Position numbers and translations under genes: made by a program
Assembly: GCF_015624505.1 (NCBI RefSeq)
Contig: NZ_CP061379.1
Location: 124,001 to 188,000 of the forward strand
Direction: 5' to 3'
Origin: Bradyrhizobium commune
GTDB taxonomy: Bacteria > Pseudomonadota > Alphaproteobacteria > Rhizobiales > Xanthobacteraceae
Length of the DNA stretch: 64,000 nt
Notes under the pieces: generated by a model
What the model saw: the letters and a program-made list of their open reading frames with translations, nothing else
Told to the model about the DNA's origin: nothing
Databases searched by the model: none
Part shown: positions 1-64,000 of the stretch, piece after piece
Numbering within the stretch: the first letter of the stretch is position 1
How the letters are laid out: each line of letters opens with the position of its first letter

Positions 1-138
1 CATCGGCGGCGCGTCCCGCACCGGGCTGGCGACGAGCCCGCCGACGCTGTCACCGAGTGCGGTGATGTCCTGGCGCGCAAATCCTGGCCGGCCGCGCTTG
101 GCGGGGCGCCGACGGAACATGCTGAAGAGATCGACCAT
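1..138 (-). CDS. lptB: LPS export ATPase LptB, N-terminal part (cut by window edge)
   Basis: The reading frame starts with ATG at 138 and stays open to base 1, giving 46 residues that begin MVDLFSMFRRRPAKRG. This part is a basic, low-complexity leader that lies before any ATPase motif, so no Walker box is visible. I call it LptB from its position directly downstream of lptC-lptA on the same strand, and because I recall rhizobial LptB proteins carrying such an extension. LptB is the cytoplasmic ATPase that powers LPS extraction from the inner membrane. A gap of about 220 bases separates it from lptA, so it may have its own promoter. Confidence 0.55.
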   Translation of the reverse strand, partial: MVDLFSMFRRRPAKRGRPGFARQDITALGDSVGGLVASPVRDAPPM

Positions 139-362
139 CCCCGCCTTCTAGCTGTCTTTCGGTGATCCTGCGCGGTCTTCGCGCGATCTACCCGCGCCGG
201 CTTCTCGATTCGCCGACGCAGCATGAGTGAAGGGATGTCTCATGCCCAGTGAAACACGCCCGAAAAGCGGCGGACCCCGCTTCGAAAGCCCGTTGCGCTA
301 GATACAGTCTTGTCGCGCCGGCTTCAACCTCGCGGCCGAAAATTATTAGCTAACACTTTGAT

Positions 363-1103
363 TTATTTAGGCTTACCCGGAATGAGCGAGGGCATCGCGG
401 CGCCGGAGCCAGGGGTTGCGGGCGTCCCGCATTTGCCGTTTCCACCGCCCTGGGACTGGATGAACAGGCCCTGCACCTTGCCGCTGTCGGATTCCACCCG
501 CGAGACGCCGGTGGTCATGTCGACCATGAGGCGGTCGCCGCGCAGCACGTTCTGGCACTGGGTCAGGACCACGCCCCCGAGCATGGTGATGAGATTGGTC
601 TTGGTGTCGAACACCGCGGTCTCGCCGGTCACCACCTGGTCCTTCTGGGTGACCACGACATTGCCGCGCGCTTCCAGCCGCTTGATCGAGGAGGCGCCGC
701 CAGGCCCCGGCGTCGCCGATTGCATCGGCGCTGATTGCGTCGGCGCGGATTTCGCGCCCTTCGCAGGCGCGGTTTGCGCAGGCGTCGCCGCCTTGTCGCC
801 ACTCGATTCGTAGAACACCACCAGCGTCTTCGAGGTCATGGTGGTGTCGCCCTGCACGACCTTCACATTGCCGGAGAAGGTCGCTTCCTTCTTCTTGTCG
901 CGCATCTCGAGCGAGGCGGCTTCGATCTGGATCGGCTGGTCGCGGTTCTGCGAAAAGCCCTGCATCGCGTTCGGCACGCCTTGCATCGTGCTTTGCGCAA
1001 ACACTGCACCCGTCGCTATCAGCGCGACGCCGGCAAGCGCGGCAGCACTGACAATGGCGCGACGTCCGTCTGCGTTGCGCGGAAAAATGGCCATGAAAAT
1101 CAC
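363..1103 (-). CDS. lptA: LPS transport periplasmic protein LptA
   Basis: This 246-residue protein begins with a hydrophobic signal peptide ending near residue 36 (VFAQ). An OstA/LptA-type beta-jellyroll region follows, with the pattern EAASLEMRDKKKEATFSGNV and a second half containing ARGNVVVTQKDQVVTG. LptA forms the periplasmic bridge that carries LPS from LptC to LptD. The GTG start at 1103 overlaps the lptC stop codon in a GTGA arrangement, which indicates translational coupling; an in-frame ATG lies three codons later. A middle segment rich in Ala, Pro, Gln and Ser (roughly residues 105-135) looks like a linker insert. Confidence 0.9.
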   Translation of the reverse strand: MIFMAIFPRNADGRRAIVSAAALAGVALIATGAVFAQSTMQGVPNAMQGFSQNRDQPIQIEAASLEMRDKKKEATFSGNVKVVQGDTTMTSKTLVVFYESSGDKAATPAQTAPAKGAKSAPTQSAPMQSATPGPGGASSIKRLEARGNVVVTQKDQVVTGETAVFDTKTNLITMLGGVVLTQCQNVLRGDRLMVDMTTGVSRVESDSGKVQGLFIQSQGGGNGKCGTPATPGSGAAMPSLIPGKPK

Positions 1104-1825
1104 TTTGAGTTCGCAGACTTGTTCTTCTTCGCCGCCGGTGCCGGCGCGGGCTGCTCGACAGGCGCGACAGCGGCGTCATCCGTGCTGATCTTGTCCAGAT
1201 GCATCACCACATTGCCCTCGAAGCGAATGACGTCGCCGCCTTCGGTGATGCGCAAGCGATCGGCGGTCAGCGTGCCGTTGGTCAGCTTGACGTCGACGTG
1301 ATCATCCGAGGAGACCGTGCCCTTGTTCATGTCGACGAAGGCCGAGTTCAGCCGCGCCTCGTAGCCGGTCGAGGTGCGCAGCAAGATGTCCTTGTGCAGA
1401 TCGAGCTGCTGCTGCTTGTTGTCGAAGCGGCCATTGCGGGCGTCGAGGAACATCGTGGATTGATCCTCCATCAGGACCTTCGCGCGCAAATCCGCGAGAT
1501 CGACATGGTCGGGATCGGTGATGTCCTGCGTCGCGGTCCTGGCCCAGAGCTCATAGGGCCGCTGGTCCGGCGTGAAGCCGGACAGATGCGGCGATTCCAT
1601 CGTGATCTTGGTGCCTGTGACCACGAGGTTTCCGGAATCGACCTTCACCGGGATCATGGTGAAGGGATTGAGGAAGGTCGAGACAGCGACGATCGAGGCC
1701 ATCGCCAGGACCACCGTCACCGGCACAGCGATACGCAGAATCCGCACCAGACGGCTGTGGCGCGCCGCGCTGGCAAACTTCGCCGCAAGCGCGGCGTCGT
1801 AGGTCGGAAACTGGGCCGAATTCAC
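1100..1825 (-). CDS. lptC: LPS export membrane protein LptC
   Basis: The 241-residue protein has one N-terminal membrane span (about residues 28-50) and then a periplasmic LptC/YrbK-type beta domain with GTKITMESPHLSGF. The C-terminus is rich in Ala, Pro and Lys. LptC takes LPS from the LptBFG transporter and passes it to LptA. It is the first gene of the run lptC-lptA-lptB and overlaps lptA by four bases. The ribonuclease D gene lies upstream on the same strand after about 145 bases. Confidence 0.9.
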   Translation of the reverse strand: MNSAQFPTYDAALAAKFASAARHSRLVRILRIAVPVTVVLAMASIVAVSTFLNPFTMIPVKVDSGNLVVTGTKITMESPHLSGFTPDQRPYELWARTATQDITDPDHVDLADLRAKVLMEDQSTMFLDARNGRFDNKQQQLDLHKDILLRTSTGYEARLNSAFVDMNKGTVSSDDHVDVKLTNGTLTADRLRITEGGDVIRFEGNVVMHLDKISTDDAAVAPVEQPAPAPAAKKNKSANSK

Positions 1826-1969
1826 CGCTGCTCCAGGGTGTAGCTCACCTTTACCGGGTCAAACGCGCCCCATTGTACCCGGCACGGAAGGAATATGCAG
1901 CCCGCGACAGGCCGTTACGAAAGTGTCCGAAACGGGGCGGCGGCGCCAACCTAGCCGGTGCTGGACGTG

Positions 1970-2584
1970 TCAGGAATGCGCGAAAATGTCCTCCTCCTCC
2001 CAGCCCTGGAGGTCGAGCAACGCGCGGGTCGGCAGGAAGTCGAAACAGGCTTTGGCCAGCGCGATGCGGCCCTCCCGGACCAGCATCGCATCCAGCCGCT
2101 CGCGCAGCGCGTGCAGATGCAGCACGTCGGAGGCGGCGTAGGCGAGCTGCGGCTCGGTCAGGCTGTCGGAGCCCCAGTCGCTGGATTGCTGCTGCTTGGA
2201 GAGGTCGACATTGAGCACCTCGCGGACGAGGTCCTTGAGGCCATGGCGGTCGGTATAGGTGCGGGTCAGACGGGAGGCGATCTTGGTGCAGTAGATCGGG
2301 CCGGTCATCACGCCGAAGGTCTGGTACAGCACCGCGACGTCGAACCGCGCAAAATGGAAGATTTTCGTGATGGCGGGATTGGCGAGCAGGGCCTTCAGGT
2401 TCGGCGCGTCGGTATGGCCCTTCGGGATCTGCACCACATCGGCGCTGCCGTCGCCGGGCGACAGCTGGACCACGCAGAGCCGGTCGCGGTGCGGGTTCAA
2501 CCCCATGGTCTCGGTGTCGATCGCCACTGCTCCGGTGTAGCGGGTGAGGTCGGGCAGGTCGCCGCGATGCAGGCGTACGGTCAT
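1970..2584 (-). CDS. rnd: Single-domain ribonuclease D-type 3'-5' exonuclease
   Basis: The 204-residue protein is a DEDDy exonuclease. Motif I is DTE at residues 23-25, motif II holds Asp82 in FHFARFDVAVLY, and motif III is the YAASD signature with Tyr149 and Asp153. It lacks the C-terminal HRDC domains of E. coli RNase D (about 375 residues), as is usual for the short alphaproteobacterial form. The family trims 3' ends of tRNA and other stable RNAs in the cytoplasm. It lies upstream of lptC on the same strand and is divergent from the TPR glycosyltransferase gene. Confidence 0.88.
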   Translation of the reverse strand: MTVRLHRGDLPDLTRYTGAVAIDTETMGLNPHRDRLCVVQLSPGDGSADVVQIPKGHTDAPNLKALLANPAITKIFHFARFDVAVLYQTFGVMTGPIYCTKIASRLTRTYTDRHGLKDLVREVLNVDLSKQQQSSDWGSDSLTEPQLAYAASDVLHLHALRERLDAMLVREGRIALAKACFDFLPTRALLDLQGWEEEDIFAHS

Positions 2585-2831
2585 GGCGTGTCAAAGCCTC
2601 GGGTCGAATCGGTTTGTCGGCAGCATAAGCTAATCGGGATTGCCTGCGATGTATCCACTACGAGCGGACGGCGCAAGCAGGGCTCGCGCCTCGCGGGCTC
2701 CGCAAATGGCCGCCGGCAGACGCTGCGGCCTGTCATAGAAAGATTAAGTCGGGTCGGTAGCGATGATCGCCGGGCCGCGGCTCTTGAAGAGCGCTCGGCT
2801 GCAATCACGACAGACCAGAGGTTTCTTCGTC

Positions 2832-4727
2832 ATGAGGATCGACACGCCCCCTGACCTGCTGCAACTGGCGATCCAGCATTTCAACGGCGGAGAGCTGACG
2901 CAGGCGGAATCGCTCTGCCGAAAGCTTCTCAAGCGGCAAAAGGGCAATCCCGACGCCTGGCACCTTCTTGGTGTCATCGCGATGCGGATGGGACAGACCG
3001 AGAATGCGGTGGCCCACATCAGGACGTGCACCAGGCTCGCGCCCGGCAACGCCGCGGCGCTCTGCAATCTCGGCCTGGCCTACAAGGCGCAAGGGCGATT
3101 GAGCCAGGCTGCCGCCGTTCTCGAGCAGGCCTCGCGCGCGGCACCGGACAACAGCGAGATCCTGTACAATCTCGGCAACACCCGCGCTTCGCTGGGCGAA
3201 TTCGAGGCTGCCATCGCAGCCTACCACCGGGCCGTGGCGTTGAACCCGGACCAGCCGGAGTACCACAACAATCTGGGACGCGCCCTGGAGGGCGATCGCA
3301 GCATCGGCGAGGCGATCGCCGCCTATGCGCGCGCACTGGCACTCCAGCCATCCTTTGCCGGGGCGCTGACCAACCTCGGCAATGCCTATCTCGACCTCGG
3401 CCGTCCCGCCGATGCGCTGCGGTGTCATCGGCAGGCGATTGCTCACCAGCCGGATTTCGATGCGGCCCATTCGAACCTGATCTTCGCACTCAACTTTGAT
3501 CCGGCGGCCGGACCTGACGACCATGCGCGCGCGCGGGCGCAATTCGGCGAACGCCATCGCACGCGGATTTCGGCCGGCGCGGTCGCCCGCCCCTGCGATC
3601 CGGACCGACGGCTGCGCATCGGATATGTCAGCGGCCACTTCCGGCATCAGGCGGCGACCTACGCCTTTGCACCGGTGATCATCCATCACGACCGGCGGGC
3701 GTTCGACGTGATCTGCTATTCCGACACCGCGCCCGAGGACGGATTGACCCACAAGCTCCGCGACAGCGTGAAGACGTGGCGCGCCACGGCCGCGCTGTCC
3801 GACGCAGAACTGGCCGCCTCGATCGAAGCCGACAAGATCGACATCCTGGTCGATCTGGTCGGGCACATGGTCGGCAACAGGCTTGGCGTCTTTGCCCGCA
3901 AGCCTGCCCCCGTCCAGGTCAGTGGCTGGGGCGAACCGACCGGCACGGGTCTGTCGACCATGGACTACCTCTTTGGCGACCCTGTCCTGGTCCCGGACCA
4001 TGTGCGCCCCCTGCTGCGCGAGCAGGTCATCGACCTGCCCTGCTTTCTGTGTTTCTGGACCCCCGAAAACCTGCCCGATCCAGGGCCGCCGCCGGCGCTG
4101 AACGCGGGCCATGTCACGTTCGGCTCCTTCAACCGGCCGGCAAAACTGTCCGATCCCGTACTTCAGCTGTGGGCGCGCATTCTGCGCGCCGCGCCGACCT
4201 CGCGCCTCGTGCTCAAGAGCCCCCATTTGAGCGACCTCGCCATTCAGCAGCGCATCAACGCGATCTTCGACAGCGAAGGCATTTCGCGCGATCGACTGAC
4301 CATTCTCGGCAATTCAGATCGCGGCTCGCACATGAAAGCGTACCAGCTCGTCGACGTCGCGCTGGATCCGTTTCCTCATGGCGGCGGCATGACCACGCTC
4401 GATGCCATGGCGATGGGCGTTCCGGTCATCACCTGCCCGGGCCCGACGATTTCGTCCCGCCTTGCCGCCGCGTGCATCACGGCGCTGGGTCTGACCGACT
4501 GCGTCGCCGCAAGCCAGGAGGAGTACGTTGCATTGGCGCTCCGGATGACGGCGGACCTCGACGGCCTGGCGCGGCTTCGACACGCGTTGCGCGACAGGCT
4601 GGTCCGCTCGCCGATCGGAGATGCGCACGCCTATGCACGTTCCGTCGAAGCCGCCTATCGCGGCATGTGGCAGCGGTACTGCGAGGACCGCAACGAAGCA
4701 GGCGCGGTCAGATCGCCGCCAGCATGA
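2832..4727 (+). CDS. TPR-containing O-GlcNAc transferase-like (SPINDLY family) glycosyltransferase
   Basis: About six tetratricopeptide repeats fill the first third (for example NLGLAYKAQGRLSQAA and NLGNAYLDLGRPADALRC). A GT41 catalytic region follows, with GYVSGHFRHQAATYAFAPV, WGEPTGTGLSTMDYLFGDP, FNRPAKLSDPVLQLWARIL and LDPFPHGGGMTTLDAMAMG. These match the nucleotide-sugar-binding blocks of eukaryotic OGT and plant SPINDLY, so it probably glycosylates protein Ser/Thr in the cytoplasm, but the donor and target are unknown. I prefer ATG at 2832, giving 631 residues, because TPR-like sequence starts right after it; an ATG at 2763 would add 23 basic residues. Its 3' end overlaps the convergent prenyltransferase gene by 20 bases. 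Confidence 0.85.
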   Translation: MRIDTPPDLLQLAIQHFNGGELTQAESLCRKLLKRQKGNPDAWHLLGVIAMRMGQTENAVAHIRTCTRLAPGNAAALCNLGLAYKAQGRLSQAAAVLEQASRAAPDNSEILYNLGNTRASLGEFEAAIAAYHRAVALNPDQPEYHNNLGRALEGDRSIGEAIAAYARALALQPSFAGALTNLGNAYLDLGRPADALRCHRQAIAHQPDFDAAHSNLIFALNFDPAAGPDDHARARAQFGERHRTRISAGAVARPCDPDRRLRIGYVSGHFRHQAATYAFAPVIIHHDRRAFDVICYSDTAPEDGLTHKLRDSVKTWRATAALSDAELAASIEADKIDILVDLVGHMVGNRLGVFARKPAPVQVSGWGEPTGTGLSTMDYLFGDPVLVPDHVRPLLREQVIDLPCFLCFWTPENLPDPGPPPALNAGHVTFGSFNRPAKLSDPVLQLWARILRAAPTSRLVLKSPHLSDLAIQQRINAIFDSEGISRDRLTILGNSDRGSHMKAYQLVDVALDPFPHGGGMTTLDAMAMGVPVITCPGPTISSRLAAACITALGLTDCVAASQEEYVALALRMTADLDGLARLRHALRDRLVRSPIGDAHAYARSVEAAYRGMWQRYCEDRNEAGAVRSPPA

Positions 4728-6030
4728 TGCAGACCATCGCCGCCACCGCGATGCGGCTCGCGCCGTCGCGGAAGGCGTAGATGATGGGGTCGTCGGGCAT
4801 CTCGCGGCGATGCGCGATCATCAGCGCGCGGCCGAACCAGTAGAGCAGCAGCGGCGCGAGCAGCCATAGCATCCAGGGACGGCTGTAGAGCGGGGTCACC
4901 GCGGAGGACGACAGGTAGAGCGCAAACACCGTCACCGCGTTCATGGCGCTCGCCGCCGCCATGGCGGCGATGATGTGCAGGTCGGTGATGCGGTAGTCGC
5001 GGTTGGAGGGATCGGCGAGGCCTGCGCCCTGGCGCATGCTGAGCTCGCTGAAGCGCTTGATCAGCGCCAGCGAGGTGAACACGAACAGCGAGAAGATCAT
5101 CAGCCATTCCGACAGCATGACCCCGGCGGCAACTGAGCCTGCGCCGATGCGCAAGGAATAGAGGCCGGCGAGCGTGACGACGTCGACCAGCATCTTGCGC
5201 TTGAGCACGAGCGAATAGGCGATGGTGGTGGCGAGATAGGCGGCGAGCACGCCGAGGAACAGCGGCGAGATGCAGAGACTGGCGACAAACGCGAAGGCCC
5301 ACAGCACGGGGATTGCCGAAAGCGCCGACGAGATCGGCAAGTCGCCTGCCGCGAGCGCGCGATAACGCTTGGTCGGGTGCTGCCGGTCGGCGGCGAGATC
5401 GAGCAGATCGTTCATCAGATAGGCGCCCGACGCGCAGGCCGAGAACGCCAGGAACGCCAGCAGCGTAGTGCCGAAGGTGGCAACATTCATCTGATGCGCG
5501 GTGATAACGGGCACGAACACCAGCGTGTTCTTGGCGTATTGATAGACCCGCAATGCCTTCGCCCAGGTCTTGAGGTTGGGACGGCTGCGGGTGCCGCTCT
5601 CGACGCGATCAATCGAAGCGCGATCGAACGGCAGCTCGCCCGAAGCAAGATTGCCGGGCGCAACGACGCCGTCAAAGCCGAGATGCGCGGCGATGCCCGC
5701 GGCATGGTGGGCGAAGCGGCCGGCAACAAGATAGATCTTCGCGCCCCGCGCCCGCGCGGTGAGCGCCTGGTTCAGGACGTCGGCATCGTAGGGAAGATGG
5801 GCGTAATCGATTTTGGCGTCTGCCAGGATATCCGTCAGCGCCGCCATGCCGGCGCGTCCGCCTGCGCCAAAACGGGCCAGCATGCGGCCGGGGCCGGAGA
5901 ACAGCGCCTCCATCAGCAGCTCCGAGCGCAGCAACGCGCCTTCGAGATCGATCACGAGCGTGCGCGCCGGCGCCGGGGTGGCCTGCGGCGCGGCCTCGTT
6001 CCGATCGTACTGCCAGACGGGCTGCTCCAT
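4708..6030 (-). CDS. HAD-UbiA fusion prenyltransferase, decaprenyl-phosphate phosphoribosyltransferase-like
   Basis: Residues 1 to about 150 form a HAD-like domain, and residues 155-440 form a polytopic UbiA prenyltransferase domain. The UbiA signature is NDLLDLAADR at 207-216, followed by HPTKRYR at 218-224. The latter is characteristic of enzymes that move phosphoribose from PRPP to decaprenyl phosphate (Rv3806c type) rather than of ubiquinone UbiA. The HAD nucleophile motif reads DLEGALL instead of DxDGTL, so phosphatase activity is doubtful. DprE1- and DprE2-like genes occur about 7 kb downstream, which supports a role in lipid-linked pentose synthesis at the inner membrane. The exact substrate is inferred. 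Confidence 0.8.
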   Translation of the reverse strand: MEQPVWQYDRNEAAPQATPAPARTLVIDLEGALLRSELLMEALFSGPGRMLARFGAGGRAGMAALTDILADAKIDYAHLPYDADVLNQALTARARGAKIYLVAGRFAHHAAGIAAHLGFDGVVAPGNLASGELPFDRASIDRVESGTRSRPNLKTWAKALRVYQYAKNTLVFVPVITAHQMNVATFGTTLLAFLAFSACASGAYLMNDLLDLAADRQHPTKRYRALAAGDLPISSALSAIPVLWAFAFVASLCISPLFLGVLAAYLATTIAYSLVLKRKMLVDVVTLAGLYSLRIGAGSVAAGVMLSEWLMIFSLFVFTSLALIKRFSELSMRQGAGLADPSNRDYRITDLHIIAAMAAASAMNAVTVFALYLSSSAVTPLYSRPWMLWLLAPLLLYWFGRALMIAHRREMPDDPIIYAFRDGASRIAVAAMVCIMLAAI

Positions 6031-6298
6031 CCGAAAACGCTCTTAACTTGTCGCGACACGACCGGCTCATAGGCCGGGGAGCAGGAAAATGGACGGCCGC
6101 GAGCCTAGGGGGCATTCGCTAAGGGCGGCTTAATTCGGCTGGCGCAGGGCGAGCGGCCATGGGGTCCCCGGGCTGTTGCATGGATCCCACAATCCGGCGC
6201 GGGCTCGGTATTCCAGCGGAACTTGCCGCGTGCGCCCGTGGAAATCGCCCCGGCCCGCCCTATCTGCCAGATTCGCGCTCACCGCAAACGAAGTGTCC

Positions 6299-7570
6299 AT
6301 GACCGAACAGACGCTCGCCGCGCCGATCGACGACCAACAGGAACGCCAGCGCGGTTTCTCGCGCTACCAGTCACTCCTCATCGCGCTGCTCGCGTTCACG
6401 CAGTTCACGATCATCCTCGATTTCATCATCATGTCGCCGCTCGGCGCCATCCTGATGCCCTCGCTCAACATCACCACCGGGCAGTTCGGCATCGCGGTGT
6501 CGGCTTACGCATTCAGTGCCGGATTGTCGGGCATTATGGCTGCCGGCTTTGCCGACCGGTTCGATCGCAAGCGGCTGCTGCTGTTCTTCTATGTCGGCTT
6601 CGCGCTCGGGACCCTGCTCTGCGCTGTGGCGCAGAATTACCATGTCCTGCTGGCGGGCCGGATCGTGACCGGATTGTTCGGCGGCGTGATCGGCTCGGTC
6701 GTGCTTGCGATCGTGACCGACCTGTTTCCGCTGCACTTGCGCGGCCGGGTGATGGGATTCATCCAGACCGCGTTCGCCGCAAGCCAGGTGCTCGGCATTC
6801 CGGCCGGGCTGTTTCTCGCCAATCACTGGAACTGGCATCTCTGCTTCTTTGCGATCGTGGCGCTATCGATTGCGGCGATCGCCGTCATCGCCTTCGCGAT
6901 GGAGCCGGTCGATACGCATCTGAAGCTGAAGCAGGACAGGAATCCGTTCCACCACCTGATCGCGACGGTCAGTGAGCCGCGCTACACGCTGGCCTTCGCG
7001 GTCACGACCTTGCTGGCGACGGGCGGCTACATGCTGATGCCGTATTCCAGCGCCTTCACCGTGAACAATATCGGCATCGACATGGTGCATCTGCCGACCA
7101 TCTATCTCGTCTCCGGCCTGTTCAGCATCGTCACGGGGCCGATGGTCGGCCGCGCCAGCGACGCCTTCGGCAAATATCCGACCTTCGTGTTCGGCTGCGT
7201 GATGACGATCATCATGGTGCTGATCTACACCCATCTCGGCCACGTCTCGCTGGTGACCGCGATCACCGTCAACGTGCTGCTGTTCGTCGGCATCTTCTCG
7301 CGCATGATCCCGTCGCAGGCGCTGATCTCGGCGATCCCCGATCAGAGCCAGCGCGGCGCGTTCAGCGCGGTCAGCGCCTCGCTCCAGCAGCTCTCCGGCG
7401 GGCTCGGCTCGGTGCTCGCGGCCGCGATCATCTCGCAGCAGCCGGACGGCTCGCTGCTCCATTTCGACCGCATCGGCTACGTCGTCGTCACAACGACGAT
7501 CGTCACGCTGGTGGCGATGTATTTTGTGCAGAAGTCGGTCGCGGATCGGGTGGCGAGGCGGGTGGTTTGA
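6299..7570 (+). CDS. MFS transporter
   Basis: This 423-residue protein has about 12 hydrophobic spans. The loop-2 motif of the major facilitator superfamily, GFADRFDRKRLLLF, is present, with a second half around GRASDAFGKYPTF. Family members carry out proton-driven exchange of small molecules across the inner membrane; the substrate cannot be told from sequence. I chose ATG at 6299 because the hydrophilic leader MTEQTLAAPIDDQQ is typical and the longer frame upstream looks non-coding. It is the last gene before the AT-richer island that starts near 7.6 kb. Confidence 0.85.
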   Translation: MTEQTLAAPIDDQQERQRGFSRYQSLLIALLAFTQFTIILDFIIMSPLGAILMPSLNITTGQFGIAVSAYAFSAGLSGIMAAGFADRFDRKRLLLFFYVGFALGTLLCAVAQNYHVLLAGRIVTGLFGGVIGSVVLAIVTDLFPLHLRGRVMGFIQTAFAASQVLGIPAGLFLANHWNWHLCFFAIVALSIAAIAVIAFAMEPVDTHLKLKQDRNPFHHLIATVSEPRYTLAFAVTTLLATGGYMLMPYSSAFTVNNIGIDMVHLPTIYLVSGLFSIVTGPMVGRASDAFGKYPTFVFGCVMTIIMVLIYTHLGHVSLVTAITVNVLLFVGIFSRMIPSQALISAIPDQSQRGAFSAVSASLQQLSGGLGSVLAAAIISQQPDGSLLHFDRIGYVVVTTTIVTLVAMYFVQKSVADRVARRVV

Positions 7571-7604
7571 GAGTAGATGGCCTCACTCGGCGCAATGCGG
7601 TTTC

Positions 7605-8378
7605 TCAAACTCGAAAAACGCAGCGTGCTAGCTCCTGCTGCATATACTGAACACTATGTGTCAGCCATCTCGTAAGGCCGGCAAGATCGGGTGGCATATT
7701 CATATGCTGACCATGGACGTCGGATGTTGCCGGCAACCACCATCTCGCTGCGCTGGCGAGATGCATCTTTTCGATGCTTATCGTGCGCAGAAGATCATTC
7801 AAGTCCGGCATGCGTTGTTCCGCGCCGAAATCCTCAACCGCCTCAGCGAGCTCTACAGCAAAACCTTCGTTCTTCCTCTCAGCAAGACTTTCCAAAATGT
7901 CGATTTGCCAATGCGGGTGGCCCGCCCCTGAAGTTTGAAAAGAAAGACCAGCGCCAGTCCAATCTCGTATTCCAGGCCATTCCAGGCGAAACGCTTGGGG
8001 CTTGATAGGATCACCTAGATAACCAAAATGTACCGTGAGGCCAAGCTGGCGGAATACAAACGGGCGCGGACCAACCTCAATATCCCAGACCTCCTGCAGA
8101 CCCAGCCATGCAAACAGATCTTTTTGCAGTGCTCGGAGGGGGACGACCCGGGCCGCGCCACCCCGGTTCCGATCCACGCGCTCGCACGCAGAACCCTTTA
8201 AGCCGACCCATACTCTCTCTGCTTGAGCCTCGGCATCGATCCTAAGCTGCTGAGCGTTGAAGCCGAGCAGTGGCGCCAGTTGAGAGGATATGGAGAGCCA
8301 TCGCTGGTCGAGGGCTCCCTTGGTTGCGCGCAATTCAATGAGCGGCGCCTTAGATATTTGCGAGGCCTGGCGTGCCAT
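7605..8378 (-). CDS. Uncharacterised protein, third gene of the methyltransferase operon
   Basis: I do not recognise this 257-residue protein. It is soluble, with no signal peptide or membrane span. Visible features are a Trp-rich middle (LFAWLGLQEVWDIEVGP, then LEWPGIRDWTG), a GHPHWQIDILESL segment near residue 165 and an acidic patch EAVEDFGAE. Its start overlaps the end of the methyltransferase gene by 29 bases in another frame, so the two are almost certainly co-translated. A cognate nuclease, effector or specificity partner is plausible from context, but I cannot point to a PD-(D/E)XK or HNH motif with confidence. Base composition is more AT-rich than in the flanking genes. Confidence 0.7.
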   Translation of the reverse strand: MARQASQISKAPLIELRATKGALDQRWLSISSQLAPLLGFNAQQLRIDAEAQAERVWVGLKGSACERVDRNRGGAARVVPLRALQKDLFAWLGLQEVWDIEVGPRPFVFRQLGLTVHFGYLGDPIKPQAFRLEWPGIRDWTGAGLSFQTSGAGHPHWQIDILESLAERKNEGFAVELAEAVEDFGAEQRMPDLNDLLRTISIEKMHLASAARWWLPATSDVHGQHMNMPPDLAGLTRWLTHSVQYMQQELARCVFRV

Positions 8379-10794
8379 AAAGCTCCGTCACGAGTTGGGC
8401 AGTTCGTGTACGCCAGACTGGGTCAGCAAGATCAATCGATTTTCCGTTTGCGGCCAGCCCTCGGACCAACTTCCCCTGCCGAGATGCAACACTTAGCTCG
8501 CGAAGGTTAGGAATTGGAATCGGACCGACATGGCGTGAGCTAACATCGTATTGGCCGCCAGCGACGTGGGGGGAATAGAGGGACAGTAGCTTGATGAATA
8601 CAGGCGAGTTGAAAAGGGCCGTATACGCGGAAAGGATGTCCGACGTCGACAACTGTTGAGGATCATCGTCGACCAATACTGCCTTCGGCATCCAAACATG
8701 ACCCATTACAGGGATGTATTCAGCTTCAAGATCAGCTGCAAAGCCACCCTCGGCAGCGAAGAATTTTGAAATGATGCGTGGTGTCTTGTCGAACGCATAT
8801 GCGCGGGGATGCATCAGCCCCCACCAATCGGCTCGGCGGGCCCGAACGATCGATGCCCTACGCTCTAATCTCTCCCGATTTGGCCCAAGGTATTTTGCAA
8901 AGTAAGTTGGGACCGCCCGCTCAAGCTCCTGTTCTCTTGTGAACAAAGGTCCGCTCGGGCCATGAGGAAAGAAAACCCGGTACGGTTTGAAAAAGTGTGC
9001 GTTCTGGATCGAGTCTGACATTGTCGCCAGCCTGAAAAAGCCGCGCTCTTTATTTGGAAGGGTACGCCATTCATCAAGTGTAAGCAGCAGGACCTCGTTG
9101 AGTCCCGTTTGAACTCCTTGGGCGACATCGAACAAATCGCTGATCGAAGGCAACAAGGAATCTTTAAGGTCTCGGAGGATCCGTTCAGTGCTTGGGGTCG
9201 GGAGGCGCCATGTAGGACGTCCGCGTAAAGTAGAGACGGGGACTGGAAAGAGATTCCAGCCCTCTTCTATGACGGCGTTGCTGGGTGCTTTACCATTAAG
9301 CTTTCGCAAGTACCGGAGAGCGTTACTCGTTGCGTTCGACTCGTTTTCTGTAACTAGCGCCACGAACTCCGATGAAGGCGACTTCTTGGATTTCTGAATG
9401 ACGGAACAAGCAACCTGCACCAGTGCATGCGTGAACAGGCCAAAGTCACCGATGGACCCCAACAGTCTAACTTGGCCAAGATCCAATAGGCGCTCGCGCC
9501 ACGAGCCGGCTGCCTTCAACGAGAGCAAGCTCGATGGAAAAAGCGTCCCAACAACTCCTCCCTCTTTTACAGCCTCAAGCGCTCGAACTACAAAGGCCAT
9601 ACTGTAGTCTCCGCGCGATGCACTAGCGTCTGTTGCATCTCGCAGCTGCTCACGTTGCTCTGGCGTCTGCGCACCAAATGCGATGAAGGGCGGGTTCATC
9701 ACGATGACGTCGGCGTGATGTGGCATCCCGAGATCACCAAGGGCATCCCCCACGCTCAATTTGAGTTCAACTCCGCCTTTTGGTTCCCAATCTCGTTTGG
9801 CCGCAGACAATACAAACCGCGCCATGGCGATGGCCGCGCTAGATATATCTGAGCCGACAAGAGTGAGACGGCCCTGAAAATTCATTCTTCGCAGGGCTCG
9901 ATAAGCCTCGTGCAAAAAAGCGCCTGAGCCGCAGGAGGGATCGCCCAGCGTTAGCTCCGAACGTTGAGCCAAATCTGGGAGAGTATTGAAGACTTGCTCG
10001 ACCAAGCTTCTTGCAAGTGCCGGAGGTGTGAAGTGAGTTCCGCCTCGGCTCGTCGGCTTCACCTCTGGAGCACCGATCAATCCGAATAGATCGAACCCGG
10101 TACCGCCACGCAAAAGCTCGAAGTGAGCCTCCTGGAATAGTTGTCCCCCAGCATGCCTTATCGCGAGGGCGGGATAGAGCTCCAGAAGAGAGAGCGAGCC
10201 AGTTGCCTGTTCAATTTCCGTTACTGCAGCTGCCAAGCCGCTTGAGTCTAGCCTGGAAAACAGCGTGGGGCCATCTCCGGATAGCCCATAAAAAGCGGGA
10301 CGCTCCGATGCGTCTTCGCGTGCGATAAGGAACGCAAGAGCAGTCGCAAAGACATCAGTTGTTCTGATATCCTCAACACCAGCTTCGTGGCTCAATGCTC
10401 GGATCCGACGAAAGAAGCCCAGAAGGTGATCGACTACTGTCTTGTTCGATCTCAAACGATCGTCATTGAGGTACGCATAGAAGCGATCCAAGCCTCGGTC
10501 GACGCTATCACGATCGAAAACACGAGGTTCGGTAGGCTTATCCCATCGAACGACTGCCACTTTGGTGGGTGTAACCGTGACGTGATGAGGAATATCGCTC
10601 GACCACGCCCACGCGGCAGGGCTCGTATCCCGCCACAGCTCGTCGTCCGATGAAGATAGCGCGAACGTTCCACTGCCCCCGTCAAGCAGAACGGCGTGCT
10701 CTCCAGACGGAGCTGCTTCAGCGCCATCGAACAGCGGAGCTGTCGCCAAGCCAAATTGGCTGCTCCAAAGTTGCGTCGTCGTTAACTGGCTCAT
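8350..10794 (-). CDS. N6-adenine DNA methyltransferase (gamma-type, Type IIG-like layout)
   Basis: The 814-residue protein carries the motifs of an amino-DNA methyltransferase. Motif X-like GGTHFTPPALARSLV is at 251-265, motif I DPSCGSG at 285-291, an SVGDAL segment at 347-352, and the catalytic NPPF at 367-370. The motif order (I before IV, with a C-terminal recognition region at about 480-800) fits N6-adenine enzymes of Type I/IIG style. The first 240 residues contain no nuclease motif I can identify, so it may be a modification-only subunit. It overlaps the upstream regulator by four bases and the downstream gene by 29. Base composition is unlike the flanking housekeeping genes, suggesting transfer. 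Confidence 0.85.
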   Translation of the reverse strand: MSQLTTTQLWSSQFGLATAPLFDGAEAAPSGEHAVLLDGGSGTFALSSSDDELWRDTSPAAWAWSSDIPHHVTVTPTKVAVVRWDKPTEPRVFDRDSVDRGLDRFYAYLNDDRLRSNKTVVDHLLGFFRRIRALSHEAGVEDIRTTDVFATALAFLIAREDASERPAFYGLSGDGPTLFSRLDSSGLAAAVTEIEQATGSLSLLELYPALAIRHAGGQLFQEAHFELLRGGTGFDLFGLIGAPEVKPTSRGGTHFTPPALARSLVEQVFNTLPDLAQRSELTLGDPSCGSGAFLHEAYRALRRMNFQGRLTLVGSDISSAAIAMARFVLSAAKRDWEPKGGVELKLSVGDALGDLGMPHHADVIVMNPPFIAFGAQTPEQREQLRDATDASASRGDYSMAFVVRALEAVKEGGVVGTLFPSSLLSLKAAGSWRERLLDLGQVRLLGSIGDFGLFTHALVQVACSVIQKSKKSPSSEFVALVTENESNATSNALRYLRKLNGKAPSNAVIEEGWNLFPVPVSTLRGRPTWRLPTPSTERILRDLKDSLLPSISDLFDVAQGVQTGLNEVLLLTLDEWRTLPNKERGFFRLATMSDSIQNAHFFKPYRVFFPHGPSGPLFTREQELERAVPTYFAKYLGPNRERLERRASIVRARRADWWGLMHPRAYAFDKTPRIISKFFAAEGGFAADLEAEYIPVMGHVWMPKAVLVDDDPQQLSTSDILSAYTALFNSPVFIKLLSLYSPHVAGGQYDVSSRHVGPIPIPNLRELSVASRQGKLVRGLAANGKSIDLADPVWRTRTAQLVTELYGTPGLANI

Positions 10795-11243
10795 CGACGC
10801 ACCTCAATCGCCGCGAACAGGGGAAGCTGCAATTCGGGTGGCGCTGCTTTATCTAATGCCAGGGCGCGCAGGTGGGGATCGAGGGGAAGGGCCACATGAG
10901 CACCCAATTCCAATTTTTCAGAAGCGCGCACCAGAACTGCATCGTTTGTGCTGGGAAACACGATCGATGTCCCCCAAAGGGCGGGAAAGGACGATTGCCG
11001 GAAGATCTTCTGGCAGTGCCCAATCGCCGGCCGCCACACGATTATCTCGATACCGAAGCGATCATGAAGTTCATTCAATACGCGCAATGACAAAATCGTT
11101 TGCCAAGAGAACAAGGCGTGTCTGCCTCGTCCTGCTGCCGGCACGTCGGGCGCAACCACGGCGCGTCTGCCACACCACTCGCGGAGCTGGTGCGCCGTCA
11201 GACCAGACAGACGGATCGCGTCGGATGCTTGAACAAGATCCAT
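10791..11243 (-). CDS. MerR-like helix-turn-helix protein, probable regulator of the operon
   Basis: The 150-residue protein opens with a MerR-type winged-helix pattern (AIRLSGLTAHQLREWCGRR, then HALFSWQTILSLRVLNELHD). The remaining 85 residues do not match a metal- or drug-sensing domain I know. It is the first gene of a three-gene operon and overlaps the methyltransferase start by four bases (ATGA). A perfect 7-base inverted repeat lies 5 bases upstream of its start codon, next to a consensus -10 box. It probably represses its own operon, much as controller proteins do in restriction-modification systems. This role is inferred from position. Confidence 0.7.
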   Translation of the reverse strand: MDLVQASDAIRLSGLTAHQLREWCGRRAVVAPDVPAAGRGRHALFSWQTILSLRVLNELHDRFGIEIIVWRPAIGHCQKIFRQSSFPALWGTSIVFPSTNDAVLVRASEKLELGAHVALPLDPHLRALALDKAAPPELQLPLFAAIEVRR

Positions 11244-11248
11244 AGAGG

Positions 11249-11294
11249 ATGGGTACCATACCCATTATAAGTTATGAAAGAATTTGTTTCTCAA
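11249..11294 (-). promoter_or_regulatory. Promoter and operator palindrome of the methyltransferase operon
   Basis: On the minus strand a TTGAGA element (11294-11289) and a perfect TATAAT (11269-11264) are separated by 19 bases, slightly longer than the ideal spacer. A perfect inverted repeat, ATGGGTA (11249-11255) and TACCCAT (11259-11265) with a 3-base spacer, overlaps the end of the -10 box and extends to 5 bases before the ATG at 11243. Such placement would let a bound protein block both RNA polymerase and ribosome access. Confidence 0.6.
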
Positions 11295-11617
11295 GGCCAT
11301 GGAGCAATTTCGGAGCCCACATCGTTTTCGGCTACGTTTAGGTAGCCAGCTTCTATTTCCGCACGATTTCCCGCAGTGAGCGCGGACCCGACTTGGCGGA
11401 GGAACCAAGGGTCGTCCGTCGGATAAACCGACGACCGCCCACAACCTTCGGAATCTGGATTGAAACGGTTCGGTCGATTCCACCACAAGGCAGAAACATC
11501 GGCGGGCTTCCAAAGCTGAAAGATGTGGCGAGAAGAGCTAGCCAGTGAGCTATGCAGGTAAGCCGTTTGGTACGCGAATAGCGCTATGGCTGGCGTCTTG
11601 CGTAGCCAGCATCTCTA
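11291..11617 (-). pseudogene. Open frame without an ATG, possible gene remnant beside tRNA-Leu
   Basis: One minus-strand frame stays open for about 108 codons between a stop near 11617 and the stop at 11291, with no ATG. The only common alternative start is a TTG at 11488. Its translation has protein-like composition (HIFQLWKPADVSALWWN, then YPTDDPWFLRQVGSALTAG). I cannot assign a family. It may be the 3' remnant of a gene lost when the island was assembled, or a short protein with a TTG start. Together with the operator it fills the 414 bases between the regulator gene and the tRNA. Confidence 0.25.
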
Positions 11618-11657
11618 AAGTCCCTGCCTGATCAATTTCAAGCGCTTGGGAGAGAGA

Positions 11658-11744
<87 letters not shown>

Positions 11745-11879
11745 ATGCCGTTTCGGCACGGGGGCGTGTACTACGGTTCGGTGACGCGGTTGTCAATCAG
11801 GCGATGGGTTGCGGATTGCGCAGCGCAAAACGGCCCGATACAAGCCTTTCAGGCGAACCCTTCCTGAGGAATAGACCCC

Positions 11880-12845
11880 ATGGCAACGAATTCGGAAACT
11901 CTCGTCACGGTTTTCGGCGGATCGGGGTTTTTGGGCCGGAATGTCGTCCGGGCGCTGTGCCGCCGCGACTATAGGGTCCGGGTCGCGGTGCGGCGGCCGG
12001 AGCTCGCCGGATACCTCCAGCCCTCGGGCAGGGTCGGGCAGGTCCACACCATTCAGGCGAACCTGCGCTATCCGGCCTCGGTCGAGGCGGCGATGCGTGA
12101 TTCGCATATCGCGATCAACCTGGTCGGCATCCTGGCCGAAAGCGGCGCGCAGACGTTTGACGCCGTCCAGGCCAAGGGCGCCGAGACCGTCGCCAAGGCG
12201 GTGGCCGCCGCCGGCGCCAGCCTGGTGCATGTCTCGGCGATCGGCGCCGATGCCGAGTCGCCCTCCCGCTACGCCAAGGCCAAGGCGGCCGGCGAGGCGG
12301 CGGTGACGGCGGCAGTGCCGTCGGCCACGATCGTCCGCCCCTCCGTGATGTTCGGGCCCGAGGACCAGTTCACCAACCGCTTTGCTGCGCTCGCCCGGAT
12401 GTCGCCGGTGATGCCGCTGATCGGCGCGGACACGAAGATGCAGCCGGTCTATGTCGGCGACGTCGCCACCGCGATCGCGGATGCCGTCGAGGGCAAGGCC
12501 AAGGCGGGCGCCACCTACGAGCTCGGCGGGCCGGAAGTGCTGACCATGCGCGAGATCATGCAGGCGATCCTCGCGATCGCCGACCGCAAGCCGATGCTGG
12601 TGCCGCTGTCGTTCGGCCTCGCCCGCCTCAAGGCCGCGTTCCTGCAATTCGCGCCGGGCATGCTGAAGCTCACGCCCGACCAGGTCACGCTGCTTGAGCG
12701 CGACAACATCGTCTCGGACGCGGCGAAGGCCGCCGGCCTGACGCTGGAAGGCCTCGGCATCACGGCCGATTCGCTGGAAGCGATCGCCCCGCAATATCTC
12801 TGGCGCTTCCGCCCACAGGGTCAGTTCCAGCGCAAGAGCGCGTGA
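11880..12845 (+). CDS. NDUFA9-like NAD(P)-binding SDR protein
   Basis: The 321-residue protein starts with a Rossmann nucleotide-binding motif, VFGGSGFLGRNVVRAL. It continues with the atypical short-chain dehydrogenase pattern of the complex I NDUFA9 subfamily (LVHVSAIGADAESPSRYAKA, VRPSVMFGPEDQFTNRFA and PVYVGDVATAIADAVEG). Alphaproteobacterial members are usually annotated as NADH-ubiquinone oxidoreductase-associated or quinone-biosynthesis accessory proteins, but the reaction is not established. It follows the tRNA-Leu gene and is convergent with the dprE2-like gene, with only three bases between them. Confidence 0.85.
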   Translation: MATNSETLVTVFGGSGFLGRNVVRALCRRDYRVRVAVRRPELAGYLQPSGRVGQVHTIQANLRYPASVEAAMRDSHIAINLVGILAESGAQTFDAVQAKGAETVAKAVAAAGASLVHVSAIGADAESPSRYAKAKAAGEAAVTAAVPSATIVRPSVMFGPEDQFTNRFAALARMSPVMPLIGADTKMQPVYVGDVATAIADAVEGKAKAGATYELGGPEVLTMREIMQAILAIADRKPMLVPLSFGLARLKAAFLQFAPGMLKLTPDQVTLLERDNIVSDAAKAAGLTLEGLGITADSLEAIAPQYLWRFRPQGQFQRKSA

Positions 12846-12848
12846 GGC

Positions 12849-13589
12849 TCAGAACTTCAGCTTCTTGAACACCGCTTCCGGCAGCGCCTTGATGATGAAC
12901 ATCACGAGGCGCCATTTGCCGCTGACATAGACGACGTCGGTCTTGTTCTCGACGGCAGCGAGGATCGCATCGCCGACCACGGGTGCTTCGACCGTGAGCG
13001 GGCCGATCAGCTTCATGCCCTCGGTCATCTTGGTGCGGACGAATCCGGGCTTCACCGTGACGACGTGCACGCCGCCGCGGCTCGCACGTGCGCGCAGGCC
13101 CGACAGGAAGGCCGAGAAGCCGGCCTTGGCCGAGCCGTAGACATAGTTCGAGGACCGCCCGCGATCGCCGGCGACCGAGGACACGCCGACGATGGTGCCA
13201 TGGCCGCGCGCCAGAAACTTTTCGGCGAACAGGCCGAGGATCAGTGACGGCCCCTCATAGTTGGAGCGCATGATCGTGATGGCGTGGGCGAGATCGCTCT
13301 CCGCCTGCGCCTGCACGCCGAGCAGGCCGATGATCGAGATGACGACGTCGGGCAAGACCGGAAGGCTGCCGACAAACCCGTCGAACGAGGCGGTGTCGAG
13401 CACGTCGAACTTCAACGTGCTGCCTTCGATGGTGTAGCGCGCGCGCAGATCGGCGGCATCGGGCTCCAGCGCCGCAGCATCGCGCCCGGCAAGGGCGACA
13501 TCGTAGCCCGCTTTGGCGAAGGCGCGCGCGGCGGCGCGGCCGATATCGGAGGAGCCACCGAGCACCAGTACGGATTTGCGCGACGTCAC
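12849..13589 (-). CDS. dprE2: DprE2-like SDR, decaprenylphosphoryl-2-keto-ribose reductase family
   Basis: The 246-residue short-chain dehydrogenase has the cofactor motif GGSSDIGRAAA near residues 11-21 and the catalytic YxxxK in YVYGSAKAG, preceded by VSSVAGDRG. Its start overlaps the stop of the FAD oxidase gene by four bases. Paired with a DprE1-type oxidase, such a protein reduces the 2-keto intermediate to complete epimerisation of decaprenylphosphoryl ribose to arabinose. The pairing and the C-terminal FKKLKF ending support this over a generic SDR. The lipid substrate in this organism is inferred. Confidence 0.75.
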   Translation of the reverse strand: MTSRKSVLVLGGSSDIGRAAARAFAKAGYDVALAGRDAAALEPDAADLRARYTIEGSTLKFDVLDTASFDGFVGSLPVLPDVVISIIGLLGVQAQAESDLAHAITIMRSNYEGPSLILGLFAEKFLARGHGTIVGVSSVAGDRGRSSNYVYGSAKAGFSAFLSGLRARASRGGVHVVTVKPGFVRTKMTEGMKLIGPLTVEAPVVGDAILAAVENKTDVVYVSGKWRLVMFIIKALPEAVFKKLKF

Positions 13590-14917
13590 GGTTGCACCTC
13601 ATCGAATAAACGCTGTGAAAGTTTTGAGCGGATAGCCCCGGCGGGATCGAGCGATTTTCGGATCGCGTTGAACCGCGCGAGCGCGGGATAGCCGGCCTCG
13701 AAGGTCGCGCGCGATTGCCGCGCGTCTTTCGCGAGATAAAGCCTGCCGCCGGCGGCGACGACCAGGCGGTCGATCTCGTCGAGAAAATTCAGGATCTCGC
13801 CCCTCACCGGAAAATCCAGCGCCAGCGTATAGCCCGGCAGCGGAAACGACAGCAGGCCGTCGCCCTGGCCGAGCTTCTTGAGCACCGCGAGGAAGGAGGC
13901 ATCGCCGCGCCTGGAGACGCGATCGAGGATCTCGCCGATGGCGCTGCGCGCGCCCTGCTCCGGGATCACGCATTGATGCTGGAGGAAGCCGCGGCGACCA
14001 TAGATGCGATTCCATGCCGCGATGCTGTCGAGCGGGAAGAAATACGGATAGAGCGAGACCACATGGCCGCCGCCGGCGCGGCGCGCGCCCATCCGGTAAT
14101 AGAGCTCGTTGAAGGCGCGGATGCTGTATCGATTCAGCGTGATCGACGGCAGATCGACCGGCACGGCGAGGCCGGGATCGTTGCCGGCCGGAAATCGATC
14201 CGCGCTGTCGGCCAGTTCGTCGGCGCGCGCGTGCTCACCGAGATAGATCAGCGAACGGCCGAGATCGCTGCCGCGTGCCACGCAATCGATCCACGCCACC
14301 GAATAGGTTGCGGCATCTCCTGCATCGAGCGCGCGCATGGCGGCGTCGAGATCGGACGCGGCGATCACCCGCTCGCGGATCCAGCCGGTCTCGACGGTGC
14401 GCAGCCGCATCGTCGCTTCGAGGATGACACCGGTCAGCCCCATGCCGCCGATGGTGGCAAAGAACGCATCGGAATTCTGCTCACGCGAAGCTTCCATCAC
14501 CTCGCCCTGGCCGGTGCGCAACAGGATGCTGTCGACATAGCGACCAAAACCGCCCTCGCAATGATGGTTCTTGCCATGCACGTCGGCCGCGATCGCGCCG
14601 CCGACCGAGGCGAATCGCGTGCCCGGCACGACGAAGGGCAGGAAGCCGCGCGGGCCAAAGGTGTCGATCAAGTCCGAGAGCAGCACGCCGGCTTCGAGAC
14701 GAATGCGGCCGGTCGCGGGATCGAACGACCTGACCCGGTCGAACCCCGTCATCGCAATGGTCCGGCTCACCCCGATCGCCGCATCGCCATAGGCGCGGCC
14801 GTTGCCCCGCGCCACGGAGCCCGGCACGACGGCTTCGCTGACCGCCTCAAACGAGCGCGGCCGCGAAAGATCGGTATCGACGACCGGGAAGCGTCCCCAG
14901 CCGCTGACGAGGGTCAT
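13586..14917 (-). CDS. dprE1: DprE1-like FAD-dependent decaprenylphosphoryl-ribose 2-oxidase
   Basis: The 443-residue protein has an FAD_binding_4 domain with GNGRAYGDAAIG at 38-49 and the DprE1 hallmark HGKNHH at 114-119 (within VGGAIAADVHGKNHHCEGGF). GGMGLTGVI and the substrate-domain block SFPLPGYTLALDFPV near residues 357-371 follow. In Mycobacterium DprE1 oxidises the 2'-hydroxyl of decaprenylphosphoryl ribose. The position I align with mycobacterial Cys387 is Ala366 here. It is coupled to the dprE2-like gene, and uppP lies 92 bases upstream on the same strand. That suggests a lipid-linked sugar operon. Confidence 0.8.
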   Translation of the reverse strand: MTLVSGWGRFPVVDTDLSRPRSFEAVSEAVVPGSVARGNGRAYGDAAIGVSRTIAMTGFDRVRSFDPATGRIRLEAGVLLSDLIDTFGPRGFLPFVVPGTRFASVGGAIAADVHGKNHHCEGGFGRYVDSILLRTGQGEVMEASREQNSDAFFATIGGMGLTGVILEATMRLRTVETGWIRERVIAASDLDAAMRALDAGDAATYSVAWIDCVARGSDLGRSLIYLGEHARADELADSADRFPAGNDPGLAVPVDLPSITLNRYSIRAFNELYYRMGARRAGGGHVVSLYPYFFPLDSIAAWNRIYGRRGFLQHQCVIPEQGARSAIGEILDRVSRRGDASFLAVLKKLGQGDGLLSFPLPGYTLALDFPVRGEILNFLDEIDRLVVAAGGRLYLAKDARQSRATFEAGYPALARFNAIRKSLDPAGAIRSKLSQRLFDEVQP

Positions 14918-15009
14918 CGGTCAGCTCCGTCGCATGGCGCACACCGCCCTGCTCCCGGACCTGCCTAATGGTCAAAAGCTGATATTGCGTTGAGGCGCCT
15001 CAGCAAAGG

Positions 15010-15816
15010 TTAACGGCCGAGCGCCAGAGCGATCAGGCCGAGCGTGCCGACGATGACGCGCCACCAGGCGAACACCACGAAGCCGTGGCGGGTGACGTAA
15101 CCGAGGAACGCCTTCACCACAATGATCGCGGTGATGAACGACACCACGAAGCCGATCGCGACGATGCCCATGTGGTCCATCGTCATCTCGGAGCGGTTCT
15201 TGTAGAAATCGTAGGCGAAGGCGCCGATCATGGTCGGGATGGCGAGGAAGAAGGAAAACTCCGCCGCCGCGCGCTTGTCGGCCCCCAAAAACATCGCGGC
15301 GACGATGCTGGCGCCGGAGCGCGACACGCCCGGGATCATCGCAATGCACTGCGCGATGCCGATATAGAGATACATCAGCAGCGGAAATTTGGTGGCGTCA
15401 TGCTCGCGCGCCTTGAGATCGAGCCGATCGACCCACAGCAGGATGGCGCCGCCGACGATGAGCGAGAAGCACACCACCCAGGGATTGAACAGCACGCTCT
15501 TGATGTATTTGCCGGCGATGAGACCGACGATCACCGCAGGCAGGAACGCCACCAGCACGCCGATCACGAAGCGGCGGGCATAGGCATCACCGGTGAACAT
15601 GCCGATCGCAACGTCCCACAATTTCTTGAAGTACAGCACGACGATCGCGAGGATCGCGCCGAGCTGGATCAGAACCGTAAACGAATCCCAGAAGGCGCCT
15701 TCGCCGAGGCCGAAGAAACGCTCTGCGAGCAGGAGGTGGCCGGTCGAGGAAACGGGAAGGAACTCGGTCACACCCTCGATGATGCCGAGGATCACTGCCC
15801 GTATTGCATCTGACAT
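15010..15816 (-). CDS. uppP: Undecaprenyl-diphosphatase (BacA family)
   Basis: The 268-residue polytopic protein has the BacA signatures EGVTEFLPVSSTGHLLL at 14-30 and PGVSRSGASI near the middle, which build the active site with its catalytic Glu, Ser and His. It recycles undecaprenyl diphosphate to the monophosphate carrier used for peptidoglycan and surface polysaccharides. It lies upstream of the DprE1/DprE2-like pair on the same strand, so polyprenyl phosphate supply and its modification may be transcribed together. Confidence 0.95.
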   Translation of the reverse strand: MSDAIRAVILGIIEGVTEFLPVSSTGHLLLAERFFGLGEGAFWDSFTVLIQLGAILAIVVLYFKKLWDVAIGMFTGDAYARRFVIGVLVAFLPAVIVGLIAGKYIKSVLFNPWVVCFSLIVGGAILLWVDRLDLKAREHDATKFPLLMYLYIGIAQCIAMIPGVSRSGASIVAAMFLGADKRAAAEFSFFLAIPTMIGAFAYDFYKNRSEMTMDHMGIVAIGFVVSFITAIIVVKAFLGYVTRHGFVVFAWWRVIVGTLGLIALALGR

Positions 15817-15985
15817 ATTTACGGTCCATTTCCGCTGGAAAAGCGGGGCTCTTCTCGCCTATTCGCCCCTTTGCTGCAATCGCAAAATGCGCCATCACGC
15901 CCTTGCTTCGCGGTTTTGAAGGACTAGTGTGGCGCCGCACAAACATTGATGGATTCTTAAGCACCATCAAATACTCAAAGGCTTC

Positions 15986-16678
15986 ATGTTTACGCTGTTT
16001 CATCATCCGTTCTGCCCGCATTCGCGCTTCATCCGCCTGGTCGCGGGCGAATACGGGCTCGACCTCAAGCTGGTCGAGGAGCGTAGCTGGGAACGGCGCG
16101 AGGCATTTCTGCTGCTCAATGCCGCCGGAGCCACGCCCGTCCTGGTGGATGACGAGCAGCCGCCGATCCCGGGCCCGGCCATCATCGCCGAATATCTCGA
16201 CGAGGCCTATGGCGCCGAGATGGGACCCAAGCGCCTGATGCCGGAGACGATCGCCGAGCGCGTCGAGGTGCGCCGGTTGATGGCCTGGTTCAACGAAAAA
16301 TTCTTCGAGGAAGTCTCGCACCCGCTCGTCACCGAGCGCATCTACAAGCGCTTCATGAGCGAGGAGAACGGCGGCGGCCCGCCCTCGGCCGACGTGATGC
16401 GCGCCGCGAAAGCCAATGTGCGCTATCATCTCGCCTATATCGGCTGGCTGGCGCAGACCCGTAATTTCCTCGCCGGCGACAGGCTCACTTACGCGGACCT
16501 CGCCGCCGCGGCGCATCTCTCGGCGATCGACTATCTGGGCGACGTGCCATGGAGCGAGGACGACGCGGCAAAGGCGTGGTACGCGCGGGTGAAATCCCGC
16601 CCGTCGTTCCGTCCGCTGCTCAGCGAATGGCTGGCCGGCGTGCCGGCGTCGCGGACCTATGTGGACCTGGATTTCTGA
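15986..16678 (+). CDS. Glutathione S-transferase family protein
   Basis: The 230-residue protein has an N-terminal thioredoxin-like domain starting [18 protein letters not shown] and containing the [23 protein letters not shown] glutathione-site region. An all-helical C-terminal domain follows, with the N-capping block [19 protein letters not shown]. It is a cytosolic GST, but the substrate cannot be predicted. Its stop codon overlaps the CTG that begins the homologous part of queG, so the two genes are adjacent in one transcript. Confidence 0.88.
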
Positions 16679-17808
16679 ACTCCGATCCGTCTGAACTGAA
16701 GACGGCGCTTGCGCGCGAAGCACGCGCGCTCGGTTTCGACTGCATTGGCATCACCGAACCCGGCACGATCGAGAGCGCCGGAAAATATTTCCTCGAATTC
16801 ATCGCGACCGGCGGCCATGGCGACATGGACTGGCTTGCGGCACAGCCGGAGCGCCGCGTCGATCCGCGCGGGCTGTGGAGCGACGTGCGCTCGGTGATCA
16901 TGCTTGGTGTCAACTATGGCCCCGACCAGGATCCACTCGCGATCCTGGCGCAGCGCACGCGCGCAGCGATCTCGGTCTATGCACAGGGCGACGATTATCA
17001 CGACGTGATCAAGAAGCGCCTGAAGACATTGGCGCGCTGGCTGGTTGCGACCGCACCTTCGGAAGTGAAAGTGTTCGTCGACACCGCGGCCGTGATGGAG
17101 AAGCCACTCGCGCAGGCCGCGCATCTCGGCTGGCAAGGCAAGCACACCAATCTCGTCTCGCGCGAGTTCGGCTCGTGGCTGTTTCTCGGCGCGATCTATA
17201 CCACGCTCGAACTGCCGCGCGACGGTGCCGAGATCGATCATTGCGGCTCGTGCCAAGCCTGTCTCGACATCTGCCCCACTGCGGCGTTTCCCGCGCCCTA
17301 CAAGCTCGATGCGCGTCGCTGCATCTCGTATCTCACCATCGAGAGCAAGGGCGCGATCCCGCACGAGTTTCGCAAAGCCATCGGTAACCGCATCTATGGC
17401 TGCGACGATTGCCTCGCAGCCTGCCCCTGGAACAAGTTCGCGCAACAAGGCCGCGAAGCAAAGCTCTCCGCGCGAAACGAATTGCGGGCGCCTCCACTCG
17501 CCGAACTGGCGCGGCTCGATGACGCCGCGTTTCGTGCGCTGTTCGCGAAATCACCAGTGAAGCGTATCGGCCGCGACCGTTTCTTGCGGAATGTGCTGAT
17601 TGCGATTGGAAATTCCGGCGAGGTCGCGCTGGCGGAGGAGGCGCGGCGATTGATGCATGATGCAAGCCCGCTGGTGCGTGGCGCGGCGGTGTGGGCGTTG
17701 GGGCAGCTGCTGCCACCGAATGATTTCGCAGAGGCCAAGGCGACCGTGATCGCGAGCGAACGCGACGAGAGCGTTTGCGAGGAATGGCGGGCTGTTTCCC
17801 AGACTTGA
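16627..17808 (+). CDS. queG: Epoxyqueuosine reductase QueG
   Basis: The protein carries two ferredoxin-like 4Fe-4S clusters, [13 protein letters not shown] and [10 protein letters not shown], with the cobalamin-binding N-terminal region of QueG. A C-terminal HEAT-like segment follows ([20 protein letters not shown]). QueG reduces epoxyqueuosine to queuosine at position 34 of tRNA. The start is uncertain. Homology begins at NSDPSELKT, directly after a CTG at 16675 that overlaps the GST stop, and the nearest in-frame ATG is at 16627 inside the GST gene. A CTG start is possible; I list the ATG. Confidence 0.88.
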
Positions 17809-17840
17809 TTTCCCCGCGCGTTCCCGCAAAGTCGCGCGCC

Positions 17841-18638
17841 ATGACAACAAACATGCCTTTCTTCACCCGCAACGGTGATACATTCCATCCGACGGAAGTC
17901 GCCAACGGTCCGTGGGATCCGAAATCGCTGCACGGGCGCGTCATCGTCGGCCTGCTTGGCTTCGCCATCGAGGAACGCCATTCCTGTCCTGAATTCGTGC
18001 CGGCACGGCTGACCGTCGACATGTTTCGGTTGCCGACGATCGACAAGCCGATCGAAGTGACGACGCGACTGGTGCGCGATGGCTTGCGCATCCGCGTGGT
18101 CGAGGCGGAATTCGTCTCCGGCGGCGTCAGCATGGCGCGCGCCTCCTGCCAGCTGTTGCGGCGAACGCAGAATGCAGACGGCAACGTCTGGTCGCCGCCG
18201 AACTGGGACGTGCCAAAACCCGCCGACATTCCCAAGCCGACCGATCCCAGGCTCGGCTTGAACGGCAAATGGGCGACGCGGCCGATCGTCGGCCATATGG
18301 GCTCGCTTGGTCCGCGCCGGCTCTGGATGAGCGAGGTGCGCGAGCTCGTGGCCGGCGTGCCGATGACGCCGTTCGTGCATGTCGCTACAGGTGCGGATTT
18401 CGCAAGCCCGTTTGCCAATGCCGGCGACAAGGGGCTCGGCTACATCAACAGCGATGTGACGATCTATCTGCACCGCCTGCCGGTGACGAACTGGATCGGC
18501 TTCGAGGTGGTGAACCATCACGCCACCGACGGCGTGGCGATCGGCGAATGCTGGCTCTATGACGAGCAGGGCCGGATCGGCACGGCGACGGTCGCCGCGC
18601 TGGCGCAGCGCAAGCCGATGCCGAAGCCGCCGCCGTAG
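17841..18638 (+). CDS. Acyl-CoA thioesterase-like double hotdog protein
   Basis: The 265-residue protein resembles the TesB/PaaI-like double hotdog proteins. The first half carries HGRVIVGLLGFAIEERH and the second carries DVTIYLHRLPVTNWIGFEV with GVAIGECWLYDEQGRIGTA. Such enzymes hydrolyse acyl-CoA esters in the cytoplasm, but the chain specificity here is unknown. The ATG at 17841 is chosen because upstream sequence overlaps the queG end. It follows queG by about 30 bases on the same strand. Confidence 0.75.
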   Translation: MTTNMPFFTRNGDTFHPTEVANGPWDPKSLHGRVIVGLLGFAIEERHSCPEFVPARLTVDMFRLPTIDKPIEVTTRLVRDGLRIRVVEAEFVSGGVSMARASCQLLRRTQNADGNVWSPPNWDVPKPADIPKPTDPRLGLNGKWATRPIVGHMGSLGPRRLWMSEVRELVAGVPMTPFVHVATGADFASPFANAGDKGLGYINSDVTIYLHRLPVTNWIGFEVVNHHATDGVAIGECWLYDEQGRIGTATVAALAQRKPMPKPPP

Positions 18639-18664
18639 CAGGGCACGCACCACCCCTCTCCGCC

Positions 18665-18705
18665 GTCATTCCGGGGCGCGCCCCTTGGCGCGAGCCCGGA
18701 ATGAC
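18665..18705. repeat. Palindromic intergenic repeat (GTCATTCCGG type)
   Basis: A 41-base palindrome has GTCATTCCGG at one end and CCGGAATGAC at the other, with a GGCGCG/CGCGCC inner stem. It lies between two convergent genes and could act as a bidirectional terminator. Sequences of this kind are common between genes in Bradyrhizobium-like genomes. Confidence 0.7.
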
Positions 18706-18717
18706 GAGAGGAGAGAC

Positions 18718-19185
18718 CTACGCCAAATGCCGCTTCATCTCCGGCCGTGCCTTGAGCTCGGCGCCCTGCTTGCCGACGATCTTCGCAATGCGCTCTGGCG
18801 CAAACTTCAGATCGACGAATGCCGGCGCGGTGTTGGCGACCTCCTGATAGCTCACGATCTTGCCGTCGCGCAGCGTCATGATGGCGACGCCCTCGAACAT
18901 CGCCCGCGCGCCGCCAGCTTCCGGCAAGGTTGACTTGTAGCTGAACGTGTAGCGCGCATAGAGCGTGGTGCCGGTGGTGACGGGGTCATGCATGTCCCAG
19001 CGGAAATCGGTCGCCGTGCGATAGAACCAGTCGTCGACCATCGCGGCGATCTTCTCGCGGCCCGCGAAGGCGCCGTAGAACACGTCGTGATAGACGCCAT
19101 CCTCGGTGAAGAGACCAGCGAAGGCACGGCCGTCGCGTTGTTCGACGGCGTCGCAGAAGGCGCGCAGCATGGCGGTGGTGGTCAT
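18718..19185 (-). CDS. NTF2-like (SnoaL-type) protein
   Basis: The 155-residue protein matches the cone-shaped NTF2/SnoaL fold pattern: an N-terminal helix (MLRAFCDAVEQRDGRAFAGLFTEDGVYHD), a FAGREKIAAMVDDWF helix and a C-terminal sheet with GVAIMTLRDGKIVSYQEV. Members include small-molecule isomerases, hydrolases and binding proteins; none can be chosen here. I place the start at 19185, where GGAGG precedes ATG at good spacing. A longer frame upstream runs into a palindromic repeat and is unlikely to be coding. Confidence 0.75.
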   Translation of the reverse strand: MTTTAMLRAFCDAVEQRDGRAFAGLFTEDGVYHDVFYGAFAGREKIAAMVDDWFYRTATDFRWDMHDPVTTGTTLYARYTFSYKSTLPEAGGARAMFEGVAIMTLRDGKIVSYQEVANTAPAFVDLKFAPERIAKIVGKQGAELKARPEMKRHLA

Positions 19186-19214
19186 GGTAGTGCCTCCCGG
19201 TGTTTGTTGTTGTG

Positions 19215-19342
19215 CCCTCTCCCCTTGTGGGAGAGGGCAGCTCCGCTCGTAGACGCGCATTCACTTGGGTGAGGATCGGTCTCCGCAGAGGCAACCCCTC
19301 ATCCGGCGCTTCGCGCCACCTTCCCCCACAAGGGGGGAAGGA
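19215..19342. repeat. Paired palindromic repeat element (MITE-like)
   Basis: A left hairpin (CCCTCTCCCCTTGTGGGAGAG) and a right hairpin (CCCCCACAAGGGGGGAAGG) lie in inverted orientation about 85 bases apart. GGTGAGG and CCCTCATCC boxes lie just inside the arms. The same architecture occurs at 21048-21173, 34114-34265 and 41943-42060 and around the DUF559 gene at 24.4 kb. It separates two genes on the minus strand. Confidence 0.75.
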
Positions 19343-19353
19343 AGAAGAGCACT

Positions 19354-20154
19354 TCACTCGATCTCGGCCACCGCGGCAAGAAGGCGCGCGATGTCCTGCG
19401 GGCGTGACAGGCGGTGGTCGCCGTCCTGGATCATGGTCAGCACGACGTCGTCGGCTGGCAGGCGATGCGTCAGCGCGAAGGCGTGCTGCCAGGGCACGTC
19501 CGGATCCTGCGCGCCCTGGAGAATGCGGACCGGACAGCCGAGATCGATGGCACTGCCGAGCACAAGGTGATTGCGGCCCTCCTCGATCAGGCTCCGCGTG
19601 ATCGGATAGGGCGAGCCGTCGCCATATTCGGACGGCCGCAGCCAGAAGCCCCTGGTCTCGATCTCTTTCTTCACCTCGGGCGAAAAGTTCTTCCACATCA
19701 GTTCTTCGGTGAAGTCGGGCGCCGGCGCGATCAGCACCAAACCGGCGAGAGACGCTTTCCCCGCACGTTTCTTGATCTCGCGCGCGAGCAATAGCGCCAT
19801 CCAACCGCCCATGGAGGAGCCGATCAGAACCTGCGGGCCGGTGCAGAACCGCTCGAACACCGCGACGCTGTCCTCGAGCCAGCTCCCGATGGTTCCCTCG
19901 GCGAAATCGCCGCTGGATTCGCCATGGCCGGAATAGTCGAACCGGACACACGCGCGGCCGCGTTCTCCAGCCCAGCCATCCAGCGCCACCGCCTTGCCGC
20001 CCTGCATGTCCGACTTGAAGCCGCCCAGCCAGATCAAGCCAGGTCCTTGGCCAGGTCCTTGCCCAACGCGGCGGCGCACCGCAATTCTGCGTGCTGACGG
20101 ACCCTCGCCAACTTCGATGAAGTCAAGCACGGCATCGGGAATTGCATTGGTCAT
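19354..20154 (-). CDS. Alpha/beta hydrolase
   Basis: The 266-residue protein has an alpha/beta hydrolase fold. The nucleophile elbow is GSSMGG, an [14 protein letters not shown] segment forms the oxyanion-side strand, and the Asp and His of the triad are likely in GAQDPDVPW and [11 protein letters not shown]. It resembles the ABHD10/palmitoyl-thioesterase-like bacterial group more than lipases. No signal peptide is visible, so it is cytoplasmic. It is divergent from infC, with about 250 bases between the two starts. Confidence 0.82.
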
Positions 20155-20394
20155 GGAACGTTTACTCTGGCTGTCGGGTTTGAGCTGTCCGGACGTGTTC
20201 CGCGAGATAACCCTGTACCCGCATTGACCCTTAGGGACGCTTGCGGAACAGGCGCAAGGTGTCTATGTCGAGCACCGTGCCGATGGGCGTGGCCAAAATG
20301 TCTCGCATTTGAGGGTTTTTCGCTTCTCGCACGAGCGACTTGCTTGCCCGCAAACGCATCTTCCTTCAAAATAGCCGCTTCCTTTCACAACTTT

Positions 20395-20409
20395 GGAGAA
20401 CCACCCATT
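20395..20409 (+). promoter_or_regulatory. Ribosome binding site with AUU start codon of infC
   Basis: GGAG at 20395-20398 precedes an ATT codon at 20407-20409 by 8 bases, and conserved IF3 sequence (RRPNRAP, then [10 protein letters not shown]) follows at once. No ATG, GTG or TTG lies at this position in frame. AUU initiation is the known autoregulatory device of infC: IF3 rejects the noncanonical start on its own mRNA. Confidence 0.75.
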
Positions 20410-20946
20410 CGCCGTCCCAATAGAGCCCCGGCCCCTGCCAGCAAAGACGGGCCGCGCATCAACGATGATATTCGCAATGCGCAGATCCAGCTAATCGATC
20501 AGACCGGCGATAACAAAGGCACGGTCGAGACGATGATGGCCATCAAGATGGCCCAGGAAGCTGGCATGGATCTGGTCGAGATTTCGCCAAATGTCAGCCC
20601 TCCCGTCTGCAAGATCATGGACTACGGGAAGTACAAGTATTCCGCGCAGAAGAAAGCCGCCGAAGCCCGCAAGCGCCAGAAGACCGTCGAGATCAAGGAG
20701 ATCAAGCTCCGCCCGATGATCGACGATCACGACTACGACGTGAAGATGCGCGCGATGCAGCGGTTCTTCGAAGAGGGCGACAAGGTCAAGATCACGCTGC
20801 GCTATCGCGGCCGCGAAATGGCGCACCAGGAGATCGGCACCAAGCTGCTCGACAAGATCAAGAACGACGTCGCCGAGCTCGCCAAGGTCGAGCAGGACGC
20901 CCGGTTCGAGGGCCGTCAGGTCGTCATGGTGCTGGCACCGCGCTGA
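20407..20946 (+). CDS. infC: Translation initiation factor IF-3
   Basis: The 179-residue protein has the IF3 N-terminal domain ([21 protein letters not shown], with [18 protein letters not shown]) and the C-terminal domain ([38 protein letters not shown]). IF3 binds the 30S subunit and checks the initiator tRNA and start codon. The start is the AUU at 20407, supported by a well-placed GGAG. An upstream frame back to 20224 lacks conserved sequence. A hairpin terminator follows directly, so infC is separated from rpmI-rplT here. Confidence 0.95.
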
Positions 20947-20972
20947 CGCCTGATCGTTGCAGCCGAAGTTTC

Positions 20973-21009
20973 AACGGCCCGTCCGGATCTCCGGCGGGCC
21001 GTTTTGTTT
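20973..21009 (+). terminator. Rho-independent terminator after infC
   Basis: A GC-rich hairpin (ACGGCCCG pairing with CGGGCCGT, imperfect middle) is followed by TTTTGTTT. It lies about 27 bases after the infC stop codon. Confidence 0.8.
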
Positions 21010-21047
21010 AATGGCTTTGTCCGACGTATCGCGGCCAGCTCCGCTGC

Positions 21048-21173
21048 ACCTCTCCCGCTTGCGGGAGAGGTCGACACGCTCGCAAGAGCGTGGCGGGTGA
21101 GGGCTTTCTCCTCTTGGGGGTTCTCGCTTGCGAAGACACCCTCTCCCCAACCCTCCCCCGCGGGCGGGGGAGG
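21048..21173. repeat. Paired palindromic repeat element (MITE-like)
   Basis: A left palindrome, ACCTCTCCCGCTTGCGGGAG, is followed by GGGTGAGGG and TTCTCC boxes. A right arm has CTCTCCCCAACCC and a CTCCCCCGCGGGCGGGGGAG palindrome. It matches the repeats bounding the DUF559 gene, but the core is only about 50 bases and encodes nothing. It lies between the infC terminator and the next minus-strand gene. Confidence 0.75.
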
Positions 21174-21209
21174 AGCGCACCGCCGTGGTGACGACGATTT
21201 GCCTCGAAC

Positions 21210-21608
21210 TTAGGTCCGCGTCGCCTGCCAGGTGCCGCTGCATTGGTCGCCGGAGATGATGCCCCGCCAGGAGCCTGCCCCGGCCGCGCCGCCGAGCCGG
21301 CCGCCGCCAGTGGCGTGGGAGGCGCCGACCGACACCTGAACCGCGACGGCGCCGCCACGATTGACCGTGCCAGAGACCCGTCCGCCACCAGCGGACGAGA
21401 CCCGGTTGCCGGTCACGGTGAAGGGAACACTGTAGCCCGAGCTGCAATTGCCGCGGGTGGTGGCGAAGGTGACGTTCCAGACGCCGTCATAGCCGCCGAT
21501 GCGGGCATCGGCGGTCGACGGGACGATGGCCGCGGCAAGCGCGGCGAGAAGCGCCAGACGGCGCGGAGAAGCGAAAACAGACAAAAGCGATTGAGAAAAA
21601 TGGGCCAT
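21210..21608 (-). CDS. Small secreted hypothetical protein
   Basis: The 132-residue protein starts with a signal peptide (LALLAALAAAIVPSTADA), with cleavage likely after ADA near residue 33. The mature part is rich in Gly, Ser, Thr and Val with short beta-prone stretches (GGYDGVWNVTFATTRGNCSSG, ISGDQCSGTWQATR) and two Cys that could pair. I know similar proteins only as hypothetical secreted proteins of Bradyrhizobiaceae. The start at 21608 is chosen because the signal peptide follows it; the frame extends 30 codons further upstream. Confidence 0.7.
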   Translation of the reverse strand: MAHFSQSLLSVFASPRRLALLAALAAAIVPSTADARIGGYDGVWNVTFATTRGNCSSGYSVPFTVTGNRVSSAGGGRVSGTVNRGGAVAVQVSVGASHATGGGRLGGAAGAGSWRGIISGDQCSGTWQATRT

Positions 21609-21882
21609 TTTAGTCCTGCTCTGGGCGACACGACTTGGACATGAAGGTAGCAATTCCGAATAGTCGCTGACTACGTTCCGGCGGTTCATCGTTGCCAATT
21701 CGCCCGTTCTCTGTCATAAGCCCGGCCTTCATCGCCCGGCTGATTAAGGGCTGCCGTGGCGGTGTTTCGTGCGGGTTTCGCGCTCGTTCGCAAAACCTGA
21801 GCACAATCAACGCTCTAACGAGCATTTTAGACGGCCAGCCGCCTTCGCGGGCGGCGTTCTGTTGTGGCCATAGGAGAGCAAA

Positions 21883-22083
21883 ATGCCCAAGCTGAAGACC
21901 AAATCGGGCGCTAAGAAGCGCTTCAAGGTGACTGCCACCGGCAAAGTGATGTTCGCCCATCGCGGCAAGCGTCACGGCATGATCAAGCGGACGAAGAAGC
22001 AGATCCGTCAGCTTCGCGGCACCAGCGTGCTGTTCAAGACCGACGGCGACAACGTCAAGAAGTACTTCTTGCCGAACGCCTGA
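21883..22083 (+). CDS. rpmI: 50S ribosomal protein L35
   Basis: The 66-residue, highly basic protein begins [20 protein letters not shown] and ends KYFLPNA, which is the full L35 pattern. GGAG lies just upstream of the ATG. It precedes rplT by 80 bases in the usual order. A GC-rich hairpin (GCCGCCTTCGCGGGCGGC) about 30 bases before the start may be part of a regulatory leader. Confidence 0.97.
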
Positions 22084-22163
22084 TCGCGTCCACGATCATT
22101 GCCATCCACGCCGCGCCTCGCGCGGCGATCCGAAACCTAAGTCATCTCTGAAGGATTTTTGTC

Positions 22164-22523
22164 ATGTCTCGCGTCAAACGCGGTGTGACCGCCCACGCCA
22201 AGCACAAGAAAGTCTACAAGGCCGCCAAGGGTTTCTATGGCCGCCGCAAGAACACCATCCGCGCCGCCAAGCCGGCCGTCGAGAAGGCGCAGCAATACGC
22301 CTTCCGTGACCGCAAGCGTAAGAAGCGGACGTTCCGCGCGCTCTGGATCCAGCGCATCAACGCGGCCGTCCGTCCGTTCGGACTGACCTACAGCCGATTT
22401 ATCGACGGCATGGCCAAGTCCGGGATCACCGTGGACCGCAAGGTGCTGTCGGATCTCGCGATCAACGAGCCCGCGTCGTTCCAGGCGATCGCCGAGAAGG
22501 CCAAAGCTGCGCTAGCCGCCTAA
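22164..22523 (+). CDS. rplT: 50S ribosomal protein L20
   Basis: The 119-residue protein has the L20 pattern [20 protein letters not shown], then [21 protein letters not shown]20 binds 23S rRNA early in 50S assembly and represses its own operon in many bacteria. It follows rpmI. The usual next genes pheS-pheT come only after an antisense secreted-protein gene. Confidence 0.97.
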
Positions 22524-22552
22524 AAGGCCGCGCTGGCCGCCTGAGGCTTGCG

Positions 22553-22966
22553 CTAGCGGGCTTTCGAGCCCGCAGCCTTCAGTGCGCGTTGCGAGTAACG
22601 CTGGGCGACCTCCGCCCGGCAGAACGCCGTGAACGACAGATACATGGTGCCGGACTTGTTCCGGTACTTGCCGTCGCACACGCGCATCTCGCGTTGGTAG
22701 GACTGCCTCTGGACGGCGCTGAGGCCGGGCCTGAAATCCGCCTCGCATTTCTTCTCGACGGCGGCGCCAAGCTCGACATCGCCGCTCGCGGTCAATTCGC
22801 AATCCTTGAAGACCTTCATCGCGCTTTCGCAGCCCTTCTGGGCACTGATGGTGTCGGCGACCTCGTCCAGCGTCATGGATTTGTCCATGCAGACCATCGC
22901 ACGCGCAGGCGTCCCGGCGATGGACAGAACGATAGCAAGAACGGCCGGGCAGGATTTCGAAAGCAT
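22553..22966 (-). CDS. Small secreted protein, antisense between rplT and pheS
   Basis: The 137-residue protein has a signal peptide (MLSKSCPAVLAIVLSIAGTPARA) and a mature part with several Cys (MVCMDKSMTLDEVADTISAQ, GCESAMKVFKDCEL, CEADFRPGL, VCDGKYRNKSG). The even number of Cys suggests disulfides in the periplasm. I do not recognise a named family. A frame extending further upstream to 23521 would overlap pheS and is not credible. Its place on the opposite strand inside the translation-gene cluster is unusual. Confidence 0.7.
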   Translation of the reverse strand: MLSKSCPAVLAIVLSIAGTPARAMVCMDKSMTLDEVADTISAQKGCESAMKVFKDCELTASGDVELGAAVEKKCEADFRPGLSAVQRQSYQREMRVCDGKYRNKSGTMYLSFTAFCRAEVAQRYSQRALKAAGSKAR

Positions 22967-23117
22967 CGCGGAAGTCTCCTCGTATCTCCCTTGGTGCCCG
23001 GCCTCCGCGCGAGGTTCAACCCAGCCGGTCGCAAGCCCGAAATGACCGGCTTTTTGCTTGACGTTACGGCCTTCGGGCGGCGACAACCCAGCCGAATTTG
23101 GAGCTAAGGATTTGACT

Positions 23118-24200
23118 GTGTCCGACCTCGCAACGCTCGAAACTTCCATCCTCGACCAGATCGCCTTAGCCGGCGATGAAGCCGCGCTCGAAGCGGTGCG
23201 CGTCGCGGCCCTCGGCAAGAAGGGTTCGATCTCGGGACTCCTTGCCACGCTCGGCAAGATGTCGCCCGACGAACGCAAGACGCAAGGCGCCGCGATCAAC
23301 CAGGCCAAGGACAAGGTCACCGAGGCGCTGACCGCGCGGCGCGACGTGCTGAAGTCGGCCGCGCTCGATGCGCGGCTGGCGTCGGAGACCATCGACGTCA
23401 CCCTGCCGCTGCGCGATGCGCCGACCGATGCCGGCCGCATCCATCCGCTGAGCCAGGTCTGGGACGAGCTGACCACGATCTTCGCCGACATGGGCTTCTC
23501 GGTCGCCGAAGGACCCGACATCGAGACCGACGATTACAACTTCACCAAGCTGAATTTTCCGGTCGGCCATCCGGCGCGCGAAATGCACGACACGTTCTTC
23601 TTCCATCCGAAGGAGGACGGCTCGCGCATGCTGTTGCGCACCCATACCTCGCCGGTGCAGGTGCGCACCATGCTCAGCCAAAAGCCGCCGATCCGCGTGA
23701 TCTGCCCAGGCCGCACCTATCGCATCGATTCGGATGCGACCCACACGCCGCAATTCCACCAGGTCGAAGGCCTCGTCATCGACAAGCACTCGCATCTCGG
23801 CCACCTCAAATGGATCCTGCACGAGTTCTGCAAGGCGTTCTTCGAGGTCGACCACATCAACATGCGCTTCCGGCCCTCGTTCTTCCCGTTCACCGAGCCG
23901 TCGCTGGAAGTCGACATCCAGTGCCGCCGCGACAAGGGCGAGATCCGCTTCGGCGAAGGCGAGGACTGGCTCGAGATTCTCGGCTGCGGCATGGTGCATC
24001 CGAACGTGCTGCGCGCCTGCGGCATCGATCCCGATGAGTACCAGGGTTTTGCCTGGGGCATGGGCATCGACCGCATCGCCATGCTCAAATACGGCATCGC
24101 CGATCTGCGCCAGCTGTTCGACAGCGACGTCCGCTGGCTCAACCATTACGGCTTCAAACCGCTCGAAGTGCCGACGCTCGCGGGAGGGCTAAGCTCGTGA
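23118..24200 (+). CDS. pheS: Phenylalanine-tRNA ligase alpha subunit
   Basis: The 360-residue protein has an N-terminal coiled coil and the class II catalytic core: motif 2 [20 protein letters not shown] and motif 3 [18 protein letters not shown]. With PheT it charges tRNA-Phe. The start is GTG at 23118 ([10 protein letters not shown]), because the frame upstream to 23058 has no conserved sequence. The downstream partner pheT is separated from it by a DUF559 gene and palindromic repeats. Confidence 0.97.
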
Positions 24201-24246
24201 TGCTCGCTCTCCAATGTGAGACTGCGAAGATTCTCTCCGTTCCCTG

Positions 24247-24297
24247 CGTCGAGAGAGCCCTCTCCCTGCCCCTCCCCGGCTTGCGGGGGAGGGAACG
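24247..24297. repeat. Single arm of the palindromic repeat family
   Basis: GAGAGAGCCCTCTCCCTGCC leads into a CTCCCCGGCTTGCGGGGGAG palindrome. The orientation is that of a right-hand arm. It lies between the pheS stop and the left arm flanking the DUF559 gene. Confidence 0.65.
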
Positions 24298-24354
24298 GAT
24301 GGAGCGAGCGCGTGGCCTCGCGGGTACGCATTCTTTGTCCGCACGACAGGTCGA

Positions 24355-24403
24355 ACCCCCTCCCCCGCTTGCGGGGGAGGGTTGGGGTGAGGGTATCTCC
24401 TCA
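24355..24403. repeat. Left inverted arm bounding the DUF559 gene
   Basis: CCCTCCCCCGCTTGCGGGGG is followed by AGGGTTGGGGTGAGGG and TCTCCTCAATGGGG. Its reverse complement matches the arm at 24781-24829 over about 30 bases, so the two form terminal inverted repeats around the endonuclease gene. Confidence 0.75.
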
Positions 24404-24862
24404 ATGGGGTTGCCAATGGTTGATCCTAAACATCCCGATTGGAAAGTATCGACTAAGCTCCGCGCCAACGCTCGCGCTCTCAGGCGCAATTCGACCGATC
24501 CGGAACGTATCATCTGGTCAGAGCTGCGCGGCGGCCGGCTAAACGGCGCAAACTTCCGCCGTCAGGTACCAATTGAGAACTATATCGCTGACTTCATCTG
24601 CCATGCGGCCAAGCTCGTCATCGAACTCGATGGCGGCCAACATTTCTCCGATAAAGGCGAACGCGCAGATGCTCGGCGCTCTGCAATCATCGAAGCGCGG
24701 GGCTTCAAGGTGCTCCGCTTCAGCAATCTCGACGTCATGACCAATCGTGCGGGCGTTCTCGAAACCATTGCGACTACCGTCGCGGAGAGAGCCCCCACCC
24801 CAACCCTCCCCCGCAAGCGGGAGAGGGAGCAGACCGTCTCCGTGGAGAAGAAGCAGCCATGA
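24404..24862 (+). CDS. DUF559 (Vsr-like) endonuclease-domain protein between pheS and pheT
   Basis: The 152-residue protein has the DUF559 pattern: [20 protein letters not shown], then [20 protein letters not shown], and the active-site strand [11 protein letters not shown] followed by [23 protein letters not shown]559 belongs to the PD-(D/E)XK superfamily near very-short-patch-repair nucleases, and the Asp in IADF and the Glu and Asp in IELD fit the metal site. The final 25 or so codons read through the right repeat arm ([13 protein letters not shown]). Its stop overlaps the pheT start (ATGA), so it is coupled to pheT. The start is ATG at 24404 or 24416. Confidence 0.8.
24781..24829. repeat. 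Right inverted arm bounding the DUF559 gene
   Basis: GCGGAGAGAGCCCCCACCCC leads into AACCCTCCCCCGCAAGCGGG. It is the inverted partner of the arm at 24355-24403 and is translated as the tail of the DUF559 protein. Confidence 0.75.
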
Positions 24863-27267
24863 AATTCACCCTCTCCTGGCTGAAGGACCATCTCGACACC
24901 GACGAGCCGCTGGAAAAGCTCGCCGACAAGCTCACCATGATCGGGCTCGAGGTCGAGAACATCGAGGACAAGGCGAAGGCGCTGAAGCCGTTCACCATCG
25001 CGAAGGTGATCTCGGCCGAGCAGCATCCGAACGCCGATCGCCTGCGTGTCTGCATGGTCGACACCGGCGACGGTGGCGCGCCGGTGCAGGTCGTGTGCGG
25101 CGCGCCGAATGCGCGCACCGGGCTCGTCAGCGTGTTCTCGCCGCCGGGCACCTACATTCCCGGCAAGGACATCACGCTCGGGGTCGGCACCATCCGCGGC
25201 GTCGAGAGCCGCGGCATGCTGTGCTCGGCGGCCGAGCTCCAGATCTCCAACGACCATGACGGCATCATGGAATTGCCGGCCGATGCGCCGATCGGCGCAG
25301 GTTATGCCGAATGGGCGGCGCTGGGCGATCCCGTGGTCGAGATCAATCTGACGCCGAACCGGCAGGACTGCACCGGCGTGCACGGCATCGCGCGCGATCT
25401 CGCCGCCGCCGACATGGGCAAGTTCAGGGATCCCTCGATCAAGCCGATCAAGGGCGAATTCCCCTGCCCCGTGAAGGTCACGGTCGAGGACGCCGCACTC
25501 TGTCCGGGCTTCGCGTTGCGCCTCGTGCGCGGCGTCAAGAACGGCCCGTCGCCGGAATGGCTGCAAAAGCGGCTGACCGCGATCGGGCTGCGCCCGATCA
25601 ACGCGCTGGTCGACATCACCAACTTCATGACCTACGACCGCGCGCGGCCGCTGCACGTGTTCGACGCCAGGAAGGTCAAGGGCAATCTGGTCGTGCGCCG
25701 CGCCCGCGACGGCGAGACGCTGCTCGCGCTCGACGGCCGCACCTACAATCTCGATCCGGCCATTTGTGTGATCGCGGACGAGCACGGCGTCGAATCGCTC
25801 GCCGGCATCATGGGCGGCGAGGCCTCGGGCTGCGACGAAGATACCACCGACGTACTGATCGAATCGGCGCTGTGGAACGAGATCAACATCGCCCAGACCG
25901 GCCGCAAGCTCGGCATCAATTCGGATGCACGCTACCGCTTCGAGCGCGGCGTCGATCCGGCCTTCATGGTGCCGGGGCTGGAGCTTGCGACCAAGCTCGT
26001 GATGGAGCTGTGCGGCGGCACGCCGTCGGAGAATGTCGTGGTCGGCAAGACCTTTGGCGACGACCGCGTGATCGATTTCCCCGTGACCGAGGTGAAGCGT
26101 CTGTCCGGCATCGAGGTGCCGCAGCCGGAGATGAAGCGCATCCTGTCCCATCTCGGCTTCATGATGGCGGGCCCGGGCCCGGTGGTGAAGGTCGCGGTGC
26201 CGTCGTGGCGCTCGGACGTGCACGGCAAGGCCGACATCGTCGAGGAAGTCGTCCGCATCTACGGTGTCGACAAGGTGCCGATGACGCCGTTCGAGCGCGG
26301 CGAAGACGCGCGCAAGCCGGTGCTGACGCCGCTTCAGCTTCGCACCCGCCGCGGACGGCGCGCGCTCGCGAGCCGCGGCATGGTCGAGGCGGTGACCTGG
26401 TCGTTCATCACCAAGTCTGCGGCACAACTGTTCGGCGGCGGGCAGCGCGAGCTCGAGGTCGCCAACCCGATCGCAGCAGACCTCTCCGACATGCGGCCGA
26501 GCCTGCTGCCCGGACTGGTCGCGGCGGCACAGGCCAATGCCGATCGCGGCTTTGGCGATGTTGCGCTGTTCGAGGTCGGTCAGGTCTTCAAGGGCGATCG
26601 GCCGCAGGATCAGTTCATGGCGGCGAGCGGCGTGCGCCGCGGCCTTGCATCGTCGGAAGGATTGGGACGGCACTGGTCGGGCTCGTCGCAGGCCGATGTA
26701 TTCGACGCCAAGGCCGACGCGCTCGCGGTGCTGGCCGCGGCCGGTGCGCCGATGCAGGCGCTTCAGATCGTGGCCGGCGGACCGGCATGGCTGCATCCCG
26801 GCCGCTCCGGCACGATCCAGATCGGCCCGCAGAACGTGCTCGGCACCTTCGGCGAGATGCATCCGCGCGCGCTCGAGGCGCTCGGCGCCGACGGCCCGCT
26901 TGTTGTGTTCGAGGTGATCCTCGACCGCATCCCCGAGGCGAAGAAGAAGCCGACCCGCGCAAAACCCTTGATCGAGCTGTCCGCGTTCCAGCCGGTCTCG
27001 CGCGATTTCGCCTTCATCGTCGACCGTGCCGTGAAGGCCGGCGACATCGTGCGCACGGCGCAAGGCGTCGACAAGAAGCTGATCACCGCTGTCAACGTGT
27101 TCGACGTCTATGAAGGCAAGGGCATCGACGACGGCAAGAAGTCGATCGCCATCGCCGTGACGATTCAGCCGCGCGAGAAAACCTTGACCGACCAGGAGAT
27201 CGAAGCCGTCGCCGCGAAGATCGTAGCCGAGGTGACGAAGAAGACCGGCGGCGTCTTGCGCGGATGA
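24859..27267 (+). CDS. pheT: Phenylalanine-tRNA ligase beta subunit
   Basis: The 802-residue protein has, in order, a tRNA-binding OB domain ([20 protein letters not shown]), the B3/B4 editing domain, B5 ([20 protein letters not shown]) and a C-terminal ferredoxin-fold anticodon-binding domain ([20 protein letters not shown]). It partners PheS. The start overlaps the DUF559 stop by four bases and the end overlaps the TauE-like gene by four bases, giving a tightly coupled run. Length is normal. Confidence 0.97.
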
Positions 27268-28037
27268 GCCTCACCGATTTCCTCCCGAAGGACGTCAGCC
27301 TCACCATTGCGATGGCGCTCTGCGCCGTCGCTTTCGTTTCGGGCACTGCCCGTGGCTTCTCCGGTTTCGGCTCGGCATTGATTTTCATGCCGCTCGCGAG
27401 CAGCATCGCTGCGCCGCGGCTCGTTGCAGCGCTCTTGCTCGTCATCGATTTCGTTGCGGCGGCGCCGCTCTTGCCGGATGCGTGGCGAAAGGCGGACCGC
27501 AAGGCGACCGCCGTGATCGTGCTGGGCGCGCTGGTCGGCGTGCCCGTCGGCACCTATTTCCTCAGCGTGCTCGAGCCCGTCACCACGCGCTGGATCATCT
27601 CGTGCTTCGTCGCCGCGCTGCTGCTTCTGCTGCTGTCCGGCTGGCGCTATCGCGGCAAGGACCACGCCTGGCTCTCGGTCGGGATCGGTGGCCTCTCCGG
27701 CTTCTGTAGCGGCTTGGCGCAGACCGGTGGCCCTCCGATCGTCGGCTACTGGCTCGGCCGCCCCATTGAGCCCATTGTCGCGCGCGCCAATATCCTGCTG
27801 TTCTTCGGCGCCTCGGATTTCTTCTCGATGGTCAGCTACGCCACCACAGGCCTGATCTCACGCGAGTCGCTTGTGCTCTCGTGCATCGTCGGCCCGGTCT
27901 ACGCCATCGGCGTCGCCTTCGGCGCCTCGCTGTTCGGCCGCGCCAGCGAAAAGATCTTCCGCGGCATTTGCTACATGCTGATTGCAATGGCCGTGATCGC
28001 GGGCCTGCCGGTGCTGGACGGAATCTTACGCTGGTAG
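27264..28037 (+). CDS. TauE/SafE family membrane permease
   Basis: The 257-residue protein has about eight hydrophobic spans and two half-repeats with the Gly-rich signature of the family ([19 protein letters not shown], then [20 protein letters not shown]). TauE/SafE proteins are thought to export sulfite or organosulfonates; the substrate here is unknown. The start overlaps the pheT stop (ATGA), so it is expressed with pheT though unrelated in function. Confidence 0.88.
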
Positions 28038-28047
28038 CCCTGCGGGC

Positions 28048-29427
28048 TCACCGCCGCCGCCGCTTGGTCGATTGCGTCGGCACGTCGGCCGGCTGGTCCT
28101 TGAGCGCGCCGATCTTGCGCAAGGCCGCATCCGCGGCGCGCTCACCGCTTTCCCAGGCGCCGTCGACCGTGCCCCACAGCGTCTCGTGGGTGGCTTCGCC
28201 GGCAAGGAACATGCAGCCGATCGGCTCGCCCAGAATTTTTCGCGAGAGCTGACCGCCGGGCGAGGACGCGGACATCGCGCCCATCACATAGGGCGAGGCA
28301 TTCCAGCGCGTCGCGCTGGTCTTCTGCACGACGGCTGCGGCCTCGCTGCCGAACAGCTTTGTGATCCATTCCTTTGCGAAGGCCGCCATCGCCTTCTCGC
28401 CTTGCTCTGAAAGGTTCCGGCCGAACGCGCCGCCGACATCGATCGAGCACAACGATGAGCCGCCGATATTGGCGTACATGAGCGCCGTGCGCGTTGATGT
28501 GCTTTGCTCGATCAGGATGTCGTCGCGCGACAGGCCAAGCGGATTGCCCGGCAATTGCAGCACGATGTGATCGTAACTGCCGAGGCCGAGCTTCGACGCC
28601 GCATCGAGCGTGCGCTTGGGAATGTCGGGCGCGAACTTGATTGCGCCCGCGGTGAGCACATTGGTCGAGACCGTGACGATGGCGGCGCGCGCGGCGATCT
28701 TGCCGGCCGCTGTCTCCACGCTGACATCGCGATTGCTCCAGACGATCCTGCTCGCCGGCGTCGAGAGCGCAACCGGCGCCGGCTCGCCGAGTTTTGTGAT
28801 CAGTGTTCCCAGCCCCTGGCGGCATGCGATCGCGGCATTGCGGTCCTGCGCGCGCGACTTGTCGATCGCGGAAAGGTCTTTCAGATCCTTGCCGGCAAAG
28901 CTTGCGCCCAGCACGAACTCGGCCGCGCCCGCCCAGTCGCCGAGATCCTTCGGCAACACCGACCCGCACGCTGTATCGAGCTTGCCGCGCGCGGCCTCGT
29001 CGATGGCGCGGTTGGCCCGTACCAGCGCCGCCAGAAATTCCTCGGTCTCACCAGCCCGCGCATTGCGGCGACCGATGCGCATCTTCTGGCCGGCCGGCGC
29101 CGGCAAAACGTCGAGCCCGACGCTGCGCGCGAGCCGGATCATCGGGTTGGTCTCGGGATTGTGCATCCAGCGCGCGCCGCGATCGAACGGCACGTCGAAG
29201 GTTGTGCTGTCGGTGATGCAGCGCCCACCGATCTGCGAGGCCGCTTCGACCACGACGACCTTGCGGTTGGCGGCCATCACGCGCCGCGCTGCGGCAATGC
29301 CTGCCGCGCCCGCGCCGATCACGACAATGTCAGCCTCGCGCGGCAGAGGTGCGGCGGTTGCGCGCAGGATCGGCGTGGCGGCAATAGCTGCCGACGCCGA
29401 TAGGAAGCTGCGGCGCGTGATTGTCAT
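28048..29427 (-). CDS. Tat-exported flavin amine oxidase-like protein
   Basis: The 459-residue protein begins MTITRRSFLSASAAIAATP, a twin-arginine signal. An FAD Rossmann motif VVIGAGAAGIAAARRV follows, then IGGRCITDSTTFDVPFDRGARWMH and the C-terminal FAD block MFLAGEATHETLWGTVDGAWESG typical of monoamine and polyamine oxidases. It is probably a periplasmic amine oxidase; the amine is unknown. The start at 29427 is fixed by the Tat motif. The C-terminus ends with five basic residues, KRRRR. It is convergent with the TauE-like gene. Confidence 0.85.
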   Translation of the reverse strand: MTITRRSFLSASAAIAATPILRATAAPLPREADIVVIGAGAAGIAAARRVMAANRKVVVVEAASQIGGRCITDSTTFDVPFDRGARWMHNPETNPMIRLARSVGLDVLPAPAGQKMRIGRRNARAGETEEFLAALVRANRAIDEAARGKLDTACGSVLPKDLGDWAGAAEFVLGASFAGKDLKDLSAIDKSRAQDRNAAIACRQGLGTLITKLGEPAPVALSTPASRIVWSNRDVSVETAAGKIAARAAIVTVSTNVLTAGAIKFAPDIPKRTLDAASKLGLGSYDHIVLQLPGNPLGLSRDDILIEQSTSTRTALMYANIGGSSLCSIDVGGAFGRNLSEQGEKAMAAFAKEWITKLFGSEAAAVVQKTSATRWNASPYVMGAMSASSPGGQLSRKILGEPIGCMFLAGEATHETLWGTVDGAWESGERAADAALRKIGALKDQPADVPTQSTKRRRR

Positions 29428-29614
29428 GTCATGGTTTCCGGGGACTTGCGGCGAACGGGAACAGCCCGCGAACCTTGCCGCATCCGATGTTGCGCGGCAA
29501 CCATCATGGTGAATCAATCGTGTTTGACATCACAGAGCCATGAACTGAATTGCAACAGGTTTCGGCCATGATAGAGATGGAAAAAAGACGGCCAGAAAGG
29601 CCCGGGGAGAGTTC

Positions 29615-30586
29615 ATGGGGACGGTCCTAGATTCAGTCGGCAAGGTGATTGCCGCGTACCTCTCGAAGGAGGTGCCGGGCTACGAGCCGTTCACGCCGAG
29701 CGACCCTGAGCACCTGCGCGGCGTGATCCAGCCCGGCGACGTCATGCTGGTCGAGGGCAACAACCGCATCTCCGGCATCATCAAATACCTGACGCAGTCG
29801 ACCTGGTCGCATGCCGCGCTCTATGTCGGCCCCGTCGAGGGCGCGCAGGAGCCCGACGGCGAGCCGCATGTGCTGATCGAGGCCAATATCGGCGAAGGCG
29901 TCACCTCGGCGCCGCTGTCGAAATATTTTCCGTATCACACCCGCGTCTGCCGTCCGGTCGGGCTGTCCTACGAGGACCGCACCACGGTCTGCCGCTATGC
30001 GATCAACCGCATCGGCTTCGGCTACGACACCAAGAACATCCTCGACCTGATGCGCTTCCTGTTTCCGCTGCCGGTGCCGCAGCGCTGGCGGCGGCGCATG
30101 ATTGCGCTCGGCTCGGGCGATCCGACCAAGATCATCTGCTCGGCGCTGATCGCGCAGGCGTTCGACGCAGTGCGCTACCCGATCCTGCCGAAGATCACCA
30201 AGGCCGGCAGCCGGGCCGCCCGCCGCGAGATCCTGCACATCCGCGATTCCTCGCTCTACATGCCCCGCGACTTCGACATCTCGCCCTATTTCGAAGTGGT
30301 CAAACCCACCATCGTGCATGGCTTCGACTACACAGCCCTGCACTGGGCCGACAAGCAAAAGCCGCTCGAGGAGGTAGCGGGCTCATTCGGTGTGTTTCCA
30401 GAAGCGCTCCGTGCGCCGCCGCTCGTTCCTGAAGCGATTGACGAAGAAACGCCGGGTGAAGTTTCGGCTACAGAAGTGACGCGCGAGCCCGCGGAGATGG
30501 GCGTCGCCTTCTCCGAGCATTTCGTGATGCTGACCGAGCTCGCGATGTACCGCGTGCGGGAGCAAGCGTGCGAGATGGCGGCGTAA
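29615..30586 (+). CDS. YiiX/YebB-like NlpC/P60-type cysteine hydrolase
   Basis: The 323-residue protein has the permuted papain-fold pattern GDVMLVEGNNRISGIIKYLT, QSTWSHAALYVG (catalytic His region) and a later KIICSALIAQAFDAV with the likely catalytic Cys. Related proteins are amidases or peptidases acting on peptidoglycan or lipids. No clear signal peptide is seen. The C-terminal 80 residues are acidic and Pro/Glu-rich and not obviously part of the domain. It is divergent from the amine oxidase and convergent with csoR. Confidence 0.78.
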   Translation: MGTVLDSVGKVIAAYLSKEVPGYEPFTPSDPEHLRGVIQPGDVMLVEGNNRISGIIKYLTQSTWSHAALYVGPVEGAQEPDGEPHVLIEANIGEGVTSAPLSKYFPYHTRVCRPVGLSYEDRTTVCRYAINRIGFGYDTKNILDLMRFLFPLPVPQRWRRRMIALGSGDPTKIICSALIAQAFDAVRYPILPKITKAGSRAARREILHIRDSSLYMPRDFDISPYFEVVKPTIVHGFDYTALHWADKQKPLEEVAGSFGVFPEALRAPPLVPEAIDEETPGEVSATEVTREPAEMGVAFSEHFVMLTELAMYRVREQACEMAA

Positions 30587-30595
30587 GCCTCCTCT

Positions 30596-30722
30596 GTCGT
30601 CCCGGCGAAGGCCGGGACCCATACTGCGTGATCTCTCGGTTTGCGGGCGGTCGATGTACCAAAGACTAGTCGTCGCCAAACTGCTCCCTGTGGTTATGGG
30701 TCCCGGCCTCCGCCGGGACGAC
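30596..30722. repeat. Paired palindromic repeat (GTCGTCCCGG type)
   Basis: GTCGTCCCGGCGAAGGCCGG at the left end and TCCCGGCCTCCGCCGGGACG at the right end are inverted copies about 80 bases apart. A second element of the same family is at 56081-56201. It lies between convergent genes. Confidence 0.75.
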
Positions 30723-30769
30723 CCTGGGGAGATATCTCGTGCCTACACGAGATTGTCGCGGACGAAAAC

Positions 30770-31045
30770 CTACCGCTCCGCCCGCCCGATCACCGCCATC
30801 AGCTCAGCGATCTTTTCGCGCTGGTCGGCCTTGTCGCCGCTCGCGATGGCGTGCTCGACGCAATGGGCGACGTGATCCTTCAAAACCTCTTCCTCGACCC
30901 GACGCAGCGCGGCGCGCACCGCCGAGATCTGCGTGACGATGTCGATGCAGTAGCGGTCGTCCTCGACCATTTTCGAGAGGCCGCGAACCTGGCCCTCGAT
31001 CCGGCCGAGACGTTTCCCGACGGATGCCTTGATGTCCTTGCGCAT
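30770..31045 (-). CDS. csoR: CsoR/RcnR-family metal-sensing repressor, probably copper-responsive
   Basis: The 91-residue all-helical protein has the CsoR metal site: Cys33 in DDRYCID, then His58 and Cys62 in KDHVAHCVEH. The N-terminal GRLGRIEGQVRGL-type helix (here KRLGRIEGQVRGLSKM) binds DNA. Apo-CsoR represses copper export genes, and Cu(I) releases it. It is divergent from a copper P-type ATPase gene with a clear operator between them, which supports copper over nickel or formaldehyde. The start is ATG at 31045, just inside the operator. Confidence 0.9.
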   Translation of the reverse strand: MRKDIKASVGKRLGRIEGQVRGLSKMVEDDRYCIDIVTQISAVRAALRRVEEEVLKDHVAHCVEHAIASGDKADQREKIAELMAVIGRAER

Positions 31046-31052
31046 GACGTCT

Positions 31053-31073
31053 ATATACCCCCCTAGGGTATAT
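31053..31073. promoter_or_regulatory. CsoR operator between csoR and copA
   Basis: An 8-base perfect inverted repeat, ATATACCC and GGGTATAT, is separated by CCCTA. This is the pseudo-palindrome with C/G tracts recognised by CsoR proteins (TATACCCC...GGGGTATA type). It begins 7 bases from the csoR start codon and touches an ATG at 31072. Confidence 0.85.
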
Positions 31074-31095
31074 GTTGCAAGGCCGGAGCATGGGA

Positions 31096-33552
31096 ATGAA
31101 CGACGCCGAACACACGCATCACCAGGATTCGGACGCTCATTCCGGATGCGGCTGCTCCACGAAGACCGCGCCGGCCGCTGTCGGGCCCGCGGCTTCCTCA
31201 TGCTGCGGCGCGCACGTTGATCATGCTGGCGGCTGCCATCATCACGACCATGGCGCCACTGCTGCAAAAGTGCTCGATCCCGTCTGCGGCATGACCGTCG
31301 ATCCCGCGACCTCGAAGCATCGCTTCGAGCACGACGGAACGACGTTCCATTTCTGCTCAGCCGGCTGCCGCACCAAGTTTGCCGCCGATCCCGCAAAATA
31401 TCTCGCCAAGGAAAAGGCGCCCGAGCCGGAGATGCCGGCGGGCACGATCTACACCTGCCCGATGCATCCGGAGATCCGCCAGGTCGGCCCCGGAAGCTGC
31501 CCGATCTGCGGCATGGCGCTGGAGCCGGAGGTGGCGAGCCTGGAGACCGGCCCCAACCCTGAGCTCGCCGACATGACGCGACGGTTCTGGATCGGTGGCG
31601 CGCTGGCGCTGCCGCCGGTGGTGCTGGAGATGGGCGGACATCTCGCCGGTCCGCACAACTGGATTGACCCGGTGCTGTCGAACTGGATCCAGCTCGTCTT
31701 CGCCACGCCCGTGGTGGTCTGGGCTGGCTGGCCGTTCTTCGTCCGCGGCTGGCAATCGCTGGTGACCCGCAATCTCAACATGTTCACGCTGATCGCGATG
31801 GGCACGGGCGTCGCCTATGTCTACAGCCTGATCGGCACGCTGGCGCCGCAGATCTTCCCTGACACCTTCCGCGGCCATGAGGGCGCGGTTGCCGTGTATT
31901 TCGAGGCTGCAGCCGTCATCACCGTGCTGGTGCTGCTTGGCCAGGTGCTGGAGCTGCGCGCCCGCGACGCGACCTCGGGGGCGATCAAGGCGCTGTTGCA
32001 GCTCGCACCAAAGACCGCGCGGCGCGTCGATGCCGACGGCAACGAGCACGAGGTCGAGATCGATTCACTTCACGCCGGCGACACCTTGCGCGTTCGTCCC
32101 GGCGAGAAGGTGCCGGTCGACGGTATCATCTTGGAAGGCCGCTCCTCGCTCGACGAATCCCTCGTCACCGGCGAGTCGATGCCGGTGACCAAGGAGGTCG
32201 GCGCCAAGGTGATCGCCGGCACGCTCAACCAGTCGGGCAGCTTCATCATGCGCGCCGACAAGGTCGGGCGCGAGACGCTACTGTCGCAGATCGTGCAGAT
32301 GGTCGCGGATGCGCAGCGCTCGCGCGCGCCGATCCAGCGTCTCGCCGACCAGGTCGCGGGCTGGTTCGTGCCGACCGTGATCCTCGTCGCCATCGCCGCC
32401 TTTGCCGCCTGGGCCTGGTTCGGGCCGGAGCCGCGGCTGGCCTTCGGCCTCGTCGCTGCCGTCAGTGTGCTGATCATCGCCTGCCCCTGCGCGCTCGGGC
32501 TCGCCACGCCAATGTCGATCATGGTCGGCGTCGGCCGCGGCGCCCACGCCGGCGTGCTGATCAAGAATGCCGAAGCACTGGAACGGATGGAGAAGATCGA
32601 CACGCTCGTGGTCGACAAAACGGGAACGCTGACCGAAGGCAAGCCCAAGGTGGTGTCGATCGTGCCGGCGGCGGGCTTTGCCGAGGATGACATCCTTCGG
32701 CTGGCCGCCAGCGTGGAACGCGCCAGCGAGCATCCGCTCGCCGATGCCATTGTGCGGGGGGCCAAGGAGAAGCAGCTCACGCTCGGCCCGGTCGAACACT
32801 TCGACTCGCCGACAGGCAAGGGCGCGACCGGCAGGGTCGACGGCAAGACCGTTGTGCTCGGCAACGCCAAGTACTTTGCTTCGATCGGGATCGACACCAC
32901 GGCGCTCGATGCCGAGGCCGAACGCCTGCGCGGCGACGGCGCGACTGTCATCAACATGGCCGTTGATGGCGTGCTCGCCGGCCTGTTCGCGATCGCCGAC
33001 CCGATCAAGGCGTCCACGCCGGAAGCGCTGAAGGCGCTCGCCGCCGAGGGCATCAAGGTGATCATGCTGACCGGCGACAACCGCACCACGGCGGAAGCCG
33101 TGGCGCGCCGGCTCGGCATTGCCGATGTCGAAGCCGAGGTGCTGCCGGACCAGAAGAGCGCAGTGGTCACAAAACTGCAAACGGCCGGCCGCAGTGTCGC
33201 GATGGCCGGCGACGGGGTCAACGACGCGCCGGCGCTGGCGGCGGCCGAAGTCGGCATCGCCATGGGCACCGGCACGGACGTGGCGATGGAGAGCGCCGGA
33301 ATCACGCTCCTGAAGGGCGATCTCACCGGCATCGTGCGCGCGCGAAACCTGTCGCAGGCGACGATGAGCAACATCCGGCAAAACCTGTTCTTCGCCTTCA
33401 TCTACAATGCCGCCGGCATTCCAATCGCCGCCGGCATCCTCTATCCGGCGTTCGGCGTGCTGCTCTCCCCGATCATCGCGGCCGCAGCGATGGCGCTGTC
33501 GTCGGTGAGCGTGGTCGGCAATGCGCTGCGGCTGCGTACGACCAAGCTGTGA
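31096..33552 (+). CDS. copA: Copper-exporting P1B-type ATPase
   Basis: The protein has an N-terminal His/Cys-rich tail, a YHS domain ([20 protein letters not shown]), a heavy-metal-binding motif ([19 protein letters not shown]) and then a full P-type ATPase. Key motifs are [10 protein letters not shown] in the ion channel, [24 protein letters not shown] and [10 protein letters not shown]. The CPC motif and the C-terminal [16 protein letters not shown] indicate Cu(I) export. The start is ATG at 31096, which has GGAG at 7-base spacing; an ATG at 31072 lies inside the operator. It is divergent from csoR, which should repress it. Confidence 0.92.
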
Positions 33553-33563
33553 GGTAGGATGTG

Positions 33564-33600
33564 CGTAGCCCGGATTGCGCTTCGCTCCATCCGGGCTACG
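33564..33600. repeat. Palindromic intergenic repeat (CGTAGCCCGGAT type)
   Basis: CGTAGCCCGGATTGCGC pairs with the CATCCGGGCTACG end in a 37-base hairpin right after the copA stop. It probably terminates copA transcription. Confidence 0.7.
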
Positions 33601-33637
33601 ATTCTGCGAATTTGGCAGCGCGCCCAGAGAGGACCTG

Positions 33638-34090
33638 ATGCAGCGGATCACGATCACGATCGAGGACGATCTTTTGGCGGAGATCGATGCCGCAGCCGAG
33701 GCGCGGGGCTACCAGAACCGCAGCGAGATCATCCGCGATCTCGCCCGGGCGGGCCTGCAACAGAGCGCGGAGGACACTGCGCAGGCCGGCCCCTGCATCG
33801 CCGGCCTCGTCTATGTCTACGACCACGCCGCGCGCGATCTCTCAAAGCGCCTCGTGCAGGAATTCCACGGTCACCACGACCTCGCGCTGGCAACCCTGCA
33901 CGTCCATCTCGACGAGAACAATTGCATGGAGATGACCGCGCTGAAGGGCTCGGCCGATGAGGTGAAGCATTTCGCCGACCACATCATCGCCGAACGCGGC
34001 GTGCGCTATGGGCGCGTAGTGATGATCCCAACGGGGGAAGGGACGCAGGCGAAGGTGCGGAAGCACGGGCATAGTCATCGGCATGAGTAG
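33638..34090 (+). CDS. nikR: Nickel-responsive regulator NikR
   Basis: The 150-residue protein has an N-terminal ribbon-helix-helix (MQRITITIEDDLLAEIDAAA, NRSEIIRDLAR) and a C-terminal ACT-like nickel domain. The Ni ligands match E. coli NikR with one-residue offset: His77, His88, His90 and Cys96 (HVHLDENNCMEM). NikR with Ni(II) represses nickel uptake genes. None lies nearby, and I did not see a NikR box in front of it. The C-terminal tail is His-rich (HGHSHRHE). The ATG at 33638 is preceded by GAGAGGA. Confidence 0.93.
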   Translation: MQRITITIEDDLLAEIDAAAEARGYQNRSEIIRDLARAGLQQSAEDTAQAGPCIAGLVYVYDHAARDLSKRLVQEFHGHHDLALATLHVHLDENNCMEMTALKGSADEVKHFADHIIAERGVRYGRVVMIPTGEGTQAKVRKHGHSHRHE

Positions 34091-34113
34091 GCTTGCCGCA
34101 TAGACGGTGCGTT

Positions 34114-34265
34114 CCCCTCTCCCCTTGTGGGAGAGGGTGGATCGCCGCGAAGCGGCGAGACGGGTGAGGGGTCTCTCTCTACGCGTGCATCTCTTGCATT
34201 TGAACTCGCTGAAGCAACCCCTCATCCGGCGCTTCGTGCCACCTTCTCCCACAAGGGGAGAAGGG
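34114..34265. repeat. Paired palindromic repeat element (MITE-like)
   Basis: A left hairpin, CCCTCTCCCCTTGTGGGAGA, and right arm, CTTCTCCCACAAGGGGAGAA, are inverted, with GGGTGAGGGG and CCCCTCATCCGGCGCTTCG inside. It is nearly identical at its ends to the element at 19215-19342. Confidence 0.75.
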
Positions 34266-34278
34266 AAGAAAGAGCGCC

Positions 34279-35226
34279 TCATGCCGCCTTCGCCGCGCTG
34301 CCGCCAGGCAACCCCGCTCGCGCGAGGCCGCCATAGAGTTGCTCGTTCGGCATTTCCTCGCGCAGGATCTTCCGCACCGCGATCAGCTGCTCCAGATCGA
34401 TCCCCGTCGCAAAGCCCTTGCTATCGCACAGGAACACGAGGTCCTCGAACACGACATTGCCGGTGGCGCCGGGCGCGAAGGGGCAGCCGCCGAGGCCGCC
34501 GAGCGAGCCGTCGAGAATACGGACGCCTTCGTCGAGCGCGGCGGCGGCGTTGGCGATGCCCATGCCGCGGGTGTCATGGAGATGGATGCAGATCGGCTTT
34601 CGCCCCGCGAGCTTCACCGCGGCGCGTGACAGTTCCGCCACCTGCTTCGGTCCGGCATAGCCGACGGTATCGGCGATCGCGACAAAGTCGACGCCGGCCT
34701 CCAGGCATTTGTCGACGAGACGCAGCACCTCCTTGGGATCGACCGCGCCGGTGATCGAGCAGCCCAGCGCCATCGAGATCGCGGCGTTCACGAGCGGCTT
34801 GTGGGCGCTGGCATCGCGCATCTCGCAGAGCCGCTTCACATTGGCGATCGCGGAGTCGCGCGACCGATGCGCGTTGGCCTGGCTGTGCTCCTCCGTGGCC
34901 GAGACGACGGAGGCGATCTCGCCGACGCCGGATTCCAGCGCCTCGTTGACCCCGCGCTCGTTGAGCGCGAGTGCGATGCCGTGAGCGCCGGGCAGGCTCG
35001 CGACCGTCGCGACGACATCGCGAACGTCGACGAATTGCGGAAAGGTCTTTGCCGGCAGGAACGAGCCGACCTCGAAATGCCTGACGCCGGCCGCGTATTC
35101 CTCGCGGACCCAGCGCTGCTTGGCCGCGGTCGAAGGAAATTTCTTCACGAGCTGGAGCCCGTCGCGCAGGCCGACTTCGCGCAGGCTGACGCGATCCGCG
35201 GGGTAGATGGTCTCGATCCGGCTCAT
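34279..35226 (-). CDS. Hydroxymethylglutaryl-CoA lyase-like enzyme
   Basis: The 315-residue TIM-barrel protein begins with the HMGL motif SLREVGLRDGLQ. It has ICIHLHDTRGMGIAN near the metal site and the signature GGCPFAPGATGN with the active-site Cys. HMG-CoA lyase cleaves HMG-CoA to acetoacetate and acetyl-CoA; homologues act on citramalyl-CoA and related acids. Its start overlaps the stop of the CoA-transferase gene by four bases, so the pair likely activates and then cleaves a hydroxy-acid. Confidence 0.85.
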   Translation of the reverse strand: MSRIETIYPADRVSLREVGLRDGLQLVKKFPSTAAKQRWVREEYAAGVRHFEVGSFLPAKTFPQFVDVRDVVATVASLPGAHGIALALNERGVNEALESGVGEIASVVSATEEHSQANAHRSRDSAIANVKRLCEMRDASAHKPLVNAAISMALGCSITGAVDPKEVLRLVDKCLEAGVDFVAIADTVGYAGPKQVAELSRAAVKLAGRKPICIHLHDTRGMGIANAAAALDEGVRILDGSLGGLGGCPFAPGATGNVVFEDLVFLCDSKGFATGIDLEQLIAVRKILREEMPNEQLYGGLARAGLPGGSAAKAA

Positions 35227-36398
35227 GCGCGCCTCCCAGCGGCTTTTGACGTGACGTCGTTGTTATCGATCTCGGCACGAACCGCTGACGTGTCAGCGCC
35301 GAGCGGCGCGACCTTCAGGCCTTCGCCGAGGTGGTCGCCGTTCCACTCGACCGGCAGGGCCGGCACATGGAACGGCTTGCCGTCGGCGGTGATGTTGGTG
35401 ACGAGGCCACCCGGCCGCAGCACGTGCGGGTCGGTGAGGAGATCCTCGGGTCTATTGATCGGCGAGAAGCAGATGTTGAGCGCGTCGAGCTTTTGCGACA
35501 GCTCTGCCACGTTCCACGCCCTGATGATCTCGGCCACGCGTGGGAGGATCCGTGGCCGCGCCAGGATGCGATCGGTTGTGGTCCGCAAGCTCGGATCATC
35601 GAGAAACTCGGTCAGGCCGAATTCGCGGCAAAAGCTCTGCCAGTGGCCCTCGGTCACGACGCCGATGAAAATGCGGCCGTCGCCAGCGGCATCGAAGATG
35701 TCGTAGATAGGCCAGGCGTGCTCGCGCTCCGGCATCGAGCGCGGCTTGTTGCCGGTCATCTCGTATTCGACCATGTGCTGGGCGACCAGGAACAGGCAAT
35801 TCTCGAACAGGCCGATGCGGATGTCGGCGCCATCGCGCTTTCCGCCGCGCTTCTGGTAGAGCGCCGCGAGAATCGCGATCACGCCGAACATGCCGCCCAT
35901 GATGTCGTTGGCGGAGGAGCCGACGCGCTGCGGCTTCTCCTTGGTGCCGGTCATGGCGGCGAGCCCCGACATCATCTGCACGACCTCGTCGAGCGCCGGG
36001 CGATGCTCATAGGGGCCGGACAGAAAACCCTTGTGACCGGCGACGATCAGATGCGGATGGCGGTGGCGCAATTCCTCGGCACCTAACCCCTGCTTGTCGA
36101 GCTGGCCATCGCGAAAGTTTTCAAGGAATACATCGGCTGTTTCGAGCAGACGATGCATGGTGTCGCGGTCCGCAGGGATTGCGAGATCCAGCACGACGCT
36201 GCGCTTGCCGCGGTTGAACAGCGGAAAGAACGCCGTGCCCATGCCGCCGAGGGAGCGGGTCTTGTCGCCGGCGGGCGGCTCGACCTTGATCACCTCGGCG
36301 CCGAGCTGCGCGAGGATCATGCCGCAGGTCGGGCCCATGACCATGTGGGTCATCTCGACCACCCGCACGCCTTCGAGCGGCAATCCGGTCTCAGTCAT
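35223..36398 (-). CDS. Family III (CaiB/BaiF) CoA-transferase
   Basis: The 391-residue protein has the family III pattern: GVRVVEMTHMVMGPTCGMIL, LGAEVIKVEPPAGDKTR, NRGKRSVVLDL, and an Asp in RPALDEVVQMMSGLAAMTG that matches the covalent catalytic Asp. It moves CoA between a donor such as succinyl-CoA and an organic acid. It is the first gene of a two-gene operon with the HMGL-like lyase and is divergent from a LysR regulator gene. Confidence 0.88.
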   Translation of the reverse strand: MTETGLPLEGVRVVEMTHMVMGPTCGMILAQLGAEVIKVEPPAGDKTRSLGGMGTAFFPLFNRGKRSVVLDLAIPADRDTMHRLLETADVFLENFRDGQLDKQGLGAEELRHRHPHLIVAGHKGFLSGPYEHRPALDEVVQMMSGLAAMTGTKEKPQRVGSSANDIMGGMFGVIAILAALYQKRGGKRDGADIRIGLFENCLFLVAQHMVEYEMTGNKPRSMPEREHAWPIYDIFDAAGDGRIFIGVVTEGHWQSFCREFGLTEFLDDPSLRTTTDRILARPRILPRVAEIIRAWNVAELSQKLDALNICFSPINRPEDLLTDPHVLRPGGLVTNITADGKPFHVPALPVEWNGDHLGEGLKVAPLGADTSAVRAEIDNNDVTSKAAGRRA

Positions 36399-36443
36399 GC
36401 GTCACTCCCTGTTCATTCGTCCCAAAGACTAGGTCTTCACAAG

Positions 36444-36471
36444 TCTTCTGAAAAATATAATCTGTCGAAGA
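36444..36471. promoter_or_regulatory. Possible LysR-type operator between the CoA-transferase and lysR genes
   Basis: TCTTC at 36444 and GAAGA at 36467 form an inverted repeat around an AT-rich centre (GAAAAATATAAT) in the 119-base divergent gap. The AT-rich centre stands out in this GC-rich DNA. Assignment to the adjacent LysR protein is inferred from position. Confidence 0.35.
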
Positions 36472-36517
36472 TTGCCTTCGCGCTTATAGAACGCTTCACC
36501 ACCAATGCTGATCTGAC

Positions 36518-37450
36518 ATGGATTCGCGCCAGCTCCGCTATTTCATCGCCGTCTACGAGCAGAGGAACCTGTCGCGCGCGGCCGACCAGGTCAACGTCGC
36601 GCAGTCCGCGCTCAGCCATCATATCTCGAATCTGGAGGCCGAGTTCGCCACGCCGCTGTTTGAGCGCAAGTCGCGCGGCATGGATCCGACGGCGGCCGGC
36701 GAGCGGCTCTACGAGCACGCCCGCATCATCCTGCGCGCGATGGCGGAGGCCGAGACCGAGGTGCGCGAGGGCGCCCGCGTCATCGCCGGCGACATCTCGA
36801 TCGGCATGGCCAATTCCGGCGTCAAGGCGATCGGCGTCGAGCTGATGCGCACAGTGCTGACCAAATATCCAAAACTCAAGCTGTCGCTCACCGAGAGCCT
36901 GTCGGGTGCGACGCTGATGCATCTGATGATCTCCAACGTCGATCTCGCGCTTGTCTATAATCCGCCGTCGGAGAAGGAGCTGATCACGGAGGCGGTGCTC
37001 GAGGAGGAGATGTTCCTGGTCGGCATTCCAAAGCTGGTCGGCAGGGGCAAGGCTCCGATCCGCTTCGAGGAGCTGAGCCGGTTGCCGTTGATCCTGCTGC
37101 GCTACGGCCTCGGCCTGTCCTCGCGCGCGCTGCTGGACGATCCGGTCCTGCTCAAGCGGCTGGAGGTCAGCGCCATCCTGCACGCCAATTCGATCACAGG
37201 CATGACCGGCGCGCTTGTCGAGGGGCTCGGCTGCACCATCGCGACAAAACTGTTCGCGCGGGAGGAGCTCGCCGCCGGCCGCCTGGTCGCGCGCAAGGTG
37301 ATCGAGCCGAAGCTGACCCGCACGCTCTATCTCTGCCGCCTGCGCAACCGCCCGATGACTTATGCCATGGAAGAGATGCGGCGCTTGATGCTGGCGTTGA
37401 TCGCCGAACAGGTGCGGGGCGGACACTGGCAGGCGGAGCTGGTAAGCTAG
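36518..37450 (+). CDS. LysR-family transcriptional regulator
   Basis: The 310-residue protein opens with the LysR winged helix (MDSRQLRYFIAVYEQRNLSR, AQSALSHHISNLEAE) and continues with a periplasmic-binding-like effector domain. It closely follows the NAC/CynR-like style of beginning at DxRQLRYF. It is divergent from the CoA-transferase/lyase operon, the classic arrangement for LysR control of a catabolic operon. The inducer is unknown. Confidence 0.88.
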   Translation: MDSRQLRYFIAVYEQRNLSRAADQVNVAQSALSHHISNLEAEFATPLFERKSRGMDPTAAGERLYEHARIILRAMAEAETEVREGARVIAGDISIGMANSGVKAIGVELMRTVLTKYPKLKLSLTESLSGATLMHLMISNVDLALVYNPPSEKELITEAVLEEEMFLVGIPKLVGRGKAPIRFEELSRLPLILLRYGLGLSSRALLDDPVLLKRLEVSAILHANSITGMTGALVEGLGCTIATKLFAREELAAGRLVARKVIEPKLTRTLYLCRLRNRPMTYAMEEMRRLMLALIAEQVRGGHWQAELVS

Positions 37451-37659
37451 CGCCGCAACGCCGCCGCGCTCCCTCTGCCCGCTCGCGGGGAGAGGCGAAG
37501 AAACCCCGAGTTCGAAAATCTCGAACGCTTCCATCGATATGTTCTTCTGGATTTCCGCCTTCGACCGGCCAACATGGCGCGATCCGGCAAGGCTTGCCAA
37601 AACCACAGAGATGAGCCGCCGGGAAACGCGCGCATCTCGTGCGCCACGGGGAGGACATC

Positions 37660-39075
37660 ATGAGCGTTGTCGACATCGACACCGGCTTTGAGCTCGGCGT
37701 TGCGCCATCCGGATCGGACGAGATCTCGCGGCGGCTCGAGGCGATGCCAGGGACGGCTTACGTCTGGCGGCTCGTCATCCTGCTCTCGCTCGGCGGCTGC
37801 TTCGAGATCTACGATCTGTTCCTGACCGGCTATATCGCGCCGGGCCTGAGCCGCAGCGGATTGCTTTCCACGACGACAACGGCCTTTTTCGGCTTCTCCG
37901 GCATCGGCGCCTTCGTCGCGGCGACCTTCGCCGGCCTGTTCGTCGGCACCTTCTTCCTCGGCTTCCTCGCCGACCGTTACGGGCGCCGGGCGGTCTTCAC
38001 CTACGCGCTGATCGGCTACACCGCGGCGTCGGTGATCATGGCTTGCCAGACCTCGTCGGAAGGCCTGCTGCTCTGGCGCTTCCTCGCCGGGATCGGCATC
38101 GGCGTCGAGGTCATCACCATCGACGCCTACATCACCGAGCTCGTGCCGAGCCGGATGCGCGGCCGCGCCTTCGCGGTGAACCAGTCGATCATGTTCATCG
38201 CCGTGCCCGTCGTCGCGTTCCTCGCCTGGTGGTTGGTGCCCCTTGCGCCTCAAGGCGTCGAGGGCTGGCGCTGGGTGGTGCTGATCGGCGCTGCCGCCAG
38301 CATGATCGTCTGGGTGCTGCGGTTGTTCCTGCCCGAGAGCCCGCTCTGGCTGGCGCGTCATGGCCGCACCGAGGAGGCGTTCCGCATCCTGGCGACCCTG
38401 GAAGCTGCGAGCGGCGGGGCAGCCTCACGTCCCCTCGCCTCGCCTGCACAGCAGAAGATGCAGTCGGTGGCGCGCGTTGCCTTCGCCGATCTGTTCCATC
38501 CGCCCTATCTCTCGCTCGTCGTGCTGTTCATGGTGTTCAATCTGTGCCAGGCCTTCGGCTTCTATGGCTTTGCCAATTGGGTGCCGACGCTGCTGGTCGA
38601 GAAGGGCATCACCGTCACCAAGAGCCTGCAATATTCCTTCATCGTCGCTTTTGCTTATCCGATCGCACCGCTGCTGGCCGCGAGCTTCGCCGACAGGTTC
38701 GAACGCCGCTGGATCATTTCCGGCGCCTGCATCGCGATCATCGTGTTCGGCATGGCGTTCGCGCAGTTGACCGAGCCTGGCGTGCTGATCGTCTGCGGCG
38801 TGCTGCTGACGGCCTGCAACACCACGATGTCCTACGCCTATCACGCCTACCAGACCGAAGTGTTCCCGACCCAGATCCGCGCGCAGGCCTCCGGCCTCGT
38901 CTATTCGATGAGCCGGCTCTCCGCGACGTTCTCGGGCTTCATCGTCGCCTACATGCTGAAGGAGGCCGGCGTCACCGGCGTGTTCGGCCTGATCACCGCG
39001 GCGATGCTGATCGTGGTGATCGCGATGGCGCTGTTCGGCCCGAACGTGCGCGGCAAGGCGTTGGATACGGTGTGA
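37660..39075 (+). CDS. MFS transporter, organic or aromatic acid symporter type
   Basis: The 471-residue protein has about 12 spans and the sugar/acid-symporter signatures GFLADRYGRRAVFTY, RFLAGIGIGVEVITIDAYI and LFLPESPLWLARHGR. These are typical of the AAHS/MHS and related proton symporters for carboxylates. GGGGAGGA precedes ATG at 37660. Its position next to the CoA-transferase/lyase/LysR group suggests that it imports the acid they degrade, but this is inference. Confidence 0.83.
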   Translation: MSVVDIDTGFELGVAPSGSDEISRRLEAMPGTAYVWRLVILLSLGGCFEIYDLFLTGYIAPGLSRSGLLSTTTTAFFGFSGIGAFVAATFAGLFVGTFFLGFLADRYGRRAVFTYALIGYTAASVIMACQTSSEGLLLWRFLAGIGIGVEVITIDAYITELVPSRMRGRAFAVNQSIMFIAVPVVAFLAWWLVPLAPQGVEGWRWVVLIGAAASMIVWVLRLFLPESPLWLARHGRTEEAFRILATLEAASGGAASRPLASPAQQKMQSVARVAFADLFHPPYLSLVVLFMVFNLCQAFGFYGFANWVPTLLVEKGITVTKSLQYSFIVAFAYPIAPLLAASFADRFERRWIISGACIAIIVFGMAFAQLTEPGVLIVCGVLLTACNTTMSYAYHAYQTEVFPTQIRAQASGLVYSMSRLSATFSGFIVAYMLKEAGVTGVFGLITAAMLIVVIAMALFGPNVRGKALDTV

Positions 39076-39083
39076 CTGAGTTC

Positions 39084-39168
39084 GTCATTGCGAGCGCAGC
39101 GAAGCAATCCAGCCGGCCTCCGCGGAGAGACACTGGATTGCTTCGTCGCAAGAGCTCCTCGCAATGAC
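39084..39168. repeat. Paired palindromic repeat (GTCATTGCGAG type)
   Basis: GTCATTGCGAGCGCAGCGAA and CTCCTCGCAATGAC form inverted ends, with GCAATCCAG/CTGGATTGC inside. It lies between two convergent genes and may terminate both. Confidence 0.75.
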
Positions 39169-39190
39169 GGAGGAGAGAGCGTCGCCTGGC

Positions 39191-40834
39191 TCATGCCGCC
39201 AGCAGATTCTGCAACGCGGCGCCGTTGGGGACGCCGAGGCCGGAGCAGGCGTCCCAGCCGGGACCAGCCTTGTACATGCCGTGCAGATCGCCGGTGATGT
39301 CGTTATTGCCTTGCGTGATGTCGCGGAATACGCCTTGTGCGTGCGAGGCGTAGATCAGCGGGTTGATGAAGCCGACCGTCTTGCCGAATTTCTTGGTCGT
39401 GGCCTCGTTGATACGGGCGATCAGGCCGGCCATCAGCGGTGCGACCGCGCTGGTGCCGCCGATCGTGGTCATGACGCCGTTGAGGAATATCTGGTAGCCG
39501 GTCGCGGGATCGGCATCGCCGGCAACATCGGGCACGCCGCGCCCGACCGAATGCGATGGCGATTTCGGCACATGGGCGTGGGCCTGATACGCCGGCCGCG
39601 GGAACACGATGCTGACGCCGCCGCCACCCGCGCCGCCTTGCGTCCCGCCGTTCCAGACCACCTCCTGGATGTGGCCGTTCGGCGCCTTCAGATTGGTGCC
39701 GCCGCAGGCCAATGCGAACGGGCTGGAGGCCGGGAAGTCCGCATGCGGCTTTCCGTCCCAATCCTGGCCCATGTCGGCCGAGCCATTGTCGCCGGAGGCG
39801 ACGCAGACGGTGACACCCATCGCAGCCGCATCGCGGATCGCCTCGTTCAGGCCGTCGACAAATTGCTGCGAGCCCGCCGGATCTTCCGGTCCGCCCCAGC
39901 TGATCGAGATCACCGAAGGTTTTCGCGCACTGTCGTGGACGGCCGCTTTCACCGCGTCGATGAAGCCGTTGGTGGTGTTGGGCGCGAAATAGACCACGAT
40001 CCTGGCGCCGGGTGCGATCGCACCGGCCACCTCGATGTCGAGCACGACCTCGCCGTCGGCGTCGGAATGGCCGGGCTTGTTGGCGCCGCCGTCGACGCTC
40101 GCAGGTGCGACCTGCGGCATCGGGATGCCGGCCTTCTTGAAGAAGGTCTTCAGGTCCGAGGTCTTGTAGCCGGCACCAGTGGGATGGCCCTTCTGGTCGA
40201 TGTCGTTGAGCTCGATGATGGCGATGCACTGGCCGGCGCCGGTCTCGCCGCCCGGGAAATTGTAAAGCTGGGCGATCTGCTCAACCGAGAAGCTGCCGCC
40301 CTGCCCTGCGCGCGCGGTCGCGCCCTTTTTCACCATCCTGCGCCGGAAATGCGGCTGCGCCACGGGACGGTTGTCCAGGCCATGCACGCCGACCACGATG
40401 CCTTCGAGCTCGGCCGGGATCTGCACGCTGCCCTTGCGCATGCGATAGGTCGCGCCGTCGTGCCTGACCTTGTTGAGCTTGACGCCGAACGCCGCGCTCA
40501 TCGCCTTCACCGTGCCGGTGAGCTTCACCGTGCGCGAGGCGAGGTGCACGCTCTTGACGTTGAGCTCGTGATGATGGGCGAAATCGTCGATCTTGGCGAC
40601 GTCGGCGGAATCGGCGCCCATCTCCGCGGCGAACTCGGCGCGGGAAAGATATTGTCGCTCGCGCGGCGGTTGCGCGCCGAGCGCCATCACCTGCTCGTCG
40701 TCCGAACGCTTGGCGCGCAGACGAACGCTGATCTCGATTTCCTGCTTGGGATCGGCCGCGCCGACGAGCTTGGCGCCCTTCGGCAATTTTCGCGCGCTGT
40801 TCACCAGCGCGACACGCTTGGTCGAGCTTGCCAT
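39191..40834 (-). CDS. S53 family peptidase with pro-kumamolisin domain
   Basis: The 547-residue protein has an N-terminal activation domain (about 1-175) and a sedolisin catalytic domain. The catalytic Glu and Asp are in DGEVVLDIEVAG, the oxyanion Asp in VASGDNGSADMG, and the Ser in IGGTSAVAPLMAG. A C-terminal calcium-site region DACSGLGVPNG follows. Sedolisins are acid-active endopeptidases. No Sec or Tat signal is visible; the N-terminus is MASSTKRVALVNSARKLPKG. The start at 40834 has a strong GGAGGAAG site. Confidence 0.9.
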   Translation of the reverse strand: MASSTKRVALVNSARKLPKGAKLVGAADPKQEIEISVRLRAKRSDDEQVMALGAQPPRERQYLSRAEFAAEMGADSADVAKIDDFAHHHELNVKSVHLASRTVKLTGTVKAMSAAFGVKLNKVRHDGATYRMRKGSVQIPAELEGIVVGVHGLDNRPVAQPHFRRRMVKKGATARAGQGGSFSVEQIAQLYNFPGGETGAGQCIAIIELNDIDQKGHPTGAGYKTSDLKTFFKKAGIPMPQVAPASVDGGANKPGHSDADGEVVLDIEVAGAIAPGARIVVYFAPNTTNGFIDAVKAAVHDSARKPSVISISWGGPEDPAGSQQFVDGLNEAIRDAAAMGVTVCVASGDNGSADMGQDWDGKPHADFPASSPFALACGGTNLKAPNGHIQEVVWNGGTQGGAGGGGVSIVFPRPAYQAHAHVPKSPSHSVGRGVPDVAGDADPATGYQIFLNGVMTTIGGTSAVAPLMAGLIARINEATTKKFGKTVGFINPLIYASHAQGVFRDITQGNNDITGDLHGMYKAGPGWDACSGLGVPNGAALQNLLAA

Positions 40835-41168
40835 GACTTCCTCCGTTTGTGATGGGAAGGATGATTGCCCCACTTCAACTATAGGTGTAATCGCCGCCCC
40901 GATTTGGTTCAGAGATCACGCGATATTTTTCGAGGAATGACCTTGCGCGGCAGAGAGAAACCTCGGCGTGGCCCAAATCGGAACGATATCGGTCAATAGT
41001 TCGAACCATTCGATGCCAGGAACTTCGATCTAAGATTGCAGCGGCATCGCCTGCCGATGCCGGCGCTGGTGGCGGAGCATCAGGCCGCAGGGACCTGTAG
41101 GTCAGCCTCCCTTGCCGAAGCGGCCTAGTGTGTCTACCTCTCGCGGGTGGTTTCGTGAGAGGGTTCCC
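40835..41168. other. Intergenic region with no recognised feature
   Basis: This 334-base gap separates divergent genes (sedolisin leftward, EI24-like rightward). I see no RNA gene, repeat arm or convincing ORF. Part of it is more AT-rich than its surroundings (for example GCGATATTTTTCGAGG), so it probably holds the two promoters. Confidence 0.5.
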
Positions 41169-41909
41169 ATGCTGGATGCCGCCGCAAAGGCGCTGTCGCA
41201 AATGATGTCGCCGCCGATGCGCTCGATCCTGTGGCGGTCGATCGGGCTCGCGCTCGTGCTGATCACCGTGCTGGCGATCGGCTTGCAGCGGCTGCTGAGC
41301 TGGTTTGCGACCTATGGGGAGGTCTGGCTCGAAGGCCTGCTCGGACCGGGCTGGCATTCCTCGCTCGAGGTCCTGGCCTGGATCATCTCGATCGCGGCGG
41401 GCCTCGGCGTCGTGTTCGGCAGCGTGTTCCTGATGCCGGCGATCACCTCGCTGGTGGCGAGCCTGTTTGTCGATGATGTCGCCGACATCGTCGAGCGCGA
41501 GCACTATCCCGCCGAGCGGCCGGGCACGGCCCTGCCGTTCAGCCAGGCGATCTATGAGGGCATCAAGACCGCGCTGCTGACGATTTTGGTTTATCTCGCC
41601 GCGTTGCCGCTGGTGCTGTTCGCCGGCGCCGGGTTCCTGATCTTCTTCCTCGCCGCTGCCTGGCTGCTGGGGCGCGAATATTTCGAGCTCGCCGCGATGC
41701 GCTTCCGCTCGCCGGAGGAAGCCAGGGCGATGCGGCGCGACAACGCCGCCACCATCTTCACCGCCGGCCTGATCATCGCGGCATTCGTCTCGATCCCGAT
41801 CGTCAATCTGGCGACGCCGATTTTTGGCATGGCCTTCATGGTCCACATGCACAAGCGCCTGTCCGGCCCACGGCCCGAGCTGATCGAGCCGGCGCGCCAG
41901 CTGCGGTGA
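41169..41909 (+). CDS. EI24/CysZ-like membrane protein
   Basis: The 246-residue protein has four to six hydrophobic spans and the EI24/CysZ pattern (FLMPAITSLVASLFVDDVAD, GREYFELAAMRFRSPEEARAM). CysZ takes up sulfate in E. coli. This alphaproteobacterial branch is uncharacterised and there is no sulfur gene beside it. The ATG at 41169 is preferred over an earlier frame start because membrane segments begin shortly after it. Confidence 0.75.
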   Translation: MLDAAAKALSQMMSPPMRSILWRSIGLALVLITVLAIGLQRLLSWFATYGEVWLEGLLGPGWHSSLEVLAWIISIAAGLGVVFGSVFLMPAITSLVASLFVDDVADIVEREHYPAERPGTALPFSQAIYEGIKTALLTILVYLAALPLVLFAGAGFLIFFLAAAWLLGREYFELAAMRFRSPEEARAMRRDNAATIFTAGLIIAAFVSIPIVNLATPIFGMAFMVHMHKRLSGPRPELIEPARQLR

Positions 41910-41942
41910 TTGGCTGACTGCGAACCACGAAGCAGGTGCGCT

Positions 41943-42060
41943 CCCTCTCCCGCCTGCGGGAGAGGTCGGGGTGAGGGTGTCTCCGCAATGGGACAATCCC
42001 CAAGCGGAGAGAGCCCTCACCCGGCACTGCGTGCCGACCTCTCCCGCAAGCGGGAGAGGT
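41943..42060. repeat. Compact paired repeat, short form of the DUF559-flanking element
   Basis: The left arm is CCCTCTCCCGCCTGCGGGAG with GGGGTGAGGG, then TCTCCGCAATGGG. The right arm is GCGGAGAGAGCCCTCACC leading into CTCTCCCGCAAGCGGGAGAG. Both inner boxes match those bounding the DUF559 gene (TCTCCTCAATGGG, GCGGAGAGAGCCC), but the core between them is only about 15 bases. It looks like an internally deleted copy. Confidence 0.75.
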
Positions 42061-42105
42061 GACCGCCTCCGCGGCGCGACTGAACGAACGAACGTCCACC
42101 GCGCC

Positions 42106-43734
42106 CTACGCCACCTTCACCCCGCACTTGCGCAGCACCGTCTTGGCGAAGCCGAACGGTGCCGGCGTGAACGGGCCTGGCGGCGCGCGGGTGATCAGGG
42201 CGATGAAGCCGAGTCCGGCCATTGCCAGCCAGAAGCACAGCCAGAAGCCGTCGATATAGGCGAGCACATTGGCCTCGCGCTGCACGAAGCTTGCGAGCGT
42301 GCCGAGCGCCCGCGCCTGGGCCGACCCGGCGCCATGGGCCGCGAAGTGATCCGCGAGCTGCTTGAGTGCGCGCACGACATTGACGTCGCCGACCTCCAAA
42401 TTCTGGCCGATATAGAAGGAATGGACCTGCTCGCGGACGCGCAGCCACGTTCCCATCAGCGCCACGCCGATCTCGGCGCCGCCGAGCCGCATGATCTGGA
42501 TATAGGCGGCGAAGGCGGTGGCGCGGCTCGGATCGGCATTCGACAGCGCCGTGATGATGAGCGGCAGCAGCGTCAGCGACTGCCCGATCGCCTGCAAGAG
42601 CACGATGCCGATAAAATCCTCGCGCGCCCAATCATGGGTCAGCTGGGTGCCCCAGAGATTGGCGGCGGCGAAGCACGCAAATCCCACGATGACGACGCCG
42701 CGCGCGTCGAAATGGCGGAGCAGCCAGATCGAGATCGGCACCAGCACGAACATCGGCAGCGCGCCATAGGTCAGCAGCAACAGGCCGCTCTGTTCCGGCC
42801 TGAGCAGTCCGACATTGCCGAGAAAATTCGGCACCAGCGAGGAGTTGGAGAGCGAGGTCAGCGTGTAGAGCAGGATCACGACCAGCGCGAGCCCGATATT
42901 GCGCGAGAACAGCACGTTGACATGCGCCCAGGGCTGGCGGGCCAGCATTTCGTTGATGACGAACGCCACGAACAGCACCGCGCCACCGACAAGCAGCGCC
43001 ATCACCGTACCGGAGCCGAGCCAGTCGAGGCGATTGCCCTGGTCGAGGCCGGCATAGATCATCGAGACCGACGCACCGAGCAGCAGCATGCCGCCCCAAT
43101 CGGCCTCGCGCAGCAGCGCGCGATTGACCGGCTCGCTCGGCGTGCCCAGATAAACCATCAGGCCCATCAGCGGCGCCAGCGCGACGCTCTGCCAGTACAG
43201 CCATTGCCAGCCGAGATGCTCGACATAGAAGCCGACCAGCGAGCTCGATGTGTCGAAGGCGAAGCCGACGCGGATCGAATAGAGCGCGATCGCCGGCAGC
43301 CACCAGCGCATCGGCAGGTTACGGAAGATGATCATCAACGTCGCCGGCACGAAGGTGCCGAGCAGCATCCCGTGGACGACGCTGAGCGCCATCAGCGTCG
43401 GATAGTCGCGCACGAACGGAATGATCAGGGAGACGATTGCGTAGACCAGGCTCGGAATACCGAGCACGCGCCGCAGACCAAACGCGGTCGCAAGCCACGC
43501 GACCGCGGGCGCGACGAAGATCTGCGAGCCGATGCCGGCGGTCGAGAGCCAAGCGCCTTCGTCGAAGGTGAGAGAGAATGCGCCGCGCAGATCCGGCAGC
43601 CCGATGGTGGTCAGCCGGCTGTCGAAATTGGCTAGGAACGAGCCGAGCAGCACGGCGGCAACCGCAAACAGCGGCTGCGGCGCGATGCCGCCACGCGAGA
43701 CAGGTCCGCGACTGGCATCGTCATTTTCCGCCAT
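42106..43734 (-). CDS. DHA2-family drug efflux permease (EmrB-like)
   Basis: The 542-residue protein has about 14 hydrophobic spans and the DHA2 pattern (FLANFDSRLTTIGLPDLRGA, FVAPAVAWLATAFGLRRVLG, VVHGMLLGTFVPATLMIIF). It would pump drugs or fatty-acid-like compounds out through a tripartite complex. It overlaps the HlyD-type gene by 14 bases and follows it in the same operon. No outer-membrane TolC gene is in the window. Confidence 0.88.
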   Translation of the reverse strand: MAENDDASRGPVSRGGIAPQPLFAVAAVLLGSFLANFDSRLTTIGLPDLRGAFSLTFDEGAWLSTAGIGSQIFVAPAVAWLATAFGLRRVLGIPSLVYAIVSLIIPFVRDYPTLMALSVVHGMLLGTFVPATLMIIFRNLPMRWWLPAIALYSIRVGFAFDTSSSLVGFYVEHLGWQWLYWQSVALAPLMGLMVYLGTPSEPVNRALLREADWGGMLLLGASVSMIYAGLDQGNRLDWLGSGTVMALLVGGAVLFVAFVINEMLARQPWAHVNVLFSRNIGLALVVILLYTLTSLSNSSLVPNFLGNVGLLRPEQSGLLLLTYGALPMFVLVPISIWLLRHFDARGVVIVGFACFAAANLWGTQLTHDWAREDFIGIVLLQAIGQSLTLLPLIITALSNADPSRATAFAAYIQIMRLGGAEIGVALMGTWLRVREQVHSFYIGQNLEVGDVNVVRALKQLADHFAAHGAGSAQARALGTLASFVQREANVLAYIDGFWLCFWLAMAGLGFIALITRAPPGPFTPAPFGFAKTVLRKCGVKVA

Positions 43735-44860
43735 CCGCGCCCTTCGTGTCGATGCTGGTGACGACCGACATGCCCGGCACGAGGCGCGTCAGCAAGGGCT
43801 GGTTGTCGTCGAACTGGATGCGCACGGGAATACGCTGCACGACCTTTGTGAAATTGCCGGTGGCGTTGTCCGGCGGCAGCAGCGCGACCTGCGCGCCGGT
43901 CGCCGGCGCAATCCGCTCGACCTTGCCGCGGAGCTTCTCACGCGGAAAACTGTCGATGGTGATCTCGACGGGCTGGCCCGGCGTGACGTGCGTGAGCTGG
44001 GTCTCCTTGTAGTTCGCAATCACATAGACCTTGGGCAGCGGCACCACGTTGATGAGGTTGGTGCCGATGTTGACGTAATCTCCGGGCTGCACCTGGCGTT
44101 CGCCGACGACGCCGTCGAACGGCGCCGTGATCTTCGTATAGCCCAGCTTCAGCTTCACGCTCGCCAGCGTCGCCTTGGTTGCATCGAGATCGGCGGCGCG
44201 CTGCTTCTTGGTGCCTTGCAGGACCTCGAGCTGATGCTGCTGGGCGGCGATCACGGCGCGGCTCGCGCGCACATCGGCCTGCGCCTTGGCGTAACCCGCG
44301 ACCGCCTGCTCGTAGCGCTGCCGCGTGCCGGATTCGGTCTGCGACAGCGATTGCTGGCGATCCTGCTCCTGCTTGGCCTCGACCTCCAGCGCTTCCGCCG
44401 ACAGCCGCGCGGCCTCGGCCTGCGCGATCGTCGCATATTGCAGCTCGATCTGGTTGGCGAGATTGTCGAGCACGGCCTGCGCCGCGGCAACCGCCGCTTC
44501 CGACTGCGCGACCTGCGCCTCGTAATCGGCGGGATCGATCTGGATCAGGAGATCGCCGGCCTTGACGCGCTGAAAGTCGGTGACCGCCACCGTCAGCACC
44601 TCGCCGGAGACACGGCTCGCAAGCCGCGTCAGGTCGGCACGCACATAGGCATCGTTGGTGGTCTGGATCACCGCGTCGCCGACCCATTCGTCGAAGCGCA
44701 GCGTCGCCAGCGCGACGAAGGCAAGCGCGACGGTCACGGCGAACAGCGGGATGGCGAGGCGGCTCCAGAGCGAGCTCGCCGGCCGCTGCGTCGGCTTGGA
44801 TTGCATCGCCGGCGCAGAAGCGGCCGGCTGAGGCGACGAGGCTTGTTCCTGTTGACTCAC
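43721..44860 (-). CDS. HlyD-family membrane fusion protein (EmrA-like)
   Basis: The 379-residue protein has a cytoplasmic N-terminal tail rich in Gln, Ala and Pro, and one membrane span (LAIPLFAVTVALAFVALATL). The biotin-lipoyl-like halves are TNDAYVRADLTRLASRVSGE and LGYTKITAPFDGVVGERQVQPGDYV, flanking a long alpha-helical hairpin. It links the DHA2 permease to an outer-membrane channel. It is the first gene of the pair. Confidence 0.9.
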   Translation of the reverse strand: MSQQEQASSPQPAASAPAMQSKPTQRPASSLWSRLAIPLFAVTVALAFVALATLRFDEWVGDAVIQTTNDAYVRADLTRLASRVSGEVLTVAVTDFQRVKAGDLLIQIDPADYEAQVAQSEAAVAAAQAVLDNLANQIELQYATIAQAEAARLSAEALEVEAKQEQDRQQSLSQTESGTRQRYEQAVAGYAKAQADVRASRAVIAAQQHQLEVLQGTKKQRAADLDATKATLASVKLKLGYTKITAPFDGVVGERQVQPGDYVNIGTNLINVVPLPKVYVIANYKETQLTHVTPGQPVEITIDSFPREKLRGKVERIAPATGAQVALLPPDNATGNFTKVVQRIPVRIQFDDNQPLLTRLVPGMSVVTSIDTKGADGGK

Positions 44861-44918
44861 GACATGACCCTAAAACTCACTCGCTTCACATCGTCCTGGA
44901 ACGACGGCGGATACTGCC

Positions 44919-45707
44919 TCACACCGTCTTCTCCGGCCAACGGCAAAGATCGTTGATCAGGCATACCTCGCAGCGTGGCTTGCGCGCGAGGCAGGTGTAG
45001 CGGCCGTGGAGAATGAGCCAGTGATGAGCATGCAGCATGAATTCGGACGGGATCACTTTTTCCAGCCCGAGCTCGACCTCGATCGGTGTCTTGCCGGGTG
45101 CGAGGCCTGTGCGATTGCCGACGCGGAACACATGCGTGTCGACCGCCATGGTGTGCTCACCAAAGGCCATGTTGAGCACGACATTGGCGGTCTTGCGGCC
45201 AGCGCCGGGCAATGACTCGATCTCCGCGCGCGTGCGCGGCACCTCGCCGCCGAATTCGGCGAGCAGCTTTGCCGACAGCGCGATGACATTCTTGGCCTTG
45301 GTGCGATAGAGCCCGATGGTCTTGATGTACTCGCGCAAGCGCTCCTCGCCGAGATCGAGCATCTTCTGCGGCGCGTCGGCGATTTCGAACAACGCACGCG
45401 TCGCCTTGTTGACGCCGGCGTCGGTGGCCTGCGCCGACAGCACCACGGCAACCAGCAGCGTATAGGGGTTGAGATGCTCGAGCTCGCCCTTCGGCTCCGG
45501 ATTGGCTTTTCGGAATCGGCTGAAGACCTCGTGGATCTCAGCCGGTGTCCAGGGTTTTACAGACTTGGGTTTGGGAGCCTTGGGTTTGGGTGCCTTGGGT
45601 TTGGGAGCCTTGGTCTTCGGCGCCTTCGGCTTCGAAGCGGCCGCCTTTGCCTTTTTCTTCGTCACGGCCGCTCTGCGCGAGGCCGGCTTGCGGATGATTT
45701 TCGCCAT
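44919..45707 (-). CDS. nth: Endonuclease III with basic Lys-Pro N-terminal extension
   Basis: The 262-residue DNA glycosylase has the helix-hairpin-helix LPGAGRKTANVVLNMAFG with catalytic Lys, the catalytic Asp in AVDTHVFRV and a C-terminal 4Fe-4S loop C-x6-C-x2-C-x5-C (CLARKPRCEVCLINDLC). It removes oxidised pyrimidines and nicks the DNA. The first 50 residues are an added basic tail with KAPKP repeats (KPKAPKPKAPKPKAP), absent from E. coli Nth (211 residues). It is divergent from the DUF2244 gene with only 22 bases between starts. Confidence 0.93.
   Translation of the reverse strand: MAKIIRKPASRRAAVTKKKAKAAASKPKAPKTKAPKPKAPKPKAPKPKSVKPWTPAEIHEVFSRFRKANPEPKGELEHLNPYTLLVAVVLSAQATDAGVNKATRALFEIADAPQKMLDLGEERLREYIKTIGLYRTKAKNVIALSAKLLAEFGGEVPRTRAEIESLPGAGRKTANVVLNMAFGEHTMAVDTHVFRVGNRTGLAPGKTPIEVELGLEKVIPSEFMLHAHHWLILHGRYTCLARKPRCEVCLINDLCRWPEKTV
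45571..45615. repeat. Three tandem 15-base repeats inside nth
   Basis: Units TTGGGAGCCTTGGGT, TTGGGTGCCTTGGGT and TTGGGAGCCTTGGTC follow without gaps. On the coding strand they give the five-residue KAPKP-type repeats of the nth tail. The in-frame unit length lets copy number change without a frameshift. Confidence 0.8.
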
Positions 45708-45729
45708 GATCGGGATATACTGAGGGACG

Positions 45730-46248
45730 ATGAGCACAGGCAACGAAATTGAGCGCGAGAACGAGGTCGAGATCCTCTCCGCGCGGTTGACGCCGCATCG
45801 CTCGCTGAACCGCACCGGCTTCCTCGCCGTGATGTTGTTTCTGAGCGTGGTCAGCTTCGTCACCGGCATCGTGTTCCTGATGATGGGCGCCTGGCCGGTG
45901 TTCGGCTTCTTCGGCCTCGACGTGCTCGTGATCTGGTGGGCCTTCAAGGTCAATTTCCGCGCCGCGCGCGCCAGCGAGGAGATCACCGTCACCCCGACCG
46001 AGCTGCGCGTACGGCGTGTCAGCCACCGCGGCCAGGTCGCCGAATGGACCTTCAATCCGCTCTGGGTGCGGCTCGACCAGGAGGTCGACGAGGATTTTGG
46101 CATCGAGCATCTCTATCTGATCTCGCGCGGCCGCCGTATCCAGATCGCCGGTTTTTTAGGTCCGGAAGAAAAGACCAGTTTTTACAAGGCGTTAGTCGAG
46201 GCGCTGAACGCCGCAAGGCGCGGTCCGACCTACAATCCGATCCCCTGA
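45730..46248 (+). CDS. DUF2244 membrane protein
   Basis: The 172-residue protein has two adjacent membrane spans (LAVMLFLSVVSFVTGIVFL, GFFGLDVLVIWWAFKV) and a cytoplasmic C-terminal beta domain ending QIAGFLGPEEKTSFYKALVE. This is the DUF2244 layout found across alphaproteobacteria, function unknown. It is divergent from nth and followed by an Ada-like gene 54 bases later. Confidence 0.85.
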   Translation: MSTGNEIERENEVEILSARLTPHRSLNRTGFLAVMLFLSVVSFVTGIVFLMMGAWPVFGFFGLDVLVIWWAFKVNFRAARASEEITVTPTELRVRRVSHRGQVAEWTFNPLWVRLDQEVDEDFGIEHLYLISRGRRIQIAGFLGPEEKTSFYKALVEALNAARRGPTYNPIP

Positions 46249-46302
46249 ACCCAGTCAGAAATCGGGTGGTTTCGCGCCCGCCCCTCTCCTACATTTCCGG
46301 TC

Positions 46303-47199
46303 ATGATGACACTCGCCATACATGACCAGCGCCTGGCCAAGCCGGGCCCCCAGAACGCCGCGCTGCGCGATTATGATTCCGTGCGCCGAGCGATCGCCTT
46401 CATCTCGGAGAAATGGCGCGCGCAGCCGACCATCGAGGCGATGGCGGATGCGGCCGGCGTCACCCCGGATGAGCTGCACCATCTGTTCCGCCGCTGGGCC
46501 TCGATCACGCCCAAGGCGTTCATGCAGGCACTGACGCTCGATCACGCCAAGGGGCTGCTCAGGGACTCCGCGAGCATCCTCGACGCCGCACTCGACTCCG
46601 GGCTCTCGGGCCCGGGCCGGCTGCACGATCTCTTCGTCACCCATGAAGCGATGTCGCCGGGCGAATGGAAGAACGGCGGCGCGGGACTGAGGCTGCGCTA
46701 CGGCTTCCATCCGTGTCCGTTCGGCACCGCGATCGTGATCGCGACAGATCGCGGGCTGTCCGGTCTCGCCTTCGCCGATCCCGGTGAGGAGAAGGCCTCG
46801 CTCGCCGACATGACGCGGCGCTGGCCGAACGCAACTTATGTCGAGGATCACGAAGGCACCGCGCCGCTGGCGCAGCGCATCTTCGACACAAAACTGTGGC
46901 GGCCGGATCAGCCGCTGCGCGTTGTCCTGATCGGCACCGACTTCGAGGTGCGGGTCTGGGAGACGCTGCTGAAGATCCCGATGGGCCGCGCGGTGTCCTA
47001 TTCCGACATCGCCTGCAACATCGACAGTCCGAAGGCCTCGCGCGCCGTAGGTGCTGCCGTCGGCAAGAACCCGGTGTCCTTTGTCGTGCCCTGCCACCGC
47101 GCACTCGGCAAGAGCGGCAAGCTCACCGGATATCACTGGGGCATCACCCGCAAGCAGGCGATGCTGGGCTGGGAGGCCGGACAGCTGGGGGTGCAGTAG
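46303..47199 (+). CDS. Ada-like O6-methylguanine methyltransferase with AraC domain
   Basis: The 298-residue protein has an AraC-type helix-turn-helix (PTIEAMADAAGVTPDELHHLF, DHAKGLLRDSASILDAALDS) followed by a complete methyltransferase domain with the acceptor Cys in FVVPCHRALGKSG. It transfers the alkyl group from O6-methylguanine to itself. The N-terminal zinc methylphosphotriester domain of E. coli Ada (about 354 residues) is missing, so it cannot sense methyl-phosphotriesters in the same way. It lies close to nth, another DNA repair gene. Confidence 0.9.
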   Translation: MMTLAIHDQRLAKPGPQNAALRDYDSVRRAIAFISEKWRAQPTIEAMADAAGVTPDELHHLFRRWASITPKAFMQALTLDHAKGLLRDSASILDAALDSGLSGPGRLHDLFVTHEAMSPGEWKNGGAGLRLRYGFHPCPFGTAIVIATDRGLSGLAFADPGEEKASLADMTRRWPNATYVEDHEGTAPLAQRIFDTKLWRPDQPLRVVLIGTDFEVRVWETLLKIPMGRAVSYSDIACNIDSPKASRAVGAAVGKNPVSFVVPCHRALGKSGKLTGYHWGITRKQAMLGWEAGQLGVQ

Positions 47200-47216
47200 G
47201 CGAGAAGCCGTAGCTG

Positions 47217-47305
47217 CGTAGGGTGGGTTAGCGTAGCGTAACCCACCACTTCTGTCACCGCAGAAACCAAAGAGGTGGGTTACGCTGACGCTAACCCACC
47301 CTACG
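47217..47305. repeat. Paired palindromic repeat (CGTAGGGTGGGTTAGC type)
   Basis: CGTAGGGTGGGTTAGCG and CGCTAACCCACCCTACG are inverted ends, with an inner GTAACCCACC/GGTGGGTTAC pair. A second copy lies at 61616-61706. Both sit just after a gene end and may terminate transcription. Confidence 0.8.
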
Positions 47306-47326
47306 ATTTCTTTTCCAGATCATGCT

Positions 47327-47950
47327 TTAGCCCGCCAGATCCAGCTTCGATGCCACGGTCGAATCCGCATTGAGGCGATAGATGATCGGCACACCTGTCG
47401 CGAGCTCGCGCTTCAGGATGCCTTCGGGCGAGAGCTTTTCCAGCACCATGATCAGTGCGCGCAGCGAGTTGCCATGGGCGGCAACCAGCGTGCGCTTGCC
47501 GTTGAGCACGCCGGGCAGGATCTCCTGCACGTAGTACGGCAGCGCGCGCGCCAGCGTGTCCTTCAGGCTTTCGCCGCCGGGCGGGGGCACATCGTAGGAA
47601 CGGCGCCAGATCAGCACCTGATCCTCGCCCCATTTCTTGCGGGCGTCGTCCTTGTTGAGGCCGGAGAGATCGCCATAGTCGCGCTCGTTCAGCGCGAGGT
47701 CCTTGTTGGTCGGCAAGTCCTCCTGGCCGAGCTCGCCCAGAATCAGATCGAGCGTGTGCTGCGCGCGCGTCAGCACCGAGGTGTAGGCGACGTCGAACAC
47801 GAGGCCTTGTGCCTTCAGCTTGCGGCCGGCTTCCGAGGCTTCCTTCACCCCGAGCTCGGTGAGATCAGGATCCTTCCAGCCGGTGAACAGGTTCTTCAGA
47901 TTCCATTCGCTCTGGCCGTGGCGGACGAGCACGAGAAGACGTTCGCTCAT
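47327..47950 (-). CDS. gpmA: 2,3-bisphosphoglycerate-dependent phosphoglycerate mutase
   Basis: The 207-residue protein has the phospho-His motif [33 protein letters not shown] and the second His in [12 protein letters not shown]. It interconverts 3- and 2-phosphoglycerate in glycolysis. The length is typical of the short alphaproteobacterial form. The start at 47950 follows dapB by 22 bases, so the two are co-transcribed. Confidence 0.95.
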
Positions 47951-47972
47951 TGACTGCTTTCCGTTTGGTTCT

Positions 47973-48788
47973 TCAGATATCTGCGAGGCCGAGCACGTCG
48001 GCCATGGAGTAGTGCCCCGGCTTCTTGCCATGCGCCCACAGCGCCGCCTTCAGCGCGCCGTGTGCGAACAGCATGCGGTCTTCAGCGAGATGCGACAATG
48101 TCAGCCGCTCGAACGGGCCGAGGAAGGTGACGCTATGCTCGCCGGCGACGGTGCCGCCGCGCAAGGAGGCAAAGCCGATTGCGCCGGGCTTGCGCGCGCC
48201 GGTGATGCCGTCACGGCCGCGTTCTGCATTGTCCTCGAGCGAGATGCCGCGACCGGCCGCTGCCGCCTGACCCAGCATCAGCGCGGTACCGGAGGGCGCA
48301 TCGATCTTCATGCGGTGATGCGTTTCCACGACCTCGATATCGAAGCTCTCGTCGAGCGCCTTGGCGACACGTTTCACCACCGCTGCGAGCAGATTGACGC
48401 CAAGGCTCATATTGCCGGACTGGACGACGACGGCGCGGTTGGTGACGCTCTTGATCACGGCGTTATCCGAAGCCGAAAGCCCGGTGGTGCCGATGACATG
48501 GACGATACCGCGCTCGGCCGCGATCGCGACATTGGCGATGGTCGCGGCCGGAACGGTGAAATCCAGAATGCCGTCGGCGTCCTTGGACATGGCCCAGAGA
48601 TCGGCGGAGAGCTTGATGCCGTTGGCCGGCAGGCCTGCGAGCACGCCGGCATCCTTGCCGAGCAGCTCCGAACCCGGCGCCTCCAGCGCGCCAGCCAGCA
48701 CCGCGCCTTTGCTGTCGGCGATTGCCCGCGTCAGCGCCCGGCCCATCCGGCCGCCGGCTCCAGCAACAATCAAGCGCATGTCTGACAT
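47973..48788 (-). CDS. dapB: 4-hydroxy-tetrahydrodipicolinate reductase
   Basis: The 271-residue protein has the nucleotide-binding motif [16 protein letters not shown] and the DapB signature [19 protein letters not shown] with catalytic His and Lys. It makes tetrahydrodipicolinate in the lysine and diaminopimelate pathway, feeding peptidoglycan. It is the first gene of a likely dapB-gpmA operon. Confidence 0.96.
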
Positions 48789-48899
48789 GGTGCGATCCTC
48801 TCAGATGCGTTGTAGCGGCGGGATGCAGTTCCGGCAACCGAGGGGCGGGCAGGCGCCAGCGCGCGCCCTATCTCCCCCTGAAGGCAGGTCGCTTGCGGC

Positions 48900-49033
48900 C
48901 ATCCTTCGAGACGCCCGCCTGCAGCGGGCCCTCAGGATGAGTTCGGAGTACGTGGCAACAAATTCGACGGGTACCGGTGCTGCTTGGCCTCATCCTGAGG
49001 AGACCGCGGAGCGGTCGTCTCGAAGGACGAGGC
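48900..49033. repeat. Palindromic repeats of the CATCCTGAGG/CTCGAAGGAC type
   Basis: CATCCTTCGAGACG...CCCTCAGGATGAG and CCTCATCCTGAGGAG...CTCGAAGGACGAGG are two hairpins in opposite orientation. They fill most of the gap between the DUF1330 and dapB genes. No coding potential is evident. Confidence 0.7.
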
Positions 49034-49051
49034 GCGCGCGCAGATCGCGGC

Positions 49052-49363
49052 CTAGCCGTCCGACGGCTGCGGGCCGTCGTAGCCCTCGATGATGATGAGG
49101 TCGGCGATGGAGTGCGGCTGGCGCACCTTGATGTTGGCCTGGTATTCCGGCGAGTTGTAGCAGGCGATCGCGGTCTCGTAGTCGGGGAATTCGATCACGA
49201 CGTTGCGGTTGCGACTAGCACCCTCGACGGTGGTGAACTTGCCGGCGCGGACGACGAAGCGGGCGCCCCATTTCTTGAAGATCGGACCGTTGGCCACGGC
49301 ATAGGGCTTGTAGCCCTCGTCATTGTTCACATCGACGCGTCCGATCCAGTAGCCTTTTGCCAT
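49052..49363 (-). CDS. DUF1330 protein
   Basis: The 103-residue protein has the dimeric alpha+beta barrel pattern of DUF1330 (KGYWIGRVDVNNDEGYKPYA, RNVVIEFPDYETAIACYNSPEY). Its function is unknown, though the fold resembles small monooxygenases and stress-response barrels. It ends 23 bases before the pyrF stop side, in the same direction as pyrF, and probably shares its transcript. Confidence 0.85.
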   Translation of the reverse strand: MAKGYWIGRVDVNNDEGYKPYAVANGPIFKKWGARFVVRAGKFTTVEGASRNRNVVIEFPDYETAIACYNSPEYQANIKVRQPHSIADLIIIEGYDGPQPSDG

Positions 49364-49386
49364 TGTTCTTCTCCCTGTGTTGTTGG

Positions 49387-50097
49387 TTAGCCCAGCGCCG
49401 CAGCTATCTCGGCCTGGATGGCGTCAGCGGTCGCCCTGGGGTCGGCGGCTTCCACCACCGGCCGTCCGACGACGAGATAATCGGCGCCGGCCGCGATCGC
49501 GCGGCCCGGCGTCATGATGCGTTTCTGGTCACCGGTCGCAGAGCCTGCCGGGCGGATGCCGGGCGTGACGAGGCTCATCTGGTGGCCGACGGTCTTGCGC
49601 AGAGCACCCACCTCCTCCGGCGAGCAGACGAGGCCGTCGACGCCGAGCACCTGGGCCTGCTGCGCGCGCGCCTCGACCAGCTCCGAGACGCTGAGCCTGT
49701 AACCTGCCGCATGCAGATCGTCGTCATTGTACGATGTCAGCACGGTCACCGCGAGAATCTTCAGGCTGGCCTTGCCGCGGCCTTCGACCGCGCCCTTCAT
49801 GGTCTGCGGATAGGCATGCACGGTCAGGAAGGTCGCGCCGAGCTTGGCCACGCTCTCCACGCCGCGCGTCACCGTGTTTCCGATGTCGTGCATCTTGAGA
49901 TCGGCAAATACCTTCTTGCCCTTGTCGGCGAGCTTGCCGATCAAAGGCAATCCACCGGCATAAGCGAGCTGATAGCCGATCTTGTAGAACGTGACGCTGT
50001 CGCCAAGCTTCGCAATCATCGCCTCCGCGGCATCAACGCTGGGCAGATCGAGCGCGACGATCAGGCGGTCCTTCGGGGCGATTTCGGCTGGCGTCAT
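49387..50097 (-). CDS. pyrF: Orotidine 5'-phosphate decarboxylase
   Basis: The 236-residue TIM-barrel protein has the catalytic signature [17 protein letters not shown] with the Asp-Lys-Asp network, plus [17 protein letters not shown] at the start and [13 protein letters not shown] near the phosphate site. It makes UMP in pyrimidine synthesis. It follows the FMN reductase gene by six bases. Confidence 0.96.
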
Positions 50098-50103
50098 GTC
50101 ACC

Positions 50104-50682
50104 TCACATCATGCGTTGGGAAATATCGATCAACTGCCGCACCATCTCCTTCAACGAGGCGATGTCGCCTTCGTTCTTCAGCCTGTCCATATCGTCATAG
50201 GCCTGATCGGCAAAGGCGAGCGTGAGCTGGCTCGCGATCACATTGGCGTGGCAGGAGGTCAGGATCAGCCGCAACGCCTGGAGCGCGCGGGCGGCACCGA
50301 GCCGGCTCTGCGAGGCGCCGGCAAGCGCAAAGGCGCGGTTGCGGAACACGTCGCCGCGCGCCTCGTGCGGATCCTGTACCCGGCTCACCCAGTCGATCGC
50401 GTTCTTCAGCAGCGGCGGCACCGAGGCGTTGTATTCGGGCGTGACGAACAGCACGCCATGATGCGCGCCGATCATGCGCTTGAGATTGGTTGCGTGCTTG
50501 GGCACGCCGGACTTGGCCTGGAGATCGCCGTCATAGATCGGCAGCGGAAAATCGGCCAGCGAGATGCGGGTGATGTCGACGCCGGCCTGGGCGAATTCAT
50601 AGCTGGCTGCCGCCGCCAGCTTCGCATTATGCGAGCCGGTGCGGAGCGAGCCAGGAATGACCAGGATTTTCGGTGCTGACAT
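50104..50682 (-). CDS. NADPH-dependent FMN reductase
   Basis: The 192-residue flavodoxin-like protein has ILVIPGSLRTGSHNAKLA for the FMN phosphate and VLFVTPEYNASVPPLLKNAIDW, the signature of the ChrR/ArsH/azoreductase-like reductases. It reduces quinones, metals or azo compounds with NAD(P)H, but the natural substrate is unknown. The start at 50682 is supported by the FMN motif following directly. Confidence 0.87.
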   Translation of the reverse strand: MSAPKILVIPGSLRTGSHNAKLAAAASYEFAQAGVDITRISLADFPLPIYDGDLQAKSGVPKHATNLKRMIGAHHGVLFVTPEYNASVPPLLKNAIDWVSRVQDPHEARGDVFRNRAFALAGASQSRLGAARALQALRLILTSCHANVIASQLTLAFADQAYDDMDRLKNEGDIASLKEMVRQLIDISQRMM

Positions 50683-50739
50683 CCAATCCAATGCGTTCGG
50701 CGAAACGAGCCCGCCGCGCAAAGAGGAAAGCCGGCGGAA

Positions 50740-51339
50740 TTAGTCCTTGCGATACACCCAGACGCGGGCCGGCGGAAGGTTCATCCAGATCCGTTCCGAT
50801 GCCTCTGTGGACACGCCGGGCAACGATTTCGGGATCGGCGGCACCACCGCATAGGTGAATTGGACGAAGGGCGCGCCAGGCGCGAGCGCCGTGAAGGCGT
50901 CGCGCATGAGCCGCAGCCGCGTCAGCATCGGCTTCGTCACCAGCGGCAGGCCAGAGACCACCGCCGCCGCCGGCGCGCTCAGCACGTTCCAGAGCGTATC
51001 ACGCAGGCGATAGGCATCGCCCTGGACGACCTTGGCCTGCGGATAGCGGTCGCGGAGCAGGGCGCAGAAGCCGGGATTGTATTCGACGAGGACAAGGCGC
51101 TTCTGGTCGACGCCGCGCTCGACCAGCGCGGAAGTGATGGCGCCGGTGCCGGGTCCGAGCTCGACCACCGGGGCGTCCGAATTGACATCGACGTAGTGCG
51201 CCATGGTCCGGGCGAGAAGCTTGCCCGACGGCATCACCGCGCCCATATGCAGCGGCTTTTCGATCCACGACCTTAGAAAACGCACCTCGTCATCAAGACG
51301 AGGCTTCTTCAACGCACGCGCGGACGATGGCAAGGGCAT
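50740..51339 (-). CDS. Phosphatidylethanolamine N-methyltransferase-like protein
   Basis: The 199-residue SAM-dependent methyltransferase has motif I VVELGPGTGAITSALVERG, acidic motif II LVLVEYNPGFC and a central VVSGLPLVTKPML. This matches the rhizobial/Rhodobacter PmtA branch, which is related to rRNA dimethyladenosine enzymes. The N-terminal FLRSWIEKPLHMGAVMPSGKLL helix is typical for membrane-surface binding. It would convert phosphatidylethanolamine toward phosphatidylcholine. Confidence 0.8.
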   Translation of the reverse strand: MPLPSSARALKKPRLDDEVRFLRSWIEKPLHMGAVMPSGKLLARTMAHYVDVNSDAPVVELGPGTGAITSALVERGVDQKRLVLVEYNPGFCALLRDRYPQAKVVQGDAYRLRDTLWNVLSAPAAAVVSGLPLVTKPMLTRLRLMRDAFTALAPGAPFVQFTYAVVPPIPKSLPGVSTEASERIWMNLPPARVWVYRKD

Positions 51340-51430
51340 GTCAGGACCGGACGACGGGACCGCGTGACCGCGGCGTGTCAGAAAATGGTCATAAACAGGT
51401 ATAGGCCGCGGACGGTACGGTCAAGCCGGG

Positions 51431-52558
51431 TCAATTCGCCCGATTACCGAAGAAATCCTTGACCTTGGCGAAGAAGCCGTCGGCTTCCGGCTGGGTTGTG
51501 CCGGAGGAGAGCTTGTCGAACTCGGCCAGCAATTCCTGCTGCTTCTTGGTGAGGTTCTGGGGGGTCTCGACCACGACCTGGACATACATATCGCCCATCT
51601 GCCGCGAGCGCAGCACCGGCATGCCTTTTGATGCAATGCGGAAGCGGCGGGCGGACTGGGTTCCGGCGGGGACCTTCACCTTGGTCTTGCCCTTGTCGAT
51701 GGTCGGCACCTCGAATTCGCCGCCAAGGGCAGCGGTCACCATCGAGATCGGCACGCGGCAATGCAGGTCGGCGCCATCGCGCTGGAAGAACTGGTGCTGG
51801 GCCAGCGACAGGAAGATGTAGAGGTCGCCGGGCGGGCCGCCGCGGACTCCGGCCTCGCCTTCGCCGGCGAGCCTGATCCTGGTGCCGTCCTCGACGCCCT
51901 GAGGAATGTTGACCGACAGATTGCGCTCGCGGGTGACTCGGCCCTGGCCCGAGCAGGACGGGCAGGCATCCTCGATCATCTGGCCGCGGCCCTGGCAGCC
52001 GGGGCAGGTGCGTTCGAGCGTGAAGAAGCCCTGCGACTGCCGCACACGGCCGGCGCCACCACAGGTCGCACAGGTCTTGGGCTTGGTGCCGGCCTTGGCG
52101 CCAATGCCCGAGCAAGCCTCGCAGGTGACCGAGACCGGGATCTCGATCTGCGCGGTCTTGCCGCCAAAGGCTTCCTCGAGGGTGATTTCCATGTTGTAGC
52201 GCAAATCGGCGCCACGCTCGCGGCCGCCGCGGCCGCGCTGCCCGGCCATGCCGAACAGATCCTCGAAAATGTCGGAGAAAGACGAAGCGAAGCCTGCGCC
52301 GAACCCGGGACCGCCACCGGGGCCTCCCTGCTCGAAGGCAGCATGGCCGAAACGGTCATAGGCCGCGCGCTTGTCCTTGTCCTTGAGGATCTCGTAGGCC
52401 TCGTTGATTTCCTTGAACTTGACTTCGCTGGTGTCGTCCCCGGGATTGCGGTCGGGGTGGAATTTCATCGCCAGCTTGCGGAAGGACGATTTCAGAACCG
52501 AATCGTCGGCCGAGCGTTCGACTTCGAGGGTTTCGTAATAGCAGCGCTTGGTGGACAT
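51431..52558 (-). CDS. dnaJ: Chaperone protein DnaJ
   Basis: The 375-residue protein has a J domain with [11 protein letters not shown], a Gly/Phe-rich linker ([17 protein letters not shown]) and four CxxCxGxG zinc motifs ([40 protein letters not shown]), followed by the client-binding domains. DnaJ delivers unfolded proteins to DnaK. It lies downstream of dnaK on the same strand after a 259-base gap. Confidence 0.97.
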
Positions 52559-52817
52559 GTGTGACCCGGTCTATCCAATCGCGATTCAAGTCGGAGCGAA
52601 ACAACGTCGCCACGCGACGATATAGGCAGCCTTCCGCCTTGCGGCAGAGGGCTGCATGGCAGCGTTGAGAATAACGGCTGGGGATTGATTGATCGTAACG
52701 GGACCGACTTCAAAAGAGTCCTGGCCCGTCGAGCCCGACACGAAAGCCTCCCCCCTGAAGGGGGAGGCCGTTGCAGCGTGTGGGGTCCAAGCCGTCCGCA
52801 TCATGACCCTCGCGGGC

Positions 52818-54719
<1,902 letters not shown>

Positions 54720-54821
54720 GGTCCTGATATCCTTGTTTTTGCGGCAGGTTGGCTGGGCCCAGAAGGCACCCGAACCGAAACCCCCTAAGATCAAACATTC
54801 GCGATATTGCGATGGTTGACG

Positions 54822-54852
54822 CTCATATAGGAGGGGGGGAGGGGCCCGCAAG
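54822..54852 (-). promoter_or_regulatory. Sigma-32 (RpoH)-type promoter of dnaK
   Basis: On the minus strand CTTGCG (54852-54847) is followed after 15 bases by CCTATATGAG (54831-54822), which fits the alphaproteobacterial heat-shock -10 consensus CYTATNTNNG. It is the only such pair I noticed in the 395-base divergent gap before dnaK. The rest of that gap (54720-55114) shows no gene and should also hold the promoter of the rightward secreted-protein gene. Confidence 0.6.
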
Positions 54853-55114
54853 GACCGAACGCAAGTTTCGGCCGTGAAAACATCGGGTTTTGGAAGAACA
54901 TATCCGCCCTGCACCGCCCTTGCGGGTGAGGAATTATTAACAGGTTCAGCCCTCAGCCGGCCCGCGCCGCCGTGATCCGCCCCGCCTTGTTACCGGCGCG
55001 CCAAACCCGCTAAAAGGCGGACCGGCCGGACCGCCGCGCGACCGTGCCTCGCGCGACAAAGAGGCCCGATGGCCGACCATCGAACGGCCTCAATGTGAAC
55101 CAATCAGAGTGCCC

Positions 55115-56056
55115 ATGAAGCTGATCCGCCCCCTCGCCGCGCTCGCCCTCCTCGCCGCCACGGCACTTGCGGCCTTCGCCGCCGACGCTGTTTTCCCGCC
55201 CGGCTTGCGCCTCGGCATGGTGCCGCTGGTCGGCCTCAATGCGGCCAAGACCTTCCCGGGCTTCGAAAGCGAGGACGGCAGCGTCAAGGTGCTGATCACC
55301 GAGCTGCCGCCGGCGGCCTATGGCGAGGTCGCCAGTGCCTTCAGCGCCAACCCGGCCGGCAACAACGGGGTGAAGCAGGACAAGATCGAGACGCCGGCGG
55401 GGCTGGCCTATTTCACCACCGAGACTGGCAAGGCCGGCGACACCCCGGTGAAGCGCTATTCGATGATCGTGCCGGGTCCCGGATTCTCCGGCTATGTCGC
55501 GGTCCAGATCCCGGAGAACGCCACCAAGATCTACACCGATGAGGCGGTGCGGCAGATGTTTGCGAGCACCAGCACCCGCAAGCAGGTCTCGGCCGAAGAG
55601 CAGATCGCGCTGATGCCGTTCAAGATCACCGATCTCGCCGACTTCAAGGACATCCGCACGCTGGCGCCGGGCGCCAGCATCATCCTGGCCGACGGCAGCG
55701 AGAGCACCGGCTATGAACAGAAGCCGTTCATGATCCTCGGCCTGATCGGCGCCACCCCGCAGCAGGCCGACGACCGCGCCCGCTTCGCGCAGGAAGCCGC
55801 GCTGCAGATTCCCGGCGTGCGCGAATCGCGCATTACCATGTCGGAGCCGATCCGCATCAATGGCCAGCAGGGTTTTGAGACCCGGATCGACGGCGTCAGC
55901 GGTAAGGACAAGGTCCCGGTGACCGTGGTGCAGTGGATCCGCTTTTCCGCCGGCGGCGCCTCGCTGCGTATCATCGCCAGCGCCCCGCGCGACCAGTGGT
56001 CGGATGCCTTCACCCGCTTCCGCGCCGTGCGCGACGGCATCCAGCCGAAGGGCTGA
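55115..56056 (+). CDS. Secreted hypothetical protein
   Basis: The 313-residue protein has a signal peptide (LIRPLAALALLAATALAAFA, cleavage near AAFA-ADA). Its mature part begins AVFPPGLRLGMVPLVGL, a pattern I know only from hypothetical Bradyrhizobium periplasmic proteins. There are no Cys and no catalytic motif visible. The ATG at 55115 is preferred over GTG at 55109. It is divergent from dnaK, but nothing else ties it to heat shock. Confidence 0.75.
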   Translation: MKLIRPLAALALLAATALAAFAADAVFPPGLRLGMVPLVGLNAAKTFPGFESEDGSVKVLITELPPAAYGEVASAFSANPAGNNGVKQDKIETPAGLAYFTTETGKAGDTPVKRYSMIVPGPGFSGYVAVQIPENATKIYTDEAVRQMFASTSTRKQVSAEEQIALMPFKITDLADFKDIRTLAPGASIILADGSESTGYEQKPFMILGLIGATPQQADDRARFAQEAALQIPGVRESRITMSEPIRINGQQGFETRIDGVSGKDKVPVTVVQWIRFSAGGASLRIIASAPRDQWSDAFTRFRAVRDGIQPKG

Positions 56057-56080
56057 CGACGGCGGTCCAACACATCCGGT

Positions 56081-56201
56081 GTCGTCCCGGCGAAGGCCGG
56101 GACCCATAACCACAGGGAGTGGTTGCAGGGTGAGCTGGTAATTCCAAGTCTTCGCAAAACCATTGCTGCGGCGTATGGGTCCCGGCCTGCGCCGGGACGA
56201 C
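56081..56201. repeat. Paired palindromic repeat (GTCGTCCCGG type)
   Basis: GTCGTCCCGGCGAAGGCCGG and TCCCGGCCTGCGCCGGGACG are inverted ends, the same family as 30596-30722, with CATAACCACAGGGAG inside. Confidence 0.75.
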
Positions 56202-56329
56202 GATCTGGATTAGCAGCTCAACCGCTCATCAAAGCCGGCTGCATTTTCGGGCTTTTGTTCGTATACGAACGGAACTAGGCTTCGCTCCCGGTGGATCACC
56301 TTATTAGATCATTCTGGAGGAGGCGAACG

Positions 56330-57052
56330 ATGCTCAATCGGCGACAGATTTTGGCGGCGCTGGGGACGACGGCGCTCGCAACCCTCGCACCAAGCGCGCT
56401 GTTTGCAGCGACCTCGATCAAGCCGGACGACGCATCGGCGCTGCTCGTGATCGACGTGCAGAATTGCTTCCTGCCCGGCGGCAGCCTCGCGGTGAAAGAA
56501 GGCGAGCAGGTGGTGCCGGTCATCAACAAGATGGCCAAGGCGTTCTCTAACGTGGTGATGACGCAGGACTGGCACACGCCTGGCCACGTCTCGTTTGCCT
56601 CGGTGCATTCCGGCAAGAAGCCGTTCGAGACCATCGACCTGCCCTACGGCAAGCAGGTGCTGTGGCCCGACCATTGCGTGCAGGGCACCGACGGCGCCTC
56701 GCTGTCGAAGGATCTCTCGATCCCGCAGGCCGAGCTGATCATCCGCAAGGGCTTTCACAAGGACGTCGACAGCTATTCGGCCTTCCTCGAAGCCGATGGC
56801 AAGACTTCGACGGGACTTGCCGGCTATCTCAAGGGGCGCAAGATCAAGCGCGTCTTTGTCGCCGGCCTCGCGACCGATTTCTGTGTCGCCTGGACCGCGC
56901 TCGATGCGCGCAAGGCCGGCTTCGAGGTCTATGTCGTCGAAGACGCCTGCCGCGGCATCGACAATCAGGGCTCGCTGGCAAAGGCCTGGACCGATATGGC
57001 CAAGGCCGGCGTGAAGCGGATCCAGTCTGCGGACATCGCGGTGAGCGCGTAA
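56330..57052 (+). CDS. Exported nicotinamidase/isochorismatase-family amidase
   Basis: The 240-residue protein has the PncA triad: Asp in LLVIDVQNCFLPGGSL, Lys in LIIRKGFHKDVDSYS, and Cys in VAGLATDFCVAWTALDARKA. The metal site is in DWHTPGHVSF. It starts MLNRRQILAALGTTALATLA, a twin-arginine-like signal ending near ALFAA, which is unusual because PncA is normally cytoplasmic. It would convert nicotinamide to nicotinate outside the cytoplasm. The ATG at 56330 has GGAGGAGG upstream. Confidence 0.88.
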   Translation: MLNRRQILAALGTTALATLAPSALFAATSIKPDDASALLVIDVQNCFLPGGSLAVKEGEQVVPVINKMAKAFSNVVMTQDWHTPGHVSFASVHSGKKPFETIDLPYGKQVLWPDHCVQGTDGASLSKDLSIPQAELIIRKGFHKDVDSYSAFLEADGKTSTGLAGYLKGRKIKRVFVAGLATDFCVAWTALDARKAGFEVYVVEDACRGIDNQGSLAKAWTDMAKAGVKRIQSADIAVSA

Positions 57053-57070
57053 GTGTGACTTACGTCGCGC

Positions 57071-57676
57071 CTAGTTCGCCTCGTTGCTGTTCGCCGCGGG
57101 CGCGGCCTTCGCCCCGCCCTTGGCGACACCGACCAGCGCCGGGCGCAGCACGCGGTCGCCGATGGTGTAACCGGCCTGCACGACCTGAACCACGGTGCCC
57201 GACGGCACCGACGCATCAGGCACTTCGAACATCGCCTGCTGGAAGTTCGGGTCGAACTTCTGGCCCAAGGGATCGAACTTCTTCACGCCGTGCTTTTCCA
57301 GCGCGTTGAGCAGCGAGCGCTCGGTGAGCTCGACGCCCTCGATCAGCGAGGTCAGGCCGGGATCGGCCGCGGCGCGCGTTTCGGCCGGAATGGCATCGAG
57401 CGCACGCTGGAGATTGTCGGCGATGTCGAGCACGTCGCGGGCAAAGCCGGTGATGCCGTAGAGGCGGGCGTCAGCGACCTCCTTGGTGGTGCGCTTGCGC
57501 AGATTTTCCATCTCGGCCAGCGTCCGCAGCATGCGGTCGCGCGCCTCACTGGCTTCCTTCTGCAACAGCTCGACCGAGCCGGGCTCGGGATCGTCGGGCA
57601 TGATGTAGGGTTTTGACACCACCGGCTCGCCGGTCGCAGCAGTCGTGTCTTCGGGTTGCCGGTCTCGATCGGTCAT
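57071..57676 (-). CDS. grpE: Nucleotide exchange factor GrpE
   Basis: The 201-residue protein has a disordered acidic N-terminus, a long helix ([21 protein letters not shown]) and the C-terminal beta-domain signature [43 protein letters not shown] ending. GrpE releases ADP from DnaK. It follows hrcA by about 100 bases on the same strand, the usual order. Confidence 0.96.
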
Positions 57677-57775
57677 CGGCTCTCTTCTCGAACTGGTCTC
57701 AATGGGATTTTGCTGGCCCGGATATCGTGCTTCGGGCGCTGAAAATCAAGCGCCCGTGATCGGCGCAAATGCCGG

Positions 57776-58864
57776 TCAGCCCCCCAGCAGGCGGCTGACG
57801 ATACGGGCGGCGTAGTCCACGGTCGGGATCACACGGGCATAATTCAGCCGCGTCGGCCCGATCACGCCCAAAACGCCGACGATGCTGCCGGCCGCATCCC
57901 GATAGGGCGAGATGATGGTGGAGGAACCGGACAGCGAAAACAGCTTGTTCTCCGAGCCGATGAAAATCCTGACGCCTTCGGCGGTTTCTGCGCGGCCCAG
58001 GAGGTCGATCACGCCGCGCTTGGTCTCGAGATCGTCGAACAGCAGCCGCACGCGCTCGAGATCCTCCAGCGCATGCAGGTCTTCCAGCAGATTGGCGTGG
58101 CCGCGGACGATCAGCTGGCGGTCCTCGTTCTCGCCGCCGGACCAGCTCGCAATCCCGGCCGAGATCACCTTCTGCGTCAGCTGATCGAGCTCGGCGCGCG
58201 CCTCGTTGAGCGCGGTCTCAAGCTCGAGCCGCGCCTCGGCCAGCGTTCGGCCCCGGATCCGCGCGTTGAGGAAATTGCCGGCCTCTGTGATCGCCGAGGA
58301 GGGAACTCCCGGCGGCAGCGCCAGCACGCGGTTTTCGACCTGGCCATCTTCGCCGACCAGGATCACCAGCGCCTTTTCCGGTTCCAGGCGAACGAATTCG
58401 ATGTGTTTCAGCCGCGTATTGGATTTCGGCGTCAGAACGACCGCGGCGGTCCGGGTGAGACCCGACAGCCGCGTCAACGCCTGATCCAGCGCCGCCTCGA
58501 CCGACTGCGCCTGCCCGACCGAGGTCAGTTGGCTCTGGATCGACTGCCGCTCGGCCTCGTTGAGGTCGCCGACCTGCATCAAAGCGTCGACGAAGAAACG
58601 CAAGCCGAGTTCCGTCGGCAGCCGGCCGGCGGAGGTGTGCGGGGCATAGATCAGGCCGAGATGTTCGAGATCCGCCATGACGTTGCGGACCGAGGCCGGC
58701 GACAGCGGCATCGCGATCAGGCGGGAGATGTTGCGCGAGCCGACCGGCTCACCGGTGGCGAGATAGCTTTCGACAATTTGACGAAAGATGTCGCGGGAAC
58801 GCTCGTTGAGCTGGGCGAGGCCTGCGCGCGGCGCGATCAGATGGATCGGATCGTGATGGGCCAC
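57776..58864 (-). CDS. hrcA: Heat-inducible transcription repressor HrcA
   Basis: The 362-residue protein has an N-terminal winged helix ([16 protein letters not shown]: [20 protein letters not shown]) and the HrcA blocks [20 protein letters not shown] and [20 protein letters not shown]. HrcA represses groESL through CIRCE elements in alphaproteobacteria. I found no CIRCE near it or near dnaK, so its target is probably elsewhere. It is first in the hrcA-grpE pair and divergent from rph. Confidence 0.96.
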
Positions 58865-59045
58865 AGACGATAACTCCTCTCAGGTGCTCATAATTTGTCC
58901 ATCCCGGAAGCTTCTGACAAGCGTGGCGTTTGCGGGGTGGAAAACCGGGGGTGAAAAAGCCTTGTGGTTTCCCCTTGCTGCTCACCCTCGCCCCCCCTAC
59001 AAGCACCGCGAACAGCCCTTTTCCGAGAGTTTTGGAGGATTTCCC

Positions 59046-59759
59046 ATGCGGCCAAGCCGCCGTGCGCCCGACGAATTGCGCCCCGTGACGCTTGAGCGCG
59101 GCGTGGTCAAATATGCGGAAGGCTCCTGCCTCGTGAAATTCGGCGACACCCATGTGCTGGTCACGGCCACGCTGGAGGAACGCCTGCCGCCATGGCTGAA
59201 GGGCCAGGGCCGCGGCTGGGTCACCGCCGAATATGGCATGTTGCCGCGCGCCACGCTGGAACGCACCCGCCGCGAGGCCTCTGCCGGCAAGCAGAGCGGC
59301 CGCACCGTCGAGATCCAACGCCTGATCGGCCGCTCCTTGCGCACCATCGTCGATCTCGAAGCGCTCGGCGAGCGCCAGATCACGGTCGATTGCGACGTGA
59401 TCCAGGCCGACGGCGGCACCCGCACCGCCTCGATCACCGGCGCCTGGGTCGCACTCGCCGACTGCATCAACTGGATGAAGTCGCGCAACATGATCAAGGC
59501 CAAAGTGCTGCGCGACAATGTCGCCGCGATCTCCTGCGGCATCTATCAGGGCAAGCCGGTGCTCGACCTCGACTATGCCGAGGATTCGGAAGCCGAGACC
59601 GACGCCAATTTCGTCATGACCGGCGACGGCCGCATCATCGAGGTGCAGGGCACCGCGGAACGCGAGCCCTTCACGCAGGACGAGTTCCTGGCGCTGATAG
59701 CGCTGGCCCAGAAGGGCATCGCGCGTCTCGTGGACTTGCAGAAACTGGCTGTCGCGTAG
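59046..59759 (+). CDS. rph: Ribonuclease PH
   Basis: The 237-residue protein has the RNase PH pattern [38 protein letters not shown] and [20 protein letters not shown]. It is a phosphate-dependent 3' exonuclease that trims tRNA precursors. The ATG at 59046 follows GGAGG at good spacing. It leads an rph-rdgB-hemW run. Confidence 0.97.
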
Positions 59760-59770
59760 TCAATAGGCCC

Positions 59771-60406
59771 ATGCCCCGCCGAATCACCGGAAAGCTCGTC
59801 ATCGCCACTCACAATCCCGGCAAGCTCGCCGAGATGAAGGAGCTGCTCGCGCCGTACGGCATCGAGGCGGTGTCGGCCGGCGAGCTCGGCCTGCCCGAGC
59901 CGGACGAGACCGGCAACGATTTCCGCAGCAACGCCGCGATCAAGGCGATCGCGGCGGCGCAGGCAACGAAGTTGCCGTCGTTCGCCGATGATTCCGGGAT
60001 TGTCGTCGACGCGCTCGATGGCGCACCCGGCATCTACAGCGCGCGCTGGGCCGGGCCAGCCAAGGATTTTAGCGCGGCGATGGCGCAGATCGAGCGCCTG
60101 CTACAGGAGCGCGGCGCGACCACGCCGGACAAGCGCACCGCGCATTTCGTCTCCGCACTCTGCGTCGCCTGGCCCGACGATCATCTCGAAGAGGTCGAGG
60201 CGCGCGTCGACGGCACGATGGTGTGGCCGCCGCGCGGCACCGCCGGTTTTGGTTACGATCCGATGTTCCTGCCCGACGGTCACACGCGCACCTTCGGCGA
60301 GATGGAAAGCATCGAGAAGCACGGCCTGCCGCCGCTTGGCCTCGGCCTGTCGCACCGTGCCCGTGCCTTCGTGAAACTGGCGGAGATCTGCCTTGAGCCG
60401 CGCTAG
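59771..60406 (+). CDS. rdgB: XTP/dITP diphosphatase
   Basis: The 211-residue protein has the Ham1 pattern [35 protein letters not shown] and [20 protein letters not shown]. It removes non-canonical purine nucleotides from the pool. It starts 11 bases after rph. Its last codons and stop overlap the start of hemW and the edge of a recurrent repeat at 60404. Confidence 0.96.
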
Positions 60407-61607
60407 AGCGTTTTCGAGCGAAGTGGATACCGGTTCGCGCAAGGAAAACGCGTCAAAACAAGAATCTGAACCCTTTGGCGTCTACGTGCACTGGCCGTTC
60501 TGCCTGTCGAAGTGCCCCTATTGCGACTTCAACAGCCACGTCCGCCACGCTGCGATCGACGAGGCGCGCTTTGCCTCCGCCTTCGCGCGCGAGATCGAAA
60601 CCACCGCACAGCGCTCGCCTGGCCGCGAGGTCACCTCGATCTTCCTCGGCGGCGGCACGCCGTCGCTGATGCAGCCGGCAACCGTCGGCGCCGTGCTCGA
60701 TGCGATCGGCAAGCACTGGACCGTCGCCAGCGACGTCGAAGTGACGCTCGAGGCGAATCCCACCAGTGTCGAAGCCACGCGCTTTGCCGGCTATCGCGCC
60801 GCCGGCGTCAACCGCGTCTCGCTCGGCGTGCAGGCGCTCGATGATGTCTCGCTGAAGGCGCTCGGCCGCATGCACAGCGCGCGCGAGGCGTTAGATGCCG
60901 TCGCGATCGCGCGCCGCTCGTTCGACCGCTACTCGTTCGACCTGATCTACGCCCGTCCCGACCAGACGCCGGCGATGTGGGCTGACGAGCTCCGCCACGC
61001 CATCGATGAAGCGGCCGAGCATCTGTCGCTCTATCAATTGACGATCGAGGAAGGCACGCCTTTCTTCGGCCTGCACCAGGCCGGCAAATTGAAGACACCG
61101 GACGAAGCCGTCGCGCGCGCGCTCTACGACGTGACGCAGGAGACCTGCGACAAGCTCGGCCTTCCCGCCTACGAGATTTCCAACCACGCACGGCGCGGCG
61201 CCGAGTGCCGGCACAATCTGGTCTACTGGCGCGGCGAGGAATATGCCGGTATCGGCCCCGGCGCCCATGGCCGTCTCGACATCGACGGCGTGCGCCATGC
61301 CACCGCCACCGAGAAGCGCCCCGAGGCCTGGCTGATGCGGGTTGAAAGCAACGGCAACGGCATCGTCACCGACGATCTCCTCAACAGCGAAGAGCGCGCC
61401 GACGAATTCCTGTTGATGGGATTGCGCCTTGCTGAGGGCATCGACCCCGAGCGCTACAGAGCGCTCTCCGGCCGCCCGCTCGACCCAAAGCGCATCGCGC
61501 TGCTGCGCGAGGAAGGCGCGATCACAGTCGATGCGACGGGGCGCTTGCGCGTGACGAGCAGCGGTTTCCCGGTGCTGGACGCGGTGGTTGCGGATCTCGC
61601 GGCGTAG
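60393..61607 (+). CDS. hemW: HemW radical SAM heme chaperone (coproporphyrinogen oxidase-like)
   Basis: The 404-residue protein has the radical SAM cluster [13 protein letters not shown] (CxxxCxxC), [28 protein letters not shown] and a C-terminal HemW domain. It carries the CxxxCxxCxF form with the extra Phe/Tyr of HemW rather than HemN, so heme delivery is more likely than the HemN reaction. The start at 60393 is TTG, overlapping rdgB. About 24 codons read through a repeat (60404-60461), so the true start may be the GTG in AAGTGGATACC or lie nearer [11 protein letters not shown]. Confidence 0.9.
60404..60461. repeat. Recurrent repeat at the rdgB/hemW junction
   Basis: The sequence AGAGCGTTTTCGAGCGAAGT, then GGATACCGGTTCGCG and GAAAACGCGTC, forms an imperfect palindrome (GCGTTTTC against GAAAACGC). 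I recognise it as a repeat found many times between genes in Bradyrhizobium and relatives. Here it supplies the rdgB stop codon and the proximal codons of hemW. Confidence 0.65.
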
Positions 61608-61615
61608 CGAGGTGT

Positions 61616-61706
61616 CGTAGGGTGGGTTAGCGAAGCGTAACCCGCCAACTTTGTCCCACGTGCACGGAAACATGGTGGGTTACGCCTTCGGCTAACCCAC
61701 CCTACG
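61616..61706. repeat. Paired palindromic repeat (CGTAGGGTGGGTTAGC type)
   Basis: CGTAGGGTGGGTTAGCG and GGCTAACCCACCCTACG are inverted ends, the same family as 47217-47305. It lies between the convergent hemW and lipoprotein genes. Confidence 0.8.
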
Positions 61707-61722
61707 GCACCGTCGCCCTGAG

Positions 61723-62955
61723 CTATGCCCCAAAACTCTTCGGCGAGCCCGCGACCGCAACACCGCCGCCGGTCGTCACCTTCATCACCGCGAGCCCGCG
61801 CTCGTTGGTGCCGTCGGCACGGAAGCGGAACAGGCCGTCGATGCCGGCAAAGCCGGAAGGGTTGGTGAGCACATCGGGCGAGAAGCGCGTGGTGCCTTGC
61901 GTGCGCGCGAGGGCGGCGACGAGCGCGACCGCGTCATAGGCGAGCGTCGCGGTGCGGATCGGCTCGGCACCGTATTTGGTGCGGTAGCGGCCGGAGAACG
62001 CGCGAAAACCGGCCGGATCGGGCGCGGCGTAGAGGCCGCCTTGCAAATTTGGGCTGGCATAGACGCGCGGATTGTCCCACAGGCCGGTGCCGAGCAGCTG
62101 GATGTTGCGCAAATTCGCGCCCGCGGCCGTCATCGCATCGGCCACCGCGACGACGGCATCGCCGTCATCGGCGATGAACAGCGCATCGGCGCTGCCGAGC
62201 TGCTGCGCCACGGTTCGTGCCGGCGTGGCGCGATCGGCGCCGTATCGTTCGAACGCGACGACGCGGCCGCCGCGCCGCGGCACCGCCGCCTTCACCGCGG
62301 CCTCGACGACGTTGCCATAGGCGTTGTCGGGCACGAGCACGGCGACGGAGCGCTTTCCGATGCTGGCGGAATACTCGACGATGCGGTTGACGTCGGACTC
62401 CGGCAGGAAGCTGAGCAGATAGACGCCGCGGCCGGCGATGCTGGAATCGGTCGAGAACGCGATCACGGAGATGCCGCGCTGGCGCGCGACCTGCGCCACC
62501 GCCGGCACCGACTGCGCGAACAGCGGCCCCAGGATGATCTCGGCGCCTTCGTCGACCGCCTGCTGCGCGCCGGCTTGCGCGCCCTGCGGGCTGCCATTGT
62601 CGTCCTTGATCAGGAGCTGGATGTTCGGGTTCTGGAATTCGGCCAGCGCCATCTCGGCGGCGTTGCGCATGGATTGCGCGGCGAGGCCGGCATTGCCCGC
62701 GGCCGAGAGCGGCAAGATCACGCCGACCTTCACACCACCGCTGCCGGCGGTCGTGGCCTGCTGCGGCGGGCCAGCCGGTTGGGCCGGGGGCTGGGAGCTC
62801 GAGAACGGATTGGAGAACTGGCTGAGGCTCTGCTGCACGCCGGCGCAGGCCGACAGCAGCGGCGCGCCGAGCAACAGGCCAAGCGCGCCCCTCCGGGTCG
62901 CCCCCGACGATCGGGGCCCCTGAACGGGAGACTTCAAATCACGCGGGCCCAGCAT
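61723..62955 (-). CDS. Penicillin-binding protein activator-like lipoprotein
   Basis: The 410-residue protein has a signal with lipobox LLSACAG (Cys near residue 38) and a Pro/Gln-rich linker. A type 1 periplasmic-binding fold follows (VKVGVILPLSAAGNAGLAAQS, IILGPLFAQSVPAVAQVARQ). This is the layout of LpoA-like activators of peptidoglycan synthases, though leucine-binding receptors look similar. The lipoprotein anchor and the position near rsmI, the same pairing as in many proteobacteria, favour the LpoA-like role. The start is ATG at 62955. Confidence 0.82.
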   Translation of the reverse strand: MLGPRDLKSPVQGPRSSGATRRGALGLLLGAPLLSACAGVQQSLSQFSNPFSSSQPPAQPAGPPQQATTAGSGGVKVGVILPLSAAGNAGLAAQSMRNAAEMALAEFQNPNIQLLIKDDNGSPQGAQAGAQQAVDEGAEIILGPLFAQSVPAVAQVARQRGISVIAFSTDSSIAGRGVYLLSFLPESDVNRIVEYSASIGKRSVAVLVPDNAYGNVVEAAVKAAVPRRGGRVVAFERYGADRATPARTVAQQLGSADALFIADDGDAVVAVADAMTAAGANLRNIQLLGTGLWDNPRVYASPNLQGGLYAAPDPAGFRAFSGRYRTKYGAEPIRTATLAYDAVALVAALARTQGTTRFSPDVLTNPSGFAGIDGLFRFRADGTNERGLAVMKVTTGGGVAVAGSPKSFGA

Positions 62956-63294
62956 GGCAGCTTCTCTTCTGACCCGCCGTCGCCGGCCGGTCACAACGAA
63001 CTTGCCGCGACGGAAGTCGCGGATTCAGGCATATTGTCGGCAAATAGTTAACCAAAACAAAAGGATAAGGACCGCTTAACGCGGCCGCCTGTCAAGTTCT
63101 GGCTCGCTGTCCGCCGTCCGTCACCAAGCACCAAGGCGGCGTTTCCGCCGCGAATATGGCACTGACGCTGCATTCCCTCTCGAATGTGACCCCGGACGGA
63201 TCACATTCCAGTCCTTCCTCGCCCCTTAACCGGTACGATCTTTTTCGGAGCACCGGTTCCCAGCCCTCCGGATCATGCCTAAGTTCGTTTCATT
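62956..63294. other. Divergent promoter region, no gene seen
   Basis: The 339 bases between the lipoprotein gene and rsmI contain an AT-rich patch (AGTTAACCAAAACAAAAGG) and a GC-rich stretch, but no ORF, RNA or repeat I recognise. They should hold the two divergent promoters. Confidence 0.5.

Positions 63295-64000
<706 letters not shown>

Follow-up and report, generated by a model that had tools for sequence, protein, structure and literature searches.

A DUF559 nuclease gene framed by inverted triplex-type repeats between pheS and pheT of Bradyrhizobium commune

Between pheS and pheT of Bradyrhizobium commune, a gene for a DUF559 nuclease is bounded on either side by inverted copies of the triplex-forming repeat known as BoxC, PIT or TM. 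The repeat family and the protein family were both known beforehand; their link is new here. DUF559 genes are usually framed by mirror-image repeats of this type, and as an association and a unit structure this is very nearly certain. The locus is probably one copy of a compact, mobile-element-like unit (repeat, DUF559 gene, inverted repeat) that belongs to a nuclease-driven selfish system resembling REPIN/RAYT. The best reading, by analogy, is that a Vsr-like nuclease would stand in for the HUH transposase in such a system, and the evidence below suggests DUF559 as the missing driver that spreads triplex repeats through bacterial genomes. The published accounts of BoxC/PIT/TM repeats cited here name no gene that moves them. 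The link gives this large protein family and the repeats a candidate partner each; it raises the possibility that an enzyme acts on a DNA triplex found in nature, and it points to a further, non-HUH way of solving the REPIN problem.

The locus and its enzyme

The window, meaning the whole stretch of 64,000 nucleotides analysed here, carries the following features at the pheS/pheT junction (window coordinates):

23058..24200, plus strand: pheS open reading frame, longest frame, the true start probably lying downstream; stop TGA at 24198-24200
24258..24293, minus strand: third TM/BoxC-like copy, outside the left arm; one mismatch to the consensus
24358..24393, plus strand: left arm, a TM/BoxC element; palindrome 24358-24381, spacer TTG, purine tail GGGTGAGGG at 24385-24393 towards the gene; exact match to the consensus
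24404..24862, plus strand: DUF559 nuclease coding sequence; ATG at 24404 or 24416, stop at 24860-24862
24455..24781, plus strand: DUF559 domain PF04480 (E 7.7e-36 in the genome search)
24792..24827, minus strand: right arm, a TM/BoxC element, inverted; tail 24792-24800, palindrome 24804-24827; one mismatch
24859..27267, plus strand: pheT, ATG at 24859

A preliminary description of this DNA had placed a DUF559 gene between pheS and pheT, and the open reading frame and domain bear it out: a protein search of the locus returned PF04480 (E 5.9e-36) as the sole family above threshold, with PF18741 sub-threshold. It was equally right that matching inverted arms lie on both sides of the gene (24358-24393 and 24792-24827, 36 nt each and 94% complementary), that the right arm encodes the C-terminus of the protein, as read from the translation, and that the stop codon is coupled to the pheT start, the two overlapping as ATGA. 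Its inventory of two inverted arms stands, with the addition of the minus-strand copy at 24258-24293, which it had overlooked.

Each arm consists of a C/T-stemmed palindrome, then three bases, then a purine tail; the tails of the window arms are GGGTGAGGG, GGGTGGGGG and GGGAGAGGG. The TMECO consensus given by Holder et al. (2015, PMC4666352), CCCTCNCCCN3-6GGGNGAGGGN3GGGNGAGGG, fits the left arm with no mismatch and the right arm and third copy with one each. Reports of BoxC/PIT/TM repeats cover more than 260 genomes, and in vitro their single strands fold into stable triplexes; for TMECO in solution, the same source describes a triplex for the single strand and none in duplex DNA, with no in vivo footprint (PMC4666352). 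A DUF559-driven repeat system had at first been presented as new. The repeat itself is this known triplex motif, and that DUF559 cuts or moves it is what we infer.

The arms at pheS/pheT are not there by chance. Searched in its 6-nt loop form with up to two mismatches, the BoxC/TM consensus has four matches in the 64-kb window, three of them at this locus, and none in 100 shuffled windows; the exact consensus occurs in 27 copies in the genome, and the backwards control in none. Because the element is repeated across the host genome, it could be taken for chance or for ordinary REP clutter in GC-rich DNA, a reading that is contradicted by the shuffle controls and by the position controls given below and is hardly credible.

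The enzyme combines a profile match with conserved catalytic-type residues of PD-(D/E)XK nucleases: E30, D59, E70, D72 and H76, numbered from the ATG at 24416, are invariant in an alignment of 50 sequences. Its PDB relatives by profile are 3hrl (9.5e-38), an endonuclease-like protein, and 3r3p (8e-4), named a mobile intron protein and described in the literature as the homing endonuclease I-Bth0305I. The kinship of YcjD, the E. coli member of DUF559, with Vsr is already in print. The host genome gave five DUF559 matches at E<=0.01; with two of these read as one frameshifted gene, it holds four loci. Three of them (L001, L002 and L003) have inverted elements on both sides, each of a separate sequence type, and the fourth (L004), within a longer open frame, is without framing elements.

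Mirror-image arms across bacteria

Framing by inverted arms recurs at DUF559 genes far beyond the window. Within the genus, arm-to-arm scores at 33 loci had a median of 65, compared with medians of 19-22 when the positions were shifted; four of these loci reached no more than 20. A wider set of 188 loci comprised the best-scoring DUF559 matches of each search together with another 60 from the class level and 20 from the phylum level, without ten lower-scoring or partial class-level matches. Inverted-arm scores of at least 30 were reached by 135 of these (genus 29/31, order 20/29, class 60/87, phylum set 26/41), and the maximum of 940 shuffles was 29. A stricter element detector, requiring a stem of at least 7 plus a mirror tail, found an element no further than 300 bp from the domain at 227 of 263 DUF559 loci versus 11 of 358 control positions 1.1 kb off in the same loci. 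Tails pointed towards the gene on both sides at 126/263 and 1/358, respectively, and 36 of the 263 loci showed no element by this detector. The preliminary description had allowed for DUF559 genes generally lacking such arms; the counts went the other way.

Other genes differ in this respect. Compared with neighbouring open reading frames of at least 100 aa, which were found mechanically and some of which will not be genes, DUF559 genes have elements on both sides in 93/177 cases (neighbours 2/290) and any element in 151/177 (neighbours 19/290). For 80 named GTDB loci, the detector found an element in 69 of the 74 with enough flank; the arm count bounded by tblastn matches gave 35/74 against 4/420 in controls and is too low, as some of these matches extend into the arm. 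The orientation of the tails varies, outward tails being found in L160/L163, Sinorhizobium and Deinococcus. The inverted repeat at a DUF559 gene of Legionella anisa (L275) does not resemble the triplex element, being long and A/T-rich (score 203), and may represent another type of end.

Within the elements, tail and stem covary in mirror order, which is a requirement of a purine-motif triplex. When none of the four purine positions is fixed, the outer stem base agrees with tail position 3 in 253/257 elements and the inner stem base with tail position 6 in 242/257. Unmirrored pairings in the 257 elements carried little signal (p 0.04 and 0.10); p-values of this test are not independent, because related elements are counted apart. 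Over 262 arms, the tail matched its own stem at 0.895, other stems at 0.811 and shuffled stems at 0.768. Mirror order is needed by a purine-motif third strand and dispensable for a duplex-binding protein, and the elements may form triplexes in the cell. The middle spacer, or second loop, is 3 nt long in 122/257 elements and 11-40 nt in 94/257; many of the long ones are, judged by eye, a second hairpin. Inner stem mismatches are T/G in 41/257 elements and C/A in 2/257, an excess which hints that the purine-tail strand keeps wobble pairs.

Arm type follows nuclease type. Over 12,749 pairs of loci with non-homologous outer flanks, protein and arm similarity correlate modestly (rho 0.20; 0/1000 permutations). 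The correspondence also holds at one and the same pheS/pheT junction, where two DUF559 clades, 41-51% identical to each other (20 compared), each come with their own arm type. Among the 40 gene-bearing alleles, clade 1 (n=28) has mostly GCAAGC and GCTTGC loops, and the 12 loci of clade 2 have 12 CCTTGTG and 12 CACAAGG loops.

Gene and repeat also meet in E. coli. In MG1655, the stretch from ycjD to fabI contains a degenerate arm, then a partial second copy of the ycjD 3' end and then a TM copy (L225 1690-1930); in one other ycjD-bearing strain (L374), no exact TM was found there. Most of the ycjD region is found in 3364/5426 genomes. Two strains without ycjD were considered as an empty site and rejected, the border not being clean and the slot being filled by the eef (efflux) operon; an efflux operon in the ycjD slot is reported by a 2026 paper.

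Outside Pseudomonadota, the unit occurs in Deinococcus proteolyticus and D. psychrotolerans within hpa and paa clusters, its inverted elements being near-perfect; the Deinococcus units (L375-L378) lie at differing junctions of these aromatic-acid gene clusters. The four cyanobacterial loci comprise one from Synechocystis with a one-sided element, one from Pseudanabaena with a variant inverted repeat and two with neither. On cyanobacterial plasmids (L379-L381), DUF559 occurs near DUF1156 or BREX PglX genes. Plasmids are not the usual home of DUF559, since the window protein has matches in only 41 of 72,556 plasmid records. At 12 plasmid loci, which include the Deinococcus and cyanobacterial ones above, inverted arms of at least 30 were found in five, a detector element in seven and either in eight; the Thermoactinomyces and P. 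aeruginosa plasmid loci had neither. Among named contigs, arms of at least 30 (controls 4/420) were present at single loci labelled Chloroflexi, Gastranaerophilales, Nitrospirae and Daviesbacteria, and scores fell below 30 at loci labelled Patescibacteria, Bacteroidetes, Aminicenantes and Mollicutes and at a second Gastranaerophilales locus.

Borders, alleles and genome-wide counts

The unit has definite borders. In two pairs of paralogous units within single genomes (L160/L163, 82%; L116/L165, 76%), similarity ends at the outer ends of the arms, and the argument for mobility rests on these two among 17 similar-unit pairs listed. A further BLAST pair, L134/L144, was rejected as two sites sharing only the unit, its neighbours identifying a single site. 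Because the same-genome paralogues are already 18-24% diverged, the gene-bearing unit must rarely be copied. An empty site is provided by Sinorhizobium sp. C101 and Shinella sp. PSBB067, in which the same two open reading frames are separated by 768 bp (L384 1255-2022) and 9 bp (L387 1355-1363), respectively; the Sinorhizobium insert has its DUF559 gene between two element pairs (pair-gene-pair). It is very likely that the DUF559 unit moves. Across 150 units no consistent target-site duplication was found: strict offsets stayed at null level for 4-6 bp, and duplications of 7-8 bp were single cases. At L041 the long arms are nearly identical and an 8-bp direct repeat lies just outside them, perhaps a recent insertion.

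Allelic variation was followed at pheST itself, where 147 Bradyrhizobium genomes with pheT were surveyed, 90 loci fetched and 87 parsed. DUF559 was present at 40 of the 87 junctions and absent from 47, of which 20 had pheS and pheT abutting, 15 had other long content, eight were short without a clean copy and four had one copy. That gene-less orthologues might still keep both arms had been raised in the preliminary description; two element copies without the gene were found at a single one of the 47 (L345). Four of the eight short junctions hold, by eye, a remnant resembling the 3' end of DUF559 plus the right arm. L340 and L352 have a single palindrome that, by eye, joins the left flank of the left arm to the right flank of the right arm of clade-2 alleles, which looks like either a precise loss or a target. 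Placed on a pheST tree, the DUF559 labels change 46 times (shuffled mean 50.6; as low in 6/200 shuffles), which is read only as rapid turnover because the tree was built from the same recombining region.

Within an essential operon, the pheS/pheT junction serves as a slot for variable cargo. The 15 junctions with other long content include 12 with one recurring protein family, which may be ASCH-like (L321, L322, L344, L347, L350, L351, L354, L356, L357, L359, L360 and L365), two with another open reading frame and L345 with elements only; L067, L313 and L345 complete the 15. The repeats might on this basis be recombination-prone cassettes and DUF559 mere cargo between them, given that the slot holds other long sequence in 15/87 genomes, 14 with another open reading frame, and that recombination between palindromes can leave solo copies. 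However, the palindrome pattern finds no element in 13 of the 15 other-content alleles, one in L347 and two in L345; two-sided framing sets DUF559 genes apart from other open reading frames, and the arms follow the type of nuclease, so that this reading is decidedly unlikely.

Another account would make DUF559 a host nuclease for repair or for resolving structures, acting in Vsr-like mismatch repair or in the removal of triplexes and hairpins, with the repeats kept as regulators or substrate and the unit immobile. The Caulobacter DUF559 protein VsrA is linked to the DNA-damage response and read as a VSP-repair (mismatch-repair) enzyme, hits of the family are often named very-short-patch-repair endonuclease, and TM repeats have been tied to instability in E. 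coli (PMC4666352). The gene is also not rare in Bradyrhizobium, with a match at E<=1e-15 in 145/147 genomes, the armless L004 type counted. Yet it is patchy wider out (116/249 genomes of the order at E<=1e-12) and varies allele by allele at pheST, being present in 40/87. It also occurs in several diverged copies in one genome (G398), most with unlike arms, and it is represented at one site by two clades with their own arm types. A host role with an immobile unit is, on this balance, unlikely, and a mobile unit remains the preferred reading.

Mobility is also consistent with genome-level counts of the pattern CTCCCN{2,8}GGGAGN{5,35}GGRTGAGGG, a tally to which the arms at DUF559 loci also contribute. 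In an order sample of 249 genomes (DUF559 called at E<=1e-12), the median was 15 hits in the 116 genomes with DUF559 and 0 in the 133 without. At least five hits were found in 85/116 and 11/133, respectively, and permutation within 20 mixed families gave 0/20000 as high. The corresponding figures in a phylum sample of 299 genomes, which shares members with the order sample, were 63/86 and 10/213, and 19/27 and 7/159 for its 186 non-alpha genomes only. As exceptions in the order sample, 14/116 genomes with DUF559 were without a pattern hit and 26/133 genomes without it had some. The latter reach up to 66 hits, and up to 95 in a genome of the phylum sample without a DUF559 match, as might be expected if the elements were moved by something else, such as another transposase or replication slippage, and preferred to insert beside DUF559. 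This is very improbable: mirrored two-sided insertion with matching arms is hard to obtain from independent insertions, and element numbers track the presence of DUF559 within families.

Many copies of the element are found away from the nuclease gene. The window holds three gene-less pairs:

21052..21174: gene-less pair of the same family; plus-strand element 21052-21103, TM-type minus-strand element 21139-21174
34119..34260: gene-less pair, tails facing; plus 34119-34170, minus 34219-34260
41947..42056: gene-less pair, tails facing; plus 41947-41977, minus 42014-42056

Among 100 elements listed of the 107 in the host genome, 27 of 28 neighbouring elements less than 3 kb apart stand tail to tail, with gaps of 27-61 bp in 25 of the 27 and of 138 bp in one; the only gene-sized gap (376 bp) holds a DUF559 gene. 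By the pattern, 48 of the same 100 have no partner, and 23 of these have a looser palindrome within 200 bp. Genome G351 has, among the hits listed below 1.62 Mb, 22 pairs with tails in and 10 with tails out; 21 of the tails-in pairs are spaced 28-77 bp and one, at 470 bp, holds DUF559. Two 580-bp gaps between elements in this genome were considered and rejected: they belong to a duplicated composite of 1.2 kb that has no DUF559 match. This 1.2-kb repeat (L366, L367) is 91% identical at its two sites and has several triplex-type elements inside.

Repeats of other kinds are present in the window as well: tandem 15-bp repeats of the GGGTTTGGGAGCCTT type at 45552-45626 and two CGTC-type REP copies at 30590-30623 and 56075-56108, a family said to have no dedicated transposase (Di Nocera et al. 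2013, PMC3733652).

Proposed mechanism and comparison with known systems

Most likely, DUF559, as a Vsr-type PD-(D/E)XK enzyme, would recognise a folded or palindromic end, that is, a Y-rich hairpin with a purine tail that mirrors its purine strand. It would cut at or near that end, and the break may then be repaired from another copy, with the repeats as homology. Such repair would spread the gene-bearing unit or short gene-less pairs, in the manner of RAYT with REPINs or of a homing endonuclease with its site, and the gene-less tail-to-tail pairs would be the non-autonomous form. That DUF559 acts on its arms is likely, and we infer from the arrangement of the sequences that it both cuts them and moves the unit. 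Copying by homing-like break and repair, rather than by cut-and-paste, is proposed tentatively; it is favoured because target duplications are lacking, the kin include a homing nuclease and solo alleles exist. With similar reserve, we suggest that DUF559 units could form a distinct class of transposable elements, in which a Vsr-like PD-(D/E)XK nuclease is the sole enzyme and triplex ends are recognised, and which would be the source of BoxC/PIT/TM in Pseudomonadota as well as of similar repeats in Deinococcota and Cyanobacteriota.

The closest match on the side of the repeats is BoxC/PIT/TM, with which the locus shares the exact TMECO consensus in its left arm and the inverted pairing of unlike copies, also described by Holder et al. 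(PMC4666352). It differs in its second loops, 11-40 nt in 94/257 elements here against 1-6 nt in the published search, and in its right arm, which is translated, whereas TMECO in MG1655 is said always to be intergenic. By term search, DUF559 is absent from the text of Holder et al., who report never finding remnants of a transposase or integrase near TM sites (PMC4666352), and among the papers listed by searches of the open-licence literature, no title or abstract links DUF559 with these triplex repeats. On the side of the protein, the gene belongs with the DUF559/YcjD family (PF04480; E. coli ycjD, PDB 3hrl), which it matches over the whole domain; its repeat context is what is new here.

MITEs and insertion sequences resemble the units in having inverted ends and in occurring as gene-bearing and short gene-less forms. 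They differ in that the units encode only PF04480 and no DDE enzyme and, over 150 units, have no consistent target duplication. Among Vsr-like homing endonucleases, I-Bth0305I (3r3p) is the nearest characterised mobile nuclease by profile, a weak match at E 8e-4, and the solo palindrome at pheST with the outer flanks of both arms (L340 versus L072, by eye) looks like either a homing target or a precise loss; unlike homing endonucleases, the loci read had no intron or intein, the DUF559 units lying between genes or open reading frames (here and in Sinorhizobium).

Like REP/REPIN with RAYT, the units place a gene between inverted palindromic repeats and have few copies of the gene beside many gene-less inverted pairs (compare Di Nocera et al. 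2013, PMC3733652, which covers GTAG and CGTC repeats and the inverted repeats of RAYTs). The enzyme is a PD-(D/E)XK nuclease here and not an HUH tyrosine (Y1) transposase, and the elements have a purine tail that mirrors the stem in place of a GTAG or CGTC tag at the foot of the hairpin. The likeness to REP/RAYT-type or homing-like elements drawn in the preliminary description thus holds in anatomy, and its interpretation is supported.
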